64,000 bases of DNA from Acidobacteriota bacterium (GTDB taxonomy: Bacteria > Acidobacteriota > Vicinamibacteria > Vicinamibacterales > SCN-69-37), in NCBI GenBank assembly GCA_020853395.1, contig JADYYY010000019.1, forward strand, positions 310,001 to 374,000, given 5' to 3'. Made by a program: the position numbers and the translations under genes. Below the pieces are notes generated by a model, which saw nothing but the letters and a program-made list of their open reading frames with translations, did not search any database and was not told the DNA's origin. Each line of letters begins with the position of its first letter. Position 1 is the first letter of the stretch. Of the stretch, positions 1 through 64,000 are shown in pieces.

Positions 1-1501
1 GACGATCGTCGTCACCGAAGCGACGACGATGGGCGGCGCGCAGCAGCGCGGCGGGACGCGCACGCTGTCGATGTCGTTCGGATCGGATCTGGATTACGTC
101 CGCGGCATCCATTCCTTCCGAACCGGCGTGCAGATCGACGGGTCGAGCTATCGCAGCGATCAGACGTCCAACTACCTCGGCACCTACACGTTCGAGAACC
201 TCGACGCCTATCTCGCCGGCCGCCCGCGAAGCTACACGCGGCGCATCGGCGATCCAGAGGTCAGCTACCGGAGCCTGCAGGCCGGCGTGTACATCCAGGA
301 CGACATCCGCCTGCGCAAGAACCTCACGCTCTCGCCGGGCATCCGGTACGAAGCGCAGGCGCATCTCGGGGACTACCTGAACCTCGGCCCGCGCTTCGGC
401 GTGACCTGGGCGCCGTTCGCGAGCGGCCGCACGACGCTGCGCGCGAGCGCCGGGATCTTCTACGACTGGCTGAGCATGAACACGTATCGCCAGACGCTGC
501 AGGTCGACGGCTTCCGGCAGCAGGAGATCAACATCATCGACCCGGCGTACCCGGATCCCGGAACCGGCGCCGGCGTGACGCCGCCGATGAACCGGTACGT
601 GCTCGCCGACACGCTCACGATGGGGCGGAGCGACCGGTTCAGCACGGGCGTGTCCCAGAGCTTCGGCCGGCCGTTGACGGTCAACTTCACCTACGCGTAC
701 ATCCGCGCGGAGCACCTGCTCGTCGGCGCCAACCTGAACGCGCCGATCGACGGCGTTCGTCCCGATCCGGTGTTCGCCAACGTGATCCAGGCCGTGGATC
801 TCGGGCGGTCGCGCCAGCACACGCTGACGACGAACTTCAACGTGAACCTCGCGCCGCCGGGGCCACCGCCGGTGCCGGGTACCGGCAAGCTCTTCGTGGG
901 GCGCCGGCAGCTCACGCTCAACGGCACCTGGACGCACGCGTATCTTCGGAACAACACCGACGGCGCGTTCTCGACGCCCGCCACCAATGACCTGTCGCAG
1001 GAATGGGGTCCCGGCCTCGGCGACGTCCGGAACCGACTGAACCTGTCGATCCTCACGGGCGCGATCAGGAACTTCACCGCGCGGTTCGGCGTGTCGATGA
1101 GCTCGGCGCCGCCGCTCACCGCGCGCACGGGCACGGACGACAACGGCGATCTCGTGTTCAACGATCGGCCGGACGGCTACGGGCGCAACTCGCTGCGCAC
1201 GACCGGCACGTTCAACGCGGATGCCGGCTTCAGCTACGCCTTCGCGCTCGGCACGAAGCGCGTGCAGAGCGGCGGCGGGATCTCCGTCTCCGGCTCGTCG
1301 TCGGGCGGCTACACGGTGACGCAGATCGCGTCGCAGGAAGTGCCGCGCTATCGGCTGAACGTCAACGTCAGCATCAACAACATCACCAACCACGCGAACT
1401 ACAGCGGCTACGGCGCGGTCGTCACGTCGCCCGGCTTCCTGAAGCCGAACGCGGCGTTCGGGACGAGGCGGATCTCGTTCAATACCAACCTGAGCTTCTG
1501 A
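1..1501 (+). CDS. TonB-dependent outer-membrane receptor, C-terminal part (5' end outside window)
   Basis: The reading frame is open from base 2, so the start lies upstream of the window. The visible part, about 499 residues, is the beta-barrel of a TonB-dependent receptor: alternating polar/aromatic strands, an extracellular-loop-rich middle, and a last strand ending in phenylalanine, as the BAM machinery requires. Proteins of this large Oar/carboxypeptidase-regulatory type are abundant in Acidobacteriota and are thought to import large or complexed nutrients; that is family knowledge, and the substrate cannot be read here. The plug domain and any N-terminal carboxypeptidase-like domain are not visible. 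The gene is followed by a GC-rich hairpin. The class is fairly sure; the ligand is unknown. Confidence 0.85.
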   Translation, partial: TIVVTEATTMGGAQQRGGTRTLSMSFGSDLDYVRGIHSFRTGVQIDGSSYRSDQTSNYLGTYTFENLDAYLAGRPRSYTRRIGDPEVSYRSLQAGVYIQDDIRLRKNLTLSPGIRYEAQAHLGDYLNLGPRFGVTWAPFASGRTTLRASAGIFYDWLSMNTYRQTLQVDGFRQQEINIIDPAYPDPGTGAGVTPPMNRYVLADTLTMGRSDRFSTGVSQSFGRPLTVNFTYAYIRAEHLLVGANLNAPIDGVRPDPVFANVIQAVDLGRSRQHTLTTNFNVNLAPPGPPPVPGTGKLFVGRRQLTLNGTWTHAYLRNNTDGAFSTPATNDLSQEWGPGLGDVRNRLNLSILTGAIRNFTARFGVSMSSAPPLTARTGTDDNGDLVFNDRPDGYGRNSLRTTGTFNADAGFSYAFALGTKRVQSGGGISVSGSSSGGYTVTQIASQEVPRYRLNVNVSINNITNHANYSGYGAVVTSPGFLKPNAAFGTRRISFNTNLSF

Positions 1502-1535
1502 AGAGCGGCGCAGGCTTGGGGCCGCGCCTCCGCAT

Positions 1536-1562
1536 CCCGCCGGCCCGAAGGCTGGCGGCGGG
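1536..1562 (+). terminator. GC-rich hairpin after the TonB receptor gene
   Basis: CCCGCCGGCC and GGCTGGCGGCGGG form a near-perfect stem around a CGAA tetraloop, 35 bases after the receptor stop codon. There is no clear T-run after it, so it may be a weak terminator or an mRNA 3'-end stabiliser. It also lies 31 bases beyond the 3' end of the convergent toxin gene. Confidence 0.35.
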
Positions 1563-1592
1563 CGTCTGTCTGGATTGGCCGTTGGCGAGCGG

Positions 1593-2003
1593 CTACTTCG
1601 GGTTGAAGACCGGAACACCGAGCCCGGCGAAGTCGCGCTCATTTCTCGACACGATCGTCAGGCCGTGTACGCGGGCCGTGGCGGCCAGCATCGTGTCGAT
1701 GACGGGAACCGACCGCCGGACATCGGCTCGCAGCCGTCCCCAGGCCTCGGCCACCGTCTCGTCGACCGGCAGCAGGCGATCCGAGTAGACGGTCGTCAGC
1801 GTGGTGAGCCAGGCGTCGAGCGTGCGGGCACGCGCCGCCTCCTTCGTGCGCAGGCGTTCGACGCCTTCGCGGATCTCGCCGAGCGTCAGGACGCTGACGA
1901 ACAGGTCATCGGCGTCCTGCCGGTCGAACCACGCGGTCAGCCCGGCCGCCGGGCGAGGCCGGCGAAGCTCGGACAGGATGGTCGTATCGAGCAGGAACGT
2001 CAC
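1593..2003 (-). CDS. vapC: PIN-domain ribonuclease toxin (VapC/FitB type)
   Basis: This 136-residue protein is a complete PIN domain. Acidic metal-binding residues expected for the family are visible: D6 in LLDTTILSEL, E43 in LTLGEIREG, D103 in PVIDTMLAA and D124 in the SRNERDF motif. PIN toxins are Mg2+-dependent RNases that block translation, commonly by cutting tRNA or rRNA; the target here is not predictable. The start codon overlaps the antitoxin stop codon by 4 bases, the usual coupling in these pairs. It lies convergent to the TonB receptor gene. The FitB subgroup is the closest by motif (the SRNERDF and PVIDTMLAA signatures). Confidence in the family is high. Confidence 0.9.
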   Translation of the reverse strand: MTFLLDTTILSELRRPRPAAGLTAWFDRQDADDLFVSVLTLGEIREGVERLRTKEAARARTLDAWLTTLTTVYSDRLLPVDETVAEAWGRLRADVRRSVPVIDTMLAATARVHGLTIVSRNERDFAGLGVPVFNPK

Positions 2004-2230
2004 AGATCGACCGTCCTTCCGGTATCTCGCAATCGTCGAAGGCGCAACGACCCGGCGCCGGGCATGAGCTTGAGAAACGCCTTGAAGTCCCGGCCAGTCC
2101 GTTCTGGCGACAGGGCCGACTCCAGGATCGATCGGTGTTCCGCCTCCGCGGATCGCCCCGCCTTCGCCGCCCGCTGCTTCAGCGCGCGGACGAGCCTGGG
2201 CGCGACGTTCCTCACGATCAACTGCGACAT
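2000..2230 (-). CDS. vapB: Ribbon-helix-helix antitoxin (VapB/FitA type)
   Basis: This 76-residue protein begins MSQLIVRNV, the beta-strand of a FitA-like ribbon-helix-helix DNA-binding domain, followed by two helices (LVRALKQRAAKAGRSAEAEHRSILESAL). The C-terminal tail is basic and probably wraps the toxin. I chose the ATG at 2230 because the residues upstream do not resemble the fold and because an operator-like inverted repeat lies directly at this codon. The antitoxin should neutralise the toxin and autorepress the pair by binding that repeat. Its stop overlaps the toxin start. This is the standard antitoxin-first order. Confidence 0.85.
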   Translation of the reverse strand: MSQLIVRNVAPRLVRALKQRAAKAGRSAEAEHRSILESALSPERTGRDFKAFLKLMPGAGSLRLRRLRDTGRTVDL

Positions 2231-2250
2231 GCTAGCAATGATAGCATCGT
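2230..2250 (-). promoter_or_regulatory. Operator/promoter of the vapBC pair
   Basis: On the plus strand TGCTAGCA and TGATAGCA are arranged as an imperfect inverted repeat around one base, directly against the antitoxin ATG. It resembles the TGCTATCA-type half-sites described for FitAB. On the minus strand it also contains TGCTATCAT, an extended -10 element (TG, one base, TATCAT) 7 bases before the ATG. Antitoxin binding would therefore cover both promoter and start codon. The mRNA may be leaderless. Confidence 0.55.
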
Positions 2251-2280
2251 CGGCCTGCACCGCCGCCGAGTGCGGGCGCA

Positions 2281-2635
2281 CGGCGTATGGCTTCCGTCGA
2301 AAAGGCGGCGGCTCGATTCGTCGTTCGCGAGCACTCCGGCGCGCGTTGGTCGAGCACGGTGGCGGCGGCGGGATCGAACCGCGCCACGCAAGGCTAGTCG
2401 GCCCGGCGGCAGAGCTTTGTCAGCCCGAGTTCGCGAAAGTCTGCCGCGACTCAGACTCTTGAAGAAGAGCCGAAAGAATCGTCGATTTGCGCGCTGGTCG
2501 GATTGTCTTTCTGTTGGATTTCACGCCGGCAGACAGGTATCGTCGCTGTCCTCGGTGAGAAGACGAGCCAAGGCGAGCTCGTCCACTGGCAGCAAGAGCT
2601 TGGGCTCGGTCATTGCGAGCGAAGGGGGGCGCGGA
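2281..2635. other. Intergenic stretch without a gene
   Basis: No reading frame here has coding character. A minus-strand piece near 2360-2390 resembles the T-loop and 3' acceptor end of a tRNA or tmRNA (GGTTCGATCCCGCCGCC then GCCACC). Its stem pairs over only 4 bases and no 5' acceptor partner exists, so I do not call an RNA gene. It could be a degenerate attachment-site remnant next to the toxin-antitoxin pair. Confidence 0.3.
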
Positions 2636-3430
2636 ATGTCGGTCTCGTTTCCAGGAGCAATCTCGATTCATGACGAGCGGGATGCTGATGCTTTCCGTGT
2701 CGCGGTCTGCCGGCCACGCTCTTCGCGGCATGAGAACCTGTCGCGACTGTCGCTTTGCGTTGCGATGGCGATGATCGTGCTCGGCGTTGGTCGCGCAGCT
2801 CAGGCGTCACCGATCTTCTATTCCGATCGCGCCTCGTTCCTCAGCGCCGTGGCGCCTGCGACCAACATCGACTTCGAGGGCATCGCCCCCGCCGGTTCGT
2901 ACGCCGACATCTTCGGCGACACGATCAGCGGCGTGACCTTCACGACCGACTCGGGCCTTCTGGTTGCCATCGATCCGGGCTTCGCCCCCAGTTACTACGA
3001 CTGGGGCTCTGGCGCCACGGCCATTGGCTACTACTATGCCGATCCGATACGTGCGGCGCTGCCGGCAGGCAAGAACGCCGTCGGTGCGGACGTGATGATC
3101 GTCGATTACGACAATGGCGGCGTCGCCGAGCAGATGTTCGCGACGATCACGCTGCTCGACGCCACGACCGTCACGCAATCCATCACCACGCTGGCGATGC
3201 CCGGCCGGGCGTTCATGGGCTTCACCGCCGATCAGCCGATTGTCTCGATCGCCTTCTACACGCCGGACATTTCGGGTGGCAGCGGGCCCAACTACTACCC
3301 ATTCTCCGCAATCGACAACCTCGTCGTCTCGACCACGCCCGTGCCCGAGCCGTCGTCGCTTCTGTTGGTGGCGACGATGGGCGCAGCCCTGCTTCGTCGT
3401 CGGATCAAGCCCTCGAGGACGAGGCTCTGA
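2636..3430 (+). CDS. PEP-CTERM sorting-domain protein
   Basis: This secreted protein of about 264 residues has an N-terminal hydrophobic signal segment (VAMAMIVLGVGRAAQA, likely cut before SPIF) and a C-terminal sorting signal: the motif VPEPSS, a hydrophobic stretch LLLVATMGAALL and a basic RRR tail. Such tails are recognised by exosortase in the inner membrane, which removes them on the way to the cell surface or matrix (family knowledge). The middle is Gly/Tyr/Asp-rich and has no recognised enzyme motif. I chose the ATG at 2636 because AAGGGGGG lies just upstream; the ATG at 2765 would give a shorter signal peptide and cannot be excluded. No exosortase gene is in the window. Confidence 0.75.
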   Translation: MSVSFPGAISIHDERDADAFRVAVCRPRSSRHENLSRLSLCVAMAMIVLGVGRAAQASPIFYSDRASFLSAVAPATNIDFEGIAPAGSYADIFGDTISGVTFTTDSGLLVAIDPGFAPSYYDWGSGATAIGYYYADPIRAALPAGKNAVGADVMIVDYDNGGVAEQMFATITLLDATTVTQSITTLAMPGRAFMGFTADQPIVSIAFYTPDISGGSGPNYYPFSAIDNLVVSTTPVPEPSSLLLVATMGAALLRRRIKPSRTRL

Positions 3431-3816
3431 CGACGGTAGACGGAACGACACGTTCTCAGCCGCCGAGCCTCGTGTTGCGCCCGCGATCGCCCCACCGCGG
3501 CTCGTCCTCGTAGTGCCAGCGGGGATGGAACACTTCCATCACTCGATCGCCGACTGGAGCCGCGCAAACCGCCTGGGCGCGCCGCTCGAAGAGTGATCCG
3601 TTCGCCGCTCGAGAAGTAGGCCGCCTGAGGACCTAAACAGCAGGTCGCGCGCGAGGTGGGCATCTCGTGGGTGACGGTGACTGTTTGAGCCAGACGGCGC
3701 CGGGCTCGCTTGGTGGCCCGAGCCCCGGTCCAGGTCCGGCCCAGGGTCCAGCTACGGATTCGAGATCCTCGCCGATCCCATGAACGGCGTCCACGAGTCC
3801 CAGGAGCAGAACAACA
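3431..3816. other. Intergenic stretch, no gene recognised
   Basis: No frame has convincing coding character. A short open stretch near 3635-3690 reads QQVAREVGISWVTV before a stop, which resembles part of a helix-turn-helix, but it has no start and is far too short to assign. The run around 3715-3760 is a GC-rich, low-complexity repeat of GGTCCAG/GGCCCAG units. Confidence 0.3.
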
Positions 3817-4845
3817 GTGCCAAGGTCTTCGCTGACAACCCGTGCCCGAAGTAGCCTGGGCCCCCTGCTGCTCCTGATCGCGCTGGTCACCTGGAACACT
3901 GCGCTGGCCAGGGCGCAGAACGTCTACTGCGACGCGTCCCAGTTCGACGGGCTCACCAACGTGTGGAAGTCGGAGCCGGATCAGAACACCCGCGGGATTC
4001 CGGCCGGTGAGCTCGCAGCCGAGCGGAAGATCATGCAGCGCGTGGTGCAGATGTTCAGGTCGACGTTCGTGCCGACGGGCGCCATCGGCTACTACGAAGT
4101 GAACTACGACATCCTGCCGCAGGCCGTGACGAACAAGGACCGCTATGGCAACACCTACATCTTCACGCTGAGCAATCACAAGATCGAGTGCCGCAACGGC
4201 AAGCCGGTTGCGTTGGATGTGTCGCTCGGCAACGTCTCGGTCCAGGTGAACATGCACTTCGTCGGCGAGGCCGAGCGAGGCGATTCGTACGCCGGCTTCA
4301 GCTACCTGCCGCGCGGGTACTATCAGCTCAAGGACAGGATCGCGCTGCCACAGGCCACGGCCGACGGGATCCAGGAGTTCAACTTCGTCGACGGCACGAC
4401 GGTCTGGTGGCTCACCCGGGCAGGCGCCCTGCCGTTTCGCTACGTCACCAGGCGCGAGTTCCTGACCAGGCAGATCGAGATCGTGGGATCCAGGTCGAGT
4501 CCCAGCCCCGGACTGCTGGCGTACTACCGGCGGCTGCTCGGCGAAGCCACCGATGAAATCGCGTTCATCAAACAGGCCGAGGTGCTCGGGCTCACTGAGC
4601 GCGGCTATGTCTTCACGTCGCTCGAGGACAGGGCGAACCGAGTCTACGTCACCGTGAACCCCGACTACTACGACCGCAGCGTGCCGAAGTCGGCGCCGCA
4701 GCACATTCTGATCAGGGTGAAGCGTGAGGACGTGGCCTTTCTGAACCGCACGGGAAACGGCGCTCGTCATCTCGAGAGCATGGAGAAGCTCCGCGAGATC
4801 GCCCGCACCAACCTTCCCGAGCTTCGAGCGATGGTGAAGCCGTGA
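3817..4845 (+). CDS. Secreted protein of unknown function
   Basis: This 342-residue protein begins at GTG, with AGGAG 12 bases upstream. Its signal peptide is clear: a basic n-region, hydrophobic LGPLLLLIALVTW and a probable cleavage after ALARA, before QNVYCD. I do not recognise the mature part. It is rich in Tyr, Phe and Asn, alternates beta-like segments (GYYEVNYDIL, YGNTYIFTLSN, SVQVNMHFVG) and ends in a charged helix (HLESMEKLREIARTNLPELRAMV). It has no lipobox, no membrane segment after the signal and no catalytic motif, so it is probably periplasmic or extracellular. It stands alone between intergenic regions. Confidence 0.65.
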   Translation: MPRSSLTTRARSSLGPLLLLIALVTWNTALARAQNVYCDASQFDGLTNVWKSEPDQNTRGIPAGELAAERKIMQRVVQMFRSTFVPTGAIGYYEVNYDILPQAVTNKDRYGNTYIFTLSNHKIECRNGKPVALDVSLGNVSVQVNMHFVGEAERGDSYAGFSYLPRGYYQLKDRIALPQATADGIQEFNFVDGTTVWWLTRAGALPFRYVTRREFLTRQIEIVGSRSSPSPGLLAYYRRLLGEATDEIAFIKQAEVLGLTERGYVFTSLEDRANRVYVTVNPDYYDRSVPKSAPQHILIRVKREDVAFLNRTGNGARHLESMEKLREIARTNLPELRAMVKP

Positions 4846-5049
4846 TCCGGCGCCTGCCGACCGTGCCGGTCGACGCGCCGGCGAGCGTCGTCGCGGCGCT
4901 TGGCCGACACCGTCGACTCGAGCTGCTCTCGCGACCGAGTCTCGAGCCGAACTCGTTCGTGCGCTGAGCACGGTCGAGGCATCAGCGCAAATCGCCGCGG
5001 CGAACCGCGCGCGGTGACATCCGTGCCGCTCCCGGCGTGAGGCTCGGTC

Positions 5050-5544
5050 TCAAGCCATGTAGCACGAAAGACGTCCCGTGCCGTAGCGCGGAACGTCGAT
5101 CTCGAAGTCGGCCTTCGCGGCGGGCTGCTGCACGGCCACGATGGCGGCCTCGTCGAGCGGCTCTGCCGGCGTGCGGCGCAGGTCGACCAGCCGTACGTGC
5201 ACCGCGTTGGTCTGGTTGTTGAAGCTCGACGCCAGCACGTTCATGACCTCGCGCAGGTTGTCGTAGATCATGTCGTCGATCGTGTTCCGGTTGACCATCT
5301 CCTCGGCGACGCGCGCCGGGATCATGGTCATGGCGGCGCCGATCGCGGTGCCCAGCTCGAGGTCGCAGGCCATCACCGCCGCCACCTCGTCGTCGTCGCG
5401 CCGGTAGACCGCGGCAACAGCCGGCTTGGACGAACGCGGATTGACCGGTGAGCCCTGGCGGACGGTGACCTGCACGCCGAGAATGCCGGCGATCAGCCGG
5501 CGGAGGTCGTTGGCGACGGGCACGGACATCGAAGTCGTCGTCAT
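5050..5544 (-). CDS. CheX/CheC-like phosphatase candidate
   Basis: This 164-residue protein carries D95-xxx-E99-xx-N102 (DNLREVMN), the pattern of the CheC/CheX/FliY family in which Glu and Asn position the attacking water on phospho-CheY. It also shows the family's alpha/beta character, with AAVMACDLELGTAIGAAM ahead of the motif. It probably dephosphorylates CheY. It starts 9 bases after the stop of the minus-strand cheY and has a good ribosome site (AGAGG), so the two form an operon divergent from cheA. Identity to CheX proper is weak: the glycine usual after the motif is a serine here. It could instead be a CheC-fold adaptor. Confidence 0.6.
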   Translation of the reverse strand: MTTTSMSVPVANDLRRLIAGILGVQVTVRQGSPVNPRSSKPAVAAVYRRDDDEVAAVMACDLELGTAIGAAMTMIPARVAEEMVNRNTIDDMIYDNLREVMNVLASSFNNQTNAVHVRLVDLRRTPAEPLDEAAIVAVQQPAAKADFEIDVPRYGTGRLSCYMA

Positions 5545-5552
5545 CGCGACCT

Positions 5553-5912
5553 CTAGACGAGCGCACCGAGCGCGTCCTGGAACGCCTCGACCGTGAACGG
5601 CTTCACGATCAGGAACAGCGCGCCGGCGGCGGCCGCCTGTTCCCGCATGGCCGCCGTGCTCTCCGACGTCACGAACCCGAATTTCACCCTGAGGCCTTCG
5701 GCATTGAGCTGCGTCAGCAGCTCGATGCCGGACATGTGGGGCATGTTCCAGTCCGAGAGCACGAGATCGGGGGGCTCGGCGCGGATGGCGGCGAGGGCGA
5801 CGGCGCCGTCTTCCGCCTCTTTGATGATGGGGGCCTTGAATCCAGCCTGTCGCAGCGTGCGCGTCACGATCATGCGCATGGCACGGCTGTCATCGACGAT
5901 GAGAATGGTCAA
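5553..5912 (-). CDS. cheY: CheY-type single-domain response regulator (first copy)
   Basis: This is a stand-alone receiver domain of about 119 residues. From the TTG start at 5912 the acidic pair (VDDSRAMR), phospho-acceptor D54 in LSDWNMP, the switch residue in FVTSES and the conserved Lys in IVKPF are in their usual places. It should be phosphorylated by CheA and carry the signal to an output not encoded here. An alternative ATG at 5969 would add 19 residues with no homologue-like sequence. I prefer TTG because the fold then starts at residue 2 and GAGAG lies upstream. It is co-transcribed with the CheX-like gene and divergent from cheA. Confidence 0.85.
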   Translation of the reverse strand: MTILIVDDSRAMRMIVTRTLRQAGFKAPIIKEAEDGAVALAAIRAEPPDLVLSDWNMPHMSGIELLTQLNAEGLRVKFGFVTSESTAAMREQAAAAGALFLIVKPFTVEAFQDALGALV

Positions 5913-5969
5913 CGGAGTTCTCTCGAATCTTCCCGAGCCTTCTCGCCGGGAAGCTGGTGGACGGGACAT

Positions 5970-6271
5970 ACCGTCTTCTTCTTTCTCGTGCTTCCTCGCG
6001 CTTCGTTCCTCTTTCCATCCCTGAATCGGAGCGACGGGACGAACTTTTAGCCTGTGTTCATCGCGTCGGGCGTCCGCCGCTCAAGGAGCGTGCCACGAGG
6101 TCGATTGCGTTCCTAGCGTCGATGCCTCGTGAGTTCGAGGGATAGCGCCGGCAGAACATGACCGGTCACACACCGGTCCAGCCGCGCGACGGTCCCGAAC
6201 AGCCCGGTGCCCGCCGCACACTCCCCAGCCCGACCGATACCCATCGGCCAGCGTCTCGGAGATGAACGCGA
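5970..6271. other. Divergent intergenic region between minus-strand cheY and cheA
   Basis: About 300 bases separate the two divergent chemotaxis transcripts. Two copies of ACCGGT flank CACAC near 6161-6177. I found no clear sigma-70 or flagellar sigma-28 promoter match and no open frame with coding character. Confidence 0.3.
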
Positions 6272-8476
6272 ATGTCCGACGATTTGATCAAGGAGTTCCT
6301 GGTCGAGAGCTACGAGAACCTCGATCGTCTGGACCAGGCGCTGATCGAGCTCGAGAAGAACCCTCGCGACGTCGAGATCCTTGCGTCGATCTTCCGGACT
6401 GTTCACACCATCAAGGGGACGTGCGGCTTCCTCGGGTTCTCCAAGCTCCAGTCGATCACGCACGTGGGCGAGAACCTCTTGAGCCGGATGCGCGACGGGG
6501 TGCTCGTCCTGAACGAAGAGATCACCACGGGCCTGCTGAAGCTGGTCGACGCCATTCGTTCGCTCCTGGCCTCGATCGAGCAGACCGAAGCCGAGAACGA
6601 CGTGGACTACGGCGAGCTCGTCGCCGAGCTGACGCGTCTCACTCAGCCGTCAGGTGACGTGCCGTCGGCGCCGGTTCCGTCAGCCGCGGCGGTCCCGCTG
6701 CCGGTCGCCACGCGACCCGGATCCGAGCCGGTGGTAGACGCTCATGAGGCCGCCACCGTTCATGCGCACAGTTCCGAGATCGAGGCACCGGCAGACGCCA
6801 GCCGCGATGACCGCCGTCAGGTCGACGACCGCCGATCCGCCGTGGCCGAAACGTCGCTGCGCGTCGACGTGGGCCTGCTCGACAAGCTGATGACGCTCGT
6901 CGGCGAGCTGGTGCTCGCCCGCAACCAGATCCTCCAGTTCACCACCACGCAGCGCGACTCGAACTTCGTCGGCGCCACCCAGCGGCTGAATCTCGTCACC
7001 TCCGAGCTGCAGGAAGGCGTCATGAAGACGCGGATGCAGCCCATCGACAACGTCTGGAGCAAGTTCCCTCGCGTCGTCAGGGACCTGGCGGTGACGTGTG
7101 GCAAGCGCGTCCGGATCGAGATGATCGGCAAGGACACCGATCTCGACAAGACGATCATCGAGGCCATCAAGGACCCGTTGACACACGTGGTCCGGAACGC
7201 GGTGGACCACGGCATCGAGGCGCCCGACGTGCGGCAGTCCAGGGGCAAGAACCCGGAAGGAGCGTTGACGCTGCGCGCCTTCCACGAGGGCGGACAGATC
7301 AACATCGAGATCACCGACGATGGTGCGGGCATCGACCCGGAGCGGGTCCGCCGGAAGGTCGTCGATCGCGGCATGCTGACGCCCGAGGCGGCCGGCCGTC
7401 TCAGCGAACACGACATCGTCCGCTACATCTTCGCCCCCGGCTTCTCCACGGCGGCGACCATCTCCAACGTGTCCGGCCGTGGCGTCGGCATGGACGTGGT
7501 CAAGACCAACGTCGAACGGATTGGCGGCACGGTCGACATTCAGACGAAGGTCGGGCACGGCACCACCATCCGCATCAAGATCCCGCTGACGCTGGCCATC
7601 ATTCCAGCCCTGATGGTCACGACGGGTGGCGAGCGCTTCGCCATCCCGCAGGTCAGCCTGGTCGAGCTCGTGCGGCTCGAAGGCGAGCAGGCGCGGCTCG
7701 GGATCGAGCGCGTGCAGGACTCGCTCTTCCACCGTCTTCGCGGCGATCTCCTGCCGGTGGTCGTCCTCAACGACCAGCTCGCGTTGGCATCGGGCGCGCC
7801 GGACGACGTCATCAACATGGTGGTGCTGAACGCCGGTGGGCGTCAGTTCGGCCTGATCGTCGACGCGATCAACGACACCGAGGAGATCGTGGTGAAGCCG
7901 TTGAGCAAGCTGCTCGAGGACGTCACCGTGTTCGCCGGCGCCACGATCCTGGGCGACGGGCACGTCGCGCTGATCCTCGACGTGTTCGGGCTGGCGCAAC
8001 AGGCCGGCGTGCTGGCCGAGGCGCGGAGCGCGGGCGAGACGTCCGCCGATGCGTCGGCGGCATTGGCGGCGCCGGACGCCGTCTCGTGGCTGCTGTTCGC
8101 CGCCGCGGGGCACGACCGGCTGGCGATTCCGCTGGATCGGATCGACCGGCTCGAAGAGTTCTCGCCGGAGGTCTTGGAACGGTCTGGCGGCCGCGACGTC
8201 GTGCAGTACCGCGACGAGATCATGCCGCTCGTCTACTTCGGCAGCCCGGCCACGCCGGCTGGCGGCGGGTCGCGCCACGCCATCGTGTTCTCGAAGGATG
8301 GCCGGCGCCTCGCGCTCGTGGTGGATCGCATCGTCGACATCGCGACAGGCGCGGTGACGGTCGAGCCTTCGTTCAGCGGTCCCGGCATTCGGGGCGCTGC
8401 CGTCATTCAGCAGCGGGTCACCGACCTGGTCGACCTCGACCAACTCGTCGAGGCGTCCGGCGGTGCCGCTGCGTGA
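6272..8476 (+). CDS. cheA: Chemotaxis histidine kinase CheA with two CheW-like domains
   Basis: 734 residues. Domains in order: P1 histidine-phosphotransfer (phospho-site H45 in VHTIKGT); a Pro/Ala/Ser-rich linker at about 125-195 instead of a P2 CheY-docking domain; P3 dimerisation (about 197-260); P4 ATPase with the N box HVVRNAVDHG (about 305-314), G1 DDGAGID and G2 GRGVGMD; the P5 CheW-like domain (about 440-575); and a second CheW-like domain (about 590-730, starting WLLFAAAGHDRLAIPLDRI). CheA phosphorylates CheY and CheB under receptor control. The second coupling domain is extra compared with the enteric enzyme. It heads the plus-strand che operon; cheW follows closely. Confidence 0.95.
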   Translation: MSDDLIKEFLVESYENLDRLDQALIELEKNPRDVEILASIFRTVHTIKGTCGFLGFSKLQSITHVGENLLSRMRDGVLVLNEEITTGLLKLVDAIRSLLASIEQTEAENDVDYGELVAELTRLTQPSGDVPSAPVPSAAAVPLPVATRPGSEPVVDAHEAATVHAHSSEIEAPADASRDDRRQVDDRRSAVAETSLRVDVGLLDKLMTLVGELVLARNQILQFTTTQRDSNFVGATQRLNLVTSELQEGVMKTRMQPIDNVWSKFPRVVRDLAVTCGKRVRIEMIGKDTDLDKTIIEAIKDPLTHVVRNAVDHGIEAPDVRQSRGKNPEGALTLRAFHEGGQINIEITDDGAGIDPERVRRKVVDRGMLTPEAAGRLSEHDIVRYIFAPGFSTAATISNVSGRGVGMDVVKTNVERIGGTVDIQTKVGHGTTIRIKIPLTLAIIPALMVTTGGERFAIPQVSLVELVRLEGEQARLGIERVQDSLFHRLRGDLLPVVVLNDQLALASGAPDDVINMVVLNAGGRQFGLIVDAINDTEEIVVKPLSKLLEDVTVFAGATILGDGHVALILDVFGLAQQAGVLAEARSAGETSADASAALAAPDAVSWLLFAAAGHDRLAIPLDRIDRLEEFSPEVLERSGGRDVVQYRDEIMPLVYFGSPATPAGGGSRHAIVFSKDGRRLALVVDRIVDIATGAVTVEPSFSGPGIRGAAVIQQRVTDLVDLDQLVEASGGAAA

Positions 8477-8487
8477 GGAATCTCGTC

Positions 8488-8970
8488 ATGTCCGGTCTTC
8501 CGGCGCGCGACGGCGAACCGGCGTCCCGCCAGTTCGCGACCTTCATGCTCGGCGATCTCTGGTACGGCGTGGACGTCCTCCAGGTGCAGGAGGTCATCCG
8601 GTTCCAGACCATGACGCCTGTGCCCCTCGCACCGCGCACCGTGCGCGGCCTGATCAACCTGCGCGGCCAGATCGTCACGGCGATTGACATGCGTCAGCGG
8701 CTGGCCATGGCGTCACGCGCGGCCGATGCCCAGCCGATGAACGTCGTCGTGCGGACGGGTGGTGGCGCGGTCAGCCTGCTGGTTGACGGGATCGGCGACG
8801 TGCTGGCGCCTCGGCCATCGCAGTTCGAGCGGATCCCGGACACGGTGGGCCGGCCGGTGCGCGACGTGGTCACGGGGGTCTACAAGCTCGACGGCCGTCT
8901 GCTGCTCGTGCTCGACGTCGAGCGGACGGTCGGCTTGGACGATGAACTGTCGCGGGAACGGGTCGCGTGA
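8488..8970 (+). CDS. cheW: Chemotaxis coupling protein CheW
   Basis: This 160-residue protein is one complete CheW domain. It has the [18 protein letters not shown] start, the [12 protein letters not shown] core that binds receptors and CheA, and a C-terminal helix-strand ending LLLVLDVER. It links soluble or membrane receptors to the CheA P5 domain in signalling arrays at the cell membrane or in the cytoplasm. The ATG is preceded by GAGGAA with 9 bases spacing. It starts 11 bases after cheA stops, so it is co-transcribed. Nothing unusual is visible. Confidence 0.93.
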
Positions 8971-9098
8971 TGCCTGCAATCCGCAAGAACACCGTCGCGT
9001 CCGTCGCGCCCGATATCGTCACGTCCGGGAGCGGCCCGGCCGCTGTGGCTCGGCGCGCCACGCTCCCGAAATCTCAACAGCGTCAGAAGGAGTCCGAC

Positions 9099-10058
9099 AT
9101 GTCCGCAGCCAGACGGAAGGGCTCGGCCGCCGTGGCCGATGCCGCGTCCCCCTTTGCTCCCCACGAAGCGCCGATGCTCGAGGGCGTGCTCGTCAAGGTC
9201 AACGACAGCGCCATGACGCTCGCCTCCGCGTCCGAGGAGCTCATGGCGTCGAGCCAGCAGATGGCCCGCAACGCCACCGAGACGTCGGCGCAGGCCGGCG
9301 TGGTGTCGGCAGCCTCCGAGCAGGTGAGCAAGAACGTCCAGACCGTGGCGACCGCGACCGAGGAGATGAACGCGAGCATTCGCGAGATCGCGAAGAACGC
9401 CAACGAGGCGGCGAAGGTCGCCACGGCGGCGGTTCGCATGGCGGAGACGACCAACCAGCTCGTCAACAAGCTCGGCGCGAGCAGCCTCGAGATCGGCAAG
9501 GTCATCAAGGTGATCACGTCCATCGCCGAGCAGACCAACCTGCTGGCGCTCAACGCGACGATCGAAGCCGCGCGGGCGGGCGAGGCCGGGAAAGGTTTTG
9601 CGGTCGTCGCCAACGAAGTCAAGGAACTGGCGAAGGAGACCGCGAAGGCGACCGAGGAGATCGGCCAGAAGATCGAGGCCATTCAGGCCGACACGAAGAG
9701 CGCCGTGGACGCCATCGGCCAGATCGGCGCCATCATCAACCAGATCAACGACATCTCCAACACGATCGCGAGCGCCGTCGAGGAACAGACCGCGACGACC
9801 AACGAGATCGGCCGCAACGTGACCGAAGCGGCGAAGGGGACCGCCGAAATCGCCCAGAACATCACAGCGGTCGCCGAGGCGGCCAACAGCACGACGTCCG
9901 GCGCCAACGATACCCTGCGGGCGTCGAGCGAGCTGGCACGCATGGCGGCGGAACTGCAGGCCGTCATCGGCCGTGTGTCGTCGGCGGGCGCCGCGAAGCC
10001 CGTGCCCGCCGGTCCCCGCGTGCGGGCGATCGGCGCGATGCCACGTCTCAGCGCGTAG
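9099..10058 (+). CDS. Soluble methyl-accepting chemotaxis protein (first copy)
   Basis: This 319-residue receptor is almost entirely coiled coil. The signalling hairpin tip reads [33 protein letters not shown], split here into [16 protein letters not shown] and GFAVV motifs. No membrane segment, periplasmic domain, HAMP or PAS is present, so it must be cytoplasmic and sense through a partner or its short N-terminus. Gln/Glu-rich heptads such as ATATEEMNA and AVEEQTATT are probable CheR/CheB methylation sites. I chose the ATG at 9099 because AAGGAG sits 6 bases upstream; an ATG overlapping the cheW stop would add an unstructured 43-residue leader. No CheR-tethering pentapeptide is seen at the C-terminus. 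Confidence 0.9.
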
Positions 10059-10085
10059 GCCGGTGCCTACGGAGGATCGAATCCC

Positions 10086-10448
10086 ATGACCGCTCTCGTC
10101 GTCGATGATTCCAGAGCCATGCGGCTCATCCTGGGCCGCATGCTCACGGAGCTCGGGTTCGGCGTGACCGAAGCCGTCCACGGAAAGGACGCGCTCGCGC
10201 GCCTCCAGCCCAGCACCGATCTGGTGCTGGTCGACTGGAACATGCCCGAGATGAACGGTCTCGAGTTCATCCAGGCGCTGCGTCGCGACCACCGGTATGC
10301 GGCCACCAAGGTGATGATGGTCACCACCGAAACCGAGATGACCCAGGTGTCGACGGCACTCGAAGCCGGCGCCCAGGAGTACGTCATGAAGCCGTTCACG
10401 CGCGAGGTGATTGCCGACAAGCTGCGCGTGATGGGGTTGCCGGTGTAG
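10086..10448 (+). CDS. cheY: CheY-type single-domain response regulator (second copy)
   Basis: 120-residue receiver domain with VDDSRAMR, phospho-acceptor D50 in LVDWNMP, the switch TTETE and Lys in YVMKPF. It is a close relative of the minus-strand CheY in this cluster, sharing DDSRAMR and DWNMP, which suggests duplication. Two CheY proteins often divide the work, one acting as output and the other as a phosphate sink; which is which cannot be told from sequence. It lies between mcp and cheB with short gaps, in the same operon. Confidence 0.93.
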   Translation: MTALVVDDSRAMRLILGRMLTELGFGVTEAVHGKDALARLQPSTDLVLVDWNMPEMNGLEFIQALRRDHRYAATKVMMVTTETEMTQVSTALEAGAQEYVMKPFTREVIADKLRVMGLPV

Positions 10449-10455
10449 GTGATCC

Positions 10456-11601
10456 GTGCCCAAGATCCGAGTCCTCGCCGTTGACGACGCCGTCGTTGTC
10501 CGACGTCTGCTGACCGACGCCTTGTCGGCCGAGGCCGACATCGAGGTCGTCGGCGTTGCGGCGAACGGGCGTATCGCGCTGCAGAAGATCCCGCAGTGCA
10601 ACCCCGACATCATCACGATGGATGTCGAGATGCCGGATCTGGACGGCATCGCGACCGTCCGGGAAGTCCGCCGCCAGTGGCCGACGCTGCCGGTGGTCAT
10701 GTTCAGCACGCTGACCGAACGCGGCGCCGCCGCGACGATGGACGCGCTGAGCGCCGGCGCGTCGGACTACGTCACCAAGCCGGCGAACGTGGGCAGCGTG
10801 ACCGCCGCGCTGGACCGCATCCGGCAGGATCTCGTGCCGAAGCTGCGGGCACTGACCGCGCGCCGGCGGCATCCGCAAACGGCGAAGCTGCCGTCGCCCT
10901 CACCTGCGCGTTCCGCCGGAGCGCCGGCACCGGCCGCGGTGTTCGCCCGATCGGCGACCGCCGGTGGGCCGGCCGTGCTCTGCATTGGCACGTCGACCGG
11001 CGGTCCCAACGCGCTGGCGGCCATGCTGCCGGCGTTGCCGAAGGGGCTGGGTGTGCCGATCGTCATCGTGCAGCACATGCCGCCGTTCTTCACGAAGCTG
11101 CTCGCCGACCGGCTCGATCAGCAGTGCGGGTTCCCGGTGCACGAAGCAACCGCTGGACAGGAGGTCCTGCCGGATCACTGCTACATCGCGCCGGGCGACT
11201 TCCACATGGAAGTCCGGAGACAGGGCACCGGCGTGACCCTCGCGCTCACGCAGGCCCCGCCCGAGAACTCCTGCCGGCCCTCGGTCGACGTGTTGTTCCG
11301 CTCGGTCGCGCAGGTCTACGGCGCGCGCGTGCTGGGAGTCGTGCTCACGGGCATGGGCCAGGATGGCCTCGCCGGGTCGCGTCACATCACCGAAGCGGGC
11401 GGCTCTGTCATCGCTCAGGACGAAGCGACGAGCGTCGTCTGGGGGATGCCGGGGTTCGTCGTCCAGAACGGGCTGGCCAGCGCCGTTCTCCCGCTCGAGA
11501 GTCTGGCTGCCGAAATCACCGCCCGTCTCGGGCACCGTCGCGTCCAGGTTTCGATGGCGCCCGCGATGAACGGGAGGCCGCATGTCGCTGTCGACCGCTA
11601 G
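10456..11601 (+). CDS. cheB: Chemotaxis protein-glutamate methylesterase CheB
   Basis: 381 residues starting at GTG. The N-terminal receiver domain (1-125; phospho-site D56 in ITMDVEMPDLDG) controls the C-terminal methylesterase (about 172-365), whose catalytic triad reads S180 in GTSTGG, H207 in VQHMPP and D303 in TGMGQDG. A Pro/Ala-rich linker joins them. It removes methyl groups from, and deamidates, receptor glutamates, giving adaptation opposite to CheR. The 3' end overlaps cheR by 20 bases, showing translational coupling of the two adaptation enzymes. Confidence 0.95.
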   Translation: MPKIRVLAVDDAVVVRRLLTDALSAEADIEVVGVAANGRIALQKIPQCNPDIITMDVEMPDLDGIATVREVRRQWPTLPVVMFSTLTERGAAATMDALSAGASDYVTKPANVGSVTAALDRIRQDLVPKLRALTARRRHPQTAKLPSPSPARSAGAPAPAAVFARSATAGGPAVLCIGTSTGGPNALAAMLPALPKGLGVPIVIVQHMPPFFTKLLADRLDQQCGFPVHEATAGQEVLPDHCYIAPGDFHMEVRRQGTGVTLALTQAPPENSCRPSVDVLFRSVAQVYGARVLGVVLTGMGQDGLAGSRHITEAGGSVIAQDEATSVVWGMPGFVVQNGLASAVLPLESLAAEITARLGHRRVQVSMAPAMNGRPHVAVDR

Positions 11602-12424
11602 CTTCACCTACGTCCGCGACCTCGTCGGCGATCAAGCCGGCATCGTGCTCGACGACGCGAAGGCCTATCTGGTGGAAAGCCGGCTGCTGCCGGTCGCGCG
11701 CGTGGGAGGGTTCGGCTCGACGGATCAGCTCGTGGAGCACGCCCGGCGATCGTCCACGAGCGCCCTGCGCGCCTCGATCGTCGAGGCGATGACCACCAAC
11801 GAAACCTCGTTCTTCCGGGACGTCGAGCCGTTCGAGGCGCTGAGACATCACGTCCTGCCGGCGCTGATCCAGCGCCGCAAAGTCGCGCGTCAGCTCCGCG
11901 TCTGGTATGGCGCGTCGTCGACCGGCCAGGAACCGTACTCGGTCGCGATGCTCATGAAGGAGCACTTCGCCGACGTGGCGACCTGGGACGTGCGCCAGCT
12001 CGCGACGGACCTGTCGCAGGACGTGCTGAAGCGGGCGATGGCGGGACGGTTCAGCCGAATCGAGGTCAACCGTGGCTTGCCGGCCGCGATGCTGACGAAG
12101 TACTTCGACAAGGATGGGATGGAGTGGGTGATCAAGGAGCCGCTCCGCAAGGCCATTACGTTCCAGCCGCTCAACCTCATCAAACCGTGGCCGGCGATGG
12201 GGCCGTTCGACCTCGTCATGTTGCGCAACGTGATGATCTATTTCGACGTGAAGACCAAGCGGGAGATCCTCCATCGCGTGCACCGGATCCTTGCCCCCGA
12301 CGGCTACCTGTTCCTCGGGTCGGTGGAGACGACGATGGCGATTCACGATGGATTCGAGCGGCAGACGTGGGGAAAGACGGGCTTCTATCGCCCGGCCGGT
12401 GCCGCCACCAAGCACGGAGCCTGA
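11582..12424 (+). CDS. cheR: Chemotaxis protein methyltransferase CheR
   Basis: 280 residues. An N-terminal helical domain is followed by a SAM-dependent methyltransferase. The CheR signature TTNETSFFRD is at about 70-79, the SAM-binding strand is VWYGASSTGQEPYS and the later motif is DLVMLRNVMIYFD. It methylates receptor glutamates. The start lies inside the end of cheB in another frame. No TPR extension is present. Receptors in this cluster lack a tethering pentapeptide, so docking is presumably direct on the coiled coil. Confidence 0.95.
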   Translation: MSLSTASFTYVRDLVGDQAGIVLDDAKAYLVESRLLPVARVGGFGSTDQLVEHARRSSTSALRASIVEAMTTNETSFFRDVEPFEALRHHVLPALIQRRKVARQLRVWYGASSTGQEPYSVAMLMKEHFADVATWDVRQLATDLSQDVLKRAMAGRFSRIEVNRGLPAAMLTKYFDKDGMEWVIKEPLRKAITFQPLNLIKPWPAMGPFDLVMLRNVMIYFDVKTKREILHRVHRILAPDGYLFLGSVETTMAIHDGFERQTWGKTGFYRPAGAATKHGA

Positions 12425-12425
12425 C

Positions 12426-12890
12426 ATGCAGCCAGGGAGACAGGAAGTCGTCAGTATCACGCAGGACGTCTGGCAGACCGCGCTCGGGATCGACCTCGAT
12501 CCCGTCGTCGCGCCGGACGTGTCGCCATCCGATGTCCCGACACTCGACGGGGTCATCGCGATCACGGGCGACTGGTTCGGCGCCGTCGTCGTGCAGGTGC
12601 CGATCGGACTGGCCGACCGTGCCGCGCGGGTGATGTTCGCGCTGGAGGATCAGCCGGCCTCGACGCAGGACATGCAGGATGCCGTCGGCGAGATCACCAA
12701 CATGACTGGCGGCAATCTGAAGGGCCTGCTCGACGGCCGATGCCACCTCGGGCTGCCCACCGTCGTCGCGGGCACCGACCATCGATTGAGCATGCCGGCG
12801 TCCGCGCAGGTGGTCACGCGGGTGGCGTTCCAGAGCGGCGACGACCGGGCCATCGTGACGCTCGTTGCCGGGCCGGCAGAACTGGCCTGA
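12426..12890 (+). CDS. cheX: CheX-type CheY-P phosphatase
   Basis: This 154-residue protein carries D85-xxx-E89-xx-N92 with the following glycines and lysine ([15 protein letters not shown]), an almost canonical CheX active site. CheX proteins dephosphorylate CheY and so end the signal. The start is 1 base after the cheR stop. With the CheX-like protein on the other side of the cluster, this makes two candidate CheY phosphatases in one system and no CheZ. Confidence 0.85.
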
Positions 12891-12932
12891 GCCCGGGCCA
12901 TCCGCGATTCGACACGCAAGAGGAGACAGTCC

Positions 12933-13496
12933 ATGGCCATCGTCCCCATCCGACCGACGCCGACCGGGCGCGAAGTGCGCTTCGGCGAGAACGAGCTGAT
13001 TGTCAGCAAGACCGATCTGAAAGGCCGGATCACGTACGCCAACGACGTGTTCGAGCGCGTATCCGGATACACGGCGGAGGAGCTGATCGGCGCGCCGCAC
13101 AACCTCATCCGGCATCCCGCCATGCCGCGGTGCGTGTTTCACCTGCTCTGGGACACCATCGCCAAAGGCGAGGAGATCTTCGCCTACGTGCTGAACCTCG
13201 CCCGGTCCGGCGACGAGTACTGGGTGTTCGCGCACGTGACGCCGTCGTTCGACCCGAGGGGCGTCCACGTCGGGTACCACTCGAATCGCCGCGTTCCGCA
13301 CGGGGACGCCATCGCGAAGATCAAGCCCATCTACGCCGCGCTGTGCGCGGAGGAACGGAAACACGCGGACCGCAAGGATGCGATCCGCGCCTCGACGGCG
13401 CTGCTGGTGCAACAGCTCGGCGCCGCCGGTTTGGACTACAGCCAGTTCGTGTTCAGCCTGTCTCGTCACACGACGCTCGAAGAGGTGTCCGCATGA
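12933..13496 (+). CDS. Aer-type PAS sensor protein (no signalling domain of its own)
   Basis: 187 residues. The N-terminal 130 form a PAS domain of the Aer redox-sensor kind: [21 protein letters not shown] followed by NLIRHPAMP, the segment that in E. coli Aer surrounds FAD. Flavin binding is therefore likely but inferred. The last 50 residues are helical ([15 protein letters not shown]). There is no membrane segment and no methyl-accepting domain. The GAGGAG ribosome site is strong. The stop overlaps the next mcp start by 4 bases (ATGA), so the two proteins are made together and probably form one receptor. Confidence 0.85.
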
Positions 13497-14380
13497 ACGA
13501 CCGGATTCAGATCATCGTGGAGGCCTGCGAACGGGCCGCTGCAGGCGACCTCGAGGCCCGCGTGCTCGGGCTCGAGACCGACCCGGCCTACGCGGCCGTG
13601 AGCCGTGCAGTCAACCGCATGCTCGACACGGCCGACGCGTTCGTCCGCGAATCCGCCGCGGCCATGGATCACTGCAGCCGCAACCGGTTCCATCGTCCCA
13701 TCCTGCAGCGCGGGCTGGCGGGCGCGTACCGGCAGGGCGCGGCGACGATCAACCGCGCGGGCCGGGTGATGCGTGAACGTGCCGCGCAAGTGGGTGTGGC
13801 GGCGGACCTCGCGCGTGATACCGCGGCCAGCGTGCAGTCGGCCGCGGCCGCGTGCGAGGAGCTGCGTGCCACGGCCTCCGAGATCAGCCGGCAGGTGGGC
13901 GAGTCGGCGGAGCGGACGCACTCGGTCGTCGACGAGGTCCGCGCAACCGCCGCGGCCGCCGCGGCGCTCAACGACGATGCGGCGCGCATCAAGGGGATCC
14001 TGAAGCTCATCACACGCGTCGCGGGGCAGACGAAGCTGCTCGCACTCAACGCGACGATCGAGGCCGCACGTGCCGGCGAGCACGGCCGCGGCTTCGCGGT
14101 CGTCGCTACCGAGGTCAAGGACCTCTCCACCAGCACCGCGCGCGCCGCACAGGAGATCGAGGATCAGATCGTCCGGATGCTGGCCGCGACCGAGGACGTG
14201 ACCATGCGGCTCGCGGCGATCAGTCAGGCCATCGAGCAGATCGGCACGAGCGCGTTCGTCATCGAGTCGTCGGTCGACGAGCAGGTGCGCGCGACGGCCG
14301 ACATCAGCAAGACCATCACGGAAGTGTCCGAGAACTCCGCGACGCTCTCGAGCCGTATGGAGGCCCGCGACGCGGCCTGA
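13493..14380 (+). CDS. Soluble methyl-accepting signalling protein partner of the PAS protein
   Basis: 295 residues, no membrane segment. An N-terminal HAMP-like or linker helix region ([20 protein letters not shown]) leads to the coiled-coil signalling domain. The tip reads [20 protein letters not shown] then [11 protein letters not shown]. Compared with the usual EQTN, the Glu is Gly and the Asn is Lys (codons GGG and AAG), which are contact positions in known receptors. It starts inside the stop of the PAS gene. Together the two look like an Aer receptor split into sensor and output genes. The last residues are acidic and carry no CheR pentapeptide. Confidence 0.88.
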
Positions 14381-14504
14381 AAGACCCGGCGGCCAGGTGG
14401 CCCTGCGATCAGATCGACGTTGTCGACGTCGACCTCACTGCGGATCACGCCGTCGCGTTCTTGCTCCAATCGCCGACTTGGCGGGCGCCTACTTCCATGA
14501 GGTC

Positions 14505-14534
14505 TTGACCGTCCGGCGGCCGTTTGACTATGCT
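14505..14534 (+). promoter_or_regulatory. Sigma-70-type promoter upstream of the asd-lysC operon
   Basis: TTGACC and TATGCT are separated by 18 bases. The predicted start of transcription, about 7 bases further on, falls at 14541-14543, only 2-4 bases before the ATG of the small leader ORF. Confidence 0.6.
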
Positions 14535-14544
14535 TCCTGTGGTC

Positions 14545-14625
14545 ATGCGTTCTCTCGTCTCCGCGCGAAAGCGATTCAATCCCAAGCGGATCTCCGCCGC
14601 GGCGGTGACGACGGTGCGCGTGTGA
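14545..14625 (+). CDS. Candidate leader peptide of the aspartate-family operon
   Basis: A 26-codon ORF sits between the promoter and an intrinsic terminator, upstream of asd-lysC. The middle reads KRFNPKRISAAAVTTVRV before the stop. It contains consecutive Thr codons flanked by Val, plus Lys and Arg; its KRIS...TT layout is reminiscent of the E. coli thr leader. I infer a transcription-attenuation leader responding to an aspartate-family or branched-chain amino acid; which one is not certain. It has no Shine-Dalgarno sequence and would be read from a nearly leaderless mRNA. Confidence 0.45.
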   Translation: MRSLVSARKRFNPKRISAAAVTTVRV

Positions 14626-14661
14626 CGATGGCCTGACGGTCCGGCCACCGCGGCCTTCCAG

Positions 14662-14697
14662 AACCCGCCGATGCGCATCGCACGGCGGGTTTTTTGT
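14662..14697 (+). terminator. Intrinsic terminator (attenuator candidate) upstream of asd
   Basis: AACCCGCCG and CGGCGGGTT form a 9-bp stem around a 12-base loop, followed by a run of six T. It lies after the small leader ORF and about 160 bases before asd, so readthrough would be needed to express the operon from the upstream promoter. CGGCGG at 14600-14605 in the leader ORF could pair with CCGCCG of the left arm and act as an antiterminator. Confidence 0.75.
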
Positions 14698-14702
14698 TGT
14701 CT

Positions 14703-14850
14703 GGCGGCGTAGGGGAGTCCGCAGGGCGAAAGCCTTCGGAGCAAGGAAACGAGCGAAGCGAGCCGGCGTCGCGGCGCGGGGCGAAGGGGCCCCCGCAAGC
14801 GGCGCCGTAGGGGAGCCCGCAGGGGCGAAAGCCCCTCGGATCAGAAACGA
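14703..14850. repeat. Pair of about 45-bp direct repeats upstream of asd
   Basis: Two copies, at about 14703-14750 and 14801-14850, share the core GTAGGGGAG-CCGCAGGG-CGAAAGCC-TCGGA with small differences and end in GAAACGA. Each contains an internal small hairpin (GGGGCGAAAGCCCC in the second). The second copy ends at the asd ribosome-binding region. They look like members of a dispersed REP-like family; only these two are in the window. Confidence 0.6.
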
Positions 14851-14858
14851 AAAAGCAC

Positions 14859-15902
14859 ATGTCTCAGAGAATCGACGTCGGAGTACTCGGAGCGACCGGG
14901 ATGGTCGGTCAGCAGTTCATCGCGCGGCTGGCCAATCACCCGTGGTTCCAGGTGAGTTGGCTGGCCGCGAGCGAGCGGTCCGAGGGCAAGGGCTACGCCG
15001 AGGCCGCGCCATGGCGGCTCGCCACGCCCATGCCCGAGTTCTGCCGCGGCATGAAGGTCGACGGCTGCGTGCCGGGCCGCGGCCCGCGCATCGTCTTCTC
15101 GGCGCTCGACGCCAAGGCCGCCGACGAGATCGAGCACGTCTTCGCCGAAGCCGGGCACATCGTGCTCAGCAACGCCCGCAGCCACCGCATGGATCCGCTC
15201 GTGCCGCTGCTCATTCCCGAAGTCAACGCGGCGCACCTCGCGCTGCTGGCGCGCCAGCGCAGCGAGAAGGGCTGGAAGGGCGGCGTCGTGACCAACCCGA
15301 ACTGCGCCACGGTCGTTCTCGCGATGGCGCTCGCGCCGCTGCGCCAGTTCGGTCTCCGGCGCGTGCAGGTGACGACGATGCAGGCGGTGTCGGGCGCGGG
15401 GTACCCGGGCGTGCCGTCCCTCGACATCCTCGGGAATCTCATCCCGTACATCGGCGGCGGCGAGGAGGAGAAGATCGAAACCGAGACGCGCAAGATCCTG
15501 GGCGACGACGACAGCCGCGGGCCGCACCAGGTGGTGGTGAGCGCGCAGGTCAATCGCGTGCCGGTCATCGACGGTCACACGATGACGATCTCGGCCGAGC
15601 TCGAGATCCGTCCGTCGGTGGACGACGTCGTGCACGCGATGAAGGCGTTCCGCGGCAAGCCGCAGGAGCTGCGCCTGCCGACGGCGCCCGTGCCGGCGCT
15701 GAACGTCATGTCCGAGATCAACCGGCCGCAGCCGCGGCTCGACGCCGATCTCGGCGCCGGCATGACCGTATCGATCGGCCGCGTGCGCGCGTGTCCGGTG
15801 CTGACCCACAAGCTCGTCGCGCTCGGGCACAATACGATTCGCGGCGCGGCGGGCGCGTCGGTGCTCAACGCGGAGCTGATGAAGGCCGAGGGGCTCCTAT
15901 GA
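14859..15902 (+). CDS. asd: Aspartate-semialdehyde dehydrogenase
   Basis: 347 residues. The N-terminal Rossmann motif GVLGATGMVGQQF binds NADP, and the catalytic cysteine is C149 in VVTNPNCAT. The sequence is of the archaeal/fungal subclass (SNARSHRMDPLVPLLIPEVN, SGAGYPGVPS) rather than the enteric one. It reduces aspartyl phosphate to aspartate semialdehyde, the branch point to lysine, threonine and methionine. The lysC start overlaps its stop by 4 bases. It is the first gene of the operon behind the attenuator-like leader. Confidence 0.95.
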   Translation: MSQRIDVGVLGATGMVGQQFIARLANHPWFQVSWLAASERSEGKGYAEAAPWRLATPMPEFCRGMKVDGCVPGRGPRIVFSALDAKAADEIEHVFAEAGHIVLSNARSHRMDPLVPLLIPEVNAAHLALLARQRSEKGWKGGVVTNPNCATVVLAMALAPLRQFGLRRVQVTTMQAVSGAGYPGVPSLDILGNLIPYIGGGEEEKIETETRKILGDDDSRGPHQVVVSAQVNRVPVIDGHTMTISAELEIRPSVDDVVHAMKAFRGKPQELRLPTAPVPALNVMSEINRPQPRLDADLGAGMTVSIGRVRACPVLTHKLVALGHNTIRGAAGASVLNAELMKAEGLL

Positions 15903-17287
15903 TCGTGATGAAGTTCGGCGGCACGTCGGTCGCGGACCAGGCGGCCATCGAGCGCCTGATCGGCATCGTGCGCGCGGCACGGCAGACGGCGACCCAGCCC
16001 GAGAGCGCCGACTGGCGCGGGCCGATCGTCGTCGTCTCGGCGCTCGGCGGCGCCACCGACAAGCTCCTGAAGGTCGCCGCCGATGCGGCCGCGGGCGAGG
16101 GCGAGGCGGCGCACGCCGGGCTCGACGCGCTGCGACGCCGGCACCTGGACATCTCGAGCGTCGTGACGAGCAGCGAGCGCGCCGACGTGGACGCGATCAT
16201 CAATCGCGAGTTCGACGAGCTGGAGCGGATCACGGGCGCGCTGTCCGTGCTGCGCGACGTCACGCCGCGCTGGCTCGACGCGATCGCGGCGACGGGCGAG
16301 ATCCTGAGCAGCCGGATCGTCGCCGCGGCGCTCAACGCGCACGGGCTGGCCGGCGCCTGGGTCGACGCGCGGACGGCCATCGTCACCGGGCCGGAGCACA
16401 CGGCCGCGCCGCCGCTGATGACCGAGACGGCCGCCGCGCTCGTGGACGCGATGACGCCGCTGCTCGCCGACCGCGGCATCCCGGTGATCGGCGGCTTCGT
16501 CGGCGCCACCCCCGACGGCGTGACGACGACGCTCGGCCGCGGCGGATCGGACTACTCGGCGTCGATCGTCGGCGCGTGCCTCGGCGCCTCCGAGATCCAG
16601 ATCTGGACGGACGTGGACGGCATGCTCACCGCCGATCCGCGGATCGTGCGCGACGTCCAGGTCGTGCCGCACCTGTCGTTCGGCGAAGCGTCGGAGCTGG
16701 CCTACTTCGGCGCGAAGGTGCTGCATCCCGCCACGATCCAGCCCGCCGTCGGCCGGAACATCCCGGTGCGGATCCTCAACGCGCGCCGGCCGCAGGACGC
16801 GCGCGGTACGCTCATCACGCGGGAGCGCCCAGCCACCGACCGGCCGATCACGGCCGTCGCGTCGAAGAAGAACGTCACCGTCGTCGACATCACGTCCACG
16901 CGCATGCTCATGGCGCACGGCTTCCTCGCGCGCATCTTCGAGGCCTTCGAGAAGCACCGCACGTCGGTCGACGTCGTGACCACGTCGGAGGTGAGCGTCT
17001 CGGTCACGGTCGACGATCCGCGTCGGCTGACCGAGATCGCGGCCTCGCTCGGCGAGGTGGCCGAGGTCACCCGCGAGGACCACATGGCGATCCTGTGCGC
17101 CGTCGGCGACGGCCTGCAGCGCGACCCGGCGTTCGTGGGCGATCTGCTCGGCGCGATCGGCGGCGTCCCGATCCGCATGCTGTCGCAGGCGGCGGCGCGG
17201 CGGAACGTCACGCTCGTGATCCGCGAGGCCGACCTGGAGACGGCGCTCGTCCGCGTGCACGACCGGTTCTTCGGAGTGCCGGCGTGA
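15899..17287 (+). CDS. lysC: Aspartate kinase
   Basis: 462 residues. It starts MIVMKFGGTSVAD, the kinase signature, followed by the amino-acid-kinase domain to about residue 300 (GRGGSDYSASIVGACL binds ATP and Asp). Two C-terminal ACT domains (VVDITSTRMLMAHGFLARIFEAF and the region after HMAILCAVGDGL) should give feedback control by lysine or threonine. There is no homoserine dehydrogenase fusion. The ATG overlaps the asd stop and the 3' end overlaps dapB by 4 bases, so translation is coupled throughout. Confidence 0.95.
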   Translation: MIVMKFGGTSVADQAAIERLIGIVRAARQTATQPESADWRGPIVVVSALGGATDKLLKVAADAAAGEGEAAHAGLDALRRRHLDISSVVTSSERADVDAIINREFDELERITGALSVLRDVTPRWLDAIAATGEILSSRIVAAALNAHGLAGAWVDARTAIVTGPEHTAAPPLMTETAAALVDAMTPLLADRGIPVIGGFVGATPDGVTTTLGRGGSDYSASIVGACLGASEIQIWTDVDGMLTADPRIVRDVQVVPHLSFGEASELAYFGAKVLHPATIQPAVGRNIPVRILNARRPQDARGTLITRERPATDRPITAVASKKNVTVVDITSTRMLMAHGFLARIFEAFEKHRTSVDVVTTSEVSVSVTVDDPRRLTEIAASLGEVAEVTREDHMAILCAVGDGLQRDPAFVGDLLGAIGGVPIRMLSQAAARRNVTLVIREADLETALVRVHDRFFGVPA

Positions 17288-17961
17288 GGATCCTGGTCAT
17301 CGGGCACGGCCGGATGGGCCAGCTCGTCGAGAAGCTCGCGGGCGAGCACGGCTGCGAGGTCGCCGGCATCGCCGATCTGGAGCCGTCGCTGCCGGTGGCC
17401 CTGACGACGGCCGGCAGCGTCGACGTGGCGATCGACTTCTCGCAGCCCGACGCGGTGTTCGCGAACGTCTCGGCGCTCGCCGCGCGGCGCGTGAACGTCG
17501 TCGTCGGGACGACCGGGTGGCAGGCGCACGAGCCCGCGCTGCGCCGCATCGCGGACGAGGCCGGCATCGGCGTGCTCGCCTCGGCGAACTTCTCGATCGG
17601 GATGCAGGTGTTCCGCCGGCTCGTCGAGCAGGCCGCGCGGATGTGCGCGCCGCTCGACGTCGGCGCCTGGATCCACGAGAAGCACCACGATCGCAAGAAG
17701 GATGCGCCATCCGGCACGGCGCTCCTCCTGAAGGCCGCGATGGAGGCCGGCGGCTATGCGCGGCCGGTGGACGTGTCGGCCACGCGCGCCGGATACATCC
17801 CGGGCCAGCACGAGGTCGGCTTCGACGGCGTGTCGGAAACCGTGACGCTCACGCACGTCGTGCGGGACCGCGCGGTGTTCGCGCACGGCGCGCTGGAAGC
17901 AGCAAAATGGCTGAACGGCCGCCGGGGCTGGTTCACCATGCAGGACATGATCGGAAGCTAG
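17284..17961 (+). CDS. dapB: 4-hydroxy-tetrahydrodipicolinate reductase
   Basis: 225 residues from a GTG that overlaps the lysC stop. The NAD(P)-binding motif is IGHGRMGQL, one residue shorter in the loop than the usual GxxGRMG. The substrate and catalytic motif EKHHDRKKDAPSGTA is intact, as are VVVGTTGW and ANFSIGMQV. At 225 residues it belongs to the short DapB forms, lacking part of the central insertion. It makes tetrahydrodipicolinate for diaminopimelate and lysine synthesis. Confidence 0.93.
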   Translation: MRILVIGHGRMGQLVEKLAGEHGCEVAGIADLEPSLPVALTTAGSVDVAIDFSQPDAVFANVSALAARRVNVVVGTTGWQAHEPALRRIADEAGIGVLASANFSIGMQVFRRLVEQAARMCAPLDVGAWIHEKHHDRKKDAPSGTALLLKAAMEAGGYARPVDVSATRAGYIPGQHEVGFDGVSETVTLTHVVRDRAVFAHGALEAAKWLNGRRGWFTMQDMIGS

Positions 17962-18024
17962 GCAGGGCAGCGACCGTCGCCGTGAGGCTTCGGCTTCGCG
18001 GACCGTGCGGATCACGAGGTCACG

Positions 18025-18930
18025 ATGCGTCTTTCATTCACCGGCGTCGGCACGGCTCTCATCACGCCTTTCACGCCGCAGGGCGCGCTCGACGAAGCGG
18101 CGGTCCGGCGGCTCGCCCGGCGCCAAGTCGAGGCGGGCGTGCACTTCCTGGTGCCCTGCGGCACCACCGGCGAGTCGCCCACGCTCTCGAGCGCCGAGAA
18201 GCGGCGCGTGGTGGAAATCGTCGTCGAGGAAGCCGAAGGGCACGCGATGGTGCTGGCCGGCGCGGGCGGCTACGACACGCGCGAGGTGATCCAGGCCGTC
18301 GCCGAGCTGGAGGAGATCGGCGCGCAGGGCATCCTGTCGGTCACGCCGTATTACAACAAGCCCACCCAGGAAGGCCTCTACCAGCACTACGCGGCGATTG
18401 CCGACCGCACGAAGCTGCCGATCGTGCTCTACAACGTGCCGGGCCGCACCGGCTGCAATCTGGAGCCCGCTACCGTCGCGCGTCTCGCCGCCGTCCAGAA
18501 CATCGTGGGCATCAAGGAAGCGTCCGGCAACATCACGCAGATGGCGGAGATCTGCGCGAGCGTGCCGAAGGAGTTCCTCGTGTTGTCCGGAGACGACGCG
18601 GTGACGCTGCCGCTCATGGCGATCGGCGGCCGCGGCGTGATCTCGGTCGCGTCGAACGAGGTGCCGGCCGAGATGGTCGAGCTCGTCGAGGCGGCCGAGC
18701 GCGGCGACTACGCCGGAGCGCGGCGGTGGCACGAGAAGCTCCTGCCGCTCATGCAGGTCAACTTCGTGGAGTCGAATCCCGGCCCGGTCAAGTTCATGTG
18801 CGCGCGCATGGGGCTCTGCGAGGACGTGTTCCGCCTGCCGCTCGTGCCGCCGCGGCCGTCGGCGCAGGAGCGGATCCTCGCCGTGATGAGGCAGTTCGGG
18901 CTGCCGATCGTCGCCGACGTCCGGTCCTGA
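18025..18930 (+). CDS. dapA: 4-hydroxy-tetrahydrodipicolinate synthase
   Basis: 301 residues, a complete TIM barrel. Schiff-base lysine K164 in VGIKEASGN, the catalytic pair Thr47/Thr48 in CGTTGES and Y136 in LYNVPGR are present. It condenses pyruvate with aspartate semialdehyde. A 63-base gap after dapB is the largest within the operon and could hold an internal start site, but I see no clear promoter there. Confidence 0.95.
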   Translation: MRLSFTGVGTALITPFTPQGALDEAAVRRLARRQVEAGVHFLVPCGTTGESPTLSSAEKRRVVEIVVEEAEGHAMVLAGAGGYDTREVIQAVAELEEIGAQGILSVTPYYNKPTQEGLYQHYAAIADRTKLPIVLYNVPGRTGCNLEPATVARLAAVQNIVGIKEASGNITQMAEICASVPKEFLVLSGDDAVTLPLMAIGGRGVISVASNEVPAEMVELVEAAERGDYAGARRWHEKLLPLMQVNFVESNPGPVKFMCARMGLCEDVFRLPLVPPRPSAQERILAVMRQFGLPIVADVRS

Positions 18931-18936
18931 TCCGCC

Positions 18937-19944
18937 GTGACGTTCCGCGAGCAGATCGACCTCACCCGCGCGCTCGTCGACGTCGACTCGACGACGGGCC
19001 GCGAAGGCGAGGCCGCCGATCTGCTGGCGAGGACGCTCGCCGGCCTCGGCTACACCGTGTTCCGGCAGCCGGTGTCGCACGATCGCTTCAACGTGATCGC
19101 CTCGCTCGACGAGCCGGAGGTGGTCTTCTCGACGCACATCGACTGCGTGCCGCCGTTCTTTCCGAGCCGCGAGGAAGGCGGGCGGGTGTACGGGCGAGGC
19201 ACCGCCGACGCGAAGGGCGCGATCGCCGCGCAGATCGCGGCGGCCGAGCGGCTGCGCGCCGAGGGCGAGACGCGCGTGGGTCTCGTGTACGTCGTGGGCG
19301 AGGAGCGGGGCAGCGACGGCGCGAAGCTCGCGAACACGATCGCGCGGCCGTCGCGGTTCCTGATCGACGGCGAGCCCACGGGCAACCGGCTCGGGAAGGC
19401 GACGCGCGGCGTCTATCGCGTCCGCCTTCGCGCGCACGGCCGCGCGGCGCACTCGAGCCTGCCCGAGCTCGGCGAGTCCGCGATCGAGAAGATCGTGGAC
19501 GCCATCGCCGCGCTCCGCGCCATCGGTTGGCCCGCCGATCCCGAGCTCGGCGCCACGCACTACACGGTGGGCCTGGTGCAGGGAGGCGTCGCACCGAACG
19601 TGGTGCCGCCCGATGCCGTGGCCGAAGCGATGTTCCGCACGGTGGGCGACTGGCGGCCGATTCGGGCCTTGCTCGATCGCCATCTCGGCGCCCTGGTGGA
19701 CGTCGAGGACGTGCTCGTCGTTCCGCCGGTCGTGCTCACGACCGTCGCCGGCTTCGAGCCGGTGGTCTTCGCGTTCACGACCGACATCCCGTTCCTCGAC
19801 CGCTGGGGCTCGCCGTTGCTCATCGGCCCGGGATCGATCGAGCAGGCGCACACGGACGCCGAATCGGTCGAGATCGCCGAGCTCGAGCGCGCCGTCGATC
19901 TCTACGCGCAGCTCGCCCGGACTTTGCTGTCGCAAACCGGATAG
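18937..19944 (+). CDS. dapE: M20-family deacylase, probable succinyl-diaminopimelate desuccinylase
   Basis: 335 residues from GTG, 6 bases after dapA. Zinc ligands and catalytic residues of the M20 family are visible: H67 and D69 in STHIDCVPP, D91 in GRGTADAKG and E122/E123 in VGEERGSD. A central dimerisation domain carries HGRAAHSS. Family members include DapE, ArgE and carboxypeptidases; its place behind asd-lysC-dapB-dapA argues for DapE or an acetyl-diaminopimelate variant. The sequence alone does not settle the substrate. Confidence 0.8.
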   Translation: MTFREQIDLTRALVDVDSTTGREGEAADLLARTLAGLGYTVFRQPVSHDRFNVIASLDEPEVVFSTHIDCVPPFFPSREEGGRVYGRGTADAKGAIAAQIAAAERLRAEGETRVGLVYVVGEERGSDGAKLANTIARPSRFLIDGEPTGNRLGKATRGVYRVRLRAHGRAAHSSLPELGESAIEKIVDAIAALRAIGWPADPELGATHYTVGLVQGGVAPNVVPPDAVAEAMFRTVGDWRPIRALLDRHLGALVDVEDVLVVPPVVLTTVAGFEPVVFAFTTDIPFLDRWGSPLLIGPGSIEQAHTDAESVEIAELERAVDLYAQLARTLLSQTG

Positions 19945-19976
19945 CCGCGCCGGCGCCGGTGCGTCACAATGCGGCC

Positions 19977-21038
19977 ATGCATCAGGATTCCGGCTCGGAT
20001 CGGCGCTGGCAGGCGGTCGTCGCGCGCGATGCCGCCGCCGACGGCCGGTTCGTCTACGCGGTGCGGTCGACGCGCATCTACTGCCGGCCGTCGTGCGCGA
20101 GCCGCAAGCCGGCGCCGGGCGTCGTCGAGTTCTTTCCGGATGCGGCCGCCGCCGAGGCCAGCGGGTACCGCGCGTGCCTGCGCTGCCGGCCCGGCTCTCC
20201 AGCCGGCGCATCGTCCGATGCCGCGGCGCGGGTGCGCCGCGTCTGTGAGGCCGTGGGCCGCCAGCCGGACCGCCGGTGGACGGCCGGCGCGATCGCGCGC
20301 GCGGGCGGCGGCACGGTGCCGCAGGTGCAGCGCGCGTTTCGCACGGTGCTCGGCGTCTCGCCGCGCGAGTACGTGCTGGCGTGCCGGCGCCGGCGGTTCC
20401 TCGAGGGGCTTCGGAAAGGGCAGACCGTGACGGACGCCACGTACGACGCGGGATTCGGATCGACGAGCCGGATGTACGGCGCGCTGCGCCTGCCGGGCAT
20501 GCGGCCGGCGACCTACGGACGCGGCGGACGCGGCGCGTCCATCGCCTGGACCACGGTGCCGTCGCCGCTCGGCCTCATCCTCGCTGCGGCAACCGATGTC
20601 GGGCTGTGCTTCGTCGAAGTCGGACGATCGGTCGAGCCGCTCCTGGCAGAGCTCCGCCGCGAGTTTCCGCTCGCGGCGATCGCCGGCGCGCCATCGGATC
20701 GGCTCGACGACATCGCCGGTGCGGTGCTGGCCGTGGCGCTCGGCCGCGATGTGCGGCAGGACGTGCCGGTGGACATCCAGGGCACCGCCTTCCAATGGCG
20801 CGTGTGGCGGGCGTTGACCGCGATCCCGCGCGGCACCACCGTGACCTACGCCGCACTGGCCGCGTCGATCGGCTCGCCGTCATCCGTTCGGGCCGTCGGC
20901 AGGGCCTGCGCCACGAACCCGATCGCGCTCGTCGTCCCGTGCCACCGCGTCATCGGGAGCGACGGCAAGCTCCACGGCTTCCGTTGGGGCCTCGACGTGA
21001 AACACGCCCTCCTCGAGACCGAGCGGAACGCCGGCTGA
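19977..21038 (+). CDS. ada: Ada: methylated-DNA repair protein and transcriptional regulator
   Basis: 353 residues. The N-terminal Ada domain has the four zinc cysteines C36, C40, C67 and C70, and the first is expected to accept methyl groups from phosphotriesters. An AraC-type helix-turn-helix follows (WTAGAIARAGGGTVPQVQRAF). The C-terminal O6-methylguanine methyltransferase has its active Cys at C322 in VVPCHRVIG. Methylation of the N-terminal domain should turn it into an activator of alkylation-repair genes. It stands 32 bases after the dapE-like gene and may be read with that operon. Confidence 0.93.
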   Translation: MHQDSGSDRRWQAVVARDAAADGRFVYAVRSTRIYCRPSCASRKPAPGVVEFFPDAAAAEASGYRACLRCRPGSPAGASSDAAARVRRVCEAVGRQPDRRWTAGAIARAGGGTVPQVQRAFRTVLGVSPREYVLACRRRRFLEGLRKGQTVTDATYDAGFGSTSRMYGALRLPGMRPATYGRGGRGASIAWTTVPSPLGLILAAATDVGLCFVEVGRSVEPLLAELRREFPLAAIAGAPSDRLDDIAGAVLAVALGRDVRQDVPVDIQGTAFQWRVWRALTAIPRGTTVTYAALAASIGSPSSVRAVGRACATNPIALVVPCHRVIGSDGKLHGFRWGLDVKHALLETERNAG

Positions 21039-21084
21039 CCGGGTCGGGTATCCTGTGCCGGTTTCGAGGCGATCGGAGGACAGG

Positions 21085-22296
21085 GTGTCGGGTCAGGGTA
21101 GGCAGTACTGGGCGGCGCGCACCGCACAGCACCGTCGGCAGTCGTACCCCACGTGCCGCGGAGAGCACGACGCCGACGTCGTGATCATCGGCGGCGGCCT
21201 CACCGGCTGCACGGTCGCGTGCATCGCCGCGACCGCCGGGCTTCGCGTCGTGCTCCTCGAGCAGGGGAGGCTGGCGTCCGGCGCGACCGCGGCGTCGGCC
21301 GGCGTGATCCTGCCCGAGCCTGCCGACAGCTTCCGATCGGCCGATGCCGCGCATGGGCTGCGGATCGCGAAAGCGGCGTGGCGACAGGCGCGCCACGGCG
21401 CGCTCGATCTCGCCGCCGTGCTGAGGCGAACCAGGGTGCGCTGCGATCTCGCCCCGACGTCGCTGCTCGTCAACGCCCGGAGCGCCGAGGATGCCGCCGC
21501 GTTGAGGCGCGAGCACGGCTCGCGCCGGGACGCCGGATTCGATGCCGCGTGGATGCCGCCCGCCAGGGCGGCCGCGGAAACCGGCACCGAGTCGTCGGGC
21601 GCCATGCGCGTTCGCGACGTGTTCACGTTCGATCCGGTGCGCGCGGCGCTCGGCCTCGCGAAGGCCGCCGAGCGGCGAGGCGCGAGGATCTTCGAGCGCG
21701 CCGACGTGCGCCGCACCTGCTTCGATCGCCGGCGCGCCGAGGTCGTGCTCGCCAGCGCGCGCATCGTCGCGCGCCAGGTGTTCGTCGCGACGGCGTCGCC
21801 CGGCGCGCTCTTCGGGCCGCTCGAGCGGCACTTCCGGCAGCAGACCCGCTTCGCGGTCGTCACCGATCCGCTGACGGTTCCGATGCGCCGCGAGACGGGC
21901 CGCCGCGCGAGCGTCATCGCCGAGTGGGGCAGCACGCCGCACTGGCTGCGCTGGCTGCCCGAGGACCGCGCGCTCTTCAGCGGCCACGCCGTGCCGGCGA
22001 TCGGCCCGCGGCAGATCGACAAGGCGCTCGTCGCTCATGCGAGCGAGCTCATGTACGAGCTGTCGGTTCGCTATCCGGTGATCTCGGGGTTGCCGATCGC
22101 GCAGGCCTGGCCGCAGACCGTCACGGCGACGGCCGACGGCCTGCCGTGGATCGGGCCGCACCGCAACTACCCGTTCCACTTCTTCGCGCTCGGCCTCGGC
22201 GTTCACGGCGCGGGGCTGGCCGCGTTCGCCGCGAGAGCGGCCGTCCGGTCGCTCTCCGGTGAGGCGGCGAGCGACGACGCGACGTTCGTGCGGTAG
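21085..22296 (+). CDS. FAD-dependent oxidoreductase of the DAO family
   Basis: 403 residues from GTG with GGAGGA just upstream. The dinucleotide-binding motif is VVIIGGGLTGCTVACIAA at about 30-47, and the C-terminal part has the typical TADGLPWIGPH and GLGVHGAGLAAF flavin segments. It probably oxidises an amine or amino acid with release of peroxide, as in glycine/sarcosine/D-amino-acid oxidases; substrate unknown. It has no signal peptide. The 47-base gap after ada and the short gap to the next gene suggest loose co-transcription. Confidence 0.85.
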   Translation: MSGQGRQYWAARTAQHRRQSYPTCRGEHDADVVIIGGGLTGCTVACIAATAGLRVVLLEQGRLASGATAASAGVILPEPADSFRSADAAHGLRIAKAAWRQARHGALDLAAVLRRTRVRCDLAPTSLLVNARSAEDAAALRREHGSRRDAGFDAAWMPPARAAAETGTESSGAMRVRDVFTFDPVRAALGLAKAAERRGARIFERADVRRTCFDRRRAEVVLASARIVARQVFVATASPGALFGPLERHFRQQTRFAVVTDPLTVPMRRETGRRASVIAEWGSTPHWLRWLPEDRALFSGHAVPAIGPRQIDKALVAHASELMYELSVRYPVISGLPIAQAWPQTVTATADGLPWIGPHRNYPFHFFALGLGVHGAGLAAFAARAAVRSLSGEAASDDATFVR

Positions 22297-22300
22297 CGGC

Positions 22301-23323
22301 ATGGGACGCGCCGCGCGGCTCATGGCGTCGGCCGTCGTCCTGATCGCCGGCGGCGTGGTGCTCGCCGGAGGCCAGCAGCTTGCCAGCCCGTCGCCGCTCG
22401 CCGACCGCGTCCGCGCGCTCACGCGCGAATCCACCTGGACGCTCGTGGCATCGGTGCCGCTCGGCTTCCGGACGTTTCACCCGCAGGGCCTCGTGAAGAT
22501 CGGCGACACGTTCGTCGTCTCGTCGGTCGAGGTCAAGGTGCCGACGAAGCGGTTTCCCAAGCCGGTGAACGGCTACGACCGCGACACCGGCGAGGGCGTC
22601 GGGCATCTCTTCCGGTTCGACGCGCGCGGCGCGCTGCTCGCGGAGACCACGATCGGCGAAGGCGCGATCTACCACCCGGGCGGGCTCGATTTCGACGGGA
22701 CGAATCTCTGGGTGCCGCTCACCGAGTATCGGCCCGACAGCCGCTCGATTCTGTATCGCGTCGATCCGCGGTCGCTGCGGGCGGTCGAAGTGCTGCGCGT
22801 CGACGATTCGATCGGCGGCGTCGCCTACGATCCGCAGGCCCGGACGCTCCACGGCGTGAGCTGGGGCTCGCGGCGCTTCTACGGCTGGCCGCTGACGGGC
22901 GACGGGCGTCGCGACGGAGCGCGGCCGGCGACGCGCGTCGCGAACCCGTCGCACTACGTGGACTACCAGGACTGCAAGTACGCCGGCGCGCGGCAGATGC
23001 TGTGCACCGGCGTCGCCGACGTCGCGACGTCGGCGGGCGGCGGCTCGTTCCGGCTCGGCGGTCTCGATCTCGTGAGCCTCGACGACCATCGTCCCGTGCA
23101 CCAGGTGCCGGTCGCGCTGCGAACGGCGTCGGGCGCGGTTCTCACCCAGAACCCGTCCTGGTTCGAGGTGACGCCAACCGGCCTTCGCGGCTACTTCCTG
23201 CCGGAAGACGACCGGTCGACGCTGTACGTCTACGACATCGCGCTATCCGTCGCGGCTCTCGATCTTCGCCCACGTGTCCTTGAGCGTGACGGTGCGGTTG
23301 AAAACCGGCCTGCCGGGACGTGA
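22301..23323 (+). CDS. Secreted DUF6454-like beta-propeller protein
   Basis: 340 residues with an N-terminal signal peptide ([21 protein letters not shown]). Motifs I associate with the DUF6454 family are present: [55 protein letters not shown] and [13 protein letters not shown]. Function is unknown; the repeats suggest a propeller in the periplasm or outside. The last 27 or so residues, after TLYVYDIA, are encoded antisense to the 3' end of glnS and are probably an extension past an older stop codon. Confidence 0.75.
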
Positions 23324-24940
23324 ATCCGGATCGGCGGCGAAGTAGCCGAGACGCTCGAATTGGAATCGGCTGCCTGGCGCGGCCGCGGCGAGCGACGGCT
23401 CGGCCTTGCAGGCCGTGAGCACCTCGAGCGAGCTCGGGTTCAGCTCGGCGCGGAAGTCCACGTGATCGAGCGCGCCGGGATGCTCGACGCGGAAGAGGCG
23501 ATCGTACAGGCGGACCTCGACGTCCACCGCGTGCGCGGCCGACACCCAGTGGAGCGTGGCCTTCACCTTCCGGCCGTCGGGCGCGTCGCCGCCGCGCGTG
23601 GCGGGATCGTAGGTGCAGCAGAGCTCGACGACCTCGCCCGAGGCGTCCCGCACGGCTTCGCGACAGGTGATGAGATACGCGTTGCGCAGCCGCACCTCCC
23701 GTCCGGGCGCGAGCCGGAAGAACTTCCTCGGCGGGTCGAGGCGGAAGTCCTCGCGCTCGATGAACAGCACCTTCGAGAACGGCACCCGGCGCGTGCCCGC
23801 GGACGGATCCTCCGGGTTGTTGACGACGTCCATCTCCTCGACCTGGCCGTCGGGGTAGTTCTCGATGACGACCTTGAGGGGCCGGAGCACCGCCATCGCC
23901 CGCGGCGCGCGCCGGTTCAGGTCCTCGCGCACGAAGAACTCGAGCAGGCCGACGTCGACGACGTTCTCGCGCTTGGCGACGCCGATCTCGTCGGCGAACC
24001 GGCGGATCGCCTCGGGCGTGTAGCCGCGGCGCCGCAGGCCGGAGATCGTCGGCATGCGCGGGTCGTCCCATCCGTTCACGAGCCGCTCGCTCACGAGCTG
24101 CAGCAGCCGGCGCTTGCTCATCACGGTGTAGGTCAGGTTCAGGCGCGCGAACTCGATCTGCCGCGGCGTGGCCGGGAGCGGCAGGTTCTCGATCAGCCAG
24201 TCGTAGAGCGGGCGGTGATCCTCGAACTCGAGCGTGCAGATCGAATGCGTGATGCCTTCGAGCGCGTCCGAGATCGGGTGCGCGTAGTCGTACATCGGGT
24301 AGAGGCACCACGCGTCGCCCGTCCGATGGTGGTGCGCGCGCCGGATCCGGTAGAGGATCGGGTCGCGCATGTTCATGTTCGGCGACGCCATGTCGATCTT
24401 GGCGCGCAGGACGTGCGCGCCGTCGGCGAATTCGCCGGCGCGCATCCGGCGGAAGAGGTCGAGGCTCTCCTCGGCCGGCCTCGTCCGGAACGCGCTGTCG
24501 GTGCCAGGCTCCTTCAGCGTGCCGCGGCCGGCGCGGATGTCGTCGGCGCTCTGGCTGTCCACGTAGGCCTTGCCCGCGCGGATGAGCGTCTCGGCGCACT
24601 CGTACAGCTTCTCGAAGTAGTCGGAGGCGTAGAAGAGCCGGTCGGCCCACGAGAATCCCAGCCAGCGGACGTCTTCCTGGATGGACTCGACGTACTCGAC
24701 GTCCTCGGTGATCGGGTTCGTGTCGTCGAACCGCAGGTTGCACGTGCCCCCGAAGTCGGCCGCGACGCCGAAGTTCAGGCAGATCGATTTGGCGTGCCCG
24801 ATGTGCAGGTAGCCGTTCGGTTCCGGCGGGAAGCGCGTGGCAACGCGGCCGCCGTGCTTGCCGGCGGCGACATCGGCGGCGACGAGGTCCCGGATGAAGT
24901 CCTGCCGGGTCCCCGACGCCGGGGCTGGGGGAGAAGGCAT
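23243..24940 (-). CDS. glnS: Glutaminyl-tRNA synthetase
   Basis: 565 residues. Class I signatures are HIGH at about 46-49 ([15 protein letters not shown]) and the KMSKS-like VMSKRRL. The catalytic core RFDDTNP, the anticodon-binding beta barrels and the ending [12 protein letters not shown] agree with full-length bacterial GlnRS. It charges tRNA-Gln directly, so this organism need not rely only on the GatCAB route. I chose the ATG at 24940; upstream in-frame sequence is low quality. Its 3' end overlaps the convergent DUF6454 gene by 81 bases. Confidence 0.96.
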
Positions 24941-25092
24941 AGTCCCCAATTCTAATGCGCGTCTCCGAAGGCTTCGTCCTGAGGAGGCGACAGCGCTGCG
25001 CGCCAGCGCTCTCGTGTCTTCACGCCAACGAGCCGCTTGCGTGGCATTTGCCTTGCACAAACGACGGGCGCGCGCCTGCTGGAGAGCTTCAC

Positions 25093-25950
25093 GTGTCCAG
25101 AATTCCCCGACGTCATTTGAACCTGATCGCCGTGCCGCTGCTTCTCGCGGCGATGCTCGCGCTGTGGCCGTCGACGGCGGAAGCGCAGCGCCGCCGCTAT
25201 CCCGCACGTTCCGTCATCGTCGTCGGCGGCAGCTACGGCTACCCGTGGTACCCCTACTACGGCATGTGGCCGCAGTTCGGCTACCCGTGGGGACCGTGGG
25301 GCGGGCCGCCCTACTACGGCTACCCGATGCAGGACCAGCTCACGGCGTCCGTCCGGGTCGACGTCACGCCGCGCGATGCGGAGGTGTTCGTCGACGGCTA
25401 CTCCGCCGGTCGCGTCGACGACTTCGACGGCGTCTTCCAGCGGCTGCGCCTCAGGCCGGGCAACCACGAGGTCACGCTCTACAAGCCTGGCTATAGAACC
25501 ATCAGGCAGAACATCTACGTCGGGCCGCGGTCCGACCAGAAGATCCGCTTCGACATGGAGCCGCTCGCCGCGGGCGAGACGTCCGAGGCGCCGCCTCAGC
25601 CGACGACGCCGCGCGAGGAGCAGGGGCGCTTCCCGTTCGACGAACCGTTCGGACCGGAGCCGCCGCAGCCGCCGAGCCAGGGCGCGCCGCCGCCGGATGC
25701 GGCGCGGGCGCCGGCACGCTTCGGCACGCTGTCGGTGCGCGTGCAGCCGGCTGACGCCGAGATCCTCGTCGACGGCGAGCGCTGGTCGGCGCCGGCCACG
25801 CAGGATCGGCTGACGATTCAGTTGGCCGAAGGGCGCCATCAGATCGAAGTCCGCAAGGCCGGGTTCGCCTCGTATCGCGAGGACGTGCTCATCCGCCGCG
25901 ATCGCGCGTTGACGCTGAACGTCAGCCTGCTCCGCGGCGACGGGCAGTGA
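25093..25950 (+). CDS. Secreted PEGA-domain protein
   Basis: 285 residues from GTG, with GGAGAG 6 bases upstream. A signal peptide ([21 protein letters not shown]) is followed by a Tyr/Pro/Gly-rich segment ([13 protein letters not shown]). Two PEGA domains follow, at about 80-140 ([20 protein letters not shown]) and 210-280 ([18 protein letters not shown]), separated by a proline-rich linker. PEGA domains are surface or S-layer-associated modules; a specific role is unknown. It is divergent from glnS, and its stop overlaps or abuts the next gene. Confidence 0.85.
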
Positions 25951-25964
25951 AGAGCGGGCGCGTC

Positions 25965-26603
25965 ATGAGAATCACGTCCTTCGTGCGCGGCGCCGCGATC
26001 GCGGCGGCGTGCGCAGTCGCGTCCGCCACGGCTGCCGGCGCGCAATCCACCGGGCCGCTGACGCTTCAGCCCATCACGTCGTCGATCGTGTTCGCACCGG
26101 ACGTCAAGGTGACGACGATCGACGACAAGACCGGGGTCCTGGCCGGTGCGTACGTCGGCAGGCTCATCGAGAACCGCGTGCTGGTAGCCGCCGCCGCTTA
26201 CGGCTTGACCCAGCCGAGAGACGACGCGCGGATGTTCTACGGCGGGTTGCTGTTCGGGACGCGGATCGTGGGCAGCGATCGGGTGGATGTCTCGGCGCGC
26301 GCGCTCGCCGGCTTCGGCACGGCCACCGCATATCGGGTGGTCGAGTTCACCGCGGACCGGCCGCCGCACGGGCGCTGGAGCGGCCCGTCACCGCTTGCCA
26401 GCGGCGGCGCGACGTTTCGCGTGGGCTATCGCGATCGGTTCGCGCTCGTGGAGCCAGAGCTGCGGCTGGCGCTGCGGCTGACCGGCGCGCTCAGCGTGAA
26501 CCTCGGCGCCGGTTATCGCGTGACGTCGGCCGACGGCTGGCTGAACGAGGCGTTCCGCGGGCCCACCGGCGCCGTCGGCGTGCAGTTCGAGATCGGGCGG
26601 TAG
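25965..26603 (+). CDS. Probable secreted or outer-membrane protein, unknown function
   Basis: 212 residues with signal peptide (VRGAAIAAACAVASATAAGAQ). The mature part alternates short hydrophobic strands (VLVAAAAYGL, FYGGLLFGTRIV, VDVSARALAGFG, FRVGYRDRFALVEPELRLALRL) and ends VGVQFEIGR, consistent with a small 8-stranded outer-membrane barrel; that is inference. I chose ATG 25965 for the signal peptide; a GTG at 25947 overlaps the previous stop. It is probably co-transcribed with the PEGA gene. Confidence 0.6.
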   Translation: MRITSFVRGAAIAAACAVASATAAGAQSTGPLTLQPITSSIVFAPDVKVTTIDDKTGVLAGAYVGRLIENRVLVAAAAYGLTQPRDDARMFYGGLLFGTRIVGSDRVDVSARALAGFGTATAYRVVEFTADRPPHGRWSGPSPLASGGATFRVGYRDRFALVEPELRLALRLTGALSVNLGAGYRVTSADGWLNEAFRGPTGAVGVQFEIGR

Positions 26604-26653
26604 CGAGGTAACGGCTCTACCGGGAGGCCGCATCCCCTACAATCGCGCGAGCG

Positions 26654-28870
26654 ATGGCGTTGCCGCCAGGCTCGCGCTTCGGGCCGTACGAGCTGACCGC
26701 TCTGCTGGGCGCGGGCGGGATGGGCGAGGTCTACCGCGCGCGCGATACGCGGCTCGGACGCGACGTCGCCGTCAAGGTGCTGCCGGCCGGGGCACAGTCG
26801 GCCGAGGCCCGCCAGCGCTTCGCGCGCGAGGCGCGCGTGGTGGCCGCGCTCCAGCACCCCAACATCTGCGGCGTGTACGACGTCGGCGACACGCCAGACG
26901 GCCACGGCTATCTCGTCATGGAGCTGCTCCAGGGCGAGACGCTCCAGCAGCAGATCGCCCGCGCCTCGCCGCCCCCGCCGCTCGACCACGTCCTCGACAC
27001 CGCGGCCGCGCTCGCCGATGCGCTCGAGGCGGCTCACGCTGCCGGCGTCGTCCACCGCGACATCAAGCCGGCCAACATCGTCCTGACGCCGCGGGGACCG
27101 AAGATCCTCGACTTCGGCATCGCGAAGACGCCGGTGGACCAGTCGCCGGACGGCGCGACCACGAAGGGCGCGTGGCGCACCGAGACCGGCATCACGCTCG
27201 GCACGCTCGCCTACATGTCGCCGGAACAACTGCGCGGCGAGCCGGTCGATGCGCGATCCGATCTGTTCTCGTTCGGCCTCGTGCTCTACGAGATGATCGC
27301 GCGACGGCCGGCGTTCACGGGTGACACCGGCGTCGCGGTGGCCGCGGCGCTCCTGCACCGGCAACCCGCACCGCTTCGTGCGGCCCGGCCCGACGTTCCC
27401 CCTGCGCTCGAGGCGGTGGTCTTCAAGGCGCTCGAGAAGGATCGAGCGCTCCGCTACCAGCACGCGTCGGAGCTGCGGAGCGATCTGCTGCGGCTGGAAC
27501 GCGATCTCACCGCGCCTTCGGCCGAGGTGTCGACGAGCGCTGGGCCGACTTCCAGGAGATGGACGACGGCCGTGGCCGCAGGCATCGGGTTGGCGCTCGC
27601 GCTGGCTGCCGGGTTCGTCTACTCGAGACCCTCGCGCGCCGCCGCGCTCTCGGACACCGACACCATCGTCCTCGCCGACTTCTCGAACACCACGGGGGAT
27701 GCGGTGTTCGACGACACGCTGCGCCAGGGCCTGTCGGTGCAACTCCAGCAGTCGCCGTTCCTCAGCCTGGTGGCCGAGGCGCGCATCCGTCGCACGTTGG
27801 GTCAGATGGGGCAGCCGGCCGATGCGCGCGTGACGCCGCAGTTGGCTGCCGAAGTGTGCGAACGCGTGGGCGCGACGGCCGTGCTCGACGGTTCCATCAC
27901 GTCGCTCGGCACCCAGTACGTGATCGGGCTGCGCGCGCGCACCTGCGCGACGGGCGACCTGCTGGCCGAAGAGCAGACGCAGGCTGCTCGCAAAGAGGAT
28001 GTGCTGGATGCGCTCAGCCGCGTGGCCACGGCGTTTCGCGCCCGCGTCGGCGAGTCGCTCGCCACCGTGACGCAGTACTCGGTGCCGCTGGTCGAGGCGA
28101 CGACCCCATCTCTCGAAGCGCTGAAAGCGTACAGCGCCGCGCAGCGCATCAACCTGAGCAGGGGCGGCTTCGAGGCCGTGCCGATGTACCGCCGAGCCCT
28201 CGAGCTCGATCCGGCATTCGCGGTGGCGCACGGCGGGCTTGGCCTGGCCTACAGCGCGATGGGCGAGAGCGCAGCCTCGATCTTCCACACCAGGCGCGCG
28301 TTCGAGCTGCGCGGCCGGGCGACGGATCGCGAGCGCTTCTACATCTCGGTGCTGTACGAGCGGCAGGTCACGGGCAACCTGGAACGGGCGCGGCAGGTCT
28401 TCGACGCCTGGCTGCAAGTCTATCCGCGCGATGCCGTCGGGCACTGCCTCTATGGGGGCTTCACGACGCACGGAACCGGCCGCCTGGAGCAGGTGATCGA
28501 CGAGTCCGCGAAGTGCCTGTCGCTCGATCCGGACATCGGGTATGGATACGCCAACACCGCGCTCGCCAGCATCTTCCTGGATCGGCCGGACCAGCGAGCG
28601 ACGCGCTGGCCCGTGCCGACGCCCGCAAGCTGCAGATGGCGGAGTACCCGGTGCTGCGGCACTGGATTGCGTTCCTGCGAGGGACCCAGGTGGCATCGGA
28701 CCAAACGGCGACGAGCGCCGCCGGAGACGCGGCGCCGTTCATGGCGCACGTGCAGTCGCTCCTGCCGGCGCTGCACGGCGCGCTCGGTCGCGCGCGGACC
28801 CTCTCGCATCGGGCGACGGAGATCGCGCAGCGGAACGGCCGTGCGGAGAGCGCCGCGACCTTCGCGGTGA
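26654..28870 (+). CDS. Ser/Thr protein kinase with TPR region, 5' part of a frameshifted gene
   Basis: Kinase domain at about 13-280: Gly-rich loop LLGAGGMGEVYRA, K41 in VAVKVL, catalytic D136 in HRDIKPAN, DFG at 153-155 and the activation segment ending TLAYMSPEQ. A transmembrane helix at about 302-322 leads to an extracytoplasmic region with TPR-like repeats, starting with the acidobacterial-type segment NTTGDAVFDDTLRQGL. After residue about 646 (FLDRPDQ) the frame turns Arg-rich and meaningless. Adding one base at 28594 (CCAGCG read as CCAGGCG) restores a continuous protein into the next frame to 29484, about 943 residues. The break is either a mutation or a sequence error. Confidence 0.85.
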   Translation: MALPPGSRFGPYELTALLGAGGMGEVYRARDTRLGRDVAVKVLPAGAQSAEARQRFAREARVVAALQHPNICGVYDVGDTPDGHGYLVMELLQGETLQQQIARASPPPPLDHVLDTAAALADALEAAHAAGVVHRDIKPANIVLTPRGPKILDFGIAKTPVDQSPDGATTKGAWRTETGITLGTLAYMSPEQLRGEPVDARSDLFSFGLVLYEMIARRPAFTGDTGVAVAAALLHRQPAPLRAARPDVPPALEAVVFKALEKDRALRYQHASELRSDLLRLERDLTAPSAEVSTSAGPTSRRWTTAVAAGIGLALALAAGFVYSRPSRAAALSDTDTIVLADFSNTTGDAVFDDTLRQGLSVQLQQSPFLSLVAEARIRRTLGQMGQPADARVTPQLAAEVCERVGATAVLDGSITSLGTQYVIGLRARTCATGDLLAEEQTQAARKEDVLDALSRVATAFRARVGESLATVTQYSVPLVEATTPSLEALKAYSAAQRINLSRGGFEAVPMYRRALELDPAFAVAHGGLGLAYSAMGESAASIFHTRRAFELRGRATDRERFYISVLYERQVTGNLERARQVFDAWLQVYPRDAVGHCLYGGFTTHGTGRLEQVIDESAKCLSLDPDIGYGYANTALASIFLDRPDQRATRWPVPTPASCRWRSTRCCGTGLRSCEGPRWHRTKRRRAPPETRRRSWRTCSRSCRRCTARSVARGPSRIGRRRSRSGTAVRRAPRPSR

Positions 28871-29484
28871 GCGAGGCCGTGTGGGAAGCGGTCTGGGGCC
28901 GGACCGACGCTGCCCGGGCGCGGGCTCGGTTCGCGCTCGGTCTGGCGACAGGACGGGACGTCCAGTTCGGCGCGGCCGTGGCCCTGGCGCTCTCGGGCGA
29001 CTCGCGGAGCGCTCAGCCGCTCGCCGGCGACCTGGCGGCGCGGTTTCCGGAGGACACGTCCGTGCAGACGAACTACCTGCCGGTGTTGAGCGCATTCCGT
29101 TCGCTCGCGGCGAACGAGCCGGCAAGAGCGCTCGAGGCGCTCGAGGCGAACCGGCCCTACGAGGGGGCCACGCCCGCGATCACCTTCAACTGGTTCTTCG
29201 GCGGCCGGTATCCGCTGTACCTTCGCGGCGTCGCGCTCGCGTCGCTCGGGCGGCAGCGCGAAGCGGTCGAGGAGCTCCGCAAGCTGCTCGATCGACGCGG
29301 CCTGCTGCTCGCCGATCCGCTCGGCGCGCTCGCGCGCGTGCAGCTCGCCCGCGCCTACGCCGCAAGCGGCGACCTGGCCCAGGCTCGCGCGTCCTACCAG
29401 TCGTTCTTCGACCTGGCGAAGGACGCCGATCCCGGTTTGCCCCTGGTCGAACAGGCGCGAGCCGAGCTCGCGCGCCTGCCGTGA
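28595..29484 (+). pseudogene. 3' part of the Ser/Thr kinase-TPR gene, out of frame with its 5' part
   Basis: In the shifted frame the sequence continues SDALARADARKLQMAEYPVL and then helical repeats of about 34 residues (SAATFAVSEAVWEAVWGRTD, EAVEELRKLLDRRGLL, LAQARASYQSFFDLAK) typical of TPRs, ending at TGA 29482-29484. It has no ribosome-binding site of its own; the first ATG is at 28636. It is the missing C-terminus of the kinase encoded just upstream. If the frameshift is real, the kinase loses about 300 residues of its TPR sensor but keeps the catalytic and membrane parts. Confidence 0.8.
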
Positions 29485-29570
29485 CTGGACACGAATGGGG
29501 TACCGGGCCGGATGACGCGAGCTCGCTCCGCGCGTGAGGTCCGGAGCTTCGTTCGCCGGACGGCCTTGCG

Positions 29571-30041
29571 CTACGCGAGCGCCTTGACCTCCGCGAGCAC
29601 GTCTTCGGCGTGACCTTCGACCTTCACGTTGTCCCAGCGCTTCGCGACCTTGCCGTCCGGTCCGATCAAGTACGTCGTGCGCACGATGCCCATGTACTTC
29701 CGGCCGTAGCGCGACTTCTCCTGCCACACGCCGTACTTCTCGGCGACCTCGTGATCCGCGTCGGCGAGCAGCGGGAACGTGAGCGCGTACTTCTCGGCGA
29801 ACTTCGCCTTGCTCTTCTCGTCCAGGATGCTCGCGCCGAGGACGACGGCCTTGCCGGCCTTGAACTTCGGCAGGTTGTCCCGGAACGCGCACGACTCCGC
29901 CGTGCATCCCGGGGTGTCGTCTTTGGGGTAGAAGTACAGCACGGCCGGTTTGCCCGCGTAGTCCGAGAGCGAGTGCGCGCGGCCGTTCTGATCCTTCAGG
30001 GTGAACGCAGGGGCCTTGCGGCCCGGCTCGATGAGCGGCAT
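29571..30041 (-). CDS. bcp: Thioredoxin-dependent thiol peroxidase (Bcp/PrxQ)
   Basis: 156 residues. Peroxidatic C46 is in FYPKDDTPGCTAESC, and resolving C51 is five residues on, the PrxQ arrangement. Arg in RTTYLIGPDGK completes the active site. It reduces hydrogen peroxide and organic peroxides in the cytoplasm with electrons from thioredoxin. It follows the first hisC by 9 bases on the minus strand and is probably read with it. Confidence 0.95.
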   Translation of the reverse strand: MPLIEPGRKAPAFTLKDQNGRAHSLSDYAGKPAVLYFYPKDDTPGCTAESCAFRDNLPKFKAGKAVVLGASILDEKSKAKFAEKYALTFPLLADADHEVAEKYGVWQEKSRYGRKYMGIVRTTYLIGPDGKVAKRWDNVKVEGHAEDVLAEVKALA

Positions 30042-30050
30042 CCCGGTAGT

Positions 30051-31160
<1,110 letters not shown>

Positions 31161-31804
31161 GCAGCCCTCAATCCTACCGCCATCGCATCGGTGCATCGTC
31201 TCACCCAGGTGCGGCCGCGAGCCGGTGCCCTTCCTCCCGCATCGCCACACCGTCCTCACCGCGCCGGGAATCAAGGGACGCGTCCGTGCGATCGCGGCGC
31301 CGCGTCGTGACGATGCGCATTCGCGCACGGTCTTCGATCTGCTGCGCCGGACCCGTTCGGTCGCCGATCACGTGCACCAGCTAAGTTCAAAGCGATCAAG
31401 GTGATCGAGCCGCGGCTGTGCGTGAGGGGATCGCGGGCGATGGGTGAGCGCGACGTCGCGGAGGGGTGTGACGGCAACGGCACCAGGGGACAACGCGCCG
31501 GCACAGGGGTGTGAAGGCGATCGCGCGTGGGTGTGCGGCCGCCAGTGAATCGGTCTGACGGGCAATGACGACGGGTGCGCGCGCGGCCGTAGACGGAGGA
31601 GCGCAGCCGTGCGAATAGGTGCGCCGGCCCGCAAAAACGGGTGAGCAGCCAGGCGCGATGCGGTGAGATCTCGATTGCCGATGGGTCCGTCGGGCTAGCC
31701 GGACGGGTTGCCGCTACCCGGTTTTCAGAGCTTTCAGAACAATTCAGATTGGCGCGAACGACTTCCCGAGGGCTGACGCGAGACGATGCGCGTCGGAGGT
31801 CGTC
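31161..31804. other. Long intergenic region, no gene recognised
   Basis: About 640 bases between hisC and a plus-strand gene. No frame shows normal codon use. The stretch 31410-31660 carries loosely repeated G-rich words (GGGGTGTGACGGC, GGGGTGTGAAGGC, GATGGGTGAGC, GACGGGTGCGC) with no fixed period. TTTCAGAGCTTTCAGAACAATTCAGA at about 31723-31748 repeats a TTCAGA word three times and may belong to the promoter region of the next gene. Confidence 0.3.
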
Positions 31805-32584
31805 ATGAAGAGAATCGATCGTGTCCGTTACGAAATGCTGTTGAGAGTCCGTGACTTCTGGAACGTGCACCGTGCGCTGTTCCCGGAGTCGTCCGCAGGC
31901 GGGCAGGCCTTCGCCAGCGTGGCACAGGCCGTGGCCGGCATCGACGCGCACCTGACGTCGAAGGCGCTCGCCGCCAAGGAGGGCCGCAGGGCGAAAGCCG
32001 CTGCCCGCGCGGCCCTGACCCGGATCATGCGCAGGATCGTGCGCACGGGCCGGGGACTGAAGCGCACGTTGCCCGACCAGGAGAACAACCTCGAGATGCC
32101 CACGCGCTCGTCCGACGTGGCGCTGCTCGCGGCCGCACGTCTGTTCATCGGTGAAGTCGAGGCGAACAGGGACAGGCTCGTGTACCTGGGCCTGCCGCCC
32201 GATGTCACCACCTCGCTCCGCGACGCCACCGACGCGTTCGAACGCGCGATGCGGGGGCGCCGCACCGGCCGGTCCGACCTGGCCGCCGCGAAGGCCGGCT
32301 TCACCTCGGCGCTGGCGCTCGGCCTCGACGCTGTCCGCACCCTCGACATCGTCGTCGTCAACGCGCTGGAGCAGGATCCGGTGCTGCTGGCCAAGTGGGA
32401 GCGTGATCGCCGCGTGGTCGGCGGCCGATCGAGGGCCGAGCCGAAACCGGCGCTCGGGCCGCCGGCTCTCCCGGCCGTCGCGCCGGAGGGAAGCACGAGC
32501 GAGACGTCCGACGCGCCATCGGCAGCGGCAGAGAAGCCGGCGCCGGATGAGGGGCCGGACGACCTGCTGCGGAGGGCGTCGTGA
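31805..32584 (+). CDS. Helical protein of unknown function
   Basis: 259 residues. The ATG is preceded by GGAGG at good spacing. Residues 1-200 are predicted helical and charged (YEMLLRVRDFWNVHRALFP, ALTRIMRRIVRTGRGLK, LLAAARLFIGEVEANRDRLVYLGLPPDVTTSLRDATDAF). The last 55 are a Pro/Ala/Glu-rich disordered tail. There is no signal peptide or membrane segment, and I recognise no domain. The gene is isolated between a long intergenic region and the convergent end of the histidine-kinase operon. Confidence 0.6.
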   Translation: MKRIDRVRYEMLLRVRDFWNVHRALFPESSAGGQAFASVAQAVAGIDAHLTSKALAAKEGRRAKAAARAALTRIMRRIVRTGRGLKRTLPDQENNLEMPTRSSDVALLAAARLFIGEVEANRDRLVYLGLPPDVTTSLRDATDAFERAMRGRRTGRSDLAAAKAGFTSALALGLDAVRTLDIVVVNALEQDPVLLAKWERDRRVVGGRSRAEPKPALGPPALPAVAPEGSTSETSDAPSAAAEKPAPDEGPDDLLRRAS

Positions 32585-32749
32585 CGTGCTCTCCACGGCG
32601 AACACGTCGCGGCATCCACCCGCTCGAGGACGCCGCGTCGCGTCGCTGATTGAACCACCACATCGGGGACGTCGGGCGCCGAAGAGCGGCGTCCCGGCGT
32701 CTCCGACCTTCCGACTCCGTGAAGAACCGCTCGTCGAGTGTTCAGACTC

Positions 32750-32941
32750 TCAGCGCCGGCGCCGCCGAACGTTTGCCCCGATGATGAGCAGCCCGCCGAG
32801 CGCGGCGAGTGCGCCGTTGATCTGCCATCGCGTCTGGCCGGTCATCGGGCTGCCCAGCAGCGCCCCGATGCCCTGCAGGAACCACACAGCATCGACGAGC
32901 ACGAGCAGGCCGCCGAAGACGAGCAGCGCGATTCTCAGCAC
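32750..32941 (-). CDS. Small two-helix membrane protein
   Basis: 63 residues from GTG. Two hydrophobic helices (IALLVFGGLLVLVDAVWFLQGIGALL and INGALAALGGLLIIGANV) are joined by GSPMTGQTRWQ, and the protein ends in five arginines on the cytoplasmic side. The WFLQGIG...GQ pattern recurs in small unnamed bacterial membrane proteins. It begins 24 bases after the histidine kinase stop and is the last gene of that operon. Function unknown. Confidence 0.65.
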   Translation of the reverse strand: MLRIALLVFGGLLVLVDAVWFLQGIGALLGSPMTGQTRWQINGALAALGGLLIIGANVRRRRR

Positions 32942-32965
32942 GAGTCTGACCTCCAGTGAGCATGC

Positions 32966-34276
32966 TCACGCGTCCTCGCGCTCGGGGGCCACGGGCAGCG
33001 TCAGCTTCACGAGCAGGCCCGGATGCGCGTTCTCGGCCGCGACCGATCCGTGGTGCAGTTGCATGGCCCGGTGCACGATCGCCAGGCCGAGCCCGACGCC
33101 GCCGGTGTCCGTCTGTCTCGACTCGTCCACGCGGTAGAACGGCCGAAAGACGTTCGTGATGTCCTTCTCAGGAACGCCAGGTCCGACGTCGCGCACGGAC
33201 ACCGTTGCCGACGCGTCGCTCTCTGCGAGCTCGACCTGCACCTGAGCACCGGCGGGCGAATGCCGGATGGCGTTGCGCAGGACGTTCTCGACGGCCCGCC
33301 GCAGCAGCTCGGGATTGCCGATCACCGGTTGTTCCGCGCGGCCGGTCCACACGATGCTGCAACCTCGTGCCTCCGCATCCAGCCGGCAGGCGTCGATGAC
33401 GTCGGTGACGAGCGGCGCGAGCGCCAACCGCCTCATGTCGCGCGCCTCTGGGTCGCCTTCCGCTCGTGTGATCTCGACCAGCTCGCCGACGAGACCCGCC
33501 AGCCGGTCGATGTCGCGCTGGAGGCGATCGATCGCGGCCTGACGGTCCGGTGCCGTGCGGGCGAGCTCCGCGGCGAAGCTGAGCCGCGCGAGCGGCGACC
33601 GCAGCTCGTGCGAGATGTCCTGCAGCAGCCGTCGTTCGGCGGTCAGCAACGTCTGGATGCGATCGGCCATCTGATTGAACGACGACGCCAGCGTGCCGAT
33701 CTCGCTCCGTCCTCGGTACGGCACCCTGACGTCGAGGTCGCCGCGGCCGAACCGGTCCGCCGCCGACGCGAGCGTCCGGAGCGGCGAGGCGATCCCGATC
33801 GTCACCAGCCACGAGATCAGTAGCACCGCCGACACGATCAGCAGGTAGAACGGAGCGAAACTGCGCATCGTGAACGGCGGATCGTCGAGGACCAGCAGCC
33901 AGTAGCGGCCGTCGGGCGACGCGCGCCCGTACGCGAAGCGGCCGCGGAGAGGCACCGGCCCGTCGCCGGCCCGCCGCAGCGCGTCCAGGACCTCGAGCCG
34001 ATTGTCGCCCGTGGTGACGTCGCGTCCTGCGCTGTCGGTCAGGTGATGCTCCGCGCCGAAGGCGGCGTCCAGGCTCGCCAGAAACCGGCTCGCCGCCTCC
34101 CTCCCGTCACGTTCGTAGACGCTCGCCGCCTGACTGACCTGCACCGTGTAGGTGCCGCGGAACAGGTTGCCGACCGCACCGAAGATCACGTTGCGGGTGA
34201 TCCAGACGAACGCCGCCAGCGAGACGACGACCGTGAGGAACGACGCGATCAGAATCCGGACGTACAGGGAACGCAG
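32966..34276 (-). CDS. Membrane sensor histidine kinase with probable CTG start
   Basis: About 436 residues: TM1 (LYVRILIASFLTVVVSLAAFVWI), a periplasmic region of about 120 residues, TM2 (FAPFYLLIVSAVLLISWLVTIGI), HAMP, HisKA with the phospho-His in DISHELRSPLARLS, and HATPase (N box ENVLRNAIRHS, DVGPGVP, GGVGLGLAI). The first standard start, GTG 34189, would cut off TM1. In frame upstream no ATG, GTG or TTG occurs before a stop, but CTG at 34276 gives MRSLYVRIL with GAGGGG 3 bases ahead. It is downstream of the ATPase gene in the macA/response-regulator operon and is the likely partner of that regulator (CpxA-like). Confidence 0.85.
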   Translation of the reverse strand: MRSLYVRILIASFLTVVVSLAAFVWITRNVIFGAVGNLFRGTYTVQVSQAASVYERDGREAASRFLASLDAAFGAEHHLTDSAGRDVTTGDNRLEVLDALRRAGDGPVPLRGRFAYGRASPDGRYWLLVLDDPPFTMRSFAPFYLLIVSAVLLISWLVTIGIASPLRTLASAADRFGRGDLDVRVPYRGRSEIGTLASSFNQMADRIQTLLTAERRLLQDISHELRSPLARLSFAAELARTAPDRQAAIDRLQRDIDRLAGLVGELVEITRAEGDPEARDMRRLALAPLVTDVIDACRLDAEARGCSIVWTGRAEQPVIGNPELLRRAVENVLRNAIRHSPAGAQVQVELAESDASATVSVRDVGPGVPEKDITNVFRPFYRVDESRQTDTGGVGLGLAIVHRAMQLHHGSVAAENAHPGLLVKLTLPVAPEREDA

Positions 34277-34286
34277 CGGCCCCTCG

Positions 34287-34340
34287 CTATTCGGTCTCGT
34301 GACGGGTGACGATCCCGCTCGGTTGCCACTGTTCCATCAT
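34287..34340 (-). CDS. Candidate 17-codon upstream ORF before the histidine kinase
   Basis: ATGATG at 34340 has AAGGAA 5 bases upstream and opens a frame reading MEQWQPSGIVTRHETE after the first Met, then TAG. The kinase CTG start follows 10 bases on, in another frame. It may deliver ribosomes to the weak CTG start by termination-reinitiation, or it may be the true N-terminus broken by a frameshift. No homology is claimed. Confidence 0.35.
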   Translation of the reverse strand: MMEQWQPSGIVTRHETE

Positions 34341-34441
34341 GTCGTTCCTTGGAACGGGAGGGAACGTCCCTCTACGTCCTTGCGACTGTCGCCGCGAGCC
34401 GCGCGGGGGCCGGGTCAACTTTCGTGAAGACACGCCAGCGG

Positions 34442-35128
34442 TCAGGCCGCCTGCCGGATATCGCGCTCGACTTGGCCGTCGCGAACGTGAATGGTGCGGT
34501 GCGCGTAGGCCGCCACGTCAGCCTCGTGCGTGACGAGCACGATCGTGTTCCCCGCCTGGTGCAGCTTGGCGAACAGGCCCATGATCTCGACGCCCGTCTT
34601 CGAGTCGAGATTCCCCGTCGGCTCGTCCGCCAGCAGAATCGACGGGGTGTTCACGAGGGCGCGCGCGATGGCGACGCGCTGCCGCTGGCCTCCCGACATC
34701 TCGTTCGGGCGGTGATGCTGGCGGTTCGTCAGCTCGACGCGCTCGAGCGCCTCGGCCGCACGCGTCGCCCTCACGCGCGCCGGCACGCCCGCGTACACGA
34801 GCGGCAGCTCCACGTTGTGCAGGGCCGTGGCCCGGGGCAGGAGATTGAACGTCTGGAAGACGAACCCGATCTCCTCGTTCCGAATCCGGGCGAGCTCATC
34901 GTCGGTCATCTGGCTCACCTGCTCGCCGTTGAGCAGATAGCTGCCCTTCGTCGGCGTATCCAAGCACCCGACGAGGTTCATGAGCGTGGACTTGCCCGAG
35001 CCGGACGGGCCCATGATGGCGACGTACTCGCCGCGCTCAATCGACAAGGTCGTGCCGCGGAGCGCGTGCACGTCCTCCTCACCCATGCGGTACGTCTTCC
35101 AGAGGTCGCGAACTTCGATCAACGCCAT
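34442..35128 (-). CDS. MacB/LolD-type ABC transporter ATPase
   Basis: 228 residues. Walker [11 protein letters not shown]-loop VFQTFNLLP, signature [15 protein letters not shown], Walker [13 protein letters not shown] and the switch His in [11 protein letters not shown] are all intact. Proteins of this class energise MacB-type permeases that move lipoproteins, peptides or drugs by mechanotransmission rather than through a pore. It follows two permease genes and precedes the histidine kinase. I took ATG 35128, where the fold begins ([13 protein letters not shown]). Confidence 0.95.
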
Positions 35129-35148
35129 GCCGGGACTCCTCACGGATG

Positions 35149-36432
35149 CTATTCGTAGCGGAGCGCCTCGATGGGATCCATTCGCGACGCCCGCACGGCA
35201 GGCAGCATGCCGAAGAGCACGCCCACACCCGCCGAGAATCCAATCCCAATCGCGAACGACCACCACGGGAGCGAAATCGGGAAGCCGCTGAGATAGTGCA
35301 CGGCCCACCCGGCCGCCGCGCCGGACACGATGCCGATGAGCCCGCCCGCCGACGTCAGGAACACCGCTTCGAGCAGGAACTGGAACAGGACTTCCGAGCG
35401 TCTGGCGCCGAGCGCCTTGCGGACGCCGATCTCCCGCGTGCGCTCGGTCACGCTGATGGTCATGATGCTCATGACGCCGATGCCGCCAACGAGCAACGCG
35501 ATGGACGAGAGCACGACGAGCGCGAGCAACGTGGCCTGGCTGATCTGTTCCCAGATGGCCAGGAAGGCGTCCTGTGTCACGAGATCGAAGTCGTTCGGCT
35601 GATCGACCCGCAGTGCGTGCCGGGCGCGCATGACCTCCTCGACTTCGCGCTTCACCTGTTCGACCCCGACGCCCTCGCGGGGGATCGCGGCGATCATCGT
35701 GCCGCGCGACGTGCCCCGCGCGAGATCGTTCAGCCGAATGCCGTACTGCTTCGCGTACGTCGTCACGGGAATGACGACGAAATCGTCTGCGCCGACGTTG
35801 AAGCCGCCCGGGCTCGGCCGCTTGGCCATGATGCCGACCACCGTGAACGCCTCGAACCCGATGCGCACGGGCTTGCCGAGCGGATTCACGTTCGGAAACA
35901 GCGCCGAGGCCGGTGACTGTCCCAACACGGCCACGCGAGCTCGCCGCTGGACCTCACCGGCGGTGAAGAACCGGCCCGTGTCCACCGGCAATTGCTGCGC
36001 GGCGGGCCAGTTCTCCGTGGTGCCGAACACCTGCAGCGGCTTCGTCCGCTGGTTGCCGGCGAAGATGCGCTCCGACCGGCCGCCGGGGCCGCCGGTTCCG
36101 AGCGTCAGGTCCACGAACTCGACCGACGGCGCCCCGCGCTCGACGGCGTCGGCATCGGCCGCGGTGATGTTCGGCCGCATGATCAGTTCCTGGAACGATC
36201 GCCCCGACGAGAAGCTCACGACCGACATCTTGGAGACGAAAACGGTGTTCGGTCCGAGCGTGCGGAACACGTCGCGGATGGACTCGTCGAAACCGCGGAT
36301 CATCGCCGTCATGCCGACGATGGACGTGATGCCGATCACGATGCCGAGCACCGTCAGGAACGATCGAAGCTTGTTGCCGCGCACCGTCTCCCACGACATC
36401 GAGACGATTTCGCCGATCAAACTGAAACGCAC
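35149..36432 (-). CDS. MacB-type ABC permease, second of two
   Basis: 427 residues. The N-terminal TM ([24 protein letters not shown]), a periplasmic MacB-PCD domain of about 200 residues and three C-terminal TMs with the FtsX signature [20 protein letters not shown] are visible. It is the usual four-TM MacB/FtsX layout without a fused ATPase. It is paired with the upstream permease, so the complex is probably a heterodimer using the ATPase encoded next. It starts 1 base after the preceding permease stop. Confidence 0.93.
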
Positions 36433-36433
36433 G

Positions 36434-37657
36434 TCATTCCTTTCGGAGCGCTTCGATGGGATCGAGCGCCGCGGCCCGCGCGGCCGGATACATGCCGAAG
36501 AACAGGCCGACGGCCGCCGTCATGCCGATCCCCAGCACGACGGACCAGGGCTCGACGATGGCAGGCAGCGGCGTGACCTGGCTGAGGGCCCACGCGACCA
36601 GAAAACCGCACGCCGTGCCCCAGAGCCCGCCAAAGGTGGAGAGCGTGATCGACTCGGTGAGAATCTGCCACATGATGTCGCGTCGTCGCGCGCCGAGCGA
36701 TTTGCGCAGGCCGATCTCGCGCGTGCGTTCGCTCACGACCATCAGCATGATGTTCATGATCACGATGCCGCCGACGACCAGCGAGAGGCTGACGACGCCG
36801 ATGAGCACCGCGAACAGCCCGGTGGTGGCTTGCGAGTAGATGGCGAGGAACGTGTCGGACGTCAGGATGCCGAAGTTGTCGGGCTCCGACGGCCGCAAGC
36901 GCCGGTCCACGCGAAGCGCCACGCGCACCTCGTCCATCGCCACCTGCACGAGCGACGGATCGATGGGGCGCACCGTCAGATCGAGAGACTGGGTCGATCC
37001 GAACACCTTGCGGTACGCGGGAAGCGGCACCACCGCCCATTCATCCTGCGACTGGCCGAGCAGCGACCCCTTCTGGGGTGCGACGCCGACGATCTCGAAC
37101 TGCACCCCGGCGATCGCGAGCGTCTTGCCGAGCGGCTCGACGGACCCGAAGAGCCTGTCGGCGACGCCCCAGCCGATGATGGCGACGAAGCGGCCGCGAT
37201 CGAACTCGGTGGGCGTGATGGCGCGCCCGCGTTCGATGTTCGTCGAGGGAAGCGAGAGATACTCCTTCGTGAGGCCTCGAACCTGCACCGAGTCGAGCGA
37301 CTCGTTGCGGAACTTCATCTCGGCGTTCTGAGACGCCTCGGCCATCACCATGCCGACGCTCGTCGCGAAGGCGTGAATCGCGTCCCTGTCGTCGAGCGTG
37401 ATCCGCGGGTTGCTCTCCTGCCGGAGCTGCTCGTCGTCGGTGGCGCTCAGCCCCGTCCGTCGAACCGAGAACGAGTCGGCGGCGAACTGCGTCTGGATGG
37501 CGTCCTCGACCGACGCGTTGAGCCCCTGCACCAGCGAGACGACCGCGATGATCGACGTGACGGCGACCACGTTGCCGATCACGGTCAGGAGAGAGCGGAG
37601 CTTGTTGGCCCAGATGGCCTGCAGCGCGATGCCCGCGGCTTCGAAGAACTGCTGCAT
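36434..37657 (-). CDS. MacB-type ABC permease, first of two
   Basis: 407 residues with the same layout as the second permease: N-terminal TM (LRSLLTVIGNVVAVTSIIAVVSLV), periplasmic domain, then VVSERTREIGLRKSLGARR and three TMs. Its ATG shares a base with the TGA of the response regulator gene (TGATG), so translation is coupled. With MacA, the ATPase and an unseen TolC-type channel it should form a tripartite pump; the substrate is unknown. Confidence 0.93.
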   Translation of the reverse strand: MQQFFEAAGIALQAIWANKLRSLLTVIGNVVAVTSIIAVVSLVQGLNASVEDAIQTQFAADSFSVRRTGLSATDDEQLRQESNPRITLDDRDAIHAFATSVGMVMAEASQNAEMKFRNESLDSVQVRGLTKEYLSLPSTNIERGRAITPTEFDRGRFVAIIGWGVADRLFGSVEPLGKTLAIAGVQFEIVGVAPQKGSLLGQSQDEWAVVPLPAYRKVFGSTQSLDLTVRPIDPSLVQVAMDEVRVALRVDRRLRPSEPDNFGILTSDTFLAIYSQATTGLFAVLIGVVSLSLVVGGIVIMNIMLMVVSERTREIGLRKSLGARRRDIMWQILTESITLSTFGGLWGTACGFLVAWALSQVTPLPAIVEPWSVVLGIGMTAAVGLFFGMYPAARAAALDPIEALRKE

Positions 37658-38397
37658 CACGGATTCCGTTCGAACAGATACCCGGTGCCGCGGACGGTCC
37701 GGATGGGATCCTGCCCGAGATCCTTCAGCTTGCGGCGCAGGTGACTGACGTGCACGTCGACGCTGCGCTCGTAGGGCGAGGCTTCACGCTGATAGAGCAC
37801 GGCCGCGATCTGATCGCGGGACACGATGCGGCCCGCCGATCGGACGAGCAGATCGAGAATCTCGAACTCCACGGAGGTGAGCGGCAAGGCCGTGCCGTTG
37901 CACCAGGCCTGGCGCCGCTCTTCGTTCACGCGCACCGAACCGACCTCGATCGTCGTCGCGGGTGCGTGCCAGCTTCCGCCGGCGCGACGCAGCACGGCGG
38001 AGATCCTGGCCATCAGCTCGGCGGGGTGGAAGGGCTTCGGCAGGTAATCGTCGGCGCCGGTATTCAGGCCATCGACGCGATCCTGCGCCCCCGCGCGGGC
38101 CGTCAGCATGATGATGGGAACCCGGCTGCGGCGCCGGACCTGACGGAGCACCTCGAACCCGTCGAGCACCGGCAGCATGACGTCCAGCAGGACGACGTCG
38201 TGGCCGGGACGAAGCGCGGCGGCCAGACCGGAGCGGCCGTCGTGCGCGGTGTGCACGAGGCAGCCTTGCTCGCGCAGGTACTCGCTCATCACCTCGCACA
38301 ACTCGAGGTCGTCGTCGACGATCAGCACGACCGGACGTCGCGCCGCCGGCGCTGCGTCCGAGTCGCCGGATGCGGGCTGCGATTCGTGGTCTGACAT
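37657..38397 (-). CDS. OmpR-family response regulator (CpxR-like)
   Basis: 246 residues. A short Ala/Pro N-terminal tail precedes the receiver domain (VLIVDDDLELCEVM, phospho-Asp in VVLLDVMLPVLDGFE, Lys in YLPKPF) and the winged-helix output domain (LTSVEFEILDLLVRSAGRIVSRDQIAAVLY ... YERSVDVHVSHLRRKL). It should control its own operon (adaptor, permeases, ATPase, kinase), probably in response to envelope stress or the exported compound. That is inference from gene order. Confidence 0.93.
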   Translation of the reverse strand: MSDHESQPASGDSDAAPAARRPVVLIVDDDLELCEVMSEYLREQGCLVHTAHDGRSGLAAALRPGHDVVLLDVMLPVLDGFEVLRQVRRRSRVPIIMLTARAGAQDRVDGLNTGADDYLPKPFHPAELMARISAVLRRAGGSWHAPATTIEVGSVRVNEERRQAWCNGTALPLTSVEFEILDLLVRSAGRIVSRDQIAAVLYQREASPYERSVDVHVSHLRRKLKDLGQDPIRTVRGTGYLFERNP

Positions 38398-38444
38398 GGC
38401 GATCACGACACTAGCACCGGGATTTCAGACGTCCGAGCACGGGC

Positions 38445-39833
38445 TCAGTCGCCGGCCCCGCGGCCGCCGCCTCCGCCTTCCGGCGGGGGAGGCGGAAGCA
38501 TGGACCCGCCCGGCGTCGCCTCCGCAACGGCGGCGGACGAGACGACGGCGTCGCCATCCTTCAAGGAGCGGACACTCGCGAACGGCCCGGTGATGACCTG
38601 CACGCCCGCGGTCAAGCCGCCCAGCACCTCGAAGTACTTCTCGCCCGCGATGCCGGTCTCGACCGGCACGAACTTCGCCCGCCCAGCGTCGACCACGAAC
38701 ACGCCCACGAGCTCCTTGCGCGACTCGCCGTCCTTCGGCACGACCGGTGCCGGTGTGGGGCTGCCGGTCCCCGTGGGCGAGGAGGGCACGATCCTGCCGT
38801 TCGTGTCGACGATCAGCTCGCGAACGGTCATCGCCTGGATCGGCACTCCCAGCACCTTGGCTCGCGTGGCCGTCGTGATCGTCGCCGTGCAGGTGAAGCC
38901 AGGCCGAACGTTCGGCACGTCACCCTCGAGCTGCACGACGACCTTGAAGTTCGTGGCGCGCCCGGTCGTGGCCGTCCCGCTGGTCGTGGTGATCGGGCTG
39001 TTGCCGACCTCGGTGACTCGACCGGGGAACGATTCGTCCGGAAACGCGTCGATGGCGACGCTCGCGCGTTGGCCGACGGCGACGTACGGCACGTCGGTCT
39101 CGTCGACTTCGATCTCGGTCTCGATGATGGACATGTCGGCGACCACGAGCAGGACGGTGCCAGCGTTGTTCATGGTGCCGACCACGGCGGTTTCGCCTTC
39201 CTCGACGTTGCGCTTCGTGATCAGGCCGTCGATCGGCGCGACGACCCTGACCTTGTTCAGATCGAAGCGCGCGCTGGCGACGTTGGCCTCTTCGACCTTG
39301 ATCCGTTGTTCCTGGGTGAGAACCGACTGCTCGCTGACCCGGAGATCGGTCTCGCGCATCTTCAGGTCGTTCTGCGCGCGTTCGTACGTCTCGCGGGGAA
39401 TCAGGCCGGCGCGCCACAAGTCCTGCTGACGACGCAGCGTGTCGGTGGCCTGCTGCAGGGCGACCCTGGCGCTCTCGATCTGCGATCTCGTCTGCTCCAG
39501 TTGCGAGCGCGCCGACGCCAGCGACGCCTCGCGATTCTGCACGACCGTCTCGAGATTCCGTGGATCGATCTCGAGGAGCAGCTCCCCCTTCTGGACCCGT
39601 TGACCCTCGGTGACCGCCAGGTTCACCACCTTGCCCATGGTCTCGGCGCTGATGTTGATCGTCTTCTTCGCCCGGATCTTGCCGCTGGCCGAGACGAGCG
39701 CCTGCAGATCGTGCGTCGCGATCGTCTCGACGGTGACCTCGGTGCCGGCAGGTCTGCGTGATCGGTATTGCGCAAAGCCCGCCGCGGAGGCGGCGAGCAG
39801 GATGGCGGCGACGATCCACGTCTTCTTCCTCAT
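38445..39833 (-). CDS. MacA/HlyD-type periplasmic adaptor of an efflux pump
   Basis: 462 residues. An N-terminal membrane anchor (TWIVAAILLAASAAGFA) is followed by a lipoyl half-motif (VSASGKIRAKKTINIS), a long alpha-helical hairpin (ETVVQNREASLASARSQLEQ ... RVSEQSVLTQEQRIKVEE), the second lipoyl half (VVAPIDGLITKRNVEEGE), a beta-barrel and a membrane-proximal domain. The tail is a low-complexity Pro/Gly run (PPPPPEGGGGGRG). It links the MacB-type permeases to an outer-membrane channel. It is the first gene of the operon, 47 bases before the response regulator. Confidence 0.92.
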   Translation of the reverse strand: MRKKTWIVAAILLAASAAGFAQYRSRRPAGTEVTVETIATHDLQALVSASGKIRAKKTINISAETMGKVVNLAVTEGQRVQKGELLLEIDPRNLETVVQNREASLASARSQLEQTRSQIESARVALQQATDTLRRQQDLWRAGLIPRETYERAQNDLKMRETDLRVSEQSVLTQEQRIKVEEANVASARFDLNKVRVVAPIDGLITKRNVEEGETAVVGTMNNAGTVLLVVADMSIIETEIEVDETDVPYVAVGQRASVAIDAFPDESFPGRVTEVGNSPITTTSGTATTGRATNFKVVVQLEGDVPNVRPGFTCTATITTATRAKVLGVPIQAMTVRELIVDTNGRIVPSSPTGTGSPTPAPVVPKDGESRKELVGVFVVDAGRAKFVPVETGIAGEKYFEVLGGLTAGVQVITGPFASVRSLKDGDAVVSSAAVAEATPGGSMLPPPPPEGGGGGRGAGD

Positions 39834-40212
39834 AGCCGTAACAGACGTGGATGATCCCGTGAGGTTTCGCGTTTCGGGCGCCGCGTGACGGCTCTTAACA
39901 AATGTTTACGGCGGCGCGTGGAGCGCCGCGCGGAGAGGCGGTGCGTGACGGTCCTGTCGCCGGACGGCCTCACGTGGCGCCCGGCACAACGCGCGCGATC
40001 GCGGGCGCCGGCCGTCGAATGATGCTCGAAGCCGCTCCGGTTCGCTCGGCAGCTTCCAGGCGTCACCCACGTCTGCCTGGGCGTGAGTGAACGCGCACCG
40101 AAGGCGATGGAGCTCCACAGCTCTCTCGACTTCGACACGTGGGGTATCGAGCCTGCCGCGTCGATGCTGGTGCGGTCCGTCCTCAGCTTCGGCAGGAACC
40201 GATCGGTCCGGC
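39834..40212. other. Intergenic region upstream of the efflux operon
   Basis: No gene is recognised. GCGGCGC and GCGCCGC form a 7-bp stem at about 39911-39930, next to TTAACAAATGTTTAC, one of the few AT-rich stretches here and a plausible promoter element for the macA operon. The rest has no coding character in any frame. Confidence 0.3.
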
Positions 40213-41085
40213 TCAGCGCGTCCCGGTGAAGCCTCGCTTGGCCAGCGCGTCTCGAAGCGCCCGGAGACTGGACTGACAGGCCGTCGTGAGCTTCCCCTTC
40301 TCCGTCAGCGACAACGCCAGGGAACGAACGTCCGTGTTGCGACGCGACAGCTCGATGACCTGATTCGTGAGCGTCATGAATCGGTCGAGCGCGGCGCGGG
40401 CTTCGGCCAGCCGAGGTGTCGACGCCGGACCGATCACGGAATCGAGCGACGCGAGTGCGGCGCGTGCCGTGGTCTCGGCCTGCCGCACGCGTCGATCGAT
40501 CCGGCCCATCGTCGCATCGGAGGGCTCGGCGATATGGGGCGCGTGCCACGCCTGAATCTCGCGAACGGCGCCAATCGCGGTCGCCACGAGCGCCCTGCCG
40601 TGCCACATCTCTCTCCCTTGAACGGATGCGGCGATGGCTTCGAGCGAATCGCGATACGCATCCGCCGCCTCGAACGCAGGCCCGAAGGACAGACGCTGCG
40701 CCTTGACGTTCGAGTTCTCGACCGCGAGATCGAGAACGCGTCGATCGAGCGCGCTGTACGCCGCGAACTGCGTCGCGAACCTCTCGAGACTCTGGGTCTC
40801 CTCCGTGTACCGAAGGCCCTGGAGCAGGGAGCGGAGCGCATCGACGCTCCTGAGGACTTCGGCCTTGGCGGCATCGGCGTCCGCGGCGAACGCCATCGAC
40901 GCGTCGTCCGTGTCGGCCATCACGGCTTTGTTCGCCGAGTCGGCTGCGGTGGTGAACTGAATCTGGAGGTCCGACGAGACCTGGCGCGCTTCTGACAGCC
41001 GCTCGAGGGCGGAATTGACGTCGCAGCCAGCGACGACAGCGAGGCAGGAGAGCCCGAGAATCAGGTGACGCGGGATCTTGGTCAT
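40213..41085 (-). CDS. Lipoprotein with a long helical domain like a chemoreceptor four-helix bundle
   Basis: 290 residues. A lipoprotein signal ends in the lipobox LAVVAGC (Cys at about 21), so it is anchored in a membrane facing the periplasm. The rest is almost entirely helical with long amphipathic segments (ALERLSEARQVSSDLQIQFTTAADSANK, DALRSLLQGLRYTEETQSLERFATQFAAYSALDRRVLDLAVENS). This resembles the 4HB_MCP sensor domain but lacks a membrane helix and any signalling domain. It lies just after the short kdpD on the same strand. A sensory or scaffold role is only a suggestion. Confidence 0.65.
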   Translation of the reverse strand: MTKIPRHLILGLSCLAVVAGCDVNSALERLSEARQVSSDLQIQFTTAADSANKAVMADTDDASMAFAADADAAKAEVLRSVDALRSLLQGLRYTEETQSLERFATQFAAYSALDRRVLDLAVENSNVKAQRLSFGPAFEAADAYRDSLEAIAASVQGREMWHGRALVATAIGAVREIQAWHAPHIAEPSDATMGRIDRRVRQAETTARAALASLDSVIGPASTPRLAEARAALDRFMTLTNQVIELSRRNTDVRSLALSLTEKGKLTTACQSSLRALRDALAKRGFTGTR

Positions 41086-41127
41086 GACGTGCCCTATGCT
41101 TCAATCCGCCGTTCGGCAGCCCGAGGT

Positions 41128-42267
41128 TCAGGTGCTCTCGGTCAATGGCACGACTTGCACGGCGGCGTCCGGCACGGCGCTCAGGAACTTGTCGAGCGTC
41201 GAGCCCCTCCAGATCAGCTCCCATCGCGCACGCGCCGTCTGACCGAAGATGACGTGCGTGACGCCCTCACGCTGCGCGAATGCGATCAAGCCCTCGGCGG
41301 GTTTGTCGGCCTTCACCCGCACGACGATCGCCCCGAGGCTCTCCGCCAGCCGGACGTTCTCGCGCAGCGCCTCCGCATCGGTCTCATCGATCCGTCCCGG
41401 TTGTTCGCGTGGCGTCTCGACGTACACCGCGTACCACTTGGAGCCCAACCGCCCGGCAATCCGCGCGCCCGTGCGGATGACACGTGGTGCGAGTGCATTC
41501 GAGCTCATGCACACCATCACGCGCTCGGGAATCAGCGCGGGCTCCAGGCCTTCGCGGGCGCGATAGCTCGCCGCCTTCTCTCCGACTTCGTCTGCCACCG
41601 CGCGCAAGGCCAGCTCGCGCAACGTCGAGAGGTTGCCCTTTCGGAAGAAGTTGGACAGGGCCTGCTCCACCTTCTCGGGCCTGTAGATCTTGCCTTCACG
41701 CAAGCGATTGCGCAGCTCCTCGACCGTGACATCGACGTTGATCACCTCGTCCGCCCGATCGAGAAACGTGTCGGGAACCGTCTCGCGCACGCGCACACCC
41801 GTCGTTCGCGCCACCGCATCGTTGAGCGTCTCGAGGTGCTGAATGTTCACCGCCGTGAGCACGTGGATGCCCGCATCGAGAATGTCCAATACGTCCTCGT
41901 AGCGCTTCTGATGACGGCTGCCTGGCACGTTGGTGTGCGCCAGTTCGTCGACGACGCAGACCTGTGGCTTGCGCCGGATGATGGCGTCGACGTCCATGTC
42001 CTCCAACACCACGCCCCGATAGTCGACCGTGCGCCGTGGAACGACCTCCAGGTCCTTGACCTGCGCCTGTGTCTCGGCGCGGCCGTAGGTTTCGACGAAC
42101 CCGATGACGACGTCGAGCCCGCGCCCGCGCAGCGCATGGGCTTCCTGGAGCATCTCGTAGGTCTTGCCGACGCCCGGCGCCGCGCCGATGTAGATACGGA
42201 GACGCGCGCGATCTCGCTCTTTGATTCGCTCGAGGAGCGCATCGGCGGTCGGACGTCGTTCAGCCAT
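41128..42267 (-). CDS. kdpD: Short KdpD: sensor domain plus universal-stress domain, no kinase
   Basis: 379 residues. The N-terminal KdpD domain (Walker-like GAAPGVGKTYEML, VVIGFVETYGR, VCVVDELAHTNVPGSRH) is followed by a universal-stress-protein domain at about 240-379 (VMVCMSSNALAPRVIRTGARIAGRLGSKWYAVYVETP). The DUF4118 membrane helices and the histidine-kinase core of full KdpD are absent; the gene stops cleanly at 41128. Such truncated KdpDs are known in some other phyla. The USP domain of KdpD can bind c-di-AMP in other bacteria, which may apply here. GAGGTG supports ATG 42267. No kdpE is in the window. Confidence 0.88.
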   Translation of the reverse strand: MAERRPTADALLERIKERDRARLRIYIGAAPGVGKTYEMLQEAHALRGRGLDVVIGFVETYGRAETQAQVKDLEVVPRRTVDYRGVVLEDMDVDAIIRRKPQVCVVDELAHTNVPGSRHQKRYEDVLDILDAGIHVLTAVNIQHLETLNDAVARTTGVRVRETVPDTFLDRADEVINVDVTVEELRNRLREGKIYRPEKVEQALSNFFRKGNLSTLRELALRAVADEVGEKAASYRAREGLEPALIPERVMVCMSSNALAPRVIRTGARIAGRLGSKWYAVYVETPREQPGRIDETDAEALRENVRLAESLGAIVVRVKADKPAEGLIAFAQREGVTHVIFGQTARARWELIWRGSTLDKFLSAVPDAAVQVVPLTEST

Positions 42268-42344
42268 GCGCATCACCTCGCGTGGGCGTACGGTCGACGC
42301 GCTCGCTCCACGTTCGCCGTGTGGTGAGAACATGGGACGGACCC

Positions 42345-42704
42345 GTGAAACGACTCGTCCTGTCGCTCGTCGCCGCCTTCATCGTCGTCCCGATCGCGTT
42401 CGTGCTCTACCAGGGGGTGAGCACGCTCCGTGTGTTGACCGAGGTGGAGCGGGAACGTGACACCTGGCAGCGGCCGGGCGACGTCCTGCGCCACCTGAAC
42501 CTGAGAGCCGGCACCACCGTGGTCGATCTCGGTCTCCACGACGCTGGGCATGGCGCAGGAACCGGCCGGTCTCATGGTCTCGATCCTTCCGAGGCCGAGC
42601 CCGTCGTCCTGGCGCAGGGCTTCGAGCTGGTGATGCGCGACGATCGGTTCATCGACCGGCCCTCCGACGATCCCTGGTGGCTGCTCGTGTTCGAGAAGCG
42701 CTGA
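42345..42704 (+). pseudogene. Methyltransferase-like protein with its catalytic core deleted
   Basis: 119 residues from GTG. An N-terminal TM (RLVLSLVAAFIVVPIAFVLYQG) is followed by WQRPGDVLRHLNLRAGTTVVDLG, the start of a class I methyltransferase up to SAM motif I. The sequence then jumps to a C-terminal end typical of the same family (EAEPVVLAQGFELVMRDDRFIDRPSDDPWWLLVFEKR). About 100 central residues, including the rest of the SAM site, are missing in frame near 42530-42570. It is therefore probably inactive as an enzyme. It sits on the opposite strand between kdpD and kdpC. Confidence 0.6.
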
Positions 42705-42710
42705 TCGCGC

Positions 42711-43292
42711 CTACCGCTTCGTCGGATGGTCACGATCGAGCGCGAGGTTCAGCTCCAGCACGTTGACGCCCGGCTCGCCGAAGAACCCCAACTGTCGGTC
42801 CTCCGTGTGCGCGGCCACGAGACGGCGGACGTCGGCCTCTGAGATGCCGCGTTCCCGCGCGACCCGTGGCACCTGGAAGTCGGCCGCCGCCGGCGAGAGG
42901 TGCGGATCGAAGCCCGATGCGGAGGTCGTCACCAGATCGATGGGGACGGGCGCCCGCGGATTCTCCCGGCGTGCCGCCTCGACGTTCGCTTCGACTGCGT
43001 CGATGAGCTTCTTGTTGGTCGGCCCGAGTTGGCTGCCCGCCGAGTTCGCGGCGTCATAGGGCGTGCTCGTGGCCGACGGCCGCGACCGGAAGTAGCCCGC
43101 GGACGAGAAGCCCTGCCCGATCAACCGTGACCCGACGACGATTCCGTTCCGCTCGATCAGTTGGCCATTGGCTTGGGCGGGGAACGCCAGTTGCGCCACC
43201 CCCGTGATGGCCAGCGGATAGGCGATCCCCAAGATGGCCGTCGTGACGATCGTCATCGAGCATGCGATCCGAAGCTGTTGCACGAGTGTCAT
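42711..43292 (-). CDS. kdpC: Potassium-transporting ATPase subunit KdpC
   Basis: 193 residues. One N-terminal TM (IACSMTIVTTAILGIAYPLAITGVAQL) is followed by the soluble domain with GSRLIGQGFSSAGYFRSRPSA, SGSQLGPTN-like NSAGSQLGPTN and SASGFDPHLSPAAADFQVPRVA, all KdpC signatures. It stabilises the KdpFABC complex and assists ATP binding to KdpB. It starts 10 bases after kdpB. Confidence 0.95.
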   Translation of the reverse strand: MTLVQQLRIACSMTIVTTAILGIAYPLAITGVAQLAFPAQANGQLIERNGIVVGSRLIGQGFSSAGYFRSRPSATSTPYDAANSAGSQLGPTNKKLIDAVEANVEAARRENPRAPVPIDLVTTSASGFDPHLSPAAADFQVPRVARERGISEADVRRLVAAHTEDRQLGFFGEPGVNVLELNLALDRDHPTKR

Positions 43293-43302
43293 GGGGAGAT
43301 CC

Positions 43303-45351
43303 TCACGCCAGATGGAGGACGCCGATGAGGACGTCGATGAGCTTGATCCCGGCGAAGGGGACGACAATCCCGCCGATGCCGTAGATCAGCAGGTTCCGCC
43401 GCAGCAGGGCGGCGGCGCCGATCGCACGATACGGAATGCCGCGCAGGGCCAGCGGCACCAGGGCGACGATGATGAGCGCGTTGAAGATGACCGCCGACAG
43501 GATCGCCGACTGCGGCGTCCGCAGACCCATGATGTTCAGCGCGTCGAGGACGGGATAGGTCGCCAGGAACATCGCAGGAATGATGGCGAAGTACTTCGCC
43601 ACGTCGTTCGCGATCGAGAACGTCGTCAGCGCACCCCGCGTGATGAGCAACTGCTTGCCGATTTCGACGATCTCGATGAGCTTGGTCGGGTTCGAATCGA
43701 GGTCGACCATGTTGCCGGCTTCCTTCGCGGCCTGCGTCCCGGTGTTCATCGCGACGCCGACGTCGGCCTGCGCCAGGGCCGGCGCGTCGTTCGTGCCGTC
43801 GCCCGTCATCGCGACGAGCTTGCCGTCCGCCTGTTCGCGCTTGATGAGCGTCATCTTGTCTTCAGGGGTCGCCTGGGCGAGGAAGTCGTCCACGCCGGCC
43901 TCTTCCGCGATCGACGCCGCGGTCAACGGGTTGTCGCCCGTGATCATGACGGTCTTGATCCCCATCGCCCGGAGCGCGGCGAACCGCTGACGCATCCCGC
44001 CCTTGACGATGTCCTTGAGCGCGATGACGCCGAGGACGCGCGCCTTGTCGGCCACCACGAGCGGCGTACCGCCGGCCCGGGCGATGGTGTCGACGGCGCG
44101 CCGAAGCTCCGGCGTGATCGCGCCGCCATTGGCGGTGACGTAGGCCGTGATCGCCTCCGATGCGCCCTTCCGGATCTGCCGTCCGTCCACATCGATGCCG
44201 GACATGCGGGTCTGCGCCGAGAACGGGATGAACGTCGCTTCCTTGTCCGCGAGCTCGCGACCGCGAATGTGGTACTTCTCCTTCGCCAGGACGACGATGG
44301 ATCGCCCTTCGGGGGTTTCGTCGGCCAGCGAGGCCAACTGGGCCGCGTCCGCCAGCTCGCCGTCCGTCACGCCGGTCACCGGAATGAACTCCGCGGCCTG
44401 CCGGTTGCCCAACGTGATGGTGCCCGTCTTGTCGAGCAGCAGCGTGTGCACGTCGCCGGCGGCCTCCACTGACCGGCCGGACATCGCCAGCACGTTGTGC
44501 TGGACGAGGCGATCCATGCCGGCGATCCCGATCGCCGACAGCAGACCGCCGATGGTCGTCGGTATCAGGCACACCAGGAGCGACACCAGGACGAAGAGCG
44601 TCTGCGGCGCGCCCGAATACACCGCGAACGGCTGCAACGTCACCACCGCGATCAGGAACACGATCGTGAGGCCCGCGAGCAGGATGTTGAGCGCGATCTC
44701 GTTCGGCGTCTTCTGACGCTCGGCACCCTCGACGAGCGCAATCATGCGATCGAGGAAGGTGTGACCGGGGTCGGAGGTGATGCGGACCTTGATCCAGTCC
44801 GAGATGACGCGCGTCCCGCCCGTCACGGCCGAGCGGTCGCCGCCGGACTCGCGGATGACCGGCGCCGATTCCCCGGTGATGGCGGACTCGTCGACGGAGG
44901 CGACGCCTTCGACGATCTCCCCGTCTCCTGGAATGAACTCGCCTGCATGGACGATGACCACATCGCCCTTTCGGAGCGTCGGGGCCGGGACCTTTTCGAT
45001 CCGATCGCCAGCGGTGAGCTTGTTCGCCACGGTCTCCGTGCGGGTCTTTCGCAGGGTGTCCGCCTGTGCCTTGCCTCGGCCTTCGGCCATGGCCTCCGCG
45101 AAGTTGGCGAACAGCACCGTCAACCACAGCCATGCGGTGATCTGGAACTCGAAGAACAGATCGCCTCGACCGGTGATCGCATCCTGGACCAGCCGCCACG
45201 TGGTGAGCACGCTGCCGATTTCGACTACGAACATCACCGGGTTGCGCGCCATCGTTCGCGGATGCAGCTTCCGGAGTGCGTCCGCCGTCGCGCGGCGGAC
45301 GATCCGGGCATCCCAGATCGAGCGTGCCCGAGCCTGCGCCTGTGTCGCCAT
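43303..45351 (-). CDS. kdpB: Potassium-transporting P-type ATPase subunit KdpB
   Basis: 682 residues, full length for KdpB. The phosphorylation site is in [12 protein letters not shown], the actuator motif TGES is in [11 protein letters not shown], the nucleotide domain has KGASEA, and the hinge motif [21 protein letters not shown] is intact (given here in parts: TGDGTNDAP). It hydrolyses ATP to drive K+ taken by KdpA into the cell. Its ATG shares a base with the kdpA TAA. Confidence 0.97.
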
Positions 45352-47081
45352 TAGAAGACCTGCCCGTTCTGCATCAGGAAGTGCTCGACGATCGGCCCGA
45401 GACTGAGGGCCGGGAAGAAGGTCAACGCGCCGACGACCACGATGACGCCCACGAGCAGCGCGCTGAAGAGCGGCGTCGTCACCGGGAACGTGCCCAGCGA
45501 GGGCGGCACGTGCTTCTTGCGGCCCAAGCTCGCCGCGATCGCGAGCGGCGGAATGATCATGAAGAAGCGGCCGAAGAGCATGGCGAGGCCGATCGTCGTG
45601 TTGTACCAGTTGGTGTTGACGCTCAGCCCGCCGAAGGCCGATCCGTTGTTCGCGGCGCCCGACGAATAGGCGTAGAGGATCTCCGACAGGCCGTGCGGGC
45701 CGGGGTTGAAGACGCTGGCGGTGCCGAAGTCCGGCGAGACGGCCGAGACGGCCGTGAACAGCAGGATCACGAGCGAGAAGATCAGGACCGTCAGCATCGC
45801 CATCTGGACCTCGAACGCCTGGATCTTCTTGCCCAGGTACTCGGGAGTCCGTCCGACCATCAGGCCGGCGATGAAGACGGACAGGATGACGTAGACGAGC
45901 ACGCCGTAGAGGCCGGCACCCACGCCGCCGAACACGACCTCGCTGAGCTGCATGTTCGCGAGTGGGACCAGCCCGCCGAGCGGCGTGAACGAGTCGTGCC
46001 AGCCATTGATCGCGCCGCAGCTCGCATCGGTCGTCACCGTCGCAAAGAGCGCGGTATTGGCGATGCCGAAGCGGACTTCCTTGCCCTCCATGTTGCCGCC
46101 CGACGACATCGGCGTCACCGTCTGATCCGCGCCAGCGGCGGTCAGCAACGGGTTGCCGCGCGCTTCCGCCCAGTACGCCACGCTCACGCCCAGGAGGAAC
46201 AGAAACGCCATGGCACCCCAGACGGCCCACCCGTGGCGGCGGGATCCCGTCATCGAGCCCAGCGTGTAGGTCAACCCCGCGGAAATCGCGAAGATGCCGA
46301 ACATCAAGACGAAGTTCGAGAGCGGCGTCGGATTCTCGAACGGGTGCGCGGCGTTCGCGTTGAAGAAGCCGCCGCCGTTCGTGCCGAACTGCTTGATGAT
46401 CTCTTGGGACGCGACCGGACCCTGCGCGATCACCTGCGTTGCGCCCTCGACCGTGTGCACGGTGTCGTACGGCCTGAGGTTCTGCACCACACCCTGGGAC
46501 ACGAGGAACAACGCCCCGACGACGGCGATGGGTAGCAGGATCCACAGGGACGCTCGCACCAGATCCACCCAGAAGTTTCCGAGCGTCTCCTTTTCGCGCT
46601 GCGCAATGCCGCGAATGAACGCAATCGCCACCGCCATGCCCGTGGCAGCGGACACGAAGTTGTGGTACGCGAGGCCGGCCATCTGCGTGAAGTAGCTCAT
46701 GGTGGACTCGCCACCATAGGCCTGCCAGTTCGTGTTGGTGGCGAACGACACCGCCGTGTTGAACGCCAGCGCCGGAGCGACGCCCGGGAGGCCCTGCGGA
46801 TTCCAGGGCAGCACGCCTTGCAGGCGCTGGATTGCATACAGGACGACCAGTGAGACGCCGCTGAAGAGGAGCACCGCCACGGCGTACTCGGTCCAGCGCA
46901 TCTCGCGCGTCTCGTCCACGCCCGTCGCGCGGTAGACGAGCCGCTCGAGCGGCCACAGCACGGGATCGAGCCGAGTGCGCTGGCGCGAGAAGACGCGTGC
47001 CATGTACGCGCCGAGCGGAGGCGTCACCGCGAGCAGCGCGAGCAGGAAGAACAGGATCTGAAGCCAGCCGTTCGTGGTCAT
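45351..47081 (-). CDS. kdpA: Potassium-transporting ATPase subunit KdpA
   Basis: 576 residues, about ten membrane helices. Selectivity-filter segments are recognisable, for example [57 protein letters not shown] and NNGSAFGGL. It binds and conducts K+ with very high affinity. It starts 1 base after kdpF and is coupled to kdpB by a one-base overlap. Confidence 0.97.
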
Positions 47082-47082
47082 C

Positions 47083-47172
47083 TCAGAACTTCTCCGGCTT
47101 CAGCATCGCGACGACGAGATACGCGAGCATCGCCGCACTCACGGCCAGACCGATGGCGTAATCGAGCCCCAC
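47083..47172 (-). CDS. kdpF: KdpF small subunit
   Basis: 29 residues from GTG: a single membrane helix (YAIGLAVSAAMLAYLVVAMLK) with the typical KdpF ending KPEKF. GAGGTG lies 5 bases upstream. It stabilises the KdpABC complex in the membrane, as its homologues do. It is easily missed because of its size. Confidence 0.85.
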   Translation of the reverse strand: MGLDYAIGLAVSAAMLAYLVVAMLKPEKF

Positions 47173-47180
47173 GACCCACC

Positions 47181-47270
47181 TCACTTCATCAGCCAGTCGC
47201 AGACGCGCACGTACCCGAGGCTGACGACGAAGAACACCACCACCACGCCCAAGAACACGACGTCCAGCAC
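47181..47270 (-). CDS. 29-residue membrane protein upstream of kdpF
   Basis: GTG start with GAGGTG 5 bases ahead. The peptide has one hydrophobic helix (VVFLGVVVVFFVVSLGY) followed by VRVCDWLMK and stop. The pattern of a FF-containing helix then YVR-CD-L recurs, to my knowledge, in small unannotated ORFs next to kdpF in other bacteria. The stop is 8 bases from the kdpF start, so it is the first gene of the kdp operon. It may be an extra small subunit or regulator. Confidence 0.6.
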   Translation of the reverse strand: MLDVVFLGVVVVFFVVSLGYVRVCDWLMK

Positions 47271-47456
47271 AGGTCACCTCAGTACGAACACCCAATACCA
47301 AGAGAGCCAACGACGCGCCGGCCGTCGCCGCCGTTCAGCGCCGTGGTCGTGTCGCCGAGCGTCCGGAATTCCACACCACCGTGCAGGTTCCACGCGTGCG
47401 CGGGCCATGACGTAACGCTCCTCTCAACGATAGGGATCTGCTCCTGAAAACGGGCC

Positions 47457-47510
47457 GAGAAGTCCCTGAAAAAACCCTGAAGACCTTCAGGGCTTCTTCA
47501 GGGACTTCTC
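47457..47510. promoter_or_regulatory. 54-bp nested palindrome between kdp and the divergent gene
   Basis: GAGAAGTCCCTGAA (47457-47470) and TTCAGGGACTTCTC (47497-47510) are exact inverted copies. Inside, CCCTGAAG and CTTCAGGG (47475-47492) are also exact and share the same centre of symmetry. The word CCTGAA occurs five times over both strands. There is no T-run, so an operator for the divergent promoters is more likely than a terminator. Confidence 0.6.
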
Positions 47511-47605
47511 AGGCCTTTCTTCGGCGCGGTTCTCTACGCTGTCGGCAGAAGGAGGCGACCGATTACGTCGATGGGTGCAGTCGCGGTCTTGCGAGGCAGG
47601 GTGCT

Positions 47606-48043
47606 GTGACCATTGGGTGCGCAGCCGCGTCGGTGGACGTGTACGTCATTGCCACGACGCCGCGTGCCACCGTCACGGCGCTCGGAGCGGCGTCTGAACT
47701 GGCTCGTCAGCGTACCGGCAAGGTCACGATGCTGGTGTCCGCACACGACCGTCGCCTGCTTGCGCAGCCGCCGCTGCCAGTGGGTAGCGGCGCCGGCGAC
47801 AGCCTCGACGAACGGCGACGTCGTGCCTTGAAAGCCGCACTCAGTCTCGCCGGCAGCTTCGACGTCGTCGGTATCGCGATTCTCGATCTCCACTCCGTGT
47901 CGGACCTGGCCCAGGTGGCCCCCACGCGGTCCACGCTCGTGCTCGGCACACCCGAAGGTGATGGGGATGATTCCGACACGACGTTCGCGCGAACGCTGGG
48001 CTCGTTGGGCTACGAAGTGGTCCTCGCGTCATCCGAGGGCTAG
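47606..48043 (+). CDS. Protein of unknown function divergent from kdp
   Basis: 145 residues from GTG. The sequence alternates strands and helices (VDVYVIATTPRATVTALGAASELARQ, KVTMLVSAHDRR, FDVVGIAILDLHS, STLVLGTPEGD), which suggests a small Rossmann-like or universal-stress-like fold, but no family motif is certain. No signal peptide or membrane helix. It is the only gene downstream of the palindrome on the plus strand, so a link to potassium control is possible but unproven. Confidence 0.5.
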   Translation: MTIGCAAASVDVYVIATTPRATVTALGAASELARQRTGKVTMLVSAHDRRLLAQPPLPVGSGAGDSLDERRRRALKAALSLAGSFDVVGIAILDLHSVSDLAQVAPTRSTLVLGTPEGDGDDSDTTFARTLGSLGYEVVLASSEG

Positions 48044-48165
48044 CGTCGAACCGGTACGAGCATGCGGGGTGCGCTCGAGCGAGAACGTGCGCTGCTCGAG
48101 ACGCTCGCGCCACTCTCGCCGGGCCGGAACCGACGTGAGCTGCGCTCGCTCACGGACCGGCGCGC

Positions 48166-49743
48166 TCACTCGGGCACGATCTGATAGCTCACGAAGGCGA
48201 GATAGCGGCTGTCCGGCGACCACGACGACACGTTGATCGTGCCCTGGCCGCCGAACAGCTCGGCCAGCGCATCGACGGCGCGCGTCTGGAGGTTCATGCG
48301 CCGCAGCACGACGTCCTTGTTGGCCGGATGATCGCCCGAGCCCGGCGCGTAGCTCAGGAACACCATCACCTGTCCGTTCGGCGCGACGTGCGGGAACCAG
48401 TTCTCGAAGCGGTCGTTGGTGATCTGCTCCTGCTCGGATCCGTCCACCTTCATCCGCCACACCTGCATCGACCCGCTGCGATCGGAGTTGAAGTAGATGT
48501 GCTGCCCGTCCGGTGAGAACTCCGGGCCGTCGTCTTTCGCCGCCGCCGTGGTGAGGCGCCGCTCCGGGCCGCCGCCGGCGGAGACGGTGTAGACGTCGAA
48601 GTTGCCGTTGCGCTCGCCGCAGTAGGCGAGCGTTCTGCCGTCGGGCGACCACCCGTGGAAGTAGGACGGTCCCAGCTCGGTGACGCGCGTCGGCGCGCCG
48701 CCGCCAGCCGGCACGGTGTAGATCAGCGACGGGCGCTGCCCGTTGACGACCTGGGACTGATCGCTGATCGCCCACAGCTCGCCATCCTTCGTCACGCCAT
48801 GGTCGTTGTTGATGCGCGTGAGCGGGCCGAGGTCGACCGCCTCCGGCGTGCTCCTCCGGTTCGGATTCCGCGGCGCGCCGGGCGGATCGGCCTGTACGCG
48901 GTACAGGCGGCCGCCATTGTTGAAGTACAGCGTGTTGGTCCCGTCCGGGAACCAGTTCGGCGCCTCGATCCGATCGCGCTGTGTGACGACGTACGCGACG
49001 CGGCGGTCCTTGGAGGCGAGGCTGATCGTCTCGAGCGTGTTGACGAGCGTCGTGCGTCCCGTCGCCGACGGCGGCGTGGCGATCTGCACGTTCGAGAACT
49101 CGACGGTCTCGAGCCGGCCGGTGTCGTGCGCGGTCACGCCGATGCCGATGTAGAACTCCCCCGCGAAGGGCACGCGCGCGGCCCCGCCTGCCGGCCGCAG
49201 TTGGCCGCCGGGATCGGCGACCGACATCGAGACGTAGTCGCCGCGCTTCTCGATCCGGAGCCGGCGCGGGCCGGCGAGATCCGTCTGCACCTCGTGCGTG
49301 ACGTCGCCCTTCTCGGCGCGCCACTGCAGCGACGTGAGCCCGTCGCCGTGCGCGGCGGCGTCGGCGTAGACGCTGTCGCCGTCGAGTGTCTGCCGCAGCA
49401 CCAGCACGCCCTTGCGATGGCCGTTGGGCGTGCCGGTCTCGGGCTTCGAGCCGGCGAACGTGACATCGGCCGTGAGCATCACGTCGCCCGAGACCTTCTT
49501 CCAGACGTAGTGGAAGTGATCGGCGCGCGCCCACATGTTCTCGCCGCCGCCGGTGACGCGGTAGACCTGGCGGCTCGCGTCGTACGTCGCCGAGCCCGGC
49601 CCGATCGTCGACGGCGCGCCGATGTCGGTGCTGCCGTCGAAGAGGCCGATCGCCGCGGTGGGCGCGGTGCCGGCGCGCGTGCCGCCAGCCGCGATGCCGA
49701 GGACGATCGCGATCGGAAACGAACCGCGGATCCAGCGCGTCAT
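48166..49743 (-). CDS. Secreted TolB-like beta-propeller protein with N-terminal lectin-like domain
   Basis: 525 residues with signal peptide ([17 protein letters not shown]). Residues about 30-225 form a jelly-roll of the kind found in DUF1349/concanavalin-like proteins ([27 protein letters not shown]). The rest holds repeated PD40/TolB blades: [57 protein letters not shown] and [15 protein letters not shown]. It is probably a periplasmic or extracellular binding protein; the ligand is unknown. Confidence 0.85.
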
Positions 49744-49890
49744 GACGCCTCCATCGACGGCCGGGCCACGCATCGGGCACACAGCCGCCGGATCGGAATG
49801 GTTGTCGGGTGACCGGCTGACAAGATAACGGAACCCGCCCGCGGCCGACAAGCCATCGCGGCGCATCTCGGAACTGCTCTACGATGACGC

Positions 49891-50469
49891 GTGGCCGACG
49901 TCACACCCTCCGCCGTGGTTCCGGCCGCCGGACGCTCGTCGCGATTCGGCGGCCCGAAGCTTCTCGCCGACGTGCAGGGCCGGCCGTTGATTCGCCGGAC
50001 GCTCGAGGCTCTCGCCGCCGGCGGCATCGACGACGTCGTCGTGGTCATCGGCCCTGAGGCGCCGCGCGAGCTGGTCGGCCTTCTCGACGACTCGCGCGTC
50101 ACGACGGTGGTCAACCCGGAACCGGACCGCGGGATGTTCTCGTCCATTCATGCCGGGTTGATCGCTGCGGCCGGATCGCCCGTGCTCGTGCTTCCCGCCG
50201 ACATGCCCTTCGTGCAGCCCGCCACCGTGCGCGCCGTCGTCGACGCATGCCGCGCGACCGGCCGCGTCGTCGTTCCGGCCGTCGGGCCGAAGCGCGGTCA
50301 TCCCGTGGCGCTTCCTCGCGTCGTCTGCGACGCCATCGCGGCGAAGGGCGATCCGCGGGGAACGTTGAAGGACGCGTTTCAGGCTGCGGCGGGCGGCCCG
50401 CCGGTCGAGTTGCCGGTCGAGGACGCCGGCGTGTTGCACGACGTGGACGTGCCGGGCGACTTGGTGTGA
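49891..50469 (+). CDS. mocA: MocA-type molybdenum-cofactor nucleotidyltransferase
   Basis: 192 residues from GTG. The N-terminal nucleotide motif AAGRSSRFGGPKLL and LPADMPFVQPATV place it in the MobA/MocA family. MocA-type enzymes attach CMP to molybdopterin for xanthine-dehydrogenase-type enzymes, which fits the xdhC and molybdenum hydroxylase genes 2-4 kb downstream. Specificity for CTP rather than GTP is inferred from that context. The next gene starts 3 bases after its stop. Confidence 0.8.
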   Translation: MADVTPSAVVPAAGRSSRFGGPKLLADVQGRPLIRRTLEALAAGGIDDVVVVIGPEAPRELVGLLDDSRVTTVVNPEPDRGMFSSIHAGLIAAAGSPVLVLPADMPFVQPATVRAVVDACRATGRVVVPAVGPKRGHPVALPRVVCDAIAAKGDPRGTLKDAFQAAAGGPPVELPVEDAGVLHDVDVPGDLV

Positions 50470-50472
50470 GCC

Positions 50473-51396
50473 GTGACGAAGATCATCATCGCGGGCGGGA
50501 CGGGGCTGATCGGGGGCGCGTTGGCGCGGCGGCTGGCGGACGATGGCCACGACGTCGTCGTGCTGAGCCGCAGTGCAGGGTCGAGCGGCGATTCGAGGAT
50601 TCGGCGCGCGGCGTGGCAGCCCGATGGGACGAGCGGCGCGTGGGCAGCCGAAATCGACGGGGCCCATGCGATCGTCAACTTCACGGGCGCCGGCATCGCG
50701 GATCGCCGCTGGACGGATGCACGCAAGCGGGAGCTGCGAGCGAGCCGCGTGCTGCCGACCCGCAGCCTCGTGGCGGCGGTGCGGGCCGCGACGCGCCGGC
50801 CGGCCGTCTTCGTCCAGGGATCGGCTGTCGGCTACTACGGCACCGGCGACGGCGCGCGCGAGGTGGACGAGTCGTTCCCCGCCGGCCGCGACTTCCTCGG
50901 GGAGCTCTGTCAGGCGTGGGAAGCGGAAGCGCAGCCGGCGGCAGCGCTCGGCTGTCGTCTCGTCACGCTCCGGACGGGCGTCGTCGTGTCCAGCCGCGGC
51001 GGCGTGGTCGCGCGGCTGAAGGTGCCGTTCCTGCTCTTCGCCGGCGGGCCGATCGGCAGCGGCCGCCAGTACCTGTCCTGGATCCACGAGGACGATCTCG
51101 TGTCGATGGTGCTGTGGGCGATCGCGACGCCGGCGGTCGAGGGCGTGTACAACGCCACGTCGCCGAACCCGGTGACCAACGCGCGGTTCTCAGCCGCGCT
51201 GGGCCGCGCGCTGCACAGGCCCAGCGTCCTGCCGGTGCCGCCCTTCTTCCTGCGGCTCGTGTACGGCGAGATGGCGCAGGCGATGCTGATCGAAGGGCAG
51301 CGCGTCGTGCCACGGCGCGCCGTCGACGCCGGGTTCGTGTTTCGCTATCCGGAGATCGACCCGGCCGTGGCAGCCGCCGTGAAGGCCAACCGCTGA
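50473..51396 (+). CDS. TIGR01777-family SDR epimerase (YfcH/SulA-like)
   Basis: 307 residues. NAD(P) motif IIIAGGTGLIGGALARRL at the N-terminus, HAIVNFTGAGIADRRWTDARKREL, QGSAVGYYGT and the C-terminal DUF1731-like helix (RFSAALGRALHRPSVLPVPPFFLRLVYGEMA). Members are extended short-chain dehydrogenase-like proteins of unclear substrate. It is translationally linked to mocA, but no functional link is established. Confidence 0.88.
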   Translation: MTKIIIAGGTGLIGGALARRLADDGHDVVVLSRSAGSSGDSRIRRAAWQPDGTSGAWAAEIDGAHAIVNFTGAGIADRRWTDARKRELRASRVLPTRSLVAAVRAATRRPAVFVQGSAVGYYGTGDGAREVDESFPAGRDFLGELCQAWEAEAQPAAALGCRLVTLRTGVVVSSRGGVVARLKVPFLLFAGGPIGSGRQYLSWIHEDDLVSMVLWAIATPAVEGVYNATSPNPVTNARFSAALGRALHRPSVLPVPPFFLRLVYGEMAQAMLIEGQRVVPRRAVDAGFVFRYPEIDPAVAAAVKANR

Positions 51397-51574
51397 GCCT
51401 TCGCGCCTAGGCCGGACGAGGCCGCGCACTTCGCGGCGCTTCCGGGGCGAGCGCGGCGTCCACGACCTCGCGATGAGCTTCCGCGCGATCGGTTGCGCTT
51501 CCTCGAAGAACGCGTCGCGACGCTGCCGACAGCCGCGCGGGCGATCGCCCGGCGATGCCGGCATGGCGTTCTGG

Positions 51575-52516
51575 CTACGGCGCTTCCGCGTAGGCGGCGC
51601 GCGCCAGCGCCGTGATGCCGTTCGCCCTCGGCCATGCCGGGTGCGCGGCCTGCAGTTCGGCCTGCACGGCGGTTGCCGTCTCGTCCGCGGACTTGCCCTG
51701 CGCCTTGAGCGCCCGCGCGCGGGTCTGAATCGTCTGCACGATCGCGCGGTTCGCCTCGATGAGCCCACCGGATCCGACGGCGCCGTGCGAGGGCACGATG
51801 ATCTGCGGCTTCAACGCCTGGAACGTGTCGAACGCCGCCAGCCAGGCCTTCGCGCTCGATGCCGCGTTCGCCGCCAGAAACGAGCTGTTCATCACGACGT
51901 CGCCGGCGAAGAGAACGTTGTCGCCCTCGACGAAGAAGCCGGTGTCGCCGCGCGTGTGCGTCGGGCCGACGACGACGAAGCGGACGGCCACGCCGCCGAG
52001 ATCCAGACGGTGCTCGCGGTCGAAGGTGATGTCGGCGGGCCGTCTCGCAGCGTCCTTCAGGATCTCGGCGGTCGCCGGCGATCGGCCCGAGAACATCTGC
52101 ACCATCTGCATGCCGCCCTGCTCGAACTCGGCCTCCTGCACCTTCGAGTTCACGTACTTCGCCGAGGCGGGAAACGCGACGTAGCCCGTCGTGTGCTCGG
52201 CGTGGAAGTGCGTCGAGGCGATGTAGAGCTCGGTGTTCCGGCTGACCTTCGCCACCTCGCGGAGCACCGTCTCGCCGTTGCGCCGCCCGAGGCCGGGATC
52301 GATCACGAGCGTCGCCCGGCTGCCGACGACGATGCCGACGTTGGGGACGAGGCCGACGTCGCCGTCGGGAATCACGTACGTGTGAGGCGCCAGCCTGGTC
52401 GTCACGTTCTCGCGCACGAGCGGATCCGGCACGGGGCCGCGTTGGGCCGTGAGCGTACCGGCGATGGCGAGGCCGAGCACGGCGGTCGAGGGCACGGTCA
52501 GGCGACGACGCAGCAT
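51575..52516 (-). CDS. Secreted metallo-beta-lactamase-fold hydrolase
   Basis: 313 residues with signal peptide (STAVLGLAIAGTLTAQ). The metal-binding motif is THFHAEHTTG, an HxHxEH variant of HxHxDH, with further ligands in VVVGPTHTRGDTGFF, LFAGDVV and VPSHG. The fold is therefore complete with a probable dinuclear zinc or iron site. The C-terminal 60 residues are helical. The substrate is unknown; relatives include quinoprotein-relay and Sox-type hydrolases. GGAG precedes the ATG. Confidence 0.85.
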   Translation of the reverse strand: MLRRRLTVPSTAVLGLAIAGTLTAQRGPVPDPLVRENVTTRLAPHTYVIPDGDVGLVPNVGIVVGSRATLVIDPGLGRRNGETVLREVAKVSRNTELYIASTHFHAEHTTGYVAFPASAKYVNSKVQEAEFEQGGMQMVQMFSGRSPATAEILKDAARRPADITFDREHRLDLGGVAVRFVVVGPTHTRGDTGFFVEGDNVLFAGDVVMNSSFLAANAASSAKAWLAAFDTFQALKPQIIVPSHGAVGSGGLIEANRAIVQTIQTRARALKAQGKSADETATAVQAELQAAHPAWPRANGITALARAAYAEAP

Positions 52517-52551
52517 GGTGATGTCTCCGCGACAAAGGCGACAAAGCACGA

Positions 52552-53673
52552 TCAGGTGGATGACGAGAGCCGGCTCAGCGGCAGACCCGTGCCGCCGTAG
52601 CGGATCTGCGTGATCTCGGCGAGGACGGACAACGCGATCTCGGCCGGCGACCGGCCGCCGAGGTCGAGGCCGACGGGGGCGTGGATGGCGGCCAGCCTCG
52701 ATTCGGGCACGCCGTGGTCGCGCAGCATGTCGGCAATCAGCACCGTCTTGCGGCGGCTGCCGAGCAGCCCGATGTAGCGCACGGTCGTGCGCGCCGCCGC
52801 CAGCACGCACTCGGCGTCCATCTTGTGGCCGCGCGTGGCGACGACGAGAAACGTCTGAGCGCCGTAGTCGAGCGACGCGATGCTGTGGGCCACGCCGGCG
52901 AGCACGACGTGAGCGCCGTCGAACCGCTCGCGGTTCGCGTACTCGGGCCGATCCTCGAGCACGGTGACGTCGAAGTCGAGCAGTTGCGCCTGCCGGGCGA
53001 GGGCTTTCGCCACGTGACCGCCGCCGGCGATGACGAGATGGGGGCGGCCGGCCACCGGCTCGATGAGCAGGTCGTGCTGGTCGTCGGCCCTGACGAGCCG
53101 CGGCGGGCCGTGCTGGAACTGCGCGATGGCAGCGTCGGCCGCGCGCGCGTCCTCGATCGGATCACCGAGCGTGCCCACGCGCCGGCCGTCGGCGAACACC
53201 GCCATGCGGCGGTCGAGCTCGAAGCCGCGCCCGGCGCGCTCGAGGCGCGTGATCACGGCGAGCGCGGGGCCGCCGCCGGCGGCGCGCGCGAGATCGGCCG
53301 TGAGGTCGCGGCCCGCGACGGCGAGCGCGTCGCCGCCAGGCTCCGCGAGGATCCACATCGTGCCGCCGCACACGAGCCCCGTGTTCCAGTCGAGCTCTTC
53401 GTTCAAGCGGTACTCGCGGAGCGATCGGCCGGCGCCGCCGAGGGCATCCCGGGCGGCGAGCATCGCGTCCGCTTCGACGCACCCGCCGCCGAGCGTGCCG
53501 AACGGCCGGTCCGCCGGATCGTCCGTCACGATGAGCTTGGCGCCCACCGTCTGGGGCGTGCTGCCGTGGGTCCGCACCACGGTTGCGACGGCGAACCGGC
53601 GGCCGGCGGCCGAGAGCTCGGCCATGCGTTCGTAGGGCGACGCGCTCGGCCTGACGGTTGCGCTTGCTGTCAC
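52552..53673 (-). CDS. xdhC: XdhC/CoxI-family molybdenum-enzyme maturation protein
   Basis: 373 residues from [26 protein letters not shown] and [10 protein letters not shown] form the N-terminal XdhC domain. The Rossmann domain [38 protein letters not shown] and the [28 protein letters not shown] ending are typical. XdhC proteins bind sulfurated molybdenum cofactor and load it into xanthine-dehydrogenase-type enzymes. It is divergent from the hydroxylase genes it probably serves. Confidence 0.92.
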
Positions 53674-53715
53674 GGCGTACCTAGTTTAAAACTGAATACT
53701 CCTGGAGCAGCTTCC

Positions 53716-54198
53716 ATGGCGTTTACCTTGACCGTCAATGGGCGGCCGACGACTGTCGACGTGCCTGCCGAGATGCCTCTTCTGTGGGTCATCCGCGATG
53801 TGCTCAGCCTCAAAGGCACCAAGTTCGGCTGCGGCGTGGCGCAGTGCGGCGCCTGCACGGTGCACCTGGATGGCCAGCCGATCCGCTCGTGCAGCACGCC
53901 CGTGTCGGCGGCCGCGGGCAAGCGCGTGACGACGATCGAAGGGTTGTCGGCTGACGGCAGCCATCCGGTTCAGCGCGCGTGGATGAACATCGACGTCCCG
54001 CAGTGCGGCTACTGCCAGGCCGGCCAGATCATGTCGGCCGTCGCGCTGCTCGCCCGCACGCCCAATCCGACCGACGCCCAGATCGACGGCGCGATGAGCG
54101 GCAACCTCTGCCGTTGCGGCACGTACCTCCGCATCCGCCAGGCGATTCGGCAGGCGTCGCTCAACCTCGCCGGGCCCAACGGCGCCGGCAACGACTGA
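53716..54198 (+). CDS. Molybdenum hydroxylase [2Fe-2S] subunit
   Basis: 160 residues. The plant-type ferredoxin domain has the cysteines of [23 protein letters not shown], and the helical domain has the second cluster in QCGYCQAGQ and GNLCRCGTY. It passes electrons from the molybdenum subunit; no FAD subunit gene is present, so the acceptor is probably a cytochrome or quinone, as in isoquinoline 1-oxidoreductase. ATG 53716 is preceded by a GGAGCAG site. Confidence 0.93.
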
Positions 54199-54263
54199 GT
54201 GGCCGCGCCGTGCACCGCGAGGCGAGCGAGCGGCAGCGAAGCCGGGATTTCGTAGGAGGCGCC

Positions 54264-56507
54264 GTGCAGAGCGTGCTCATGGATCGTCGTGCGTTCTTCC
54301 GCGTGAGCGCGATCGGGGGCGGCGGCATGCTGCTCGCGCTCTATCTGAAGCCGTCCGAGAGCGCCGCGCAGGCGCAGCCGCCGGCGCTCTGGTCGCCGAA
54401 CGCGTTCGTGCGCATCATGCCGGACGGCACGGTGTACATCACGGCCAAGAACCCGGAAGTGGGGCAGGGGCCGAAGACGCACCTGCCCATGATCATCGCG
54501 GACGAGCTCGACGTGGACTGGAGCGTCGTCCGCATCGAGCAGGCCGACGTGAACCCTGCGGTGTACGGCCCGCAGTCGGCCGGCGGCAGCACGGCCACGC
54601 CGAACAACTGGACGCCGCTCCGGCAGGTGGGCGCGGCGGCGCGCATGATGCTCGTCTCGGCCGCGGCGTCCACCTGGAGCGTGCCCGAAGCCGAGTGCAC
54701 CACGTCGTCCGGCCGCGTGCAGCATCGCGCGAGCAACCGGTCCGTGGGCTACGGCGAGATCGCCGCGAGAGCGGCCGCGCTCCCGCCGCCCGCCGTGTCG
54801 GACATCGAGCTCAAGGATCCGAAGGAGTACCGGATCATCGGCAAGCCGACGCCGGGCGTCGAGAACGCCGCGATCGTCACCGGCAAGCCGATCTTCTCGA
54901 TCGACTTCACGCTGCCGGGGATGCTCTATGCGGTCTTCGAGAAGTGCCCCGTGTACGGCGGCAAGGTCGTGAGCGCGAACCTCGACGAGATCGGGGCGAT
55001 GCCCGGCGTCCGCCACGCGTTCGTCGTCGAGGGCGGCACCGTGCTGACCGGCCTGCTGGGCGGCGTCGCCATCGTGGCGGACAGTTGGTGGCAGGCGAAG
55101 ACCGCGCGCGAGAAGTTGAAGGTCACGTGGAACGAGGGCGCGACGTCGGCGCAGTCGAGCGCCGGCTTCGCGCGGCAGGCCGCCGAGCTCGGGCCGCAGA
55201 CGCCGCAGACGTGGGTGCGGACCGATGGCGACGTGGAGCGCGCGCTGTCGGGCGCCGCGAAGGTGGTCGAGGCGGCGTACTCGTATCCGTTCCTGTCGCA
55301 CGCGCCGCTGGAGCCGCAGAACGCCTCCGCGCGTTTCGCCAACGGCAAGCTCGAGCTGTGGACGCCGAGCCAGACGCCCGCCAACGGCCTGCAGCTCGCC
55401 GCGACGACGCTCGGCATCACGCCGGCCGACATCACGATGCACCAGCTTCGCGGCGGCGGCGGCTTCGGCCGTCGGCTGACCAACGACTACGTTGCCGAAG
55501 TGTCGTGGATCGCGAAAGAGCTCAACGGCACGCCGGTGAAGCTGCTCTGGACGCGCGAGCAGGACGTGCAGCACGATTTCTATCGGCCCGGCGGCTTCCA
55601 TTTCCTGAAAGCCGGCATCGACGCATCAGGCCGGATCGCCGGGTGGCGCAACCATTTCGTGACGTACGGCGCCGGGCAGGGCGTGGCCGCCAGCGCCGAC
55701 ATGAGCGCCATGGAGTTTCCCGCGCGCTTCGTGCAGCACTACGCGTACGGCCGATCGCTCATGCCGCTCGGCTTCCCGACCGGCGCGATGCGCGCTCCGG
55801 GCAGCAACGGCATCGCCTTCGTGATGCAGTCGTTCCTCGACGAGCTGGCGGTCGCCGCCGGCAGGGATCCGATCGAGTTCCGGCTGGATCTGCTGTCGAA
55901 CACGCCGATTCCCCTGCCGCCGCCTGCGGCGCCCGGAGCCGGCGGCCGCGGCGGCGGCGCGCCGAACCCGGCGTCGATCTTCAACGCGGAGCGGATGAGC
56001 AGCGTGCTGCGCGCCGTGCGCGATCGCTCGGGCTGGGCGAAGACGACCATGCCCCGGGGCTCGGGCATGGGCGTCGGCTTCCACTTCAGTCATCTCGGCT
56101 ACTTCGCGTCGGTCGCCCACGTCAGCGTCGACGCGGCCAAGAAGGTCAGGGTGCACCGGATCTGGACCGTCGGCGACATCGGCAGCCAGATCATCAACCC
56201 GAGCAACGCCGTGAACCAGGCGCAGGGCTGCGCCATCGAGGCGCTCAGCCACCTCATGAACTGGGAGGTGACGTTCGCGAACGGCCACGCGGTCGAGAGC
56301 AACTTCGATCGCTACCAGCCGACGCGCATGAACCAGGCGCCGCCGGAGATCGACGTCCACTTCCTGACGACGCAGTACTCGCCGACGGGCCTGGGCGAGC
56401 CGGCGCTGCCGCCGGTGCTCGGCGCGGTGTGCAACGCGATCCACGCGGCGACCGGCACGCGCGTGCGTTCGCTGCCGCTCGCGAAGCAGGGCTTCAGTTG
56501 GGCGTAG
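54264..56507 (+). CDS. Molybdenum hydroxylase large subunit with Tat signal (IorB-like)
   Basis: 747 residues. The N-terminus MDRRAFFRVSAIGGGGM is a twin-arginine signal, so the folded enzyme is exported. Molybdopterin-binding segments include NPEVGQGPKTHLPM, GGGGFGRRLTNDYVAE and PLGFPTGAMRAPGSN; the catalytic glutamate is in TGLGEPALPPV. A Gly/Pro-rich loop (PPPAAPGAGGRGGGAPNP) interrupts the second half. It oxidises an aldehyde or N-heterocycle in the periplasm with the [2Fe-2S] subunit upstream. I took GTG 54264 because AGGAGG lies 5 bases ahead; ATG 54279 is the alternative. Confidence 0.9.
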   Translation: MQSVLMDRRAFFRVSAIGGGGMLLALYLKPSESAAQAQPPALWSPNAFVRIMPDGTVYITAKNPEVGQGPKTHLPMIIADELDVDWSVVRIEQADVNPAVYGPQSAGGSTATPNNWTPLRQVGAAARMMLVSAAASTWSVPEAECTTSSGRVQHRASNRSVGYGEIAARAAALPPPAVSDIELKDPKEYRIIGKPTPGVENAAIVTGKPIFSIDFTLPGMLYAVFEKCPVYGGKVVSANLDEIGAMPGVRHAFVVEGGTVLTGLLGGVAIVADSWWQAKTAREKLKVTWNEGATSAQSSAGFARQAAELGPQTPQTWVRTDGDVERALSGAAKVVEAAYSYPFLSHAPLEPQNASARFANGKLELWTPSQTPANGLQLAATTLGITPADITMHQLRGGGGFGRRLTNDYVAEVSWIAKELNGTPVKLLWTREQDVQHDFYRPGGFHFLKAGIDASGRIAGWRNHFVTYGAGQGVAASADMSAMEFPARFVQHYAYGRSLMPLGFPTGAMRAPGSNGIAFVMQSFLDELAVAAGRDPIEFRLDLLSNTPIPLPPPAAPGAGGRGGGAPNPASIFNAERMSSVLRAVRDRSGWAKTTMPRGSGMGVGFHFSHLGYFASVAHVSVDAAKKVRVHRIWTVGDIGSQIINPSNAVNQAQGCAIEALSHLMNWEVTFANGHAVESNFDRYQPTRMNQAPPEIDVHFLTTQYSPTGLGEPALPPVLGAVCNAIHAATGTRVRSLPLAKQGFSWA

Positions 56508-56739
56508 CGACCGACCGGCCCGCGATCGGTCAAGAGGCAGACACGTGACGGGTATTCTCCGACGCGCCTGGACGTCGATCCGGCATTTCGTGATGTCGCG
56601 GATGTCGTGGCTCGACCTGTCCTGCTCCGCGTGAGCGTTCTCAACCGCGAGTCCGTGACGGCCATCGCGTCGAGCCGCCGCTCGAAGCGCACGGCGCACG
56701 ACTCGCAGCACCGTTCCGCCGATCCGAACGCAGCTCTCG

Positions 56740-57420
56740 CTACGGTCTGATCTCCATCGCCCCCGTGTAGATCGCCATGCCGACGACGGCGTCGATGCCG
56801 AGCCGATCGAGGGTGTCGACCTCCTCGCGGTTGCGGATGCCGCCGGCGGCGATGAGGCGCCGCTTCGTCGCCGCCTGGACGGACTTGACGGCCGAAAGGT
56901 TCAGGCCGGTCAACAGTCCTTCCGTGTCCACGTGGGTGTAGAGGAACGCGCCCACGTAGGGCTCGAGCGTGCGCGCGGCGTCTTCCGGCGTCACGGGGAT
57001 CGGTGTCTTCCAGCCGTGGACGACGACCTTGCCGCCCTTGCTGTCGATCGCGCCGACGAGCAGGTCCGGATCGATCACCTCCGCGAACGCTTCGGCGCGG
57101 CCGCGGTTGACGCCGCGATCGTTGAAGAGCGACGACCCGAGGATCACGCGGCGGGCACCGCCGGCGAGCAGTTCCTGCGCGCGCTCGATCGATCGCACGC
57201 CGCCGCCGACCTGGCACGGCAGCGCCGACGCGACGCGGCGGACCAGGGCGTCGTTGGCGGGCCGTCCCATCGCCGCGTCGAGATCGATGAGCTGCACGAT
57301 CGGGAACGCCGAGAACTTGTCGATCCAGCCGTCCAGATCGTCGCTCGCGAGCACGAGCTTCTCGCCCTGCTGCAGTTGGACGACGCGGCCGCCCATCAGA
57401 TCGATTGAAGGAATGAGCAC
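56740..57420 (-). CDS. hisA: HisA: ProFAR isomerase
   Basis: 226 residues from GTG. The TIM barrel begins LIPSIDLMGGRVVQLQQG with the catalytic Asp, and VGGGVRS and GGIRNREEV are the two phosphate-binding motifs. It isomerises the aminoimidazole carboxamide ribonucleotide intermediate. It is the last gene of the his operon, 6 bases after hisF. The sequence is close to the family minimum length. Confidence 0.95.
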   Translation of the reverse strand: MLIPSIDLMGGRVVQLQQGEKLVLASDDLDGWIDKFSAFPIVQLIDLDAAMGRPANDALVRRVASALPCQVGGGVRSIERAQELLAGGARRVILGSSLFNDRGVNRGRAEAFAEVIDPDLLVGAIDSKGGKVVVHGWKTPIPVTPEDAARTLEPYVGAFLYTHVDTEGLLTGLNLSAVKSVQAATKRRLIAAGGIRNREEVDTLDRLGIDAVVGMAIYTGAMEIRP

Positions 57421-57426
57421 GGGTGC

Positions 57427-58188
57427 CTACCAGTCCAAGCGCATGGGCACGCCGTGCTGCGCGAGGAAGGTCTTCAGGTCGCGCACGGCGTGCTCGGAAA
57501 AATGGAAGACGGAGGCGGCCAGCGCGGCGTCCGCGTGGCCGGCCTCGAAGACCTCGAGAAAGTGTTCCGGCACGCCTGCGCCGCCGGACGCGATCACCGG
57601 GATCGGCACGGCGTCGCTGACGGCCGCCGTGAGCTCGCAGTCGAAGCCAGAACGCGTGCCGTCGCGGTCGATGGAGGTGAGCAGGATCTCGCCGGCGCCG
57701 CGGTCGGCGGCTTCGCGCGCCCAGGCGACGGCCTCGCGCGGGGCGCGCGTCGTGCCGCTGCGCGCGAACACCTCGAAGCCGTCCGCGCCCCGCTTGGCGT
57801 CGATCGCGACGATCACCGCCTGGCTGCCGTACGTGTTCGCGACCGCGGTGACGATCGACGGATCGGCGAGCGCCGCGCTGTTGAGGCTGACCTTGTCGGC
57901 GCCCGCGTCGATCACCGCCCTCGCGTCGTCCATCGACCGGATGCCACCGCCGACGCCGAGCGGGATGAAGATGCGGCGCGAGACCTCGCGGACGGTGTCG
58001 AGCAGCGCGCGCCGGCCTTCGAGCGTGGCGGTGACGTCCAGCACGGTCAGCTCGTCGATGCCCTCGCGGTTGTACCGGTCGGCGAGCTCGGCAGGATCAC
58101 CGGCGGCGCGCAGGCCGGCGAAGTTGACGCCCTTGACCACGCGGCCGTCTCGGACGTCCAGGCAGGCGATGAGGCGCTTGGTCAGCAC
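57427..58188 (-). CDS. hisF: HisF: imidazole glycerol phosphate synthase cyclase subunit
   Basis: 253 residues from GTG. Catalytic Asp are in [17 protein letters not shown] and [12 protein letters not shown]; phosphate-binding VGGGIRS and [10 protein letters not shown] are present. With HisH it closes the imidazole ring and releases AICAR. Its start overlaps the hisH stop by 7 bases. Confidence 0.97.
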
Positions 58189-58796
58189 GATCGCCCGCCC
58201 GTCTGGACGACGCGGAGGAAGTTCTCGAGCATCTTCAACCCGGTGTGCCCGGACTTCTCGGGGTGGAACTGCGCGCCGAAGATCGCGGCTCGCTCGACGG
58301 CCGACGCGAACGGCACGCCATGGGTCGTGACCGCCACCGTGTCGGGCCCGACCGGCGCCGCGTACGAGTGCGTGAAGTACGCCGACGCCTGGGTGGGCAC
58401 GCCTTCGAGCAATCGGGATCGGCGTGCGCCGGTCTCGAGCGTGTTCCATCCAACGTGCGGCACCTTCACGTCGCCGCTCAGCCGGAAGCAGCGGCCCTGC
58501 ATCAGGCCGATGCCCGGCAGATCGGGCGCCTCGTCGCTGCCCTCGAACAGCCACTGCAGGCCCAGGCAGATGCCGAGCAGCGGGACGCTGCGCTCGACCG
58601 CGCGGCCGATCGCGCCGCGCCACGATTCGTCGAGCGACGCCGTCGCGTTGAAGTGTCCCACGCCGGGGATGACGATGCCGGCGGCGCCGTCGAGGCCGTC
58701 GACCGATCGGATGGTGCGGATGTTGGCGCCCACGGCCGCGAAGCCCTTGAGCACCGACGTCAGGTTGCCGGCGCCGTAGTCGACGAGCGCGATCAC
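58182..58796 (-). CDS. hisH: HisH: imidazole glycerol phosphate synthase glutaminase subunit
   Basis: 204 residues from GTG overlapping the hisB stop. The class I amidotransferase triad is complete: Cys in [15 protein letters not shown], His and Glu in AQFHPEKSG. It supplies ammonia to HisF. Fully embedded in the operon with overlapping neighbours on both sides. Confidence 0.96.
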
Positions 58797-59383
58797 AGCA
58801 GGCCCTTCGTGGACGGCAGCATGCGCGCGAGCCGCCGGTCCTTCGCGCACGCCACGCGCAGCGCCCGCGCGAACGCCTTGAAGGTCGCCTCGATCTGGTG
58901 GTGGCTCGATCGGCCGTAGAGCACCTTCAGGTGCACGTTGGCCCGAACGGCGTTCGCGAACCCCTCGAAGAAGTCCTGCACGAGCTCGGTCTGCAGATCG
59001 CCCACGCGCGCGGCGCGCACCTTCGACAGATCGACGACGGCGAACGGCCGGCCGGAGAGATCGATGGCGGCGATCGCGAGCGTCTCGTCCATCGGCATGA
59101 GGAAGTAGCCGGCGCGGTTGATGCCGCGCTTGTCGCCGAGCGCCTTCGCCATGGCCTCGCCGAGCGCGATGCCGACGTCCTCGACGGTGTGGTGCTGGTC
59201 GACGTCGAGATCGCCGTCGGCGGCGATCGTCAGGTCGAACCCGCCGTGACGGGCGACGAGCTCCAGCATGTGGTCGAGGAACCGGACGCCGGTCCGCACG
59301 TCGTAGCGGCCCTGGCCGTCGAGATCGATCGACAGCCGGATCGAGGTTTCGGTGGTTCGCCGATCAATGCGCGCGCGACGCAA
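58793..59383 (-). CDS. hisB: HisB: imidazoleglycerol-phosphate dehydratase (single domain)
   Basis: 196 residues. The two metal-binding repeats read [18 protein letters not shown] with [16 protein letters not shown], and the later [20 protein letters not shown]. No phosphatase domain is fused, so HisN must be elsewhere. I took TTG 59383, because GGAGG is 6 bases upstream and the length then matches the family; it overlaps the hisC end by 20 bases. The next better-known start, ATG 59401, would only add six residues. Confidence 0.95.
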
Positions 59384-60407
59384 GGATATCCTCCAGTACA
59401 TCGAGCGCTCGACGCGTGTGGTCGAGCACGCCGGCCGTGAGCCGGATGCACCCGGCGCATCCGGGCGCGTCCGACTTGTCGCGGACGAACACGCGGGCGG
59501 CAGCCATCGTCTCCGCGATCGCGGCGGCGTCGCCCACGCGGAGCAGCACGAAGTTGCCCTCGCTCGGCCAGAACGCGAGGCCGCGCCGCCGGCAGAACGC
59601 GTAGATCGCTTCACGCGACGCGGCGGACTGGCTCACGTACCACTCGAGATGGCGGCGATCGTCGAGCGCGGCCGACAGGGCCGCGATGGCGGCGACGTTG
59701 ACCGAGAACGGCAGTTGCACGGTGCGAAGCCGATCGAGCGTCCGCGGATGCCCGACGAGGGCGCCGATGCGCAGCGCCGCCAGGCCGTGGGCCTTCGCGA
59801 ACGTCCGGCCGATCACGAGGTGGCGCGCGCGATCGAGCCGGGGGCCGATCAGCGTCCGGCCGCTGAAGTCCGCGTAGGCCTCGTCGACGAGGACGAGCGC
59901 GTGCGGCGCGGCCTCGAGGACGCGGTCGATCGCCTCCGCCGGAATGCCCACGCCCGTCGGGTTGTTCGGGTCCGTGAGATACATCGCGCGCGTCGCCGGC
60001 GTGATCGCGCCGATCACGTCCTCGATCGGAAACGCGAACCGCGCGGCTGGCGGCACGCGCACGAGCCGGGCCCCGACCGCCTCGGCGCACGACTCGTAGA
60101 CCTCGAAGGCCGGCTCGACGACGACGATCTCGGGTTGGGAGATTCGGTCGCCGAGGTGCCATGCGCCGTACTGCGCGACCATCTGGAGGCCCTCGTCGAG
60201 ACCGTTCGTGAGCTGCACGCATCCGCGGTCGACGCCGAACCAGCGTGCCACCTTCGCCGTGATGGCCGCTGCGTCCGGGTAGCACGCGATGTCCTCGCGA
60301 ATGAGCGCCTGCAGCGCGGTGCGCACCGCCTCCGAGCAGCCCGCCGTGTTCTCGTTGAAGTGGAGCCGCAATCCGCCGGGCACGATCGGTTCCGGCGCGG
60401 ACCTCAC
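59364..60407 (-). CDS. hisC: Histidinol-phosphate aminotransferase, operon copy
   Basis: 347 residues from GTG overlapping the hisD stop (GTGA). [41 protein letters not shown] and the PLP lysine in [17 protein letters not shown] are present. Because it sits between hisD and hisB it is probably the main histidine enzyme, with the copy at 30051-31160 free for other work. Confidence 0.94.
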
Positions 60408-61639
60408 AGCCGCACCCGGACGGATCGCGCGTGGGCGTCGAGCCCTTCGGCGTCCGCGAGCGCCACGACGGCTGGACCGATGGCGCGAATGCCGCGCCGC
60501 GTGAGCCGCTGCACGTTGAAGACCCGGACGAAGTCGGCGGCGCTGAGCCCGCCCCGGAACCGGCCCGCGCCGCCGGTCGGCAGCACGTGATTCGATCCCG
60601 TGCAGTAATCGCCCGAGGCCTGCGCGCTCCATCTCCCGACGAAGATCGTCCCGGCCGTCTGGAACGCGTCGACGTCGGCCTCCTCGTCGACGACGAGGTG
60701 CTCCGGCGCGAGCCGGTTGACCACCGCCACCGCTTCGCGCCGCGTCGTGGCGACGACGATCGCGCCGTTCGACGTGATCGACTGCCTCGCCGGCCCTGTC
60801 GCAGGCATCTGCCGGTCGACTTCCGCCGCGACCGCGGTCGCGAGCGATCGGCGCGTCGTCACGAGCAGCGCGCGCGCTGCCGGATCGTGCTCCGCCTGCG
60901 CGAGCAGGTCGGCCGCGATCCACTCCGGCCGCCCGCGATCCGAGGCGACGACGATCTCGCTCGGGCCCGCGTGCAGATCGATGGCGCAGTCGGCCGACAC
61001 GAGCGCCTTGGCGGCCGTCACCCAGGCGTTGCCCGGCCCGACGATCTTGTCGACCCGCGCGATCGCCCGCGTGCCGTACGCGAGCGCGCCGATCGCCTGC
61101 GCGCCGCCTATGGCGAAGACCTCCGACGCGCCGGCCTCGAGGGCCGCCGCGAGCACGGCCGGAGCGGGGCGCGGACACACGGCGACGACGTCGCGCACGC
61201 CCGCGACACGCGCGGGCACGACGGTCATGATCAGCGTGGACGGCAGCGGATACCGTCCGCCCGGCACGTAGCAGCCGACGCGCGCGAGCGGCTGCACGCG
61301 CTGCTCGATGCGCACGCCCGGCGTGACCGTGACGGCGAACGGCTTCGGCACCTGCTTCGCGGCCACCTTCTCCAGGTGCGACACCGACATCCTGAGCGCG
61401 CGGCGGACGGCCGCGGGCGTCTCGGACCATCCGCGCTTCAGCTCGGCCGCGGCGACCGGGCGGACGGCCGCGAGCGGCCGATCGAGACGGCGCGTCCAAT
61501 CGAGCACGGCACGATCGCCGCGGGCGCGGACGTCGGCCACGATGCGCGCGGCGTCGCGCTCCACGTCCGCCCGCCGCGCCGCGTCGCGGGACACCAGCCG
61601 GTCGAGCGCCGCGCGATCCGTCGTCGAGATGATGCGCAT
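60404..61639 (-). CDS. hisD: HisD: histidinol dehydrogenase
   Basis: 411 residues. ERVQP-like RIEQRVQPLARVGCYVPGGRYPLPSTLIM, IVGPGNAWVTAAK, IDLHAGPSEIVV, AQAEHDPAA and SNHVLPTGGAGRFRGGLS mark the zinc and NAD sites. It carries out the last two oxidations to histidine. Its ATG shares a base with the hisG TGA. Confidence 0.96.
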   Translation of the reverse strand: MRIISTTDRAALDRLVSRDAARRADVERDAARIVADVRARGDRAVLDWTRRLDRPLAAVRPVAAAELKRGWSETPAAVRRALRMSVSHLEKVAAKQVPKPFAVTVTPGVRIEQRVQPLARVGCYVPGGRYPLPSTLIMTVVPARVAGVRDVVAVCPRPAPAVLAAALEAGASEVFAIGGAQAIGALAYGTRAIARVDKIVGPGNAWVTAAKALVSADCAIDLHAGPSEIVVASDRGRPEWIAADLLAQAEHDPAARALLVTTRRSLATAVAAEVDRQMPATGPARQSITSNGAIVVATTRREAVAVVNRLAPEHLVVDEEADVDAFQTAGTIFVGRWSAQASGDYCTGSNHVLPTGGAGRFRGGLSAADFVRVFNVQRLTRRGIRAIGPAVVALADAEGLDAHARSVRVRL

Positions 61640-62523
61640 CACAGCACGATCTTGTTGAGCGGGTACTCGACGATGCCCTGCGCGTTGGCGGCCTTGAGGC
61701 GCGGCATCAGCTCGCGGACGGTCCGCTCTTCGATCACCGTGTTCACCGCGACCCAGCCGTCCTCGCTGAGCGGCGAGATGGTCGGCCGCTGCAAGGCGGG
61801 CAGCAGGCCCAGCACCGTGGGCAGGTCCTCGCGCCGCACGTTGAGCATCAGGCCCACGCGGCCGTGCGCCTCGATCGCGGCCCGCAGCAGCAGCGCGATG
61901 TTGTCGATCTTCGTCCGCTTGGCCGCGTGCGCGAGCGCCTGGGCATTGGCGATGAGCTGCGTGTTCGACTCCAGCACCGTGTCGATGATCCGCAGCCGGT
62001 TCGCGCGGAGCGACGAGCCGGTCTCCGTCACCTCGACGATCGCGTCGGCGAGCACCGGCGGCTTGACCTCGGTCGCGCCCCACGAGAACTCCACGTTCAC
62101 GCCGACGCCCTGCCGCCGGAAGTAGGCCTCGGTGGCGCGGACGAGCTCGGTCGCGATCGTCTTGCCGTCGAGGTCCTTCGGCGTCCGGTACGGCGAGTCT
62201 TCCGGCACGGCGAGCACCCACTTCACCCGCCCGAAGCTCTGCTTCGCATAGACGAGGTCCGCCACCGGCACCACGGTGTCGCGGCCGGTGGCCGCCGCGT
62301 GCTCGGCGATCCAGTCCAGGCCGGTCAGGCCCGCGTCGATGACGCCGTCGCCCACGTAGCGGGCCATCTCCTGCGCGCGAATCAGCAGGCACTCGATCTC
62401 GGGATCGTCGATCGTCGGATAGTACGACCGCGAGTTGACGTAGATGTTGAAGCCCGCGCGCGCGAAGAGCTGGATGGTCGCGTCCTGCAGCGAGCCCTTG
62501 GGCAGGCCGAGCTTAAGCGTCAT
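61639..62523 (-). CDS. hisG: HisG: ATP phosphoribosyltransferase, long form
   Basis: 294 residues, so the long form with a C-terminal ACT-like regulatory domain (about 215-294) that binds histidine for feedback inhibition; no HisZ is then needed. N-terminal [18 protein letters not shown] and the PRPP motif [13 protein letters not shown] are present. It catalyses the first step of the pathway. It overlaps hisI by 11 bases. Confidence 0.96.
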
Positions 62524-62845
62524 TGGCGTTCTCGCGCGAGAGCGGCGTGTAGAAGCAACTGCGCGCGCCCGTGTGGCACACGACGCCGTCGCCGAGCCGG
62601 CGCACCTTCACCAGCACCGTGTCGTCGTCGCAGTCCGTGAACAGCTCGACGACCTCGAGGCGGTTGCCCGACGTCTCGCCCTTCGTCCAGAGCTTCTGGC
62701 GCGATCGAGAGTAGAACGTGGCGAAGCCGGTCAGACGCGTGCGCCGCAGCGCCTCGTCGTTCATGAACCCCACCATGAGGACCTCGAGCGAGTCGACGTC
62801 CTGAATCACCGCGGGCACGAGCCCGTCGAGCTTCGAGAAATCCAT
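62513..62845 (-). CDS. hisI: HisI: phosphoribosyl-AMP cyclohydrolase
   Basis: 110 residues, the cyclohydrolase only, with no HisE fusion. Key motifs are [41 protein letters not shown] and the zinc-binding [11 protein letters not shown]. It is the first structural gene of the operon, about 95 bases after the leader ORF. A separate hisE must exist elsewhere. Confidence 0.96.
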
Positions 62846-62872
62846 ACCGGAACATCCTTGGCCGGCGGAAAT

Positions 62873-62908
62873 GGCGGGGAAGATCAGGGACCCGCCAGAA
62901 CCGGCGGG
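62873..62908 (-). promoter_or_regulatory. Mutually exclusive hairpins in the his leader RNA
   Basis: The segment at 62891-62896 can pair with 62903-62908 (loop 6) or with 62873-62878 (loop 12), because both partners are GGCGGG on the plus strand. The two structures exclude each other, as expected for an attenuator between the His-rich leader ORF and hisI. No T-run follows, so the mechanism may be translational or Rho-linked. Confidence 0.5.
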
Positions 62909-62940
62909 CTGCTAAGCAATCGAGCGAGGTCGAATCGTCG

Positions 62941-63012
62941 CTACGCGCAGCTCCACCGTCCGGTCGTCCGACCGTGGTGATGGTGGAGATGGACATGGAG
63001 GAACCGCGACAT
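62941..63012 (-). CDS. hisL: His-rich leader peptide of the his operon
   Basis: 23 codons starting ATG at 63012. The peptide is MSRFLHVHLHHHHGRTTGR followed by WSCA and TAG: six His within eight residues (6-13). Such a run directly upstream of hisI is the hallmark of a his operon leader, where stalling at His codons senses charged tRNA-His. It has no Shine-Dalgarno, and the promoter predicts transcription starting 1-3 bases before the ATG. The ORF overlaps no other gene; the HAD gene ends at 63027. Confidence 0.8.
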   Translation of the reverse strand: MSRFLHVHLHHHHGRTTGRWSCA

Positions 63013-63020
63013 TGCCGTCG

Positions 63021-63049
63021 ATGCTATCACAGCGCCGCCGGCCTCCCAA
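63021..63049 (-). promoter_or_regulatory. Promoter of the his operon leader
   Basis: On the minus strand TTGGGA (63049-63044) and TAGCAT (63026-63021) are 17 bases apart. The -35 and spacer lie inside the end of the HAD gene. Expected transcription start is about 63014, two bases from the leader ATG. Confidence 0.5.
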
Positions 63050-63725
63050 GCTCTGCCACGAGCGCCGGCGTCACGTCGCGCAGCGCCGCGACCACGCGGT
63101 CGGCGTGGAGCACGGCGTGCACCGGCGCCGTGGTCGTCACCGCGATCGTGCGCATGCCCGCGGCGGTCGCCGATGCCAGGCCGGCGGGCGAGTCCTCGAT
63201 CGCGACGCAGGCCGACGCCGGCACGCCGAGCTTCGCAGCGGCCGCGAGGTACGGCTCAGGCGATGGCTTCGACGCCGCGACGTCGTCGGCGGCAACGATG
63301 ACGGGAATGAGATCGGCCAGCCCGCCGGTGCGCAGGATGGCCACGATCTCGTGATGGAGCGCTCCCGACGCGATGGCGAGCCGATACGCGCCCGCGAGCT
63401 GTTGCACCGCGGTGCGGGCGCCGGGATAGAGGATGTCGGTCGACGCGAGGTGGCGGCCGAATGCCTGCGCCTTCGCCGCGAGGATGGCCTCGATCCGAGC
63501 CGGCGCCACGACGAGGTCGCGATCGGCCAGATAGGCGAGCACCAGGCCGCGATCGTCGAAGCCGATGTACCGGTCGAAGTACTCGGCGTCGCCGATCGTC
63601 CAGCCGTGCGCGGCGAACACCTCCTGGAACGCGCCGAGATGGAGGCGTTCGGAGTCGGCGATCACGCCGTCGAAATCGAGCACGACGGCGGTGACGCGCT
63701 GAGACGAGGAATCCGGTGGCGGCAC
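63027..63725 (-). CDS. HAD-superfamily phosphatase/phosphoglucomutase-like protein
   Basis: 232 residues from GTG. Motif I is VVLDFDGVIADSE, with the nucleophile and acid-base Asp; motif II is IASGALHHE, and motifs III/IV are KPSPEPYLAAAAKLGV and CVAIEDSPAGLASATAAGM. The cap is of the beta-phosphoglucomutase/Gph type. It dephosphorylates or isomerises a small sugar phosphate; a role as the missing histidinol phosphatase is possible but this subclass is not typical. It lies 11 bases after argF. Confidence 0.88.
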   Translation of the reverse strand: MPPPDSSSQRVTAVVLDFDGVIADSERLHLGAFQEVFAAHGWTIGDAEYFDRYIGFDDRGLVLAYLADRDLVVAPARIEAILAAKAQAFGRHLASTDILYPGARTAVQQLAGAYRLAIASGALHHEIVAILRTGGLADLIPVIVAADDVAASKPSPEPYLAAAAKLGVPASACVAIEDSPAGLASATAAGMRTIAVTTTAPVHAVLHADRVVAALRDVTPALVAELGRPAAL

Positions 63726-63736
63726 GTCGGGTCGCG

Positions 63737-64000
<264 letters not shown>

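Follow-up and report, generated by a model that had tools for sequence, protein, structure and literature searches.

A his operon preceded by a histidine-rich leader ORF

The window, a 64,000-nucleotide stretch of contig JADYYY010000019.1 from a member of the order Vicinamibacterales (Acidobacteriota), carries on its minus strand a histidine biosynthesis operon in the order hisI-G-D-C-B-H-F-A. Pfam matches identify hisI (phosphoribosyl-AMP cyclohydrolase, 62513–62845) as the first gene, followed between 62523 and 57427 by hisG, hisD, an aminotransferase (hisC), hisB, a glutamine amidotransferase (hisH) and a His_biosynth protein (hisF), and a hisA-like frame comes next below 57427. The hisI start at 62845 is preceded by the Shine-Dalgarno sequence AAGGA (62855–62859). 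The region upstream holds a HAD hydrolase, along with the end of a gene for ornithine carbamoyltransferase.

The his operon lies directly downstream of a minus-strand ORF of 23 codons (ATG at 63012 to TAG at 62941) that encodes MSRFLHVHLHHHHGRTTGRWSCA and ends 95 nt before hisI. Its run HVHLHHHH (62974–62997) holds six His in eight codons. Across 400 kb of the same contig, read in six frames, this leader is the only one of 8,517 open stretches with at least six His in eight codons; five in eight occur in five other frames, all inside stretches of 197–857 codons. The 23-codon His-rich ORF that the first-pass annotation had placed upstream of hisI is thus confirmed, with a run unique in 400 kb. 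The leader matches no family in Rfam, Pfam or NCBIfam, and the Rfam His_leader model (RF00514) gave no relevant match in the window and 20 relatives, even at E 1–5.

A conserved promoter close to the leader start codon

The −35 element TTGGGA (63044–63049) and the −10 element TAGCAT (63021–63026), both on the minus strand, are separated by 17 nt, just as had been described from the window alone. A TGA precedes the −10 element, as in promoters of the extended −10 type, and the element ends 8 nt ahead of the leader ATG. Comparison with relatives shows the layout to be conserved: most have a TTGACA-like −35 element, of which the window copy is a degenerate form, followed by TAnnnT at a spacing that is usually 17–18 nt, and the distance from the end of the −10 element to the leader start codon is 7–11 nt in 96 of 105 cases, with a peak at 9. 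Genomes of family f23 have the same arrangement. A Shine-Dalgarno sequence below −5 kcal/mol precedes 5% of leaders, as against 47% of hisI genes, and is absent in the remaining 95% of leaders. Leaderless genes have been recognized by a TANNNT motif about 10–12 nt before the start codon and make up an estimated 13% of the genes of three Acidobacteria genomes (PMC3160421); the leader, with its −10 element about 10 nt from the start codon and no Shine-Dalgarno sequence, agrees with this description. As the conserved sigma-70 promoter sits about 9 nt before a start codon that lacks a Shine-Dalgarno sequence, the leader mRNA is predicted to be leaderless, with a window transcript start at about 63013–63015 as judged from promoter spacing.

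The leader is conserved across the order

The gene hisI is present in 118 of 149 related genomes, and we read the upstream regions of 110 loci. Four genomes of one genus (g2 of family f1; G001, G005, G011 and G013) contain neither hisI nor hisD; two of them are about 100% complete, and they may be histidine auxotrophs.

A His-rich ORF occurs at the same place in 105 of the 110 hisI loci of the order Vicinamibacterales, with a length of 20–32 codons and a median of six His. The five loci that have no such ORF comprise three of family f9, one of f3 and one at a contig end. Beyond the order, nine genomes sampled in family f23 carry the leader ahead of hisI, as do two further loci of the phylum, and the named records that have it include a Bryobacterales MAG; a sample of 28 genomes from the phylum's other families showed no leader near hisI. 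This is the comparison of upstream regions that the first-pass annotation had asked for, naming as its counter-case relatives that keep hisI with neither the ORF nor compensatory changes. Nearly all relatives that keep hisI show the ORF, together with complementary segments. In family f9, L039, L047 and L054 retain hisI and have no detectable His-rich leader; the control may have disappeared from these loci or been replaced.

At the codon level, the four closest genomes show only synonymous variation at His codons 6, 8, 10 and 11, while codon 13 is invariant and codon 12 is Val in one genome. The codons next to the His codons vary. Codons 19 and 22–24, at the antiterminator end of the leader, are again invariant.

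Leader tail and terminator arm are complementary

We scored a terminator as a GC hairpin between the leader stop codon and hisI with at least five T in the next 9 nt. By this rule, a canonical U-tract terminator stands behind 106 of 111 leaders, the five exceptions being the window (L002), L003, L005, L006 and L078. Three minus-strand segments of the window correspond to the switch. Segment 2 (62947–62958) comprises the last leader codons, CGGTGGAGCTGC, and forms the antiterminator strand; segment 3 (62902–62912, GCAGCCCGCCG) is the 5′ arm of hairpin A and can pair with either segment 2 or segment 4; and segment 4 (62891–62897, TGGCGGG) is the 3′ arm of hairpin A, which is the terminator hairpin in relatives and has no U-tract after it in the window. 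Two mutually exclusive pairings are therefore present, the antiterminator 2:3 and the hairpin 3:4. The window helix between the end of the leader ORF (62958–62947) and 62912–62902 has an energy of −22.3 kcal/mol; it is a more important pairing than those listed in the first-pass annotation, which had missed it.

Pairing of segments 2 and 3 was examined by duplex folding with partner swaps. In 100 relatives, the leader tail and its own terminator 5′ arm form a duplex at a mean of −22.5 kcal/mol, compared with −19.6 kcal/mol for arms taken from other families (Wilcoxon p ~1e-9), and leader tails compared with shuffled tails give a mean z of −1.7. The gain over swapped partners comes mostly from certain families (f2, f4); others (f6), whose arms resemble those of other families, show none. 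The helix sequence itself differs by family, being GGUGGAGCUGC with GCAGCCCGCC in the window and GGACUGGUGAUGGCCUGC with GCAGCCUCGCUGGUCC in L058. A stop-anchored comparison of segments 2 and 3 in a fixed register failed, since the register varies, and was abandoned. RNAalifold within families shows the terminator and not the antiterminator, because the spacer varies.

Measured from the first His codon of the run, the antiterminator helix starts a median of 36 nt further downstream, and it stops short of the ORF end by a median of 6 nt. Given the usual footprint of a ribosome, the helix would be accessible while a ribosome is stalled on the run and would be covered by a ribosome that stands at the stop codon. 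The window also has a hairpin option inside the ORF, CUCCACC (62988–62982) with GGUGGAG (62957–62951), which could hold segment 2 if the leader were untranslated. In 21 of 100 relatives (L010, L011, L014, L023, L107 and others), hisI starts within 20 nt of the terminator stem, immediately behind the U-tract and lacking any visible Shine-Dalgarno sequence.

Four genomes keep the switch and lack the U-tract

The window and its relatives L003, L005 and L006 keep the leader, segments 2 and 3 and the hairpin 3:4, with segments 2, 3 and 4 nearly invariant, and all four lack the U-tract. The bases after the window hairpin, TCCCTGATCT, contain no T-run, as had been stated from the window alone, and these four genomes fall outside a narrow definition of transcription attenuators that calls for an intrinsic terminator with a U-tract. 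As nearly all relatives have a T-run terminator, the missing U-tract is a derived trait of these four genomes. No further relative without it turned up when 162 genomes of the order were searched at the DNA level. Outside this clade, the leader of L078 (G048, family f5) also has no U-tract terminator, and a GGCGG there can pair with a downstream CCGCC; this is possibly an independent loss.

The first-pass annotation had proposed that 62891–62896 can pair with either of two partners. Both exist, GGCGGG (62896–62891) being complementary to CCCGCC at 62908–62903 upstream and at 62878–62873 downstream, but the downstream pairing does not exceed chance in the window (p = 0.45 against shuffled downstream sequence). 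The same comparison gives p = 0.007 for L005, 0.002 for L006 and 0.17 for L003. Folding places the downstream partner in segment 5 (62872–62878, CCCGCCA), and segment 6 (62861–62865, CCGGC) is a weakly indicated alternative partner of segment 3. We rejected a long hairpin combining 3:6 and 4:5 as the key structure of the window copy because it does not exceed chance there. A 4:5 pairing is possible in all four sequences, with a C-G to U-A double change in L006 and an extra base in the arm of L005, and when segment 2 is masked the refolded 4:5 form is more stable than the hairpin 3:4 in all four. With the hairpin 3:4 forced, bases of the Shine-Dalgarno region pair with post-hairpin bases in L005 (GUCCUU:AAGGAC) and L006 (UUGUC:GACAA); no such pairing was seen in the window or L003.

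The loss of the U-tract stands beside a scarcity of such tracts in the genome. We compared 400 kb of contig C19 of the window species (G000; L232–L251) with stretches of relatives (L252–L271), taking gene ends from a simple ORF and GC3 rule and counting five U in seven as a U-rich tract. In the window species, 4 of the 176 predicted operon ends have such a tract, as do 4 of 68 in G007 and 14 of the 89 from two relatives whose attenuators have U-tracts; the window species differs from the latter two at Fisher p 9e-5. The related count of a hairpin plus U-tract at the ends gives 1/181, 3/68, 3/45 and 6/48. This scarcity is partly a matter of composition, because GC content differs (70% versus 64%). 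Runs of at least five T or A are likewise scarce in the window species at 70% GC in comparison with relatives of 64% GC. The window species may rely little on U-tract terminators, and, with Rho present, a U-independent way of ending transcription is plausible in its lineage.

A probable histidine attenuator with a derived output in one clade

The conserved leader and promoter, the U-tract terminators, the segments that remain complementary across families of different sequence, and the his operon downstream together indicate that the element controls the his operon by ribosome-mediated attenuation in response to histidine, a reading to which we assign a probability of about 0.88. Transcription would start no more than a few bases from the leader ATG, as promoter spacing suggests, and the leader would be read without a Shine-Dalgarno sequence. 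When His-tRNA is scarce, the ribosome would stall on the His run, leaving segment 2 free to pair with segment 3, so that no hairpin 3:4 could form and the operon would be expressed. When His-tRNA is plentiful, a ribosome expected at the stop codon would cover segment 2, the hairpin 3:4 would form, and expression would be predicted to fall. The suggestion, first made from the window alone, that the logic of his attenuation extends to this phylum is supported by the leader (105/110), the terminator (106/111) and the pairing of tail and arm (p ~1e-9). That the leader is instead a small functional protein, for instance a metal-binding poly-His peptide, is very improbable. Poly-His peptides can bind metal, which would suit such a role. 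A leader peptide that acts in trans is known from trpL of Sinorhizobium meliloti (PMC7298713). Against this reading, more than 100 genomes keep the position, the promoter, the terminator and the ORF-tail pairing along with hisI.

As far as sequence comparison can tell, the sensor is well supported and the output in the window's clade is a derived variant. The likeliest of the readings considered is that the hairpin 3:4 there continues to end transcription, acting as a terminator that is U-poor or assisted by Rho. Because U-tracts are scarce and Rho is present, we lean slightly toward an output at the transcription level in this clade, a tentative call that falls just short of even odds. A conversion to translational control through the Shine-Dalgarno sequence of hisI is a more doubtful alternative. 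By such a scheme, with histidine present, the hairpin 3:4 would leave post-hairpin bases free to pair with the Shine-Dalgarno sequence, while upon stalling 2:3 would form, segment 4 would pair with segment 5, and the anti-Shine-Dalgarno bases would be looped, freeing the site. Attenuators that sequester a ribosome-binding site are known (PMC9413887), hisI has a Shine-Dalgarno sequence to act on, and the 4:5 pairing is kept in all four sequences through the double change and exceeds chance in L005 and L006, the two in which the forced folds sequester the site. The window and L003 lack both the sequestering fold and a 4:5 region beyond chance, and the greater stability of the 4:5 form with segment 2 masked, seen in all four, blurs the switch. 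Outright loss of control, with the leader a relic and hisI constitutive, is less probable still: the U-tract is gone in all four genomes and the −35 element is degenerate, but the His codons are kept by synonymous change amid varying neighbours and segments 2, 3 and 4 have hardly changed. A bolder reading, to which we give somewhat less than even odds, is that a leaderless his transcription attenuator has been remodelled in one lineage to work with no intrinsic terminator, keeping sensor and switch while the output acts on hisI translation or through U-independent termination, beside a genome-wide scarcity of U-tract terminators.

Comparison with known leader systems

Descriptions of histidine leaders come from Proteobacteria and from some Firmicutes (PMC9413887, PMC2965389), PMC4833913 cites a search for such leaders in Actinobacteria, and in a 2010 survey almost no predicted attenuator of Acidobacteria had an assigned function (PMC2965389). 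We found no earlier report of this element in Acidobacteria in the open-licence literature, where absence is not proof, and as far as that literature goes the histidine attenuator is new for the phylum Acidobacteriota. The present set adds more than 100 examples of his leaders from Acidobacteria and a further case of probably leaderless regulatory ORFs. Because some of these genomes have the U-tract and others do not, they also form a natural series for following how an attenuator functions or changes its output as intrinsic terminators grow rare in a high-GC lineage.

The enterobacterial hisL attenuator (Rfam His_leader, RF00514) shares the leader ORF with a His run, the mutually exclusive hairpins and the downstream his operon. 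The element described here differs from it in having no Rfam match, hisI as first gene, an antiterminator strand inside the last leader codons and a predicted leaderless start, and the window copy differs further in lacking the U-tract. The His-leader attenuators of Firmicutes (Bacillus cereus group, Peptostreptococcaceae, Erysipelotrichales) likewise combine a short His-rich leader peptide with a terminator and an antiterminator (PMC9413887, PMC2965389), in another phylum. Leaderless regulatory ORFs upstream of amino-acid operons have parallels in the mycobacterial polycysteine short ORFs (Canestrari 2020, as cited in PMC13236596) and in S. meliloti trpL, where a regulatory leader ORF stands at the 5′ end of the transcript with an amino-acid operon downstream (PMC7298713); these concern other amino acids and phyla, and the start of the present leader is placed by promoter spacing. 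Finally, translational attenuators that sequester the ribosome-binding site (PMC9413887) need no intrinsic terminator, which fits the missing U-tract of the window, although folding supports sequestration of the Shine-Dalgarno sequence in only two of the four U-less sequences.
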